DNA of 33,948 nt, taken from positions 35,404 through 69,351 of the forward strand of contig NZ_JADWYU010000100.1 of NCBI RefSeq assembly GCF_016786325.1. The letters run 5' to 3'. This DNA comes from Frankia nepalensis. GTDB lineage: Bacteria; Actinomycetota; Actinomycetes; Frankiales; Frankiaceae. The notes beneath the pieces were generated by a model that saw nothing but the letters and a program-made list of their open reading frames with translations, made no database searches and was not told where the DNA came from. Below, in pieces: positions 1 to 33,948 of this stretch. The translations under genes and the position numbers were made by a program. Within the stretch, counting starts at the first letter, position 1. Every line of letters begins with the position of its first letter.

Positions 1-53
1 GGGGCGCTCAGCGCCCCAACGGCGGAGCGGCGATGGTCGCCCCTAGGGCGACC
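1..53 (-). terminator. Tandem hairpins downstream of trxA
   Basis: Two perfect inverted repeats follow the trxA stop codon (minus strand). The first is an 8-bp stem at 35-42/46-53 with a CTA loop. The second is a 7-bp stem at 1-7/11-17 with a TCA loop. Neither is followed by a T-run, which is common for actinobacterial terminators. The trxA stop lies about 15 nt before the first stem. Terminator function is inferred from position and structure. Confidence 0.6.
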
Positions 54-67
54 TTGAGCCGACCGCC

Positions 68-394
68 TTAGATGAACTCGGCCAGATCGTTCAGGAGCGC
101 GCGCTTCGGCTTCGCGCCGACGATGCTCTTCACGATCGCGCCGTTCTGGAAGACGGCCATGGTCGGGATCGACATGATCTGATAGTTGCGGGCCGTCTGC
201 GGGTTCTCGTCGATGTTGAGCTTGACAACCCGCAGCTGGTCGCCGTGCGCCGCCGCGATTTCCTCCAGGACGGGAGCGACCATCTTGCATGGGCCGCACC
301 ACTCCGCCCAGAAGTCCACGAGCACCGGCTTGTCGCTGTCGAGCACCTCGGCGGCGAACGTGCTGTCCGTCACCGCTGTGGTGGCACCTGCCAT
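68..394 (-). CDS. trxA: Thioredoxin
   Basis: A 108-residue classical thioredoxin, the usual length for the family. It is a cytosolic dithiol reductant of protein disulfides and is itself reduced by the product of the upstream trxB. The active site WCGPC is at residues 32-36, preceded by the FWAE strand. The cis-proline motif SIPTM is visible further on. It starts with ATG (minus strand, 394) 69 bp after the trxB stop, so the two genes are very probably one transcript driven by the sigmaR-type promoter before trxB. Two tandem hairpins follow the stop. The order sigM, anti-sigma, trxB, trxA matches Mycobacterium, which supports the assignment. Confidence 0.97.
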   Translation of the reverse strand: MAGATTAVTDSTFAAEVLDSDKPVLVDFWAEWCGPCKMVAPVLEEIAAAHGDQLRVVKLNIDENPQTARNYQIMSIPTMAVFQNGAIVKSIVGAKPKRALLNDLAEFI

Positions 395-463
395 CGGACT
401 CTTCTCTCTCTCGTCGTGCCGTTGTCTGTCGTGGTCTCCGTGGCCTTCAGGCTGACACGCGGC

Positions 464-1438
464 TCACGCCGCCCCGGGCGCCGAGGTCTCGTCGCCCTCC
501 TCGTGGGCGGCGATCCAGCGCTCGGCGTCCAGCGCGGCGGCGCAGCCCGTCCCGGCGGCGGTGATGGCCTGCCGGTAGGTGTGGTCGACCACGTCGCCGG
601 CGGCGAACACGCCGTCCAGGTTCGTCCTGGTCGACGGGGCGTCGACGAGGACGTAGCCCTCGTCGTCCAGCGTCACCTGGCCGCGGAACAGCTCCGACCG
701 CGGCACGTGCCCGATCGCGATGAACATGCCCGAGACGTCCAGCTTGTCGTCCGCACCGGTCACGGTGTCGTGCAGCCGGACGCCGGTGAGCTTGTGCTCC
801 CCGTCCAGGCCGTTCACCACCGCGTTCCACCGGAACTTGATCTTAGGGTTCGCGAACGCGCGTTGCTGCATGATGGCGCTCGCGCGCAGCTTGTCCCTGC
901 GGTGGACGATGGTCACGGAGTTCGCGAACCGGGTGAGGAAGGTGGCCTCCTCCATCGCCGAGTCGCCGCCGCCGACGACCGCGATGTCCTGGTCACGGAA
1001 GAAGAACCCGTCGCAGGTCGCGCAGGCCGAGACGCCGCGGCCGAGCAGCCGGTCCTCGTCCGAGACGCCGAGCTTCCGGTAGGCGGAGCCGGTGGCGATG
1101 ATGACCGTCTTGGCGTAGTGCGTCTCTTCGCCGACCTTGACCACCTTCGGGGTGACGGTGAGGTCGACCTCGGTGACGTCGTCCGCGACCAGCTCGGCGC
1201 CGAAGCGCTCGGCCTGCTGGCGAAGGTTGTCCATAAGGTCGGGTCCCTGGATCCCCTCGGGGAAGCCGGGGAAGTTCTCCACCTCGGTGGTGGTCATCAG
1301 CGCGCCGCCGGCCGAGACGGCGCCCTCGAACACCAGCGGCCGCAGGTTCGCGCGCGCCGAGTAGATGGCGGCCGTGTACCCTGCCGGTCCGGAACCGATG
1401 ATGATGACATCCCGAACGCCGCTCTCCTGCGCTGTCAC
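464..1438 (-). CDS. trxB: Thioredoxin reductase (NADPH)
   Basis: A 324-residue low-molecular-weight thioredoxin reductase, which passes electrons from NADPH through FAD and a redox disulfide to thioredoxin. The FAD dinucleotide motif GSGPAG is at residues 15-20, the redox motif CATC at 139-142, and the NADPH motif VGGGDSA at about 155-161. The C-terminal FAD motif GDVVD and the AAGTGC stretch complete the family signature. It starts with GTG at 1438, supported by a GGGAG Shine-Dalgarno about 8 nt upstream. It is the first gene of trxB-trxA and has its own sigmaR/SigH-type promoter in the 167-bp gap after the anti-sigma gene, consistent with disulfide-stress induction known for actinobacterial trxBA. 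Confidence 0.97.
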
Positions 1439-1479
1439 GCGCTGCTCCCTTCACATCGCGGCTGAGCCGCTGTCACGCT

Positions 1480-1505
1480 AACCGCGCTGGGTTACCAGAG
1501 ATTCC
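1480..1505 (-). promoter_or_regulatory. SigmaR/SigH-type promoter of trxBA
   Basis: Read on the minus strand, GGAAT (1505-1501) is followed by exactly 18 nt and then GTT (1482-1480). This is the GGAAT-N18-GTT consensus described for Streptomyces SigR and close to mycobacterial SigH promoters. Transcription would begin around 1473, giving a leader of about 35 nt before the trxB GTG. In Streptomyces coelicolor trxBA is a known SigR target, so motif and gene agree. Confidence 0.8.
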
Positions 1506-1605
1506 ACCCTGGCCGGAGCGTCCACGAAGAAGCTCTTCCCGTGCCCCGGCCACCTCGACAAGGATCTCCTGGCGGGGCCGCGCGCCGCCTCCGCTGCCCA
1601 GCACC

Positions 1606-2658
1606 TCAGGCTCTGCTGGCTGTTCCGGAGAACCGGGTTTCCTCGACCAGGTGACCAGCGTCGCAGCCCGGGTCGACAACCGTCAGCTGGACCAGGTCCG
1701 TCGCCCCCGTCGTGGTGACCGGCGCTCCCGCCGTCGATGTACCCGAAAAGTCAGGAATGTCCACCACGACCAGCACGGCGCCGCGGCCACCGTAGCTGAT
1801 CCGGTCGAGGGCCAGCACGCTGCCGCCGAGGGTCGCGGCCAGCTTCTGATAGCAGCCCAGCAGGTCGGACGTGGTGAGGTCGCCAGACGCGAGCGCGAAG
1901 GTCGAGGTAGTGGGCGCGGCGCTGGACGCCGCGCCGGGCGCGTCGGCGGCGGGCGGAACCGCGTCCAGGCTGACGGTCCTGACGACCGGCACCCGGCCGG
2001 CCAGCAGGTCCCGCGCGTGCCGCGGCACGTCGTCCGAGGTCAGGACGGCGCCGCTGTCCGCCAGGGCCACCACGCCGGCGGCCAGGGCACGCTCCTGCCC
2101 GCCGGCCGACCCGCCGGCCGCGTCGCCGTAGGCGCTCATGGTGGGCGCCGACGCGGGCAGCGCCGCGGAAGCCGCGGTGTCGGCGGAGTCGCTCCCGCCG
2201 CGCTGCCATCCGGCGAACAGCCCGACGCCCGCGACCACGACCAGCAGGCAGGCGGCCAGCATCACGAGGCGTTCGGGCCGGGCGGACCGGCCGGCGACCA
2301 ACTGGCGGGCCTGCGCCGACGGGCGCGGCGCGGCGGCCGAACCGAACGTCGGCGGCCGCCCGCCGCCGGGCGAACGCCGCCCGCCGCCCCGCCGCGCGCG
2401 GCTCGCCGGCGGGGCCGCCGGCACGGGAGCGGCCGAGAGGGCCTCCTGGATACGCCGGGCGACGTCGGGAGGCATGGTGATGGGGGCGAGCCGGGCAAGC
2501 TCGCCGCGCACGTCGCGCAGCGCGACCACGACCCGCTGGCAGTCGGCGCAGAGCCGGACGTGGCGGTCGACGGAGCCCGGCGTGCGCTCGCCGTCCGCGT
2601 ACGCGTCGAGCAGTTCGTCCTCGGGATGCCGCGTCTCGCCGCGAGCGTCAGAACCCAC
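1606..2658 (-). CDS. Anti-sigma-M factor, zinc-binding membrane protein
   Basis: 350 residues. The N-terminal anti-sigma domain carries the zinc motif H33-x3-C37-x2-C40 (HVRLCADC), typical of zf-HC2/ZAS anti-sigma factors that bind an ECF sigma factor. A Pro/Ala/Arg-rich linker (about 75-130) leads to one membrane segment at about 131-150, then an extracytoplasmic domain of about 200 residues with Ala/Ser-rich and compact parts. The GTG start at 2658 overlaps the end of sigM by 11 bp and has a GGGGAGGTGA Shine-Dalgarno, so the two are translationally coupled. By position it corresponds to mycobacterial RsmA, but its outer domain is longer than I expect. The signal sensed cannot be read from the sequence. 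Confidence 0.85.
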   Translation of the reverse strand: MGSDARGETRHPEDELLDAYADGERTPGSVDRHVRLCADCQRVVVALRDVRGELARLAPITMPPDVARRIQEALSAAPVPAAPPASRARRGGGRRSPGGGRPPTFGSAAAPRPSAQARQLVAGRSARPERLVMLAACLLVVVAGVGLFAGWQRGGSDSADTAASAALPASAPTMSAYGDAAGGSAGGQERALAAGVVALADSGAVLTSDDVPRHARDLLAGRVPVVRTVSLDAVPPAADAPGAASSAAPTTSTFALASGDLTTSDLLGCYQKLAATLGGSVLALDRISYGGRGAVLVVVDIPDFSGTSTAGAPVTTTGATDLVQLTVVDPGCDAGHLVEETRFSGTASRA

Positions 2659-3349
2659 CGCCGGTCACCTCCCCTGCTTCCAAGACGGGGCGGACGGCCC
2701 GCTGGTTCCCTGGGCGAAGGTGGCCAAGCTCTCCGGCGAGCCGGGCACGGCCGCGGGCGGCCCGGCTCTTGACCGTCCCCACCGGCACGCCGAGCACCTC
2801 GGCGACCCGCGCCACCGGCAGTCCTTCGACGTCGACGAGCACGACGGCGGCCCGCAGCGCCGGTGGCAGCCGGGCGAGCGCGCCCGCGATGTCGAGGCGG
2901 AGCTCACCTTCGGCGTGGGCGTCGCGCGGGTCGGCGTGCTCGTGCTCGGTGCCGTCCGGGCGGGTCGGCATCGGCACCACGGCCGGGCGGGCGGCCTGCC
3001 GGCGCAGCCGGTCGAGGGCGGCGTTCACCGTGATCCGGTGCAGCCAGGTGCGCACCGTCGACTCGCCCCGGAACCCGGCCGCCCGCCGGTGGGCGGACAG
3101 CATCGCCTCCTGGACCGCGTCGGCGGCGTCCTCGGTGTCGTGCAGCAGCCGGTACGCGACCGACCAGAGCCGGTCGGCGTTGGCCCGGAACAGCTCGGCG
3201 AAGGCCGTCGGATCGCCCGCCACATGCCGGCGCAGCAGCTCCGCGTCCGGGTCGACCGCCCGCCCGGACCCCTCCGGTCCGGGCATGTCCGACACGTCGG
3301 ACATGCCAGCCGAGCCGGCTGACGGGGATTCGTCGGGCTGGTTGGGCAT
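2648..3349 (-). CDS. sigM: ECF RNA polymerase sigma factor SigM
   Basis: 233 residues with the two ECF domains: sigma-2 at about 47-115 (AELFRANADRLWSVAYRLL, then DAVQEAML and the WLHRITVNAALD stretch) and sigma-4 at about 152-206 (LPPALRAAVVLVDVEG, then the helix-turn-helix VAEVLGVPVGTVKSRAARGR). The N-terminal ~30 residues are low complexity. The ATG at 3349 has no clear Shine-Dalgarno; an in-frame ATG 15 codons later (residue 16) is an alternative. The gene lies 26 bp after the pseudokinase gene and overlaps its anti-sigma gene by 11 bp. Identity as SigM rests on synteny with Rv3911 plus the ECF domains. Confidence 0.9.
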   Translation of the reverse strand: MPNQPDESPSAGSAGMSDVSDMPGPEGSGRAVDPDAELLRRHVAGDPTAFAELFRANADRLWSVAYRLLHDTEDAADAVQEAMLSAHRRAAGFRGESTVRTWLHRITVNAALDRLRRQAARPAVVPMPTRPDGTEHEHADPRDAHAEGELRLDIAGALARLPPALRAAVVLVDVEGLPVARVAEVLGVPVGTVKSRAARGRARLAGELGHLRPGNQRAVRPVLEAGEVTGGGF

Positions 3350-3375
3350 GGCATTCGGCCGGACGGCGTGGGACG

Positions 3376-5247
3376 TCAGGACAAGAACTGGACTTCGGCG
3401 ATCGAGCCCTTGAACTTGCCCTCAGCCTGGGGGAGGTCGGTCAACCACACCAGCCAGTAACGATGCGCTCCGCGTGGCGAGATGGTCACCTTGACCTCGT
3501 TGGAGGCACCCTGCTGCTGGCCGACCACCTGGAACTGGCCGAGCTCGGTCCCCTTCGTGTCCGCGGCGCGGATCTCGAACGAGCTGGGCGCGAGGCTGCC
3601 GACAGTGACGACCACCTGGGAGACGTCCCGAGCGTCGCCGAGGTCGAACAGCAGACCGACGCCCTTCTTCTCCGGCCTGCCGAAGGTGAACGGCGGGTTG
3701 TACCCCTCCGTCTCCCACTGGGTCGCCACGTCGCCGTCGTACGCCCTCGAGACCGAACCGGGTTTCTCGTTGCCGTCGCCCGGTGGCGGGTCGAAGGACT
3801 CGGCGCCCGCCGGCGTGACAGGAAGTCCCTGCGTGGGTCCCGCGGACGTCGCGGGAGTGTTGCCCGGGTCGTCTCCTTCGCCGCCGCCGAGCTGGAGGGC
3901 GAGCACGATGCCGACGACGAGGACCAGAACGACCACGATCGCGCCGATGATGATCGGTACGCGGCGGCGGCCGGGCTGTTGGCCACCGGCCGCGGGCCGG
4001 CCCCCGCGCGGCCCCGTGCCGGACGGCCCGGCCGGCGGGTAGCCACGCTGCGCTGGCGGGTAGTCGTCCCGGTAACGGCGGTCGTAGCCGTCGCGGTCGT
4101 AACCCTCGTCGTAGTCGTCCTGGTAGCGGCCCCGGTAGCGGTCGTCGGGGTAGCCGCGGTCGTAGTCGTCGTAGCGGCCGCGGCCGCGGTCGTAGTCGTC
4201 CGGGCCGGGGGCCGCGAAGCCGGCCGTGGACGGCAGGTTCGCGGTGTCGGGGCCGTAGCCGTCCGGGCCATAGCCGCCGGCGCCATAGCCAGGCGCCATT
4301 TCCTCGGTGTTGGCCGGCTCGTCGCCGAACGTCATCAGGCCGGTGTCGTGCAGCGCCTCGACCGGGGTGACCGCCTCCAGCTCGGCGATCAGGTCCACAG
4401 CGGTGACGATCGGCTCACCGACGGTGTCCTCGCCGCTGAGCGCGGCCATCGTGATCGCGTCCAGGTCGCGCGGGACCGCGTGGTTGAGCTGCCGCGGGCT
4501 CTGTAGGCGTCCGTACGTGCCGTACGGGGCCGAGGGCAGGCCGGTGTCACCGGGCAGCGGCCAGTGGCCGGTGAGCGCCGCGTAGAGCAGCCCGCCGAGG
4601 GCGCGCACGTCGTCGGCGGCCGCCTCGGCGGCGTCCTGCTCCCCGTCCGGCCCGACACCGTCGATCCGCGCGAGCACGGCGCCGACCTCGAGGTCGATCA
4701 CCTTCACGGTGCCGTGGCTGGAGACGATCACGTCGCCGGGGCGCAGGCCGCCGTGGCGCAGCCCGCGCTCGTGCGCGGCGGCGATGACCCGTGCCGCGCC
4801 GAGCACGACGGCCGCGGCCTGCTCGGCCCGCAACGGGCCCTCGGTGGCGAGCTGACGCAGCGTGCGGCCGTCCACCCACTCGGTGATGACGTAGGAGACC
4901 TGGCCGTTCTCGGTGCTCGTGACGGTGGCGTCGTAGGTGGACGCGGCCCCGGGGTGCACCAGCCGGCCGGAGTTCACCGCCGCGGACAGCAGGGACTGGG
5001 CGACCTGTCGCCGGCCAGCGTCATCGTCGGTGTGCTCGACCGCACGCACCGCGACCGGGCGAGTGAGTACAGTGTCATCGCCACGCCAGAGCGTGACGGG
5101 GCCCCGTGAGCTGAGAACGCCGATGAGGCGGTACCGCCGGTCGAGAACCGACTCGGCGAGCAGAATTTCGCCACCGGCCGGCGAAGCGCCATTGGTCACG
5201 CTGTTATCGACGTCCGCAGACTGGGGCCGGTTGCCTGCCTCGACCAC
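3376..5247 (-). CDS. Pseudokinase with membrane anchor and discoidin-like outer domain (MviN C-terminal counterpart)
   Basis: 623 residues from a GTG at 5247 that has GGAGG 4 nt upstream; the open frame reaches 5445 but the extra 66 residues are Arg-rich and look non-coding. Kinase-like fold at about 36-290, with key catalytic residues lost: VAVK reads VAVR (R68), HRD reads HGG (165-167) and DFG reads DLE (185-187), and the glycine loop is degenerate. A Tyr/Asp/Arg/Gly-rich linker follows, then one transmembrane segment at about 430-453 and a C-terminal extracytoplasmic domain of about 150 residues resembling F5/8-type C (discoidin) folds. In M. tuberculosis these parts are fused to the C-terminus of MurJ (MviN, Rv3910), where the phosphorylated pseudokinase binds FhaA. 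Here they are a separate gene between murJ and sigM. A role in control of lipid II flipping is inferred. Confidence 0.85.
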   Translation of the reverse strand: MVEAGNRPQSADVDNSVTNGASPAGGEILLAESVLDRRYRLIGVLSSRGPVTLWRGDDTVLTRPVAVRAVEHTDDDAGRRQVAQSLLSAAVNSGRLVHPGAASTYDATVTSTENGQVSYVITEWVDGRTLRQLATEGPLRAEQAAAVVLGAARVIAAAHERGLRHGGLRPGDVIVSSHGTVKVIDLEVGAVLARIDGVGPDGEQDAAEAAADDVRALGGLLYAALTGHWPLPGDTGLPSAPYGTYGRLQSPRQLNHAVPRDLDAITMAALSGEDTVGEPIVTAVDLIAELEAVTPVEALHDTGLMTFGDEPANTEEMAPGYGAGGYGPDGYGPDTANLPSTAGFAAPGPDDYDRGRGRYDDYDRGYPDDRYRGRYQDDYDEGYDRDGYDRRYRDDYPPAQRGYPPAGPSGTGPRGGRPAAGGQQPGRRRVPIIIGAIVVVLVLVVGIVLALQLGGGEGDDPGNTPATSAGPTQGLPVTPAGAESFDPPPGDGNEKPGSVSRAYDGDVATQWETEGYNPPFTFGRPEKKGVGLLFDLGDARDVSQVVVTVGSLAPSSFEIRAADTKGTELGQFQVVGQQQGASNEVKVTISPRGAHRYWLVWLTDLPQAEGKFKGSIAEVQFLS

Positions 5248-5531
5248 AACGCCTCCGTCGTCCCCGGCTCGGTGGCCTCGTCGCCACTCGGCTCGCCCCG
5301 GCCTGCTGTCCCGGCGTCGACTCTCACGACGCCGGGTGGCACGTACCCAAGGGCACGGTCTGTCCGACCACACCCGCTGGGCTCGTGTCGCGCTGGACCA
5401 CGTTCGTTGGCCGCGCCTCGGCGGTCGCGGCCGCTGTGGCCGCACCCATCGTGGTCGCGTCCGCCCGGACTTGGCCGGCCGATTGGCGATGTTCCCCAGA
5501 TTAGTTTACGGGGATCGTCGTCCCAGGTCGC
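5248..5531 (-). other. Intergenic region between murJ and the pseudokinase gene
   Basis: 284 bp without a convincing gene. It has one AT-richer patch at about 5499-5512. On the minus strand, TAAACT (about 5511-5506) could be a -10 element preceded at 17 nt by GCGACC, a poor -35. If used, the pseudokinase-sigM mRNA would have a leader of over 200 nt. The remainder is GC-rich and an open frame through it is Arg-rich and unconvincing. Confidence 0.35.
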
Positions 5532-8054
5532 TCAGCCCCGACGGAATCGACGGGAAACCATCCTGGTCAGGGCCCTGACCTCGGGGATACCCATCCGGGT
5601 GACGGTCGCGACGAACAACGGCAGGCCGACGATCGCTCCGAGTAGCACCGCGGTCGCGGATCCGACGAAGCCCTGCCCGATCACGTCACGCAGCGCGTGC
5701 GCGAGCGCGCTGGCCGCGGCCGACCCGATCCCGGCGGCGACGGTGATCCGAGCGAGCGTCGCGATGATCCGGTCGCCATCCATCCCACCGAGGCGGCGGC
5801 GCAGCAACGCGCAGGTCACGCACAGCCCGGCGACGTAACCGACGTTGAACGCCATGGCCAGGGCCACCGCCCGATGCTCCTCGGGAACCAGATGGCTGAG
5901 CACGAACGCGGCGGTCACGTTCGTCGCGACCACCCCGATGTTCACGAGCGCCGGGGTACGGCTGTCCTGGTGGGCGTAGAACACCCGCAGGTGCAACTGG
6001 AAGACCGAGAACGGCACCAACGCGACCGCGAAGGCCGACAGCGTGTCGCCGATGGTGACCGCCGAGTCGTACTCGACCGCGCCGTGGTTGAACACCGCCA
6101 CCGCGATCGGGCGGCCGAGCGCGAACAGGAACAACGCCGCCGGCACGATCGCGGTCAGGCTGAGCCGGGTCGACGTCGACAGGTCGTCGAGCACCAGGTC
6201 TCGGCGGTTCTCGGCCGCGTGCGCGCTCATCCGTGGCAGCAATGCGGTGATCACCGATACGCCGATGATCGCATACGGGAGCTGGAAGAGCTGGTAGCCG
6301 TAGGTGTAGACGGTGTAGGCCTCGGTCGAGCTCCCCAGGCGGGTGATGGCCACGTAGCCGGCCTGGCTGATGACCACCCACAGGATCGTCCAGCCGGCAA
6401 GCCGCACCGCCTTGCGCAGCTCCGGATGGGTGAGATCCAGGCTCGGGCGGTAGCGGAAGCCGACCTTGCGTAGCGACGGCAACAGCGCGACCGTCATCGC
6501 CACCACGCCGAAGGTGGTACCGCCCGCGAGCACCATCACCTGGGTGTCCGTGATGGTCTTCTCGCCGGTGATCTGCGGTGGGCGCGGCCCGGCGATGACG
6601 TAGGTGAACGTCACGCAGGTCGCGATGACGAACAGGTTGTTCAGGACCGGCGTGAACATCGGCGCGGCGAACGAGCCACGTACGTTGAGGATCGCGCCGA
6701 TCGTCGCGCCGACGCCGTAGCAGACGATCTGCGGCATGAACCACCGCAGGAACGTGGCGCTGAGCTCCTGCTTCTCGGGCGTCGAGTTCAGGTAGAGATC
6801 GACGATCGTCGGCGCCGCGAGGAAGCCAATGGCGCAGGCGGCGCCGAGTAGCAGGATCATGAGCGTCAGCAGGGACGACGCGAACTTCTCGCCGCCGTCC
6901 GGATCCTGTTTGGACGCCCGGACGAGCACCGGTACGACGACGCTGGTCAGGATTCCGCCGATCAGCAGGTCGTAGACGATGTTCGGGATCGTGTTCGCGA
7001 CGTTGTAGGCGTCGCCGACCGCCCCGACGCCGATGGCGACCGCGATCGCGATCGTGCGCAGGAACCCCGTCGCGCGCGAGGCGATGGTGCCGAGCGCCAT
7101 CACCCCGCTGGCCCGGCCGAGCCCACCCCTGGCCGCCGGCTGCTGGCCGAGTTCGCGTCCCGGTGGCTGCCGGGGTCTGCGCGTGCGCGGCTGGAGCATC
7201 GTCTGCTCCGCCGGGCTGGGCACGTCGCGGCCGCCCGCGCGGGCCGCGCGGTCCGTCCGGGCGACCATCCGGTCGGGTGGCACCGGTCGCGGCCGCTGCC
7301 TGGCCGGTTGCTGGCGCGGTGGCTCCGGTGGGGGCGGCGGCGTGCCGCGCCGTCCGCCGGCGTGCCGTGGGCCGAGCGCGCGCCCGTCGCGGCGCGACAC
7401 CGGTGTCGTCGGGCGTGCCTCGGCCACGCGCTCGACCGGCGGCGGGGCGCCGGGCGGCCCGGGCAACCGGGTGGTCGGCGCCGACGGGGGCACAGGAGGC
7501 CGCGGCTGCCTCGCCGGGGGCGGCGGGGTGGCCCCCCGCCGCGGCCGTTCCGCCTCGGGCGGCGGCGGCACCGGGGGTGGCGGCACCGGGGGTGGCGGCA
7601 CTGAGGGTGGCGGCGTCCGCGGGGCAGCCGGCAGCCGGCGGGTCGGACCCGCGGATCCCTCGGGCGGGTACCGGTCCTCCCGGCGTGGGTCGCCGCGGTA
7701 ACGCTCGCGCGGATCGTCCCCCCGCCGGTCGTCCGCCCGCTGGATGTCCGCCCGTCGGGGGTCGGGGCGCCGCCGCCCCTGGCGGGCCTCGTCGGGATGG
7801 CGCTCGTCGGGGTGCTGCTCGTCGGGGTGACGGATGTCCCGGCGGCGCTCGCCCCGGCCGTGGCTACCCCGGTCGTGGTCACCCCGGTACCGGTCGTCCC
7901 GGTACCGGTCGTCGTGGCGCGAGCCGTCGCGCGGGTCGCGGTACGGGTCGTCCCGGTACTGGTCCTCGCGGTACGGGTCGTCCCGGCGGGTCGGGCCTGT
8001 CCCCCGGCGGTGCCGCGGACCCATCGGGTCGTCGGGACCGTCGGCCGGGCTCAC
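5532..8054 (-). CDS. murJ: Lipid II flippase MurJ with long disordered N-terminal extension
   Basis: 840 residues. The MurJ/MviN membrane domain begins near residue 314 (GRASGVMALGTIASRATGF) and covers about 525 residues with some 14 predicted membrane segments, the normal size of the family. It flips lipid-linked peptidoglycan precursor across the plasma membrane. Residues 1-313 are a charged and proline-rich extension: first Arg/Asp-rich near-repeats (RDDRYR-like), then three PPPPV units encoded by 15-bp DNA repeats, then Pro/Arg-rich sequence. The GTG start at 8054 overlaps the DUF6049 stop as GTGA, so it is translationally coupled. A later ATG at residue 11 is an alternative. Unlike the mycobacterial protein it ends after the membrane domain; the pseudokinase part is a separate downstream gene. 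Confidence 0.93.
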   Translation of the reverse strand: MSPADGPDDPMGPRHRRGTGPTRRDDPYREDQYRDDPYRDPRDGSRHDDRYRDDRYRGDHDRGSHGRGERRRDIRHPDEQHPDERHPDEARQGRRRPDPRRADIQRADDRRGDDPRERYRGDPRREDRYPPEGSAGPTRRLPAAPRTPPPSVPPPPVPPPPVPPPPEAERPRRGATPPPPARQPRPPVPPSAPTTRLPGPPGAPPPVERVAEARPTTPVSRRDGRALGPRHAGGRRGTPPPPPEPPRQQPARQRPRPVPPDRMVARTDRAARAGGRDVPSPAEQTMLQPRTRRPRQPPGRELGQQPAARGGLGRASGVMALGTIASRATGFLRTIAIAVAIGVGAVGDAYNVANTIPNIVYDLLIGGILTSVVVPVLVRASKQDPDGGEKFASSLLTLMILLLGAACAIGFLAAPTIVDLYLNSTPEKQELSATFLRWFMPQIVCYGVGATIGAILNVRGSFAAPMFTPVLNNLFVIATCVTFTYVIAGPRPPQITGEKTITDTQVMVLAGGTTFGVVAMTVALLPSLRKVGFRYRPSLDLTHPELRKAVRLAGWTILWVVISQAGYVAITRLGSSTEAYTVYTYGYQLFQLPYAIIGVSVITALLPRMSAHAAENRRDLVLDDLSTSTRLSLTAIVPAALFLFALGRPIAVAVFNHGAVEYDSAVTIGDTLSAFAVALVPFSVFQLHLRVFYAHQDSRTPALVNIGVVATNVTAAFVLSHLVPEEHRAVALAMAFNVGYVAGLCVTCALLRRRLGGMDGDRIIATLARITVAAGIGSAAASALAHALRDVIGQGFVGSATAVLLGAIVGLPLFVATVTRMGIPEVRALTRMVSRRFRRG
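7562..7612 (-). repeat. 15-bp tandem repeat coding for PPPPV units in MurJ
   Basis: Three near-identical 15-bp units (plus strand form GGCGGCACCGGGGGT, the last slightly changed) lie inside the murJ N-terminal extension and encode consecutive PPPPV. The in-frame period suggests slippage-driven growth of the disordered region. Confidence 0.7.
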
Positions 8055-10666
8055 GGCTCGCTCGGGTTGGCTGGCACCCCGCCAGCGTAGGCCCGTTCGG
8101 CTTCGGTCCGTTGTGCTCCCGCCGCGTTCGGCTGGATCCTGCGCACAGGTGTTGTCGCCCGGTCAGCGGACGGCGTGGCCTCCGGACCCGCCGAGGTGAC
8201 CCCCGTCATGGCCGACGGCGGCTCGCCACCACCGGGCGTGGTCTGGCCTGAGGCATCGCCCCTGCCGCGTCGCCGGGCCCGGCGGACGAGACGCAGGACC
8301 ACCGCGGCCGCGAACAGCCCGACGGCGGCGTAGGTGATGGCGGTGGCGATCGACCCGTAGGCGGTGGAGCGCACCAGGATCCGGGCCGGCTGGCTGGTCA
8401 GCTTCTCGCCGTCCGGCGTCAGCACCTGGACGTACACCGGGAACGTGCCGGCCGAGTCGGAGCTGAGCTTGACCTCGACCTGCGCCTTCGCGCCCGGCTC
8501 GATGGTGAGGGGCACCTGGGCCGGCGAGCTCAGCCTGGTCTGGTCGTTGGAGGACAACGACAGGATCACCGTCATCGGGTACGCGTTGGGCTCACCGTCC
8601 TCGAGCATGTTCTGCACGGTCAGCGGCACCGTGCCCTCGCGGCTGGTCAGGGTGACCTTCTCCGACGCGGTGATCTGGATGCTGTTCCGGATCGAGTTGG
8701 TCCGGCCGTCGACCTCCTGGCTCAGCTGGACCGCGCCGGCCCGGCGGTCGGCGCCGTCGCGGTCCGACCGCCACCACACCGACAGGGCGGTCATCAGCGT
8801 GTTCTTCATCGGCTCGACCACGGCGGCGTACAGATCGCACGTGTCGAGCTTCCTGACCGTGTTCACGTTGGCGACCCTGACGACCTGGTCGCACAGCACC
8901 GGGGTGAGCGTCGCCGCCTCGTCACGCAGGTGCTCGACCGCGTCGACGTAGCCGGTCGGGATCTCGACGGCGGCGGCCCACTCCGGGTAGATAAGCCCGC
9001 CGCGCGCCGACCCGGCGGGCGTGGTGGTGGCGGTGGCCGCCGCCGTGTCCCCCGTCGTCGTGCCTCCCGTCCCGGCCCCGCTCGCGCCATCGGAGCCCGC
9101 GGCGGGGTCGACCGGGCCGGTCGGCAGCCGGACTGGCTCGACGAAGGGCTGGTAGCCGGCGTCCGCGGCGGCCGGGGCGGCGACGAGGCCGAGCACTCTC
9201 TTGGCGAAATCGACCGGTGGGTCCCAGTCCCGGGGCAGCGCCAGCACGGCGAGCCGGCTCTTCGACGGCTGCTCGGCGGTGATCATCGCGAGCTCGGCGC
9301 GCACGTCCGCGAGTGACTGGTCGACGCTCGGCCCGGCCTGGTCGTTACGCGGCGCGGTGACCAGGGCGGCGAGCCTCGAGTCCGCCGCGAGTGCCCGGAC
9401 CGGATTGGTGCTCTGCTGGACGGTGAGCGCGGTGGGGGTCGGGGTGGCGCGGACCGCCGGCAGCAACTGGTCGTCGAGGATCACGGTTGACATACCGATG
9501 GCCTGGTCGGAGAGGAACGCCAGCGTCTGCTTGTCTGCCAGCCCATCGACCGGATACGCGGCCTTGATGTCGTTCTCGACGGTGTCGCCCAGGATCTGAG
9601 CGACGACCATGCGACCGTTCGTCACCGCCAGGCGGGCGTCATGCGCCTGGTCGGCATGCAGCAGCGCGGTGATGTCGGCATCGCCCCAGGGCAGCGCGAA
9701 GACGACGTTGCCTGGGGTGCCGGCGAACCGGCGTAGGGCGGCCAGGACCTTGGCCGCTTCGTCACTTTTGTCTGACCGCCGCACGCCGGACGGGCTGGCG
9801 TACTGGTAGCCACTCGCGTTCTCCATGACCGTCAGCGCCTTCAGCAGCGTCGGGTCGAGGGCGAGCGCGATCGAGAACGGCTGGTCGCTTGCCTGGTCGA
9901 CGGCGGTGAGCAGCCGGTCCAGGCGCCCGCCGGTGGCGATCTCGCCGGCCAGGTCGTTGTCGGTCAGCAACCCGTCCGAGCGCAGCCGCGGCTTGGACGA
10001 GATCGGCAGCACGGTGGTGACGGCGGTCGGGGCCAGCGTTGTCGCCGAGGCCGACGTGGACGAGAGCGGCTGAGCCGGCGCCCAGACCAGGAAGGTGTAG
10101 GTGGCACCGAGCTCGGTGACGCGGCCGCCGGTCGTGCTGACGACCCGGACCTTCATCGGGTAGATCGTCAGCCCGGTTTTCGTGATCGAGAGCTTCTGGT
10201 CGAAGGCGAACGCGCCGCCGACGACCGGAACCCGCTCCCCGAGCTGTGCCCACGTGTAGCTCAGCTTGGTCGGGTTGGCCCGCGCCGCGTCGAGCTTCGC
10301 GCGGCTGTCGACGTTCTGCGCGACCCAGACCTCGACCATGAGGCCGGCGTTGCCCGGGCTGGCGAGGTTGACGCTGCCGCCAAGCCGCAGCGGCAGCTCC
10401 CTCGAGGCGACCCCGTCGAACCTCGTCAGGTTGACCGTGGCCGGGGCGGCGGCGGGTGTTGTGCCGGTTCCACCGGCCGTCCCACCGTTCGCGGTCGATC
10501 CGGCTCCAGTCGTCGGGCTTGCGGTCGAAGCTGTGGATGAGGCTGTGGACAACCCTGTGGATGCTGTGGATGAAGCAAACGATGGGCCGGCCGGAAGCAC
10601 GGCCACGGCGCCTGCCAGGGCGACCGCCGCGGCCAGCCGGGCCCGACGAGGGCTGGTGGACCTCAC
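8051..10666 (-). CDS. DUF6049 family secreted membrane-anchored protein (Rv3909-like)
   Basis: 871 residues from GTG 10666, which overlaps the NUDIX stop as GTGA; a longer open frame only adds sequence antisense-like to the NUDIX gene. The N-terminus is a Sec signal peptide (basic [17 protein letters not shown], then an Ala/Ser-rich cleavage region), followed by a Ser/Thr/Ala low-complexity stretch. The large middle part is extracytoplasmic and fits the DUF6049 family by size and position. A single membrane segment at about 771-794 is followed by a basic cytoplasmic tail ([12 protein letters not shown]) of about 75 residues. It is always found between the MutT4-like gene and murJ in this synteny block, so a role in envelope assembly with MurJ is likely, but the biochemical function is not known. 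Confidence 0.85.
10532..10573 (-). promoter_or_regulatory. Cluster of four DnaA-box-like 9-mers inside the DUF6049 gene
   Basis: On the minus strand, 9-mers TCATCCACA (10573-10565), GCATCCACA (10564-10556), TTGTCCACA (10552-10544) and TCATCCACA (10540-10532) stand in the same orientation at 9- and 12-bp spacing. TTGTCCACA equals the actinobacterial DnaA box consensus; the others keep the TCCACA core. They fall in codons for a Ser/Thr/Ala stretch and rely on ACA, a codon disfavoured at this GC. DnaA binding is inferred. Confidence 0.45.
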
Positions 10667-11133
10667 GCGCTCGCCGCCAGCAGGGCCGGGACGTCCTCCA
10701 GGAGGCGACGCTCGTCGGCGTAGGCCAGCCGGCGCGCCACCTGGTCGAGGGGGACCCAGGCGACGGCGGTGACCTCGACGTCCGCGTCCGACAGCTCGCC
10801 GGCCGTGCGCAGCAGCAGGTAGTGGTGCACGGTCTTGTGGATCCGCGAGCGGCCGGTGACGAACCAGAAGTCGATCGTCCCGAGCGGCGCGACGATCTCG
10901 CCCGTCACGCCGGTCTCCTCCGCGACCTCGCGGACCGCCGCCTGCTCGTGGGTCTCCCCGCCCTCGACGTGCCCCTTGGGCAGCGACCACAGCAGCCGGC
11001 CGCGCCGGTCCCGCCGGGCGATCAGCGCCGCGTTGGCGCGGTAGGACCGGCCGTCCAGCACGAGCCCACCGGCGGACGTCTCCTCGACCCGGCGCAGCCC
11101 ACGACGGCTACGGGGGGACGACGAGGCCGGCAT
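10663..11133 (-). CDS. mutT4: NUDIX hydrolase, MutT4-like
   Basis: 156 residues with a perfect Nudix box at residues 54-76: G54-x5-E60-x7-R68-E69-V-x-E72-E73-x-G75-V. It hydrolyses a nucleoside diphosphate linked to another moiety; the substrate (8-oxo-dGTP, capped or signalling nucleotides) cannot be told from the sequence. The start ATG at 11133 (MPASSS) is chosen because a -10-like TACGAT ends 6 nt before it, which fits a leaderless mRNA, and there is no Shine-Dalgarno. The open frame continues far upstream only as antisense to the CCA-adding gene. It is the first gene of a coupled operon (NUDIX, DUF6049, murJ) and is divergent from the CCA-adding enzyme gene, as Rv3908 is from Rv3907c. 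Confidence 0.9.
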
Positions 11134-11139
11134 AAAACG

Positions 11140-11145
11140 ATCGTA
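11140..11145 (-). promoter_or_regulatory. -10 element for leaderless NUDIX-DUF6049-murJ transcript
   Basis: TACGAT (minus strand, 11145-11140) matches TANNNT and is separated by 6 nt from the ATG at 11133, so the A of the start codon would be the transcription start. No good -35 is visible at 16-18 nt. Confidence 0.55.
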
Positions 11146-11286
11146 CGAGCAACACACGGTCCGTCCCCCGGGACTGTCCGGCTTGTCCGGACCGGGTCGC
11201 GCTGTGTGCCCAATGGCACGCGGCCGGAGGGTCCCGGTGGGCCGGTCAGCGGCCTTTAATCCAGCTGCGCACCGTCGCGCAGGCCT

Positions 11287-11292
11287 TACCCT
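11287..11292 (+). promoter_or_regulatory. -10 element for leaderless CCA-adding enzyme transcript
   Basis: TACCCT matches TANNNT and lies exactly 6 nt before the GTG at 11299. No Shine-Dalgarno precedes that GTG. The geometry equals that of the divergent NUDIX gene. The -35 region is not recognisable. Confidence 0.5.
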
Positions 11293-11298
11293 GAACGG

Positions 11299-12819
11299 GT
11301 GTCTGTGATCAGTCTCGACAACCCGCGCGACTCGGCCGAGCGCGTGGTCAGCGACCTGCTGAGGGTCCCGTCGCTCGCCGACGAACTGGGCCGGATATTC
11401 GCCACGCACGGGCACACACTGCACCTCGTCGGTGGCACGGTCCGCGACGCCCTGCTCGGGAAGCTGACCGCGACCGGCGCGACCGGTGGCGCGCCCGACC
11501 TGGACTTCACCACCGACGCGCGGCCCGAGCGCGTCCTCGAGATCACCCGAGGCTGGGCGGAGGCGACCTGGGAGGCCGGGATCGCCTTCGGCACCGTGGG
11601 TCTCGCCCGCCGCGGCGCCCGGCTCGAGGTGACCACCTACCGGGCCGAGAACTACGACCGCGGCTCGCGCAACCCGACCGTCTCCTACGGCGACAGCCTC
11701 GACGGAGACCTGGTCCGGCGTGACTTCACGGTCAACGCGATGGCGGTGTCCGTTCCCGACCACCAGTTCGTCGACCTGTTCGGCGGCATGGCCGACCTGT
11801 CGCGCGGTGTGCTGCGCACCCCCGGGCCGCCGGCGGTCTCGCTCGACGACGACCCGCTGCGGATCCTGCGGGCGATCCGGTTCGAGGCGCAGCTCGGGCT
11901 CACCCCGACCCCGGAGCTGGTCGCGGCGATGACCGCCCGCGCGGACCGGCTGAAGATCGTCGCGCCGGAGCGGGTCCGCGACGAGCTGCGCAAGCTGATC
12001 GTCGCCGCCGACCCGGCCGCCGGCCTGGCCCGGCTCGTCGACACCGGCGCGGCCGCCGTCGTGCTGCCCGAGCTGCCCGCGCTGCGGATGGAGATCGACG
12101 AGCACCACCAGCACAAGGACGTCTACACGCACACGCTCACCGTGCTGCGCCAGGCGATCGACCTGGAGGACGAGGGCCCGGACGAGGTGCTGCGCTGGGC
12201 CGCGCTGCTGCATGACATCGGCAAGCCGCGCACCCGCCGGCACGCGCCGGGCGGCGGCGTGTCGTTCCACCACCACGAGGTCGTCGGCCGGGACATGACC
12301 CGCAGGCGGCTGGCCGCGCTGCGCTTCCCGAAGGACGTCGCGGACGCGGTCACGTCGCTGGTGTTCCTGCACCTGCGCTTCCACGGCTACGGCTCGGGCG
12401 AGTGGACCGACTCGGCGGTGCGCCGCTACGTGCACGACGCGGGCCCGCAGCTTCGCCGGCTGCACAAGCTGGTGCGCTCGGACTGCACCACCCGCAACAA
12501 GCGCAAGGCGGCGATGCTCGCCCGCCACTACGACTCGCTGGAGGAGCGGATCGCGGCGCTCGCCGCCCAGGAGGAGATCTCCGCGATCCGTCCCGAGCTG
12601 TCCGGCGACGACATCATGGAGATCCTCGGGCTGAAGCCGTCGCGCCTGGTCGGCGAGGCCCGCCAGCACATGCTCGACTTCCGGTTCGACATGGGTCTGG
12701 TCGGCCGCGACGCGGCCGTCGCCGAGCTCCTGCGCTGGGCCCGGAAGCGCGGGCTGGCCGTCCCGGGCACCCCGGCCGGGTCCGGCGAATCCGCGACCAG
12801 CCCCGGCGACCACGCCTAG
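11299..12819 (+). CDS. pcnA: CCA-adding tRNA nucleotidyltransferase
   Basis: 506 residues. The protein adds or repairs the 3' CCA end of tRNAs. The polymerase-beta head has GGTVRD at 45-50 and the metal-binding DLD at 67-69; RRDFTVNA is at 140-147 and the RNA-binding motif [14 protein letters not shown] at about 187-200. A C-terminal HD domain is present (LLHDIGKP at 303-310, with HHHE further on). This is the class II, HD-containing actinobacterial form often labelled PcnA (Rv3907c). The start is GTG at 11299 with a putative leaderless promoter. After the stop there are short tandem repeats and a hairpin. A poly(A) polymerase activity cannot be excluded from the sequence alone, but an essential CCA role is the better reading. 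Confidence 0.93.
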
Positions 12820-12881
12820 GACGACGTCGCCTGAACGGACGACGTCGCCCGGACGGACTCGACTGGACGGACGACGTCGCC
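12819..12881 (+). repeat. 13-bp GGACGACGTCGCC repeats after the CCA-adding gene
   Basis: The 13-mer GGACGACGTCGCC occurs at 12819-12831, 12837-12849 and 12869-12881, with related CGGACG/GTCGCC pieces in between and up to about 12905. Each copy holds the palindrome GACGTC. Confidence 0.7.
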
Positions 12882-12916
12882 CGGACGGGACAGGGTCGCC
12901 CGGACGAGGCCGGCTG

Positions 12917-12937
12917 GACGACGTCCGGAACGTCGTC
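12917..12937 (+). terminator. Hairpin downstream of the CCA-adding gene
   Basis: An 8-bp perfect stem (GACGACGT at 12917-12924, ACGTCGTC at 12930-12937) with a CCGGA loop, about 100 nt after the stop. Its arms carry the same GACGACGT as the preceding repeats. No T-run follows. Confidence 0.45.
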
Positions 12938-13264
12938 GCTGGCCTGCCCGCGAGACGCGGGGTGGGTGCTCCGTCATGTGGCGCCCACCCCGGTGCGCGC
13001 GCTCCGGGGACCCGCTGGCCTGTACCAGGCGTCGGCGGGCGGGTACCCAACGTGGCATCCAGCGGATCCGGCAACGGGAGGACCTCAAAAGGACGTCAAC
13101 GTGAAGGACCGGACCTCGGGGTCCCGAAGCGGCGCCTCCGGGCGGATTCGATCAGCTGTCATGCCTGTGCGCGCGGGATATGGCCAGGGCACGGCCGCTT
13201 GCTCCCGTCCGAATCCCGACTTGTCGATCACCATCGCCAGGCCCCGGCCGGGCGGTGTGCGTCG
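12938..13264. other. Intergenic region before the flavoprotein gene
   Basis: About 330 bp without a supported gene. Open frames run through it but have no start signal or family resemblance. Its right end carries the putative -10 of the flavoprotein gene. Confidence 0.4.
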
Positions 13265-13270
13265 TATGGT
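13265..13270 (+). promoter_or_regulatory. -10 element for leaderless flavoprotein transcript
   Basis: TATGGT (TANNNT) stands exactly 6 nt before the ATG at 13277, the same spacing seen for the two other putative leaderless genes of this window. No -35 is recognisable. Confidence 0.45.
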
Positions 13271-13276
13271 CCGGAC

Positions 13277-14854
13277 ATGGTCGGTGTACCGGACCGGCGC
13301 ACGGTCCTACGGGCGGGGCTCGCCGGCCTCGCGGGCGGCCTGCTGCCAGGCTGCTCCTCCGACGGCCCGCCCGAACCAGGCCCGAGCCCGCGGCCGACCC
13401 CGAGCGCCCCGGCGACGCTGGACCCGGCGCAGAGCTGGGAATCCTTCGCCCGGCAGCTGACCGGGCGGCTGGTCCGGCCGGGCGACGCCGACTACGACCG
13501 GGCACGGGCGCTGTTCGACCCGAAATTCGACACCGTGCGCCCCCAGGGGGTCGTCTACGCCGCGAACCCGGAGGATGTGGCCGCGGCCGTCCGGTTCGCC
13601 GAGGCGACCGGGGTCGGGCTCGCGGCCCGCTGCGGCGGGCACAGCTACGGCGGCTACTCGACCTCCGAGGGGCTCGTCGTCGACGTCACCGAGATGAACC
13701 AGGTGAGCGTGGACGCGGCCGGCATCGCCACGGTCGGCGCTGGCGCCCGCCTGCTGAAGGTCTACACCGATCTGGCGGGCGCCGGGCGGACGATCCCGGC
13801 CGGATCATGCCCGACGGTCGGGGTCACGGGGCTAGCGCTCGGCGGCGGGATCGGGGTGCTCGGCCGACTGCACGGCCTGACCTGCGACCGGCTGACCGGC
13901 GCGACCGTCGTGCTCGCGTCCGGCGAGCGCCTCGAGGTCGACGAGGACCGGGACGCCGACCTGTTCTGGGCGCTGCGCGGCGGCGGCGGCAACTTCGGGA
14001 TCGTCACCGAGCTGCGGTTCGAGACGCGCGCGGCCCGGTCGCTGACGTTGTTCTCGCTGCGGTGGCCATGGTCGGCGGCGCCCGACGTGCTCGCCGCCTG
14101 GCAGAACTGGGTCATCGGCGGGCTCGGCGCGATGCCGGACGAACTGTGGTCCACGCTGGTCGCCGGGTCCGCCCCGGGCGGCTCGGCACCGACGTTACGG
14201 CTCAGCGGGGTGTACGCGGGCGCCCGGGCGGGCCTTTTCGGGCCGCTCGCCGACCTGCGCGCGGCGGTTCCCGTCGCGCCGGCGAGCACGTCGATCACCG
14301 AGCACGACCACCTGGCGGCGATGCGGATCGAGGCCGGCTGCTCGCCCGGCGGCGGCGACTGCGGCAGCACGGACGGCATCCAGGCCGGGGCGCGCCGACC
14401 CGGCCAGCACGCGGCGTCGGCGATCCTCACCGCGCCCGTCGGCCCGGCCGGGAACGAGACGTTCCTCAGGATGATCGAGGAGCGCCAGCGCGACCCGCTG
14501 TCGGGCAGCGGAGGGATCATCCTGGACGCCTGGGGCGGCGCGATCGGCCGGGTGGGCCCAGCCGAGACCGCGTTCGTCCACCGCGACGCGATCGCCAGCG
14601 TCCAGTACTTCGCCGGCTACCCGCCGGGCGCGACGGCCGAGGTGATCGACGCCAACCGGGCCTGGCTGCGCGACACCGTCGCCGCCGGCGCCCCGCACGT
14701 CTCGGGGCGGGCCTACCAGAACTACATCGACCCCGAGCTGACCGACTGGGCCGAGGCGTACTACGGCGCGAACCTGCCGCGCCTGACCGCCGTCAAGCGC
14801 CACTACGACCCGGACAACCTCTTCCACTTCGCCCAGAGCATCCCGCTCGACTGA
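13277..14854 (+). CDS. Tat-exported berberine-bridge-enzyme-like FAD oxidoreductase (lipoprotein)
   Basis: 525 residues. The N-terminus has a twin arginine (R7-R8, DRRTVLRAG), a hydrophobic stretch and a lipobox LPGC (C26), so export by Tat as a folded, lipid-anchored flavoprotein is likely. After a Pro-rich linker comes a PCMH-type FAD domain (FAD_binding_4), with GGHSYGG (H122) and GSCPTVG (C178). These are the positions used in berberine bridge enzymes for bicovalent 8-alpha-histidyl and 6-S-cysteinyl FAD linkage. The C-terminal BBE domain is present (YQNYID, then RHYDPDNLFHFAQSI). Such enzymes oxidise sugars, alcohols or alkaloids with O2; the substrate is unknown. The ATG at 13277 is chosen because the signal peptide begins there and a TANNNT element lies 6 nt upstream. 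It stands alone between repeat-rich gaps. Confidence 0.85.
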   Translation: MVGVPDRRTVLRAGLAGLAGGLLPGCSSDGPPEPGPSPRPTPSAPATLDPAQSWESFARQLTGRLVRPGDADYDRARALFDPKFDTVRPQGVVYAANPEDVAAAVRFAEATGVGLAARCGGHSYGGYSTSEGLVVDVTEMNQVSVDAAGIATVGAGARLLKVYTDLAGAGRTIPAGSCPTVGVTGLALGGGIGVLGRLHGLTCDRLTGATVVLASGERLEVDEDRDADLFWALRGGGGNFGIVTELRFETRAARSLTLFSLRWPWSAAPDVLAAWQNWVIGGLGAMPDELWSTLVAGSAPGGSAPTLRLSGVYAGARAGLFGPLADLRAAVPVAPASTSITEHDHLAAMRIEAGCSPGGGDCGSTDGIQAGARRPGQHAASAILTAPVGPAGNETFLRMIEERQRDPLSGSGGIILDAWGGAIGRVGPAETAFVHRDAIASVQYFAGYPPGATAEVIDANRAWLRDTVAAGAPHVSGRAYQNYIDPELTDWAEAYYGANLPRLTAVKRHYDPDNLFHFAQSIPLD

Positions 14855-14880
14855 CGCCGTCCCCCGACGTCCCCGAGGGC

Positions 14881-15074
14881 GGCCCGGAGGGGCCGACCTC
14901 AGACCGGGTTCGACGTGACAGGCGGTCGGACCGCGGTCGTCTGGTGTTCGCGAGGCCCGGAGGGGCGAACCCCAGACCGGGACCGATCTGACAGGTGGGT
15001 CGGACCGGGGTTGTCTGGTGCTCATGCGGCCCGGAGGGGCAAACCTCAGACCGGGCCCGACCTGACAAGCAGGG
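14881..15074 (+). repeat. 74-bp tandem repeat, about 2.6 copies
   Basis: Units start with GGCCCGGAGGGGC at 14881 (73 bp), 14954 (74 bp) and 15028 (partial, about 47 bp). Copies share the CAGACCGGG, TGACAGG and TCTGGTG blocks but differ at many positions, so the array is old. It begins 26 bp after the flavoprotein stop. Confidence 0.8.
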
Positions 15075-15512
15075 ACAAACCACAGTCGCCTGAAACCCAA
15101 CCAAAAACGCAACCAACCGAAACAACGAAACCAAACCATAGGAAGCACCCCGAGCAGGGAGTCGACGTCAACCGGCTCGGGGTGCCGCCGCCAGTACAAC
15201 GCGGACCGTTCCAGATCGCCACTGTCAGCACCCTGTCCGCGCCTAGCCACATCTGGTCCGGGCCGGACGTACGCCCAGGCATCGTGCACCAGAAGTAGTC
15301 TTCTGGCTCCTCTATGCGGCGGGTCGGCTTGCGATGAACACGAGACGTAAGTACACACTCGATTCTGGTGATGCAGCAGGCAGGTCGACGAGACGGATGA
15401 CCGCCTCCTCGCCGCCCGGAATATTCCGGGCGGCGAGGAGGCGGCCTGGTCCGGCCCGGGGCTCCCGCGCGTCGCCGCCCTCTTCCGTCTTCGGATCACT
15501 GTGAGGTCTGAC
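15075..15512. other. Non-coding stretch with several inverted repeats
   Basis: No supported gene. It contains a T-free run at 15092-15138 and a hairpin with a perfect 10-bp stem (15146-15155 with 15175-15184, 19-nt loop). A second hairpin has a perfect 7-bp stem (15289-15295 with 15300-15306, TAGT loop). A weak promoter candidate is TTGCGA (15329) with TACACA 17 nt later. A 44-bp palindrome is listed separately. The first hairpin may end transcription from the flavoprotein gene. Confidence 0.5.
15401..15444. repeat. Perfect 44-bp palindrome
   Basis: Positions 15401-15422 are the exact reverse complement of 15423-15444, with AATATT at the centre and no spacer. As RNA it would form a 19-bp GC-rich stem with an AAUAUU loop. 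It lies 68 nt before the start of the 52-residue membrane protein gene, so it may be a terminator, an attenuator or a dimeric protein site. Confidence 0.85.
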
Positions 15513-15671
15513 GTGAAGAAGATACTGTGGCCCTGGGGCTTCTGGATCTTCGTGGCCTTCTACGTCGTGACCGCGCCCAGCGACGCGGCGAACTTCGTCC
15601 ACTCCGCCTTCGGCTGGCTGGGAGTAATCGGCGACGGTGTGTCCGACTTCGTCAGTGACGTAGCCGTCTGA
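15513..15671 (+). CDS. 52-residue single-span membrane miniprotein
   Basis: A GTG at 15513 opens a 52-codon frame ending with TGA at 15669-15671. A GAGGT Shine-Dalgarno lies 5-6 nt upstream. The sequence starts KKILWPWGFWIF, gives one hydrophobic segment at about 4-22, then a short loop (APSDAANFVH) and a second moderately hydrophobic, probably amphipathic helix (about 28-50). Similar tiny proteins with a K-rich start, one membrane span and an AAN-V-type amphipathic tail are, as I recall, common in actinomycetes, without known function. It is too short for routine ORF calling. A near-perfect hairpin follows 6 nt after the stop. It lies next to the type IV secretion-like genes, but whether it belongs to them is open. 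Confidence 0.7.
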   Translation: MKKILWPWGFWIFVAFYVVTAPSDAANFVHSAFGWLGVIGDGVSDFVSDVAV

Positions 15672-15676
15672 CCATC

Positions 15677-15723
15677 CGCGGGGTTGCCTGCCAGCCGAAC
15701 TCGCGAACGGGCAGCCAACCGCG
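15677..15723 (+). terminator. Hairpin after the miniprotein gene
   Basis: Arms CGCGG..TTG-CTGCC at 15677-15692 and GGCAG-CAACCGCG at 15709-15723 pair nearly completely (one C-C mismatch and a 2-nt bulge) around a 16-nt loop, 6 nt after the TGA. No T-run. Confidence 0.5.
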
Positions 15724-16067
15724 AGTCAGGTCGATCGGGTGGAGCAGGCCGATCGGGTGGAGAGGGCTCCCGACCTCGTCGGTGACGGTGCCTTCCGCTC
15801 GTCTCAGACCGTTCCTCGCGAGGCGAGGACTCCCGCGGCTCCGCCCGCGCGCGTCGGAGGGATCCACGGGAAGAGTTCTGACAGGGCCACACCGGGTCAC
15901 TCTGGGTCGCCACCGGCGCCCAGCCATCCCCGGGGCATCGACTGGACGAGCGGATTCCTGCCGCCACGTGGAGGCCCAAGGCCGCCGCCTGGCGGTCGTG
16001 AGCCGTCTCCGAGAACCGAGGTCTCCAAGAACCTGGGACGGCCAGGCCAACCGGTCCGTGAGGTCCG
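15724..16067. other. Intergenic region between convergent miniprotein and hydrolase genes
   Basis: About 340 bp, no supported gene. It holds a 13-bp direct repeat CGATCGGGTGGAG at 15732-15744 and 15750-15762. Long open frames across it are out of keeping with known families. Confidence 0.4.
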
Positions 16068-17063
16068 CTAGGCGCGGGCGGCCAAAGGACGGGTGACGGC
16101 GACGACGTCGGTCCACGAGGAGATGTCCGAGACCACGACGCCCCAGCGAGCGCCCTTCGCCGCGATCATCTGACCGTTGCCGACGTACATCCCGACGTGG
16201 CCCGGAGCTGCCACCGTGCCGTCCGTGCCGGGAATGAACAGCAGGTCGCCGGGCTGCAGGGTGACGCCGGAGACGCGCGGCCCGGCCCTGACCTGGTCGG
16301 TGGTAACCCGGGGCAGCTCGACGCCGATCGTCCGGTAGGCCGCCTGGACCAGCGACGAGCAGTCCCACGCGTCCGGGCCGTTCGCCCCCCACACATACGG
16401 CTTGCCGACCTGGGAGCGCACGAACTCGAGCACCGGCGCCACGTCCGCGGCCGACACCTCCCCGCCGGGCGCCAGCGCGTCGCCGTATTCCCTGGCCTTC
16501 GCCAGGATCGTGCGTACGTAGTTGCGCGTTTCCGGGTACGGCGGGACACCGGAGTAGCGCAGTACCGCGCCCGGGCCGGCGTTGTAGGCGGCGAGCATCT
16601 TCTCCTGCCCCGGGCCGGGAACCCGGGCCACCGTCGCCGCGACCGCGCAGTCGTACCGGGCCGCGGCCGGGATCGCGTCCTTCGGATCCCACACGTCGCC
16701 GCCGTTGCCGTGGGTAGCCCAGGTGCCCGGCATGAACTGGGCGATGCCCATCGCGCCGACCGGTGACTGAGCCTGCGGGTTGAAGCCGGATTCCTGGTGA
16801 AGCTGGGCGGCCAGCAGCGCGGGGGTGACCTCGGCACAGCCGGCGTCGTTGGCCGCCTGAATGATCAGGTCGAGGTACTCGTCCGGGATTCCCTCGGAAT
16901 TGGTGATCGTGCGTGGCCCACCGTCGTCATCGAGGAACAGGAACGGGCCGGCGATGAGCAGGACGAGAAGACAGATGAACAGCAGGATTCCGCCGAACAA
17001 CGCCGCGGTGCCGGCGCCGAGCCAGATCATCCATCCGCGCGTCCGCCGCGCCCCCCGAGCCAT
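16068..17063 (-). CDS. Two-domain peptidoglycan hydrolase: lytic transglycosylase plus NlpC/P60 (VirB1-like)
   Basis: 331 residues. A basic N-terminus and one membrane segment (about 13-44) anchor it outside the membrane. The SLT domain has catalytic E91 in HQESGFNP, GIAQFMPGTW at 106-115 and AAYNAGPG at 158-165. The C-terminal NlpC/P60 domain (from about 208) has nucleophile C235 in DCSSL and H289 in PGHVGMYVG. The pair cuts glycan strands and stem peptides. Such two-domain hydrolases are typical of Gram-positive conjugation and type IV secretion loci (TcpG/Orf14-like, VirB1 role), where they open the wall for the channel. The ATG at 17063 has GGGGAG about 8 nt upstream; it lies 12 bp after the lipoprotein gene in the same operon. 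Confidence 0.9.
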   Translation of the reverse strand: MARGARRTRGWMIWLGAGTAALFGGILLFICLLVLLIAGPFLFLDDDGGPRTITNSEGIPDEYLDLIIQAANDAGCAEVTPALLAAQLHQESGFNPQAQSPVGAMGIAQFMPGTWATHGNGGDVWDPKDAIPAAARYDCAVAATVARVPGPGQEKMLAAYNAGPGAVLRYSGVPPYPETRNYVRTILAKAREYGDALAPGGEVSAADVAPVLEFVRSQVGKPYVWGANGPDAWDCSSLVQAAYRTIGVELPRVTTDQVRAGPRVSGVTLQPGDLLFIPGTDGTVAAPGHVGMYVGNGQMIAAKGARWGVVVSDISSWTDVVAVTRPLAARA

Positions 17064-17075
17064 CCCCCGCTCCCC

Positions 17076-17738
17076 TCAGCGCCCGGGCGCGTCGCCCGCG
17101 TCGCCGGACAGGTCGGCGCCGGCGATCCGCCAGGCCCCGGCGGTGTCGCGCAGCAGCGTCACCGTCGGGGTTGAGACGGTCTCGACCGGCGTCGCGTTGT
17201 CCGCGGTGAAGGTGTCACGCACGTTGAGCAGGTAGACGACCCGCCCGGTGGCGGCGGTGTCGCCGAGGGGGGTCGCCGCGAGGACGGTGACGGTGGAGCG
17301 GGCGCCGCGCGCGCGCAGTTCCTCCCAGGCCTCGCCCTCCTCGCCCGCGCCGCCGTCGGTCAGCTGGGCGAGGAAGTCCGGGGTGAAGCAGTCGTCCGTC
17401 CCGGCCCGCTCGACGCCGGCGCCAGGACCGGGGTCGGTGCGCGCGTCGAACGACTGCCAGCGGGCGAAGCAGTGGACGGCGACCGCGGCCGGGTCGACCG
17501 GGTCCGGCGGCGCGCTGGCCTCGGTGCCGATCGTCGCGGTGGCGGTGGCCAGCGGCGGCCCAGGCGCCTGGCTCGCGCCGGGCGGCGGACCGGTGGTCGG
17601 CGGCGGCGTCGCCGAGGCGGCGGCCTGCTCGGCCGAATCCCGCAACGCGGAGCAACCGGTGGCGGCGAAGACGAGCGACAGCGTGGCCATGGCCGCCACG
17701 GCGGCCCCCCTCGCCCGCTCGAACGTCCGATCAGTCAT
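17076..17738 (-). CDS. Lipoprotein with NTF2-like/TcpC-like domain
   Basis: 220 residues from the ATG at 17738. The signal peptide reads MTDRTFERARG plus a hydrophobic run ending in a lipobox-like AATGC. A Pro/Ala-rich linker follows, then a compact domain of about 130 residues (AVHCFARWQSFD to TVTLLRDTAGAWRIAGADL) with the strand pattern of NTF2-like proteins such as VirB8/TcpC. I recognise the fold only by pattern. A GTG at 17798 that overlaps the upstream HTH stop as GTGA is an alternative start giving 240 residues; I prefer 17738 because it gives a normal signal peptide, but neither has a good Shine-Dalgarno. It lies in an operon between the HTH protein and the peptidoglycan hydrolase, so it is probably an outer-surface part of the secretion-like system. 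Confidence 0.7.
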   Translation of the reverse strand: MTDRTFERARGAAVAAMATLSLVFAATGCSALRDSAEQAAASATPPPTTGPPPGASQAPGPPLATATATIGTEASAPPDPVDPAAVAVHCFARWQSFDARTDPGPGAGVERAGTDDCFTPDFLAQLTDGGAGEEGEAWEELRARGARSTVTVLAATPLGDTAATGRVVYLLNVRDTFTADNATPVETVSTPTVTLLRDTAGAWRIAGADLSGDAGDAPGR

Positions 17739-17794
17739 GCCACCGCGCACCGGCGCCGCCGCCCGTTCGATGGGGAGACTCGGCCCGCCGGCGG

Positions 17795-18214
17795 TCACTC
17801 ACGGCCGTCTAGCCAGTCCCGCACCCGGCCGCGGCGGATCCGCCACTGGTGCCCGACCTTGCGAGCCGGGATGGCCCGTTCGGACAGCAGCCGCAGGACC
17901 GTGCTCTCCGAGAGCCGCAGCCAGCTGACGAGCTCGTCCACAGTCAGGACGTCGTCGTCGTCCAGACGAGGGGGCCGATGAGGCGGAAGCCCTCCCGCCA
18001 GGCCCGGGGTTCCGCCCGGATCGGCGGAGCTTGGGGTTCCCGCCAGATCGGCGAAGCCCGGGGATCCACTCGGATCGGCGGAACCGGTCCGGGAGGTCTG
18101 CCGGGAGCCCCGGGGCTCCGGCCGGATCCGGGGTTCCTGCCGAATCGGCGGAGCCGATCCGGCAGGTCCGGGAGCCGATCCGGCAGGTCCGGCGGTCGGC
18201 ACGCCCTCCTGCAT
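17795..18214 (-). CDS. Helix-turn-helix protein, excisionase/BldC type
   Basis: 139 residues from the ATG at 18214, with a GAAAGGGG Shine-Dalgarno about 8 nt upstream. The last ~55 residues form a MerR-like winged HTH of the HTH_17 family (LTVDELVSWLRLSESTVLRL, then KVGHQWRIRRGRVRDWL), as in excisionases, AlpA and BldC. It should bind DNA and may regulate the divergent operons, or be a recombination directionality factor left from a mobile element. Residues 1-80 are low complexity (GPAGSAP and GTP/ADP-like units) encoded by 21- and 27-bp tandem repeats. It heads the operon HTH, lipoprotein, hydrolase and is divergent from the MinD-like gene over a 394-bp gap. No integrase gene is near, which favours a regulator. 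Confidence 0.8.
   Translation of the reverse strand: MQEGVPTAGPAGSAPGPAGSAPPIRQEPRIRPEPRGSRQTSRTGSADPSGSPGFADLAGTPSSADPGGTPGLAGGLPPHRPPRLDDDDVLTVDELVSWLRLSESTVLRLLSERAIPARKVGHQWRIRRGRVRDWLDGRE
18006..18191 (-). repeat. 27-bp and 21-bp tandem repeats in the HTH gene
   Basis: Three 27-bp units begin with GGGGTTCC or GGGGATCC at 18006, 18033 and 18060 and contain GATCGGCG. A perfect 21-bp unit is doubled at 18150-18170 and 18171-18191. All periods are multiples of three, so the reading frame is kept and the repeats make the low-complexity N-terminus. Confidence 0.8.
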
Positions 18215-18608
18215 CGCGGCTGCCCCTTTCGAACGGGTCAGTAGTCAATACCGCTGACGCCCACGGAGGCATGAGGGCCGCCTCTCGCGGCAGTTCCGCA
18301 TCCGCCGCCGCGGCACGGCTCGAACGCGAGCCGCTTCGCGCGGAGGTGGCACGGGACAGAAAGGTCGCCGGCCTCGTTGCCGGCGGCGACGCGTCCCTCA
18401 ACCGCGGTGCCTGCCCGGGGGACACCCCATACCCCAGACGCGGTGACGGACGGTACACCACCCTTGGTAGCCATGGTTAGGCTCTATCGGAGCTTGTCAT
18501 ACTTCAGCGTCGCGGGTTACCCCGATCTGGTGGTGGCCCGGCGCAAGTAACGGTAAGTAATCCCAAGTGGGACCAACAAGCCTGAACCAGCCAGGAGGGC
18601 GACGGCAC
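18215..18608. other. Divergent promoter region between the HTH and MinD-like operons
   Basis: 394 bp, no supported gene. It must hold the promoters of both operons of the secretion-like island. On the plus strand TTGTCA (18494-18499) is a reasonable -35, but the hexamer 17 nt later (TTACCC) is a poor -10. On the minus strand a TTGACT lies near 18240 without a matching -10. CCTTGG and ATGG-type short palindromes are seen near 18462-18478. Confidence 0.4.
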
Positions 18609-20510
18609 GTGAGCAATGTGCCACCGACACCGTACGGCGAGGAAGGCGACGCGCGACCGGTATCCCTCATCGGCGCACAGTTCTCCGCGGCAAAGCCACC
18701 GCCCGGTGAGGGCGATGGTGATTTCCGTCACGGAGACGGCGCCTGGGATGACCCGGACTCGTCGGCTTCTTCCAGCCGGCCTGGCCGGCGCCGGCACCGC
18801 CGCGGCCGGGCGGGCGGCCCTCCGCCCGCGGCCGCGCCCCCCGGCGACGAGGCATTCCACCTGGACGACGGCCCGCAGGCACCGCCGCCCACGGGCCCGC
18901 GCCGGCGCGGCCGGCAGCCCGGGGAACAGCAGCAGTCCGGGGAACAGACGACCCGGCCGCTCCCGCCACCCGCCGACCCGCCGCCGGCCCCGAGTCAGCC
19001 GCCGGCCCCGAGTCAGCCATCGGCAAGGCCGGCCGCGGCGCGACCCACCGCCACGCCACCCGAGCCGGCGCGCGCCGAGCCGGCGCGGCCGGCGCGGCCG
19101 GGCTGGCTGCCGGCTACGCCGCACGTCTCCGCCCCCGGCGGCCCGCCGCCGACCTCGCCCGCGACCGCCCCGGCCGCCCCGGCCGCCGGCCGGGAAGCGC
19201 CCGCGGGCTCCCCTACGGCCAGGCCGGCGACGCCATCGCCCCCCGCGCCGGCCGCCCCCGCCACCAGCCGAGGCCGGCCCGCGGCCCAGCCACCGACGGC
19301 CAGGGCCCGTCCCGTAGGCCCTCCCGAGCCGGCCGAGCGATCCGAGCCAGCGCGAGCGGCCGCGCGGCCGGCCGAACCGGCGCGGGTGGCCAGGCCCGCC
19401 GCCGCCGGGCCGTCTCCCATACAGCAGGCCGTGCCGGAGAGTGCCTCGAGCACGGAGGTCACCAGGCGCCCGTCGGCCGAGCCACCGCTGCCGGCCGTGG
19501 TCGAGGACGACTGGGACTGGCCGGACGAGGACGACCTCGCCCCCTGGGACGAGATCCCGATGCGCGAGTCCCTTCCCGACCGGGCGGCGGCCGAGCTACC
19601 CGGTTCATGGCGGATCGGGATCACCTCGGCGTTCCCTTACTCGGGCACGACCACGCTGGTCGGCATCCTCGGCCTGGTCCTGGCCGGGGCGCGCGGGGAG
19701 TCGGTGCTCGCCGTCGACCTGCGGCCGAGCACCTGGCCGGACGAGGATCCGGACGAGCCACGCGGTGACCCGCTGTGCCCGCGGGTTGGCCTCCCCGGCG
19801 ACGTCACGGTCGCGGATGTCGCGCGCCGCCGCGGCGGAGGGCCCACCGGGCTACGCGCGATGATCGGGACCACGGGAGACGAGCCGGCGCTAGAGGTGGT
19901 GCCGCTGCGCCGGGGCGACGCCACGACCGGAGGTGGCGGCGCGGTGGTGCCCGCCGACGACACCGTCACGCCCGGGATGCTGCGCTCGGCCCTCAGCCAG
20001 CTCACCCGCGCCTATCCGCTGGTGCTCATGGACACCCCGGTGGACGCCCCGCTGGCGCCGACCGCGCTGCGGGCCGCCGACCTGGTCGTCGTCGTCAGCC
20101 TCGCGGCGCCCGGGGATCTGGACCGCACCGCGACCGCGCTGCGCGACCCGGCGGCCCCGCTGCTGCCCGTGGACCGGGACGGGCGGCGTCCTCCGGTCAT
20201 CGTCGCCGTGGTCTCGCCGCGCCGCGGCCGCTGGTCACCGCGCACGCGGGCCGCCGCCGGCCGGCTCGCCCGGCACGTGGACACGCTGGTCCGTATTCCC
20301 TACGAAAACCGGCTCGACCCGAGCCGGCGCGCGCCGGTAAGGATCCCACGGCTGCGCCCGAGTACCCGACGGTCGTATCTGCGGCTCGGCGTCACCGTCA
20401 TCGAGGCGCTGGTCCGGCTCGCGGCCGAGGAAACAGCCAAGGCACACGCAACGGTGAACGACGCGACTCGGGGGAGCACTCCGGAAACGCTGCGGACGCC
20501 CGTCGTATGA
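18609..20510 (+). CDS. MinD/ParA-like protein with proline-rich N-terminus and degenerate P-loop
   Basis: 633 residues from the GTG at 18609, with AGGAGG about 10 nt upstream; a GTG 14 codons earlier is possible but has no such site. Residues 1-300 are Pro/Ala/Arg-rich and disordered. An acidic patch (DWDWPDEDD) at about 301-309 leads into a SIMIBI-type ATPase fold: beta strand plus loop SAFPYSGTTT at 340-349, AVDLRPSTW, and the Walker-B-like LVLMDTP with D475. In MinD/ParA the loop reads KGGxGKT; here both lysines are absent, so ATP hydrolysis is doubtful. The layout recalls EspI-like proteins of type VII systems, but the neighbours are type IV secretion-like. It is the first gene of the plus-strand operon and may position or gate the machine. 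Confidence 0.75.
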   Translation: MSNVPPTPYGEEGDARPVSLIGAQFSAAKPPPGEGDGDFRHGDGAWDDPDSSASSSRPGRRRHRRGRAGGPPPAAAPPGDEAFHLDDGPQAPPPTGPRRRGRQPGEQQQSGEQTTRPLPPPADPPPAPSQPPAPSQPSARPAAARPTATPPEPARAEPARPARPGWLPATPHVSAPGGPPPTSPATAPAAPAAGREAPAGSPTARPATPSPPAPAAPATSRGRPAAQPPTARARPVGPPEPAERSEPARAAARPAEPARVARPAAAGPSPIQQAVPESASSTEVTRRPSAEPPLPAVVEDDWDWPDEDDLAPWDEIPMRESLPDRAAAELPGSWRIGITSAFPYSGTTTLVGILGLVLAGARGESVLAVDLRPSTWPDEDPDEPRGDPLCPRVGLPGDVTVADVARRRGGGPTGLRAMIGTTGDEPALEVVPLRRGDATTGGGGAVVPADDTVTPGMLRSALSQLTRAYPLVLMDTPVDAPLAPTALRAADLVVVVSLAAPGDLDRTATALRDPAAPLLPVDRDGRRPPVIVAVVSPRRGRWSPRTRAAAGRLARHVDTLVRIPYENRLDPSRRAPVRIPRLRPSTRRSYLRLGVTVIEALVRLAAEETAKAHATVNDATRGSTPETLRTPVV

Positions 20511-20559
20511 TTCGCCAGACCTGCGGTCCATTAGGGCGCAGTGCCCGCAGGAAGGGACC

Positions 20560-20988
20560 ATGATGATCGTCGACACCGCGTCCGCGGGGGCGACCATGCT
20601 GCTCGCGGCGGTTGTAGTCAACCCGGAAGACTCCAAGGCACCTGGAATCAACGCCCTGAAAGACCTGGTCAACGGCCTGGCGGCCTATGCGGTCGTCGCC
20701 GCGGTGGCCGCCGTACTGCTCGGCGGCATGGCCTGGGCGCTCGGCGAGCGGATGGGCATGGACCGGGCGTCGTCCGTCGGTAAGAGCGGCGTGCTCGCCG
20801 GCTTCGGGCTTGCTTTCCTCGTCGGGGCCGCCGCCGCGCTCGTCAACTTCTTCCTCGCGACCGGCAGCACCGCCTCCTCCGGCACACCGGACTCCGGCAC
20901 CGACACCAACGGCCAGCGACCGCCGGCCGTCGTCCAGCTGGTGGACCCTCCCGCCGGGGAACATGACGAACCTTCCGCATACTCCTGA
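20560..20988 (+). CDS. Small membrane protein, DUF6112/VirB2-pilin-like
   Basis: 142 residues (141 if the second ATG at 20563 is used, which is better spaced from the GGAAGGG Shine-Dalgarno). The first part (to about 37) ends in NALKDLVNGLA; two membrane segments follow at about 38-60 and 77-98, joined by a short polar loop with GERMGMDRA. The tail is Ser/Thr/Gly-rich and polar. Two short spans after a processed or hydrophobic N-terminus is the VirB2/TrbC layout, and proteins of the DUF6112 type occupy this place in actinobacterial conjugation-like clusters. Assignment is by topology and position. It sits 49 bp after the MinD-like gene; that gap can form a hairpin (CTGCGG at 20521 with CCGCAG at 20545). 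Confidence 0.6.
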   Translation: MMIVDTASAGATMLLAAVVVNPEDSKAPGINALKDLVNGLAAYAVVAAVAAVLLGGMAWALGERMGMDRASSVGKSGVLAGFGLAFLVGAAAALVNFFLATGSTASSGTPDSGTDTNGQRPPAVVQLVDPPAGEHDEPSAYS

Positions 20989-21001
20989 GATGTTCTCCGG
21001 G

Positions 21002-21017
21002 TACCGGCGGGCCGGTA
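21002..21017. promoter_or_regulatory. 16-bp inverted repeat between the pilin-like and VirB8-like genes
   Basis: TACCGGC and GCCGGTA flank GG, a perfect dyad in the 69-bp gap. It could be an operator or a weak hairpin. No function can be shown. Confidence 0.35.
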
Positions 21018-21057
21018 TTGGGATGATGTCCCGGGAGACGGGGAGGGGGAGCGCGCG

Positions 21058-21840
21058 TTGGTCGACCTCATGGACTGGGCCACCAGACGGCTGATCCTTG
21101 TGATCGCCGTGACGGCGATCGTCATGCTTCCCGCGGGCGTTGGCATCGGCTGGGCACTCGCCTCCAGCGGGTCGTCGGCGAGCCCCACCCCGCAAGCCCA
21201 GGCGTCGCAGGCCTCGACACCGCCTTCGCCGACCCAGTCCACCGTGGCCGTGGTCCCCTCGCCGAGCGCCGACGGCGGTGACCATACCGCCGAACCGGCC
21301 GGTTCGCTGCCCGGCGCGCCGAGCCGCGTCAACGAGTTCGGAATACCGGTCGGCTACCCCCACACCCAGGCCGGCGCCATCAGTGCTTGCGGCAACTACG
21401 TCTCGGCCTACATGAACTCGGGAAACCGTGAACCTAGTCGGATTCGTGCAGTTTTAAACTCGATCTCAGCGGCGGACGTAGCTGAGAGGCTAAGTAAGGC
21501 CATTGGCGACGCGGATGCGAAGACGGCGCAGAACTTTGGAATCCCATCGATAAATTCCCCGCAAGCCGCCTTCAATCTTCGAGTTGTGGGCTACCGCGTG
21601 CAAGATTTCGCAAGCAATAAGGCTTTAATCCAGATCTGGGCCACCGGAAGTGTTGGTGTATACGAGGGGTCTCCTGACCTTTCTCCACAGGAAAACTGGG
21701 GGACTGACATATGCACGGTCACATGGAACGGAGAAGATTGGAAACTGGCTGACGCCGGAAATGGTCCCAACGGCCCGGTGCCAACAGAACGTGCTTCCGA
21801 ACAGTTTCAGCGCTTCCTCCTGCAAGGAGCACCTGCGTGA
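21058..21840 (+). CDS. VirB8/TcpC-like membrane-anchored NTF2-like protein
   Basis: 260 residues. The TTG at 21058 is chosen because a GGGGAGGGGGA Shine-Dalgarno lies about 8 nt before it; an ATG four codons later is the alternative. One membrane span at about 11-35, a Ser/Pro/Gln linker to about 95, then a globular outer domain with the alternating strand pattern and terminal TVTWNGEDWKLAD stretch seen in VirB8/TcpC-like proteins. The role would be an assembly platform of the channel. The globular half has much lower GC than the rest of the gene (28 of 60 at 21601-21660 against 45 of 60 at 21181-21240) and two TTA leucine codons (21454, 21625). The stop overlaps the next start as GTGA. Confidence 0.65.
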   Translation: MVDLMDWATRRLILVIAVTAIVMLPAGVGIGWALASSGSSASPTPQAQASQASTPPSPTQSTVAVVPSPSADGGDHTAEPAGSLPGAPSRVNEFGIPVGYPHTQAGAISACGNYVSAYMNSGNREPSRIRAVLNSISAADVAERLSKAIGDADAKTAQNFGIPSINSPQAAFNLRVVGYRVQDFASNKALIQIWATGSVGVYEGSPDLSPQENWGTDICTVTWNGEDWKLADAGNGPNGPVPTERASEQFQRFLLQGAPA

Positions 21841-23192
21841 CCTCGTCCGACACGACACTCGCCGTTGGCTTTGACCCACTGTCCGGCATAAAGGACGCTC
21901 TCACCGGCGCGGTCTCTGGCACGGCGGATGCCTTTCTGGACTCCATTGGGACCGCGTTCTGCAACATGGCGGCGGATCTGTCGGCGTCGGTGTTCAGCTT
22001 CGCGGCCCAGAAGACGGCCGTTGACCTGCGAGCCGACTACGTGGTCGAGAACTACAACATCGTGTTCGGTGTTTCGATCATGGTCGTGACCGGGCTCTTC
22101 ATCTGCTCCTGTGTCGTCGGCGCGGTCCGCGGTGACCCGCACCTGTTCGCTCGGGCGGTGGCGTCGACCGGGACGGCGATTCTCGGGTCGTTCGTCGCAT
22201 TGACCTTGCTGCAGATGGTGCTCACCGCATCCGATGGCGTGGCCGATGCATTCGGTAACGGAGAGCCACTGGGTGCGAGCCTGGTGGCGCAGCTGCGTGC
22301 CCTGCCGGAGCAAGGCAACTTCGCGCTCGACATGGTTTTGTCGCTGCTGGTCGCGTTGTTCTCGTTCGCGCTGTTCGTAGTGCTTTATATCCGGAAGGTC
22401 GCGATCATCGCCGTGGCGGTGTTCATCCCGCTCTACCTCGCGGGACAGCCGTCGATGTCGACCAGCACCTGGATGAAGCGGGCCACCGAGATGCTGGTCG
22501 CCCTTATCTTCGCCAAGCCGGTGATCTACGCGATCTTCACACTGGGTGCCGGCATGGCGAGCGACTCCACCGGCTCCGCGGCGGATCAGACGCTGACCAT
22601 TCTTGGCGGAGTCGTGGTGATGATCGCGGCCGTGTTCTCACCGTTCCTGCTGATGCAGCTGTTCGGGTTCGCCGACGTGCACCTGATGCGCGCGGTCGGT
22701 GGCGCGGGCCGCCGCGGCGCGGCGTCGTTCGGTCAGGGCGCGGGCGCGCTGCTCGGTCACACCTCACGGGACACCTTCCGCGGCATCGGCGCCCGGCTGC
22801 AGACCCGTAACCGCGGCGTGCTCGACGCCGGCGCCGCGCTGCCCGCCGGCATCTCGGCCGGCGCCGGCTCGGCCCGGCCAACGGTCCGGGCCGCCCGCCC
22901 CGGCACCACCCGGCCCGGCGTGGCCGGCCGCCCGCGGATCGGCCGGCCGGCGGTGGCCACGGCCGGCGGCTCGGGCGTCGGCGCGGGTACCAGCGTGGTG
23001 CGTGGCGGCGCGGCCGCCGCGATCCCGGCCCGCTCCGCGGCGGGACGGGTCCCCGCGCGGGTCGGGACGGCCACTCGCGCAACCGCGCCCGCCGCCGGCA
23101 CGTCCCACACTTCGGGGACGGGTGGCCCATCGGCGCGGGTGGCCCGCCCGCCGGTGACGCCGCCCACCCGCCCGCGGGTACCCGGCGGCTGA
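21837..23192 (+). CDS. VirB6/TrbL-like polytopic membrane protein
   Basis: 451 residues from the GTG at 21837 (GTGA overlap, AAGGAG upstream). About six membrane segments: 74-97, 107-130, 163-184, 186-203, 218-240 and 252-275. The basic residues between the third and fourth spans (YIRKVAI) and the motif PFLLMQLFGFAD after the last span fit TrbL/VirB6-type proteins that form the inner-membrane channel in conjugation systems. The C-terminal ~160 residues are Ala/Gly/Pro/Arg-rich, basic and probably disordered on the cytoplasmic side. The first ~70 residues contain two cysteines and amphipathic helices. It is followed by tandem hairpins in a 148-bp gap before the next gene. Confidence 0.75.
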   Translation: MTSSDTTLAVGFDPLSGIKDALTGAVSGTADAFLDSIGTAFCNMAADLSASVFSFAAQKTAVDLRADYVVENYNIVFGVSIMVVTGLFICSCVVGAVRGDPHLFARAVASTGTAILGSFVALTLLQMVLTASDGVADAFGNGEPLGASLVAQLRALPEQGNFALDMVLSLLVALFSFALFVVLYIRKVAIIAVAVFIPLYLAGQPSMSTSTWMKRATEMLVALIFAKPVIYAIFTLGAGMASDSTGSAADQTLTILGGVVVMIAAVFSPFLLMQLFGFADVHLMRAVGGAGRRGAASFGQGAGALLGHTSRDTFRGIGARLQTRNRGVLDAGAALPAGISAGAGSARPTVRAARPGTTRPGVAGRPRIGRPAVATAGGSGVGAGTSVVRGGAAAAIPARSAAGRVPARVGTATRATAPAAGTSHTSGTGGPSARVARPPVTPPTRPRVPGG

Positions 23193-23340
23193 ACCGCTCG
23201 CGAACCGGCCGACGGGTTGACGGTCGCCGCCCGTCGGGCAAGGCGGGACGCGGCCGGTCACCGGCCGGCCGGCGCGGCCGGCCGCGCCGGGCATTGAGTT
23301 GGCGTCGATAACCATCTAGGACCGCGTTGGAATAGAGGTC
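23193..23340 (+). other. Gap with tandem GC-rich hairpins inside the secretion-like operon
   Basis: A 6-bp stem (GGCCGG 23252-23257 with CCGGCC 23261-23266) is followed by a perfect 22-bp palindrome (23269-23290). Just after it TTGAGT (23294-23299) and TAGGAC (23317-23322) are 17 nt apart, a weak promoter candidate. The gap may end the upstream message and restart it for the two ATPase-related genes. Confidence 0.45.
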
Positions 23341-24843
23341 ATGGTCGCGGAACGCAGCTACCGATTCGGCCCGCTCGAGCGGGGCGGCATCCTGCTCGGC
23401 CTACGCTGGCCGCAGCTCGGCCTCCTGGTCGGGGTGATGCTCTGCGTCCTTGGCGCGCTGCGCTCGCCGGTGCTGCTGGCACCGGCCTGGCTGCTGGTAG
23501 CAGCGGCGCTGGGCTTCGTCGCGTTCGTCCGGATCGAGGACCGTAATCTCGACCAGTGGGTGCCGATCCTGTTCGGCTACACGATGCAGAAGGTGACGGG
23601 CGAGACGGTGTTTCGCGGCGGGGTGTTCCGGCTGGGCCCGGACGAGGACCAGATCACCAGGACGGTGCTGCCCGGCCCGCTGTCCAGCCTGGTGATGCTC
23701 TCGGTTCCGGTGGGCAACGGCCGTTACGTGGCCGTCGTCAAGGACATCCGCAAGCAGACGTACACCGCGGTCCTGCAGGTGCAGGGCAGCCAGTTCGCGC
23801 TGCTGGAGTCCGGTGACCAGCAGGCCAGGGTGGACGCCTGGGGCGAGCTGCTGGCCGGGCTGACCGCCGGCGGTGGCCGGCTCGCCCGGATCCAGTGGCT
23901 GGAGCGCACCCTGCCGGACTCGGGCGACCAGCTTCAGCGGCACTGGCGGGTCGGGGGGCACCACGACGACTCCTGGGCGGCGCAGGCCTACCAGGAGGTC
24001 ATCGACGCGGCCGGCCCCGTGGCCCAGCGGCACGAGACCTACCTGTCGTTCCAGCTGCGGGCCCGGGACGCCCGCCGGGCGATCCAGCGTGCCGGCGGCG
24101 GCGACCGGGCGGCGTGCGCGGTCCTGCTCGGCGAGCTGCGCACGATGGAGGCGGCGCTGGCGCGGGCGCAGATCAGCACGGTCGGCTGGCTGCCGCCGCG
24201 GGCGCTGGCGGCGGTCATCCGTACCACCTATGACCCGTACTCGGTCGACATGATCGACGCCCGTGGCGGCGCGTCCACCGACCTCGCCGGCGGCCTGAAG
24301 GGCCTGCCGTCCGGGATCGACCCGGCGGTCGCCGGTCCGGTGCGCGCCGTCGCGGCCTGGGACCACTACCGGACCGACTCCGGGTTCCACACGACCTACT
24401 GGATCAACGGCTGGCCGCGGGTCCCGTCGCCGGCGGCGTTCCTCGCGCCGTTGCTGATGGAGACGACCTGCCGCCGCACCGTCTCGCTGGTGGTCGAGCC
24501 GCTGCCGGGCCGCAAGGCGGAGAAGGCGGTCAACCGGCGCCGGATGGCCCATCTCGGGGAGCAGCAGATGCGTGACAAGGTGGGCAAGGTGACGACGCAA
24601 CGCGACGTCACCGAGGCGGACGAGGTGGAGCGGCGCGAGCAGGAGCTGGTCGCCGGGTTCGGCGCGTTCCGGTTCCACGGCTTCGTGACGGTCTCCGCCG
24701 ACGATCTCGACAGTCTGGCCGATGCCTGCGGCGAGGCGGAGACGCTGGCCTCGCGCAGCCGGCTGGAGATGGTGCGCCTGGTCGGCGAGCAGGACCAGGG
24801 CTTCAACGTCAGCGCGTTGCCGCTCGCGGTGGGCGTCTCATGA
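23341..24843 (+). CDS. SCO6880-type protein: PrgI-like membrane hairpin plus VirB4 N-terminal-like domain
   Basis: 500 residues. Two membrane spans near the N-terminus (about 24-40 and 43-63), directly after a short start (YRFGPLERGGILLGL), match PrgI-family proteins. The long cytoplasmic remainder resembles the N-terminal, non-ATPase half of VirB4 as found in the actinobacterial SCO6880 family. There is no Walker motif. The ATG at 23341 is preceded by GAGGT only one nucleotide away, too close for a normal Shine-Dalgarno; a GGA at 9 nt may serve. The stop overlaps the start of the VirB4-like ATPase as ATGA, so the two proteins are coupled and probably act as the two halves of one VirB4 unit. 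Confidence 0.8.
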   Translation: MVAERSYRFGPLERGGILLGLRWPQLGLLVGVMLCVLGALRSPVLLAPAWLLVAAALGFVAFVRIEDRNLDQWVPILFGYTMQKVTGETVFRGGVFRLGPDEDQITRTVLPGPLSSLVMLSVPVGNGRYVAVVKDIRKQTYTAVLQVQGSQFALLESGDQQARVDAWGELLAGLTAGGGRLARIQWLERTLPDSGDQLQRHWRVGGHHDDSWAAQAYQEVIDAAGPVAQRHETYLSFQLRARDARRAIQRAGGGDRAACAVLLGELRTMEAALARAQISTVGWLPPRALAAVIRTTYDPYSVDMIDARGGASTDLAGGLKGLPSGIDPAVAGPVRAVAAWDHYRTDSGFHTTYWINGWPRVPSPAAFLAPLLMETTCRRTVSLVVEPLPGRKAEKAVNRRRMAHLGEQQMRDKVGKVTTQRDVTEADEVERREQELVAGFGAFRFHGFVTVSADDLDSLADACGEAETLASRSRLEMVRLVGEQDQGFNVSALPLAVGVS

Positions 24844-26846
24844 CGACCCCGGAGTCAGCCGGCCGGAGAAGCCCCGCCGTCGCCGAGAGCGGTCCCGTCG
24901 CCGGCCGCGAGGACCGGTACGCCGGGTACGACGACCAAGCCGAGTACGAGCAAGCTGAGTACGACGACCAAGCCGGGTACGACGACTACGAGTACGACGA
25001 ACCCGGTGAGCCCGATCAGACCGGCGATTCCGACGGTTATGGCGACGGCTACCAGGACGGCGACGAGTACGCCGCCGACCGCGGCCGCGCCGGCCAGCTC
25101 GTGGGGCCGGTGGCCCGCGGGCCGGTGCGCGGTCCGGACTACGACCCCGGCCGGGACGCGACCGGCTATGTCGACCTCGGTGGCAACCCGCGCAAGCGGC
25201 GCCGGTCCACCAAGCGGGCGGCGAAGTCGGCCGCCGCGGCGGAGCGGGCCGAGCGGGTGGCGACGCGCCGTGCCCAGGCGGCGCTGCGCCGCGGCGCCCA
25301 GCCGCCCGCGCTGCGCGGCCCGTTCCGCGGCCAGACCTTCCACAAGCTGCGCCTACCGGCGCACATGGAGACGACGGCGCAGATCGCCGGGATCTACCCG
25401 TTCGTGGTCGACTCGGGCCTGGACGCACCCGGCATGTTCATCGGCCGGCACGTGTGGTCGGGCAACTCGTTCACGTTCGACGTCTTCGAGCTCTACCGTC
25501 AGCAGGTCATCGAGAACCCGAACTTCGCGGTTTTCGGCGCGGTCGGCTCTCGCAAGTCGTCGCTGTTGAAGACGCTGATGTCGCGCGGCGCCGCGTTTGG
25601 CTACCAGGCGGCGGTGCCCTGCGACCCGAAGGGCGAGTACACGAGGCTCGCGCGCCGGCTCGGCTGCGAGCCGACCTACATCGGCCCGGGCATGTCGACC
25701 CGGCTGAACCCGCTGGACGCGCCGCCCCGGCCGCGCGGGATCCACGACCACGACTGGGCGCGCGAGGTCAAGCGGGCCCGCTCGGCGCTGCTCGCCTCGC
25801 TGATCGAGACGGCGAAGGGCGTGCCGCTCACCCCGGCGGAGCACACCGCGATCGACCTGGCGCTCGACGTCGTCAGCCGGCAGGTCACCGGCGCCACCAC
25901 GGACCGCTGGGCGACGCCGCTACTGCCGCAGGTGCTCGACGCGATGACGGAGCCCACCGAGGCGGACTGCGTCGGCCTGCCGATGACCGCGACCGAGCTG
26001 CGCGACGCCTCCCGGGACGCGACCCTCACCCTGCGCCGGCTCACCAACGGCGCGCTCGGCGGCCTGTTCGACGGGCCGACGACCTCGCCGCTCGACTTCG
26101 ACAAGCCGATCGCCGTGCTGAACCTGGAGCGGGTGCAGGGCTCGGACGAGATGATCGCGCTGATCATGACCTGCGCGCAGGGCTGGATGGAAGCCGCTCT
26201 GATGCGCCAGGACGGCGTGCAGCGTTATGTGGTCTACGACGAGTGCTGGCGGCTGATGCGCTTCGCGGGGCTGGTCCGCCGGCTGTCGGCGCAGCAGAAG
26301 CTCGCCCGCCAGTGGGGCTGCGCGAACGCGATCGTGGCGCACCGGATCTCCGACCTGCTCTCCGCCTCTCCCGATTCGGTCGAGGTCGCCAAGGGCCTGC
26401 TGGCCGAGACCTCGACGCGGATCCTCTACAAGCAGGCCACCGACCAGGTGGCGGCAACCCAGCAGGCCCTCGGCCTGACCGACGTCGCCGCCGACCTGCT
26501 GCCCCGGCTCGACCCGGGGTTCGCCCTGTGGCTGATCGGCCAGCGGGCGTTCTACGTCGAGCACGTGGTCGGTGACATGGAGATCCCGGTCGTGCTGAAC
26601 GGCTCGAAGATGCACGGCGAGGTGGACGACACCAACCTCACCCCCGAGGACCTCGACCCGGCCGAGCTGGACCCGCCCGGGATGGGGCCGGAGGACTTCG
26701 CCGGCGGCCGCTGGACCCCGCTCGGCGCGGCGGACGAGCCCGGGGCCATCGGCGCCGACGGTTTCGACGTCTCCATCGCCTACCGCGACGACGAGGAGCC
26801 GGACGGCACCACGGTCCGCGTCCCCCCGGGCCACCCGGCCTTCTAG
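24840..26846 (+). CDS. VirB4-like secretion ATPase (motor half)
   Basis: 668 residues from the ATG at 24840 (ATGA overlap). Residues 25-80 are acidic Tyr/Asp/Gln near-repeats (EYDDQAGYDD), followed by a basic helix at about 118-155. The ATPase domain has a Walker A FGAVGSRKSS (233-241; R238 stands where glycine is usual before the lysine), a Walker B VVYDE (464-468) and the arginine-finger/sensor region IVAHRISD at 498-505. The stretch NPLD (about 290) and EVDD tail also fit VirB4/TraC-like ATPases that power type IV secretion. It is the last gene of the plus-strand operon and is convergent with the NERD gene (24-bp gap). VirD4-type features are missing, so I read it as VirB4. Confidence 0.85.
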   Translation: MTTPESAGRRSPAVAESGPVAGREDRYAGYDDQAEYEQAEYDDQAGYDDYEYDEPGEPDQTGDSDGYGDGYQDGDEYAADRGRAGQLVGPVARGPVRGPDYDPGRDATGYVDLGGNPRKRRRSTKRAAKSAAAAERAERVATRRAQAALRRGAQPPALRGPFRGQTFHKLRLPAHMETTAQIAGIYPFVVDSGLDAPGMFIGRHVWSGNSFTFDVFELYRQQVIENPNFAVFGAVGSRKSSLLKTLMSRGAAFGYQAAVPCDPKGEYTRLARRLGCEPTYIGPGMSTRLNPLDAPPRPRGIHDHDWAREVKRARSALLASLIETAKGVPLTPAEHTAIDLALDVVSRQVTGATTDRWATPLLPQVLDAMTEPTEADCVGLPMTATELRDASRDATLTLRRLTNGALGGLFDGPTTSPLDFDKPIAVLNLERVQGSDEMIALIMTCAQGWMEAALMRQDGVQRYVVYDECWRLMRFAGLVRRLSAQQKLARQWGCANAIVAHRISDLLSASPDSVEVAKGLLAETSTRILYKQATDQVAATQQALGLTDVAADLLPRLDPGFALWLIGQRAFYVEHVVGDMEIPVVLNGSKMHGEVDDTNLTPEDLDPAELDPPGMGPEDFAGGRWTPLGAADEPGAIGADGFDVSIAYRDDEEPDGTTVRVPPGHPAF

Positions 26847-26870
26847 CGCTGGACGGCTACCCCCGCGCGG

Positions 26871-27722
26871 TTATCCGGTCACGGACCGGGAGCGGCGGCG
26901 CAGGCCGCGCAGGCGGGACAGGGCCGACCAGCTCGGCGGTGGGACGGAGACCTCGTAGGCGGGCAGCACCCGCTCGGCGACGTCGACGAGCATCGCCACG
27001 TCCAGGGGGCGAAGCACGACCCCGGCGGACAGCACGTACTCGGCGACGCCGTCCGCCGGCAGCAGCAGCACGCCGTCGACGAGGGCGAGCCCGCCGGGCA
27101 CCTCGGCGCGGGCGAACGCGAGCACGGTCTGCGCCTGCAGCTGCCAGCCCTCCGGCAGCTCGGCGAGCAGCGCCTGGCTCACCTGCTCGCCGGTCCAGGA
27201 GACCAGCCCCAGCCGGGCGCGCAGCGGTGCCTTGCCGGCCCAGATCCCGGCGCCGCTCTGGCGGACCGGCCCCCGGTGCGCGTCGGTCTCCACCACCCAC
27301 ACGCCGGAGGCGCCGATGATCAGATGGTCGATGTTGCCGGCCGAGTCGGCTGTGGACCGGTCATGCAGCACGGTGTAGCCGGCGCGGGCGAGCCGGTCGA
27401 GCGCCCGGGCGGCGCGCTTCTCGGCCGCCGCGTCCCGCCGCCAGGCCTCGATCTCCGGTGGGATTCGGTAGAACCGGGCGGCGGTGACCCCGAGGACGAC
27501 CACGGCGACGGCGATGCCGGCGCGGGTAAGCGTCGCCGCGGACAGGCCGACGGCGAGTCCGAGCAGCACGACGACAGCCGCCGCGCCGAGCGCGGCCGCG
27601 CCGGCGCGCACCGCGGCACCCTTCCGCCGATCGTTGCGTTCCGCCGTGTACAGCGCCCTGCGTCGTTGGTACTCCGCCATGGCCGAACGACCCGGCGCCT
27701 CCCGCTCCAGCCCCCCGCTCAA
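26871..27722 (-). CDS. NERD-domain membrane protein
   Basis: 283 residues. The start TTG at 27722 is chosen for its strong Shine-Dalgarno (AAGGTGG, 6 nt before); the ATG at 27680 (269 residues) is the alternative and has none. A basic N-terminus leads to two membrane spans (about 38-60 and 64-84). The nuclease-related domain (NERD) follows: GNIDHLIIG at 129-137 and GVWVVETD at 140-147. In NERD proteins the last motif normally reads (E/D)TK; here the lysine is aspartate (D147), so nuclease activity is doubtful. The C-terminus is basic (RLRGLRRRSR). It is convergent with the VirB4-like gene. Membrane NERD proteins often accompany conjugation or DNA-handling loci, but a separate role is possible. 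Confidence 0.8.
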   Translation of the reverse strand: MSGGLEREAPGRSAMAEYQRRRALYTAERNDRRKGAAVRAGAAALGAAAVVVLLGLAVGLSAATLTRAGIAVAVVVLGVTAARFYRIPPEIEAWRRDAAAEKRAARALDRLARAGYTVLHDRSTADSAGNIDHLIIGASGVWVVETDAHRGPVRQSGAGIWAGKAPLRARLGLVSWTGEQVSQALLAELPEGWQLQAQTVLAFARAEVPGGLALVDGVLLLPADGVAEYVLSAGVVLRPLDVAMLVDVAERVLPAYEVSVPPPSWSALSRLRGLRRRSRSVTG

Positions 27723-28227
27723 CCGTCACCACCTTCCGGCACCACGTAGGCCGACGGTTCCGCGATGCGCCGCCATCGGCAGTTTCCGCTCCGATGACCA
27801 GAAACCTCACGGTAAGCCAAGGACAACATACGCACTGCACGACGGTTGGCCAGCGGTCCCTCCCGCTTGCCCCGATTGGCCGGACCGGCCACCCATCCGG
27901 GCGATTGACCGCGCACCACCGGTTTATCCGCCCCGCACCGGGTGTATCGACGCGGGGGGTGAGTGGCGCGGCGCCGGGGCGGGTACCTGGGCGACCGGCG
28001 GGTAGCCGCGCTCGGAGCGTGGCCGCCCGGTGGAAGCGACCGTCCGCGGCGCCCAGCCGCCCAGACCAGCAGTCACCAGACAGGTAGCCAACGACAAGTA
28101 GCCGCCCAGACCAGAAGCCCTGGCGGACCAGCCGCCTCGGCGCGCGGGCCGTCGCGCCGGGAGTGGTGACCCAGCGCGCCCACCTGCCCCGTGCCCCGGA
28201 GGGCCGGCGGCGGCCCGGGAGGATTTG
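27723..28227. other. Intergenic region between the NERD gene and egtA
   Basis: About 505 bp without a supported gene; it must hold the divergent promoters of the NERD gene and the egt operon. AT-richer sequence lies at about 27780-27840. A TTGACC (27905) is followed by TATCCG 14 nt later, too close for a standard promoter. The 15-mer AGCCGCCCAGACCAG is repeated at 28055-28069 and 28100-28114. Confidence 0.4.
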
Positions 28228-29820
28228 ATGTCATCCCGTCCGACGACGTCACCATCCGCGTCACCCGCCACGTCACCATCCGCGTCACCATCCGTGTCAC
28301 CCCGGTCCGCGCCGACCCGGGCGGCGCCACCCGTGGACCAGCCGCCGGTGGCGCGGGACACGCCGCGCTCCCTGGAGCCCGGCGCGCCTCCGGCGGCGTC
28401 GGCCCAGCCCGGCGGGCGACCGAGGTCGCCCGCCGGGCTGACCGTCGACGGCGTGCTGCGCTATGCCACCGAGTGCCTCCCCGCCCGCCCGGGGCCGCGC
28501 ACCGTCGGGATCGAGACCGAGTGGCTGGTGGTCGACCAGGCCGCGAGTGACGCGCCGGTACCCCCGAGCCGCACGTCCGCGGCGCTGGCGGAGCTCACCG
28601 GCGCGCCCGACGCGACCGGCGCGACGCTGCCCGGGGGCAGCCGGCTTACCTTCGAGCCCGGCGGGCAGCTGGAGCTGTCCGGCCCGCCCGCGCCGCTGCC
28701 GGTGGCGCTGCGCCACCTGCGGGCCGACCTCGCCGACGTGCGCGCCACGCTGGCCGCCGCCGGCCTGGGACTGGCCGGGATGGGCCTCGACCCGTTGCGC
28801 CCCCCCGTTCGCTGGCTCGGTGACGACCGCTACGCCTCGATGGCCGAGTACTGGGTGGTCAGTGGCCACGACGCCGGAAAGATCATGATGTGCTCCAGCG
28901 CGTCGGTCCAGGTCAATCTCGACGCCGGTGCCGACCCGTCCGACGTCGTCCGCCGCTTCCGGCTCGCCCACCGGCTCCAGCCAGTGCTCACCGCGATGTT
29001 CGCCGCCTCTCCCGCGCGGCTGGGCGCGCTCACCGGGCTGTGCTCGGCGAGAACCCGGATGTGGCAGTCGCTCGACCCGACCAGGAGCCGTCGGGTCGGC
29101 CCGGCGTGGGTCGACGCGGCCGACCTGCCGGACCGGTGGGCCGAATATCTGCTGTCGGCCAGACTGATGATGATCCGCGCCGATGAGGCACCCTCGGCCG
29201 GCCGAGTCGGCGGTGGACACGACGACGGTGAACACGACCATGGTGGACACGACGACGGTGGGCGGCCGCTCGGCCAGGGTGACGACCACCTGGCCCCCGG
29301 CGGCGGGAAGCGCCTCGTCGCGGTACGCGACGGCTCCACGTTCGGCGACTGGCTGCGCGGCGCCGGGCCGGTGCGCCGCCCGCCCACGCTCGACGACCTG
29401 GCGCTGCACGCGACCACGGTGTTCCCGCCGGTCCGCCCGCGTGGCTGGCTGGAGATCCGCTACCTGGACGCGCAGCCCGACGACGGCTGGTTGGTCCCGG
29501 TCGCGGTCACCGCCGCGCTGCTCGACGACCCGGTCGCCGCCGCCGGTGCCCAGGTCGCCTGCTGCGACGCGGACGACGGGTGGATCGCGGCGAGCGTGCA
29601 CGGGCCCCGCGACGACGCGCTGCGCCGCGCCGCGCTCACCTGCGTCGACCTCGCGCTCGACGGGCTCGCCCGGCTGGGGGTCGACGCCGACGTGCGCGCG
29701 GACGTCGCTCGTTTCCGCGACGAGTACCCGGCCCGTGGCCGCGCGCCGGCCGACCGGCTGGCCGAACGCTTCGCGCGGGTTGGCCCGGCCAGCCTGCTCC
29801 GTGAGCAGAGCCGGTCGTGA
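28228..29820 (+). CDS. egtA: Glutamate-cysteine ligase EgtA (ergothioneine biosynthesis)
   Basis: 530 residues from the ATG at 28228, with GGGAGGA about 5 nt upstream. It joins glutamate and cysteine to gamma-glutamylcysteine, the sulfur donor for EgtB. Visible family signs: VGIETEWLV at 93-101, FEPGGQLEL at 142-150, MAEYWVVSGHDAGKIMM (about 205-221), CSSASVQVNLD (222-232) and the late WLEIRYLDAQP stretch. The first ~70 residues are Ser/Pro-rich, encoded by CACCATCCGCGT-type repeats. Residues 323-361 form a His/Asp/Gly-rich insertion (HDDGEHDHGGHDDGG) made by a 30-bp DNA repeat. First gene of egtABCD. Confidence 0.92.
   Translation: MSSRPTTSPSASPATSPSASPSVSPRSAPTRAAPPVDQPPVARDTPRSLEPGAPPAASAQPGGRPRSPAGLTVDGVLRYATECLPARPGPRTVGIETEWLVVDQAASDAPVPPSRTSAALAELTGAPDATGATLPGGSRLTFEPGGQLELSGPPAPLPVALRHLRADLADVRATLAAAGLGLAGMGLDPLRPPVRWLGDDRYASMAEYWVVSGHDAGKIMMCSSASVQVNLDAGADPSDVVRRFRLAHRLQPVLTAMFAASPARLGALTGLCSARTRMWQSLDPTRSRRVGPAWVDAADLPDRWAEYLLSARLMMIRADEAPSAGRVGGGHDDGEHDHGGHDDGGRPLGQGDDHLAPGGGKRLVAVRDGSTFGDWLRGAGPVRRPPTLDDLALHATTVFPPVRPRGWLEIRYLDAQPDDGWLVPVAVTAALLDDPVAAAGAQVACCDADDGWIAASVHGPRDDALRRAALTCVDLALDGLARLGVDADVRADVARFRDEYPARGRAPADRLAERFARVGPASLLREQSRS
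29212..29260 (+). repeat. 30-bp direct repeat coding the His/Asp/Gly insertion of EgtA
   Basis: A 19-bp sequence (GGTGGACACGACGACGGTG) occurs at 29212-29230 and again at 29242-29260, period 30 bp, with a related ACACGACCA between. The frame is kept. Confidence 0.75.
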
Positions 29821-29905
29821 CGCCAGGGCGGCGGTGGGCGCCGTCAGGCTCCGCCGCCGCTGCCCCATCCCCTCAGGCACCACCAGCAGCGTGGGAGGCA
29901 AACCG

Positions 29906-31483
29906 ATGGAAGGGCGGATGGCGCGGCCGCCGGTGACGACGGCGGGCGTGACGTCAGGGACCGCGACAACTCAGACCGCGACAACCCGGACCGCGACGGA
30001 ACCGGCGGTGCCGCCGGCCGTCGTGGAGGGGGCGGAGGGCTGGGCCGAGGAACTGGCCCGCGGCCGGCGGCGAACCCTGGCCTACACCGACCTGGACGAC
30101 GATGACCTGCTGCGCCAGCATTCGCCGCTGATGTCCCCGCTGGTCTGGGACCTGGCGCACGTCGGGAACTACGAGGAGCTCTGGCTACTGCGGGCGCTTA
30201 CCGGCGCCGACCCGCTGCTGCCCGGGATCGACGACCTGTATGACGCGTTCCGGCACCCGCGGGTCGACCGGCCGGCGCTGCCGCTGCTGCCCCCGGCCGA
30301 GGCGCGCGCCTACGTCGCCACCGTCCGGGCCCGCGTGCTCGACGCCCTGTCCGCCCTGGCGGCTCCATCCACGGACGACGTCTTCGAGGCGTTGACCCAA
30401 GGGAACCCGCCCACTGGCGAGATCGAGGGTCTCGACGCCCCGGCCGGGTCAGGGCAGCGCCACGGCGACCGGCCCGGCGCGTCCCGTGACCCACGCGCCC
30501 GGCTGCTCGAGGGCGGCTTCGTCTACGGAATGGTCATCCAGCACGAGCACCAGCACGACGAGACGATGCTCGCCACCCTGGCGCTGCGCGCCGGCCCGGC
30601 GGTGGTCGACGAGCCGGCCGCGCCGCCGCGGGGCCGGCCGCTGCCGGCCGGCGGTGAGGTCCTGGTGCCGGAAGGCACGTTCACGATGGGGACGAGCACC
30701 GACCCGTGGGCGTACGACAACGAGCGCCCGGCCCACCGGGTCGACGTGCCGGGCTTCTGGATCGGCCGGCTACCGGTGTCGAACCGGGAACACCTGGCGT
30801 TCGTCGAGGACGGCGGCTACGGCGACGAGCGGCTGTGGACGCCGGCCGGCTGGGCGTGGCGGTGCCGCGAGGCGCTGTCCGCCCCGCTGTTCTGGCGGCG
30901 CGACGGCGCGGGCGGCTGGCTGCGCCGTCGGTTCGGCCAGGACGAGCCGCTCCCACTCGACGAGCCGGTACAGCACGTCTGCTGGTATGAGGCGGCGGCG
31001 CACGCCCGCTGGGCCGGCCGGCGGTTGCCGACCGAGGCCGAGTGGGAGAAGACCGCCGCGTTCGATCCGGCGACCGGCCGGTCGCGTCGTTTCCCCTGGG
31101 GGGACGAGCCGCCAGGCCCGGAGCACGCGAACCTCGGGCACCGCGCGACCCGGCCGGCACCGCTCGGCGCCTTCCCGGCCGGCGCGAGCCCCTGCGGGGC
31201 CGAGCAGCTCATCGGCGACGTGTGGGAGTGGACGTCGACCGACCTCGCCGCCTACCCGGGGTTCGTCGCCTTCCCGTACCGGGAGTACAGCGAGGTCTTC
31301 TTCCGGCCACCGGCCGGCCGGTCCGGCCCCGCCGGCTGGGAAAGCGAGTTCCGCGGCTACAAGGTGCTGCGTGGTGGCTCGTGGGCGACCGACCCGCGCG
31401 CCACGCGGGCGACCTTCCGCAACTGGGACCACCCGATCCGTCGTCAGATCTTCGCCGGCTTCCGGCTCGCGAGGGACGCTTGA
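29906..31483 (+). CDS. egtB: Hercynine oxygenase EgtB
   Basis: 525 residues from the ATG at 29906, with GGGAGG 7 nt upstream; the open frame extends back into egtA but without start signals. It is the non-heme iron sulfoxide synthase that couples gamma-glutamylcysteine to hercynine using O2. The N-terminal DinB-like domain holds the iron ligands: H85 in LAHVGNYE and the H213-x3-H217 pair in QHEHQHDE. The C-terminal FGE-sulfatase domain begins near 250 (GEVLVPEGTFTMG) and shows RRLPTEAEWEKTA, GDVWEWTST, LRGGSW and a terminal FAGFRLAR. The first ~40 residues are Thr/Ala-rich. It lies 85 bp after egtA and 5 bp before egtC. Confidence 0.95.
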   Translation: MEGRMARPPVTTAGVTSGTATTQTATTRTATEPAVPPAVVEGAEGWAEELARGRRRTLAYTDLDDDDLLRQHSPLMSPLVWDLAHVGNYEELWLLRALTGADPLLPGIDDLYDAFRHPRVDRPALPLLPPAEARAYVATVRARVLDALSALAAPSTDDVFEALTQGNPPTGEIEGLDAPAGSGQRHGDRPGASRDPRARLLEGGFVYGMVIQHEHQHDETMLATLALRAGPAVVDEPAAPPRGRPLPAGGEVLVPEGTFTMGTSTDPWAYDNERPAHRVDVPGFWIGRLPVSNREHLAFVEDGGYGDERLWTPAGWAWRCREALSAPLFWRRDGAGGWLRRRFGQDEPLPLDEPVQHVCWYEAAAHARWAGRRLPTEAEWEKTAAFDPATGRSRRFPWGDEPPGPEHANLGHRATRPAPLGAFPAGASPCGAEQLIGDVWEWTSTDLAAYPGFVAFPYREYSEVFFRPPAGRSGPAGWESEFRGYKVLRGGSWATDPRATRATFRNWDHPIRRQIFAGFRLARDA

Positions 31484-31488
31484 CCACC

Positions 31489-32415
31489 ATGTGCAGACAC
31501 ATTGCCTGGCTCGGCGCGGAGCGCTCCCTCGCCGAGCTGCTGGTCGCCCCACCGTTCGGCCTGCTGCGCCAGTCCTGGGAGCCACGCCGGCAGCGCCACG
31601 GCCGGTTCAACGCCGACGGGTTCGGTGTCGGCTGGTACGCGCCCACGATCCGGCCCGAGCCGGCCCGCTACCGGCGGGCCGTCCCGATGTGGACCGACGC
31701 GTCGTTCGCGTCGTTCGCCGGGGTGACGCGGTCCGGCTGCGTGCTGGCGGCGGTCCGTGACGCCACCGTCGGCATGCCGATCGAGGAGAGCGCGACCGCG
31801 CCGTTCACCGACGGGGAACTGCTCCTCAGCCACAACGGCCGGGTCGTCGACACCACCGTCCTCACGTCGCTGCTGGCCGGCCGGCCGGACGCGCCGGTGC
31901 CGGACTCGCGTTGCGACTCCGCGCTGCTCGCCGCGCTCGTCTGGGAGCGGACCCGGGCCGGGGTGGGGCTGGCGGAGGCGGTCGCCGAGGTGGTGACGAC
32001 GGTCGGCGCCAAGGCGGCCGCCCGCGCCGCGGCCAGCGAGGCCGGCGCCGCGGGCGACGTGGCGCCCACCCGGCTCAACGTCCTCGTCACCGACGGCCGG
32101 CGGATCGTCGCCACGACCTGGAACGAGACGCTGTGGTACCGGCTCGGCCCGGCGGGCGTCCTGGTCGCCAGCGAGCCGGGCGACGACGCGCCGACCACGT
32201 CCGCGACTCCGGTGGCTCCGACGCCCGGCCGAGCGTCCGGCGGCGGTGCCCCCGCTGTGGACAGTCCGGCGCAATCCGGCGACGAACCCGAGGACACCCC
32301 CGGTCCCGACGTCTGGGTGGAAGTCCCGAACCACCATCTGCTGACAGCCGACACACACAAGATAACTCTAAGTAATTTGATCAGCGAGGACGGCTACCCT
32401 GTGTCCATCAACTGA
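31489..32415 (+). CDS. egtC: Gamma-glutamyl hercynylcysteine sulfoxide hydrolase EgtC
   Basis: 308 residues. A class II glutamine-amidotransferase-like Ntn hydrolase that removes the glutamyl group from the EgtB product. The start is ATG at 31489, giving Met-Cys so that C2 can be the N-terminal nucleophile (MCRHIAWLG); an in-frame TTG three codons earlier overlaps the egtB stop but would bury the cysteine. Other family signs: RFNADGFGVGWY, LAAVRDAT, LLSHNGRV and D-CDSALLA. The region about 237-275 is a Pro/Ala/Asp-rich insertion before the last strands (VEVPNHHLL). The last ~20 codons are AT-richer than the rest. Confidence 0.93.
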   Translation: MCRHIAWLGAERSLAELLVAPPFGLLRQSWEPRRQRHGRFNADGFGVGWYAPTIRPEPARYRRAVPMWTDASFASFAGVTRSGCVLAAVRDATVGMPIEESATAPFTDGELLLSHNGRVVDTTVLTSLLAGRPDAPVPDSRCDSALLAALVWERTRAGVGLAEAVAEVVTTVGAKAAARAAASEAGAAGDVAPTRLNVLVTDGRRIVATTWNETLWYRLGPAGVLVASEPGDDAPTTSATPVAPTPGRASGGGAPAVDSPAQSGDEPEDTPGPDVWVEVPNHHLLTADTHKITLSNLISEDGYPVSIN

Positions 32416-32430
32416 ACGGAAGGCGTCCGA

Positions 32431-33603
32431 ATGACCTCGAGGACACCGATGTCGGGAGCGGACACCGTCCGGTCCCCGGCCGCGCGCACCCCCACCCCGG
32501 CGGACGTGGCAGCCATGGTGAAGGCGCGCGGCGGCATCACGATCGAACGGCACCTGACCGACGCGCAGCGGGCGGCGGCGCTGGCGGCGGACGTCCGCCG
32601 CGGCCTGACGGCCGTCCCGAAGGAGCTGCCGCCCACCTGGTTCTACGACGCCGCCGGCAGCATGCTCTTTGGGAAGATCACCGAGTTGCCGGAGTACTAC
32701 CAGACCAGGGCCGAGCGGGCGATCCTGTCCGAGCGCGCCCCGGAGGTGGTCGCCGAGCTCGCCGCGGTCCTCGCCGGTGGGGTCGACACGTTCATCGAGC
32801 TGGGCTCGGGCATCTCCGACAAGACCCGCCTGCTGCTGGCCGCGCTCGCCGGCACCGGCCGGCTGCGCCGCTTCATCCCGTTCGACGTCGACGCCGAGGC
32901 CCTGGGCCGCGCCGGCGTCGCGGCGCGCGCCGCGCACCCCGGGCTCGCCGTGCATGCCGTCGTCGGCGACTTCCGCCAGCATCTCGGCCTGCTGCCCGCG
33001 CCGCGGACCTCCCAGCAGGCCACCGCCGGGGACCGGGCGGCCACCGGCACGCTGGTCGCGTTCCTCGGCGGCACCATCGGCAACCTGCGCCCGCCCGAGC
33101 GGACCGAGCTGCTCTCGGCGTTGCGCGACAGGGTCGGACCGCGGGAGCAGGGTGGGCCGCGAAGCGGACCAGGGGAGCACCCCGAGCCGGGAGCGGCGTT
33201 GCTGCTCGGTACCGATCTGCTCAAGGACCCGGCTCGCCTGGTCGCCGCCTACGACGACAGCGCCGGGGTCACCGCCGCGTTCAACCGCAACCTGCTCACC
33301 GTGCTCAACCGCGAGCTGGGCGGCGACTTCGACCTGCGCGGGTTCGCGCACGTCGCGGCCTGGGACCCCGAGAACCGCTGGATCGAGATGCGGCTGCGCT
33401 CGGTGCGCCCGCAGAAGGCCTACCTCGCCGCCCTCGACCTCACGGTCTCGTTCGAGGAGGGCGAGGAGGTCCGCACCGAGATCAGCGCGAAATTCGACCG
33501 ACCGGCCGTCGAGCGTGACCTCGCCGCGGCCGGCTGGCGCCTGCACCGCTGGTGGACCGACCCGAACGAAGACTTCGCCCTCTCCCTCGCCCTAGCTCTG
33601 TAA
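32431..33603 (+). CDS. egtD: Histidine N-alpha-methyltransferase EgtD
   Basis: 390 residues, longer than the roughly 320 usual for the family because of a ~35-residue N-terminal extension and a Gly/Pro insertion (REQGGPRSGPGEHPEPG) near 235-252. It methylates histidine three times with S-adenosylmethionine to make hercynine, the first ergothioneine intermediate. Family motifs: PPTWFYDAAGSMLFGKITEL at 67-86 with PEYYQTRAE next, the SAM-binding IELGSGISDKTR at 122-133, GTIGNL and LLLGTDLLKDP. The ATG at 32431 has GGAAGG about 7 nt upstream and lies 15 bp after egtC. No egtE follows within the window. Confidence 0.95.
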   Translation: MTSRTPMSGADTVRSPAARTPTPADVAAMVKARGGITIERHLTDAQRAAALAADVRRGLTAVPKELPPTWFYDAAGSMLFGKITELPEYYQTRAERAILSERAPEVVAELAAVLAGGVDTFIELGSGISDKTRLLLAALAGTGRLRRFIPFDVDAEALGRAGVAARAAHPGLAVHAVVGDFRQHLGLLPAPRTSQQATAGDRAATGTLVAFLGGTIGNLRPPERTELLSALRDRVGPREQGGPRSGPGEHPEPGAALLLGTDLLKDPARLVAAYDDSAGVTAAFNRNLLTVLNRELGGDFDLRGFAHVAAWDPENRWIEMRLRSVRPQKAYLAALDLTVSFEEGEEVRTEISAKFDRPAVERDLAAAGWRLHRWWTDPNEDFALSLALAL

Positions 33604-33753
33604 TTGGTTCGCTCCGTCCGGGCGCGGCGCTCCGGCCCCTTGCTCGCTGCGCTCCCAAGGGACCTCCGCGCCGCGTCCTCCTCCGCTCACGTGCGCTCCG
33701 GCGACCTCCGCTGCGGCCCACCCCCATCGCTTCGCTCGGGGGCGGGCCTCCGA
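33604..33753 (+). terminator. Hairpin-rich sequence after egtD
   Basis: Two stem-loops: CCCTTG with CAAGGG around 33638-33662, and CCCCC with GGGGG around 33721-33742. Repeated GCTCCG/GCTGCGCTC words fill the rest. They may end the egt message; no T-run is present. Confidence 0.4.
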
Positions 33754-33948
33754 GCAGGCACGCCTGCGCGCCGGGGGCCCAGTTACGTCGTCTGCCCCCG
33801 TCCGGACACAGGCACGCAGCCGGACCTCCACGCAGGCACGCCTGCGCGCCGGGGGCCCAGTTACGTCGTCCGCCCCCGTCCGGACACAGGCACGCAGCCG
33901 GACCTCCACGCAGGCACGCCTGCGCGCCGGGGGCCCAGTTACGTCGTC
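33754..33948. repeat. 78-bp tandem repeat running off the window
   Basis: Units start at 33754, 33832 and 33910 (period exactly 78 bp; the third is cut by the window end). The copies are nearly identical (for example T/C at the position after GTCGTC). Each holds the dyad GCAGGC-AC-GCCTGC at its start and a GTCCGG/CCGGAC inverted pair. The period is a multiple of three but no supported gene contains it. Confidence 0.9.

Follow-up and report, generated by a model that had tools for sequence, protein, structure and literature searches.

Organisation of the island

The window analysed here is a stretch of 33,948 nucleotides from Frankia nepalensis (contig NZ_JADWYU010000100.1), in which nine genes arranged in two divergent operons were identified at positions 16068-26846 by reading of the open reading frames combined with profile searches. 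The reverse strand encodes a VirB1-like wall hydrolase of 331 amino acids (16068..17063), a component of Gram-positive type IV channels, which has an N-terminal membrane segment and SLT transglycosylase and NlpC/P60 domains (PF01464, 57.1 bits; PF00877, 78.5 bits; both above cut-off). Beside it lie a predicted lipoprotein of 240 amino acids (17076..17798), whose Cys49 is present in all 17 aligned rows, and a DNA-binding protein of the HTH_17/excisionase family (17795..18214; PF12728, 40 bits against a cut-off of 27; TIGR01764, 39.1 bits against a cut-off of 28.8) which is likely to be a regulator. An earlier note, made from the sequence alone, had called the lipoprotein NTF2-like; this likeness was not confirmed, and comparison gave no support for kinship with the VirB8-like protein described below.

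The forward-strand operon starts with a MinD-like protein of 647 amino acids (18567..20510) with weak profile matches, the N-terminal part of which is rich in proline and alanine (together 42% of residues 1-330); in the alignment of orthologues its P-loop position reads FPYSGTTT, without the usual lysine. This is followed by a DUF6112 protein with three hydrophobic segments (20560..20988; PF19607, 35.7 bits, cut-off 25), which is pilin/VirB2-like by topology only, by the VirB8-like protein (21058..21840) and by a VirB6-like polytopic membrane protein of the SCO6881 type with six hydrophobic segments (21837..23192), which matched NF047967 (SCO6881 family) with an E value of 9.7e-13, yet under the curated cut-off. 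The operon ends with a SCO6880-family protein of 500 amino acids with two hydrophobic segments (23341..24843; NF042935, 368 bits), presumed to represent PrgI plus the VirB4 N-domain, and a VirB4 ATPase of 668 amino acids (24840..26846).

The VirB4 and VirB8-like identities proposed in the earlier note are consistent with the predicted structures. The VirB4 model fits VirB4, with NCBIfam and Pfam matches under their curated cut-offs. The VirB8-like model has one transmembrane segment, a low-confidence linker and an extracytoplasmic C-terminal NTF2/VirB8 fold (about residues 100-240); other NTF2 folds scored almost as high against it, so that the name VirB8 rests on fold, topology and neighbours together. 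A sequence search of the PDB (E up to 1) returned no relatives of the SCO6880-family or VirB8-like proteins.

DNA-processing genes

Profile searches found no match to PF02534 (VirD4) or PF08751 (TrwC) on the contig bearing the locus in any draft genome, and in complete genomes the closest such match was about 250 kb from the island. The PF03432 relaxase was found in none of 35 genomes. Elsewhere in the genome, PF02534 was matched in 20 and PF08751 in 18 of the 31 genomes that carry the island, while five carriers (G012, G022, G025, G026 and G034) had neither, a count in which drafts may miss genes. Neither an integrase nor a DNA-uptake gene was recognised by eye among the proteins of the window, and no tRNA lies within it.

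The description of a divergent type IV-like island without a DNA-processing module was confirmed, with nine genes and no linked VirD4 or TrwC. The earlier note had also named a VirD4, a relaxase and an integrase beside the locus in relatives as evidence against its reading; the three profiles had no match near the locus in relatives, and the statement on integrase covers the window proteins as read.

Conservation, chromosomal position and selection

Of 35 genomes in the order, 31 have orthologues of the island and 2 more have parts of it. All nine genes had identical order in 13 of 23 contigs, and the remaining 10 contigs stop before the hydrolase. The island is a core locus of the Frankiaceae and occupies a fixed chromosomal place in relatives, a point the earlier note had marked for checking: 11 of the 12 genomes examined, that of F. 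nepalensis included, have it at a distance of 33-82 kb from dnaA. It is retained in genomes of 5.0-5.4 Mb, and Pseudofrankia asymbiotica, judging by its name a non-symbiont, also carries it. When the surroundings of the locus were scanned with motif patterns for DnaA boxes and parS, nothing useful emerged.

The core genes are under strong purifying selection. For six pairs per gene, overlapping in their members, pN/pS was 0.05-0.10 for the SCO6880-family gene (the slowest-evolving of the island), 0.16-0.23 for VirB4 and 0.20-0.24 for the VirB6-like gene; selection was weaker on the MinD-like (0.38-0.56) and VirB8-like (0.34-0.56) genes. Apparent frameshifts in the SCO6880-family gene of two genomes (L028 and L030) turned out to be runs of N (289 and 337 such letters within the 4 kb inspected). 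In the published top-100 RPKM lists for strain CcI3, Francci3_0037 appears in two of three conditions and Francci3_0038 in one of three (PMC3188489, Table 2); from gi numbers and gene order, these would be the VirB8-like and DUF6112 genes, respectively.

No shared effector was seen in the gap between VirB4 and NERD in five stretches examined. Genes were called there in L025 (five) and L020 (three), and these differed; L128 and L123 had none, and in L121 VirB4 stood alone.

An altered P-loop in VirB4

The Walker B motif of VirB4 (VVYDE) is intact. Its Walker A motif (GAVGSRKS, 25536..25559, forward strand) is not canonical, as an otherwise invariant glycine is replaced by arginine (R238) in 31 of 31 carriers (counted by genome: F. 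nepalensis, L039-L062 and L139-L144), while glycine is kept in all 55 rows from other members of the family. Two further residues, N428 and E430 (motif VLNLER, 26121..26129, forward strand), were present in 48 of 48 Frankiaceae rows, with Asp and Ser in their places in 55 of 55 others. Of the alignment columns, 46 are at least 85% conserved among the other VirB4 rows; Frankiaceae deviate at 8 of them, of which only the R238, N428 and E430 sites are invariant across all other rows; VirB4 has thus diverged beyond the P-loop as well. R238 was counted per genome because the rows are non-independent (several per genome) and some loci were left out of the alignment (rows below 330 amino acids, L006, L008, L009, L010, L011, L028, L030, L063 and L127, and also L001). 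The substitution suggests that VirB4 may bind or hydrolyse ATP abnormally, or may now be mainly structural or regulatory; an impaired ATPase is about an even prospect.

Exchange of the outer domain of the VirB8-like protein

Positions 21361..21840 (forward strand) of the VirB8-like gene have a GC content of 0.556, compared with 0.70-0.78 in the other island genes, and correspond approximately to the segment exchanged as a cassette in relatives. In two pairs of close strains the extracytoplasmic domain is a swapped, low-GC cassette. One comparison covered 22 rows (VirB8-like score above 250 and SCO6880 score above 1000, with L127 and L128 dropped). The gene gave a single match in its own genome at E up to 0.001, with no silent donor copies. 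The exchange suggests that the outer domain meets something variable outside the cell.

Relationship to cmd and other systems

The cmd relationship, the VirB4 P-loop change, the VirB8 cassette exchange and the proximity to dnaA were all absent from the earlier note. The closest studied relative of the island is Streptomyces cmdABCDEF, which acts in sporulation and chromosome segregation. This chromosomal operon (SCO4126-4131) encodes a VirB4-like CmdB, a SCO6880-like CmdC and a SCO6881-like CmdD, homologues of which stand within one operon of the island, and SCO6880 and SCO6881 are said to 'highly resemble' cmdC and cmdD (PMC2782261). In S. coelicolor, deletion of cmd genes impaired sporulation and chromosome segregation, with the exception of cmdA (2009; PMC2782261). 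Null mutants of SCO6878 and SCO6881, from another S. coelicolor cluster of this type, sporulated normally (PMC2782261), so some such clusters are not developmental.

Two loci taken to be cmd (L108 and L109) share with the island the order DUF/pilin-like, VirB8-like, VirB6-like, SCO6880 and VirB4. They have an SLT+P60 gene in opposite orientation, about 4-5 kb away with unrelated genes intervening. At the VirD4 place cmd has a gene (cmdA) in which only a TraG-D_C domain matched, whereas no VirD4 (PF02534) match is linked to the island; the 20 kb read around cmd gave no MinD, lipoprotein or HTH match, whereas the island has all three. The P-loop of cmd VirB4 is normal, in contrast to that of Frankiaceae; CmdB function depends on the P-loop lysine, which is residue 90 in L108.

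Profiles built from the SCO6880 orthologues of the window scored 123-125 bits against cmd-type loci and 50 bits against the main SCO6880 branch (e.g. L064). The best trees grouped the island with L094 and not with cmd, although grouping with cmd was not rejected (AU p = 0.104); these were quick trees with SH-aLRT support only, including 7 and 10 Frankiaceae rows (L001 and L110 left out of the latter), and their long-branch warnings name L094 and cmd. The cmd operon and the Frankia island may or may not share a single domestication.

Channel genes are also shared with SLP2-type and other actinobacterial conjugative elements of the SCO6880 type (such as L111, L095 and L101), the likeness to SLP2 being known through cmd, which its tra genes resemble (PMC2782261). 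L111 has, like the island, divergent SLT+P60, MinD-like and VirB8-like genes. Unlike the island, such elements have a canonical VirB4 P-loop. As far as their sequence was read, 9 of the 16 nearest loci carry a VirD4-like gene, as does L111, which bears a TrwC relaxase together with its own channel genes.

By description rather than sequence comparison, the island also resembles Patescibacteria T4SSs, which are reported to be chromosomal, of Gram-positive type, mostly relaxase-less and near dnaA in some classes, but belong to another phylum with an epibiotic lifestyle (PMC12102498, 2025). The archaeal Ced/Ted systems, likened in the same way, are described as domesticated VirB4/VirB6/VirB2 sets without a relaxase, Ted loci also holding a VirC1/ParA-like gene; they differ in that DNA import is known and VirB8 is not named in the main text (PMC9905601).

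In 2008 a single VirB4 homologue was reported to be common to three Frankia strains and near the origin (PMC2266912); its CcI3 member (gi 86738757) is very probably the island's VirB4. As far as its text was available, that paper discusses VirB4 and other VirD4/VirB4-related genes and nothing more of the island, and its authors were sceptical of these genes as an important export pathway (PMC2266912). A survey of T4SS-type ICEs demanded, as described, integrase, VirD4, VirB4 and relaxase jointly (PMC3218068), criteria under which the Frankia island would have escaped the count. The words 'domesticat' and 'sporulation' are absent from the available text of one review (PMC12857230). Among the open-licence papers listed, none dealt with the whole Frankia island, with the altered VirB4 P-loop or with exchange of the VirB8 cassette in Frankia. 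As far as that literature goes, the last two are apparently novel; earlier in print are the conserved Frankia VirB4 (2008), cmd (2009) and, from the available text, relaxase-less T4SSs near dnaA in Patescibacteria (2025).

Discussion

A near-complete Gram-positive type IV channel set is situated near dnaA in Frankiaceae with no VirD4 or TrwC attached. Its fixed chromosomal place and missing DNA-processing module support the domesticated conjugation apparatus suggested in the earlier note, and we regard a domesticated, non-mobile channel as very likely. Since the related Streptomyces set is needed for normal sporulation, the island probably works for the cell itself and not for a mobile element. 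A cmd-like developmental role, argued by analogy, is roughly a toss-up. The combined reading, a vertically inherited, domesticated type IV envelope complex of Frankiaceae with a cmd-like role in hyphal development, is favoured by a modest degree. By analogy with cmd, the wall hydrolase would open the peptidoglycan; the VirB8/VirB6/SCO6880/VirB4 complex would be seated in the membrane with the VirB8 domain outside, may act in septation, sporulation or chromosome partition, and could perhaps pass DNA or protein through the septum.

Some protein-exporting T4SSs lack VirD4, which counts in favour of export of effectors to plants or competing microbes, as do the channel parts and wall hydrolase without linked DNA-processing genes. 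'T4SS' proteins that increased with root exudates in the exoproteome of Parafrankia soli are at most candidates for this locus (PMC11093716), and the abstract of an ICE survey considers domestication into protein transport as maybe frequent (PMC3158045). The locus is, however, also found in the presumed non-symbiont P. asymbiotica, and the five VirB4-NERD stretches share no linked effector, thin evidence with genes called in two. Beyond the channel itself, the evidence on the export role proposed in the earlier note points neither way, and mutants of the studied relative are affected in development; we consider such a role unlikely.

Rather unlikely is a chromosomal, relaxase-less machine like Ced/Ted that would move cellular DNA between hyphae or take it up. 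The swapping of the VirB8-like outer domain among strains, as a contact surface might be, and the ParA-like gene of Ted are in keeping with it, but the altered P-loop in every carrier is odd for a DNA motor and no DNA-uptake gene was recognised by eye in the window. More doubtful again is a hyphal strain-recognition device, in which the swappable, selected VirB8 cassette and an ATPase-altered VirB4 would set partner hyphae, phages or bacteriocins; contact, fusion or DNA exchange would then occur solely between matching alleles. That the channel serves in trans resident ICEs supplying relaxase and VirD4 is highly improbable: most carriers have one or both profiles elsewhere, but five appear to have neither, and the L111 element supplies its own channel genes. 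Least probable is an ancient ICE in decay. The excisionase-family gene and the altered P-loops of VirB4 and the MinD-like protein might point to it, but it is disfavoured by low core-gene pN/pS, the reading frames (the apparent breaks being runs of N), retention in genomes of 5.0-5.4 Mb and high transcription of two genes in CcI3, as mapped above.

The VirB8 cassette offers a handle, as the range of partners or phages could be compared between strains differing in this domain. If the reading as a developmental envelope complex is right, a relative of cmd without a coupling protein and with an altered P-loop would make it possible to ask whether complexes of this kind transport DNA in the first place. 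Conjugation machinery would then have been converted, in another filamentous actinobacterial group besides Streptomyces and perhaps independently, to a role in the cell envelope or in development.

Conservation and chromosomal place of the island

In the Frankia nepalensis assembly (10.73 Mb, 398 contigs), the leftward operon of the island at 16068-26846 encodes an SLT and NlpC/P60 domain hydrolase, a lipoprotein and an HTH_17/excisionase-family protein, and the rightward operon encodes MinD-like, DUF6112, VirB8-like, VirB6-like, SCO6880-family and VirB4 proteins. One flank carries trxA, trxB, a sigma/anti-sigma pair, murJ and cca (read off the sequences by recognition), while the other carries a NERD-domain gene (PF08378 profile match) and egtABCD (by recognition); no tRNA genes were found within the window. 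The gap between the VirB4 and NERD-domain genes is 25 bp in the window and up to approximately 9 kb among other loci, holding a protein-kinase-like gene at locus L025 and encoding a 1320-aa protein at L020. The N-terminal region of the MinD-like protein (18567-20510) is highly variable, and Pro/Ala-rich in the window.

A VirB4 search, whose reach was limited to close VirB4 relatives, returned 23 loci, every contig being titled Frankia, Pseudofrankia, Parafrankia or Protofrankia. The SCO6880 gene adjoined VirB4 in 23/23 loci, and all nine genes were found in identical order in 13/13 loci which extended far enough; the MinD-like match of L025 was short by BLAST and longer by profile. The named relatives found were Frankiaceae, a Pseudofrankia being the nearest of them in the VirB4 tree. 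The SCO6880 orthologue was present in 31 of 35 genomes of the order and was unbroken, at 350 bits or more, in 29 of these carriers, a count which excludes a second, related SCO6880 type (425-430 bits) in G002, G007, G008 and G019. It was split in two pieces with runs of N between them in G023 and G025 (seen on L030, L028 and L127, which agree with these contigs in length). In G006 and G010 the left operon was located at contig ends with the VirB8-like gene on a separate contig, and no island genes were found in G014 and G016 (63% complete).

The distance between dnaA and the SCO6880 gene was 33-82 kb for 11 of 12 genomes (the own genome and ten of eleven others), with G029 treated as circular and the dnaA query named by recognising its sequence and neighbours; in the exception, G009, the two genes were on different contigs. 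In G003 (contig C1; L120, about 23-32 kb) the interval from dnaA to the island holds CRISPR-cas-like genes (sequence recognition). Values of pN/pS were 0.05-0.10 for the SCO6880 gene, 0.16-0.23 for VirB4 and 0.20-0.24 for the VirB6-like gene, and 0.38-0.56, 0.34-0.49 and 0.34-0.56 for the MinD-like, lipoprotein and VirB8-like genes, respectively. The core genes are under strongly purifying selection, which is weaker for the other island genes. The island is a Frankiaceae core locus and very probably not mobile.

DNA-processing genes elsewhere in the genomes

The search for relaxase and coupling genes covered three families, PF02534 (VirD4), PF08751 (TrwC) and PF03432; matches were found in 22/35, 19/35 and 0/35 genomes, respectively. 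There was no PF02534 or PF08751 match on the locus contig of any draft genome, although genes or their linkage may escape notice in drafts, and among the complete genomes (G001, G003, G005, G029, G030 and G031) the nearest match was a TrwC approximately 250 kb off, in G029. Among the 31 carriers, with the same caveat that drafts can miss genes, 11 were without PF02534, 13 without PF08751 and 5 (G012, G022, G025, G026 and G034) without either. Three further, distant SCO6880-type loci are present in the own genome on contigs C77, C144 and C354 (L007-L010 and L114-L117; that on C354 below the cut-off). These are probably ICEs, as TrwC matches occur on all three contigs, approximately 49-65 kb from the loci, and a VirD4 match on C77.

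Relatives and comparison with cmd of Streptomyces

The SCO6880 family was matched in 170 of 393 genomes sampled evenly across the class, so machines of this type are common. Quick SCO6880 and VirB4 trees both made L094, a 3.7-kb contig with no gene context and a long branch, the sister of the Frankiaceae locus; in the half of the tree holding the Frankiaceae locus, a VirD4-like gene was found in 9/16 loci (L094-L107, L130 and L131) within the stretch read. A fuller element, L111, was found on a more distant branch in another Frankiaceae genome, with a divergent hydrolase, MinD-like, DUF-type, VirB8-like, VirB6-like, SCO6880, VirB4 and VirD4 genes and a 1240-aa TrwC relaxase. L110 (G007, contig C253) carries the same series from hydrolase to VirB4, followed by housekeeping-looking genes, with neither a VirD4 nor a relaxase match within the 16 kb read, and may be another domestication.

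In the Streptomyces coelicolor operon cmdABCDEF (SCO4126-4131), cmdB, cmdC and cmdD are reported to resemble SCO6878, SCO6880 and SCO6881, respectively, and three cmd genes to resemble transfer genes of plasmid SLP2; transfer of an SLP2-derived plasmid was unchanged by cmd deletion (PMC2782261). Deletions of cmd genes impaired sporulation, except that of cmdA, and anucleate spores reached 8% in the cmdB deletion and 6% in the cmdA-F deletion, compared to 0.1%; SCO6878 and SCO6881 mutants sporulated normally, which counts against a general developmental rule (PMC2782261). The cmd gene set is present in L108 and L109, which we infer to be Streptomyces loci, and the VirB4-type P-loop lysine of L108 is residue 90, the same residue as was mutated in that study (PMC2782261). 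In L108 the gene occupying the place of cmdA (5835-7451) matched TraG-D_C (23.5 bits, cut-off 22), and CmdA accordingly resembles a degenerate coupling protein; the dispensability of cmdA parallels the lack of VirD4 in the Frankiaceae locus. Constraining the window locus and cmd together cost 9.4 log units and was not rejected (AU P = 0.104); one domestication or two would both be compatible with the trees.

Altered P-loops

The Walker A motif of Frankiaceae VirB4 is G[AS]VGSRKS, in which arginine replaces the glycine preceding the P-loop lysine in 31/31 carriers (the window, L039-L062 and L139-L144), this position being glycine in 55/55 other family rows of the alignment. Two more residues, Asp and Ser, which are invariant in the other rows, are Asn and Glu in 48/48 Frankiaceae rows, and five further, less strict columns also differ (8 of 46 listed columns in total). 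In P-loop proteins generally, a glycine at this place is important for binding the nucleotide. Conservation of the rest of the site, with the lysine kept in 51/51 and Walker B in 44/44, argues against a simple loss. The MinD-like protein is without the usual P-loop lysine in rows where the position is visible; this is not special to the island, as its L110 relative also lacks the lysine.

Probable exchange of the VirB8 domain

L012 and L013 share 94-99% of their DNA sequence in the DUF6112 gene and the opening third of the VirB8-like gene, and 95-99% in the SCO6880 gene. Identity falls moderately, to 77-89%, toward the end of the VirB6-like gene and past it, but across the approximately 450-500 bp coding for the VirB8 domain it is no more than 46-57%. 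L016 and L017 were 91-100% identical over approximately 8 kb, except for two end windows and the same VirB8 domain (44-63%). These two pairs are the strong evidence for a domain swap. Classes of the VirB8 domain mostly track the SCO6880 tree yet require extra changes (22 rows; 8 changes for 7 classes, against a minimum of 6 and a shuffled mean of 13.1; 11 changes for 8 classes with stricter clustering). Among the Pseudofrankia-type loci, the window and L012 fall in one class and L013, L123, L124 and L126 in another. The corresponding stretch of the window (21361-21840) has a GC content of 0.556 compared to 0.70-0.78 for other island genes, and no second copy was found in the own genome at E values up to 0.001. 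Allelic exchange, in which this outer domain passes as a low-GC cassette between strains that are otherwise almost identical, is the simplest reading of the divergence. Conservation also drops over the VirB8-like gene region of cmd (L108 compared to L109), but neither a sharp cassette nor low GC is seen there.

Expression in strain CcI3

The gene order in G003 (L121) is VirB4, SCO6880, VirB6-like, VirB8-like, DUF6112; we take this genome to be CcI3, partly from the place of its VirB4. On this basis, and from the gi numbers of the conserved Frankia VirB4 (86738757) and Francci3_0037 (86738760) (PMC2266912), Francci3_0037 would be the VirB8-like gene and Francci3_0038 the DUF6112 gene. In the published top-100 tables, Francci3_0038 is listed at 899 RPKM in 5-day NH4 cells and Francci3_0037 at 779 RPKM in 3-day N2 cells and 693 RPKM in 5-day NH4 cells, while the 3-day NH4 list contains neither; the old culture was described by its authors as starved (PMC3188489).

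Novelty and possible function

Conservation of the VirB4 gene in Frankia (2008, PMC2266912), cmd as a channel-like developmental operon (2009, PMC2782261) and a relaxase-less T4SS near dnaA in Patescibacteria (2025, PMC12102498) are already in print. The whole island at its fixed place, the altered P-loop of VirB4 and the exchange of a VirB8 cassette were not found in the open-licence papers searched and are apparently new. The island is a chromosomal conjugation-type channel which is kept by selection and which, as far as the VirD4, TrwC and PF03432 profiles show, is without the DNA-processing half. It may transport DNA or protein; by analogy, the best-supported mechanism would be a cmd-like envelope or developmental function, to which we give about an even chance.
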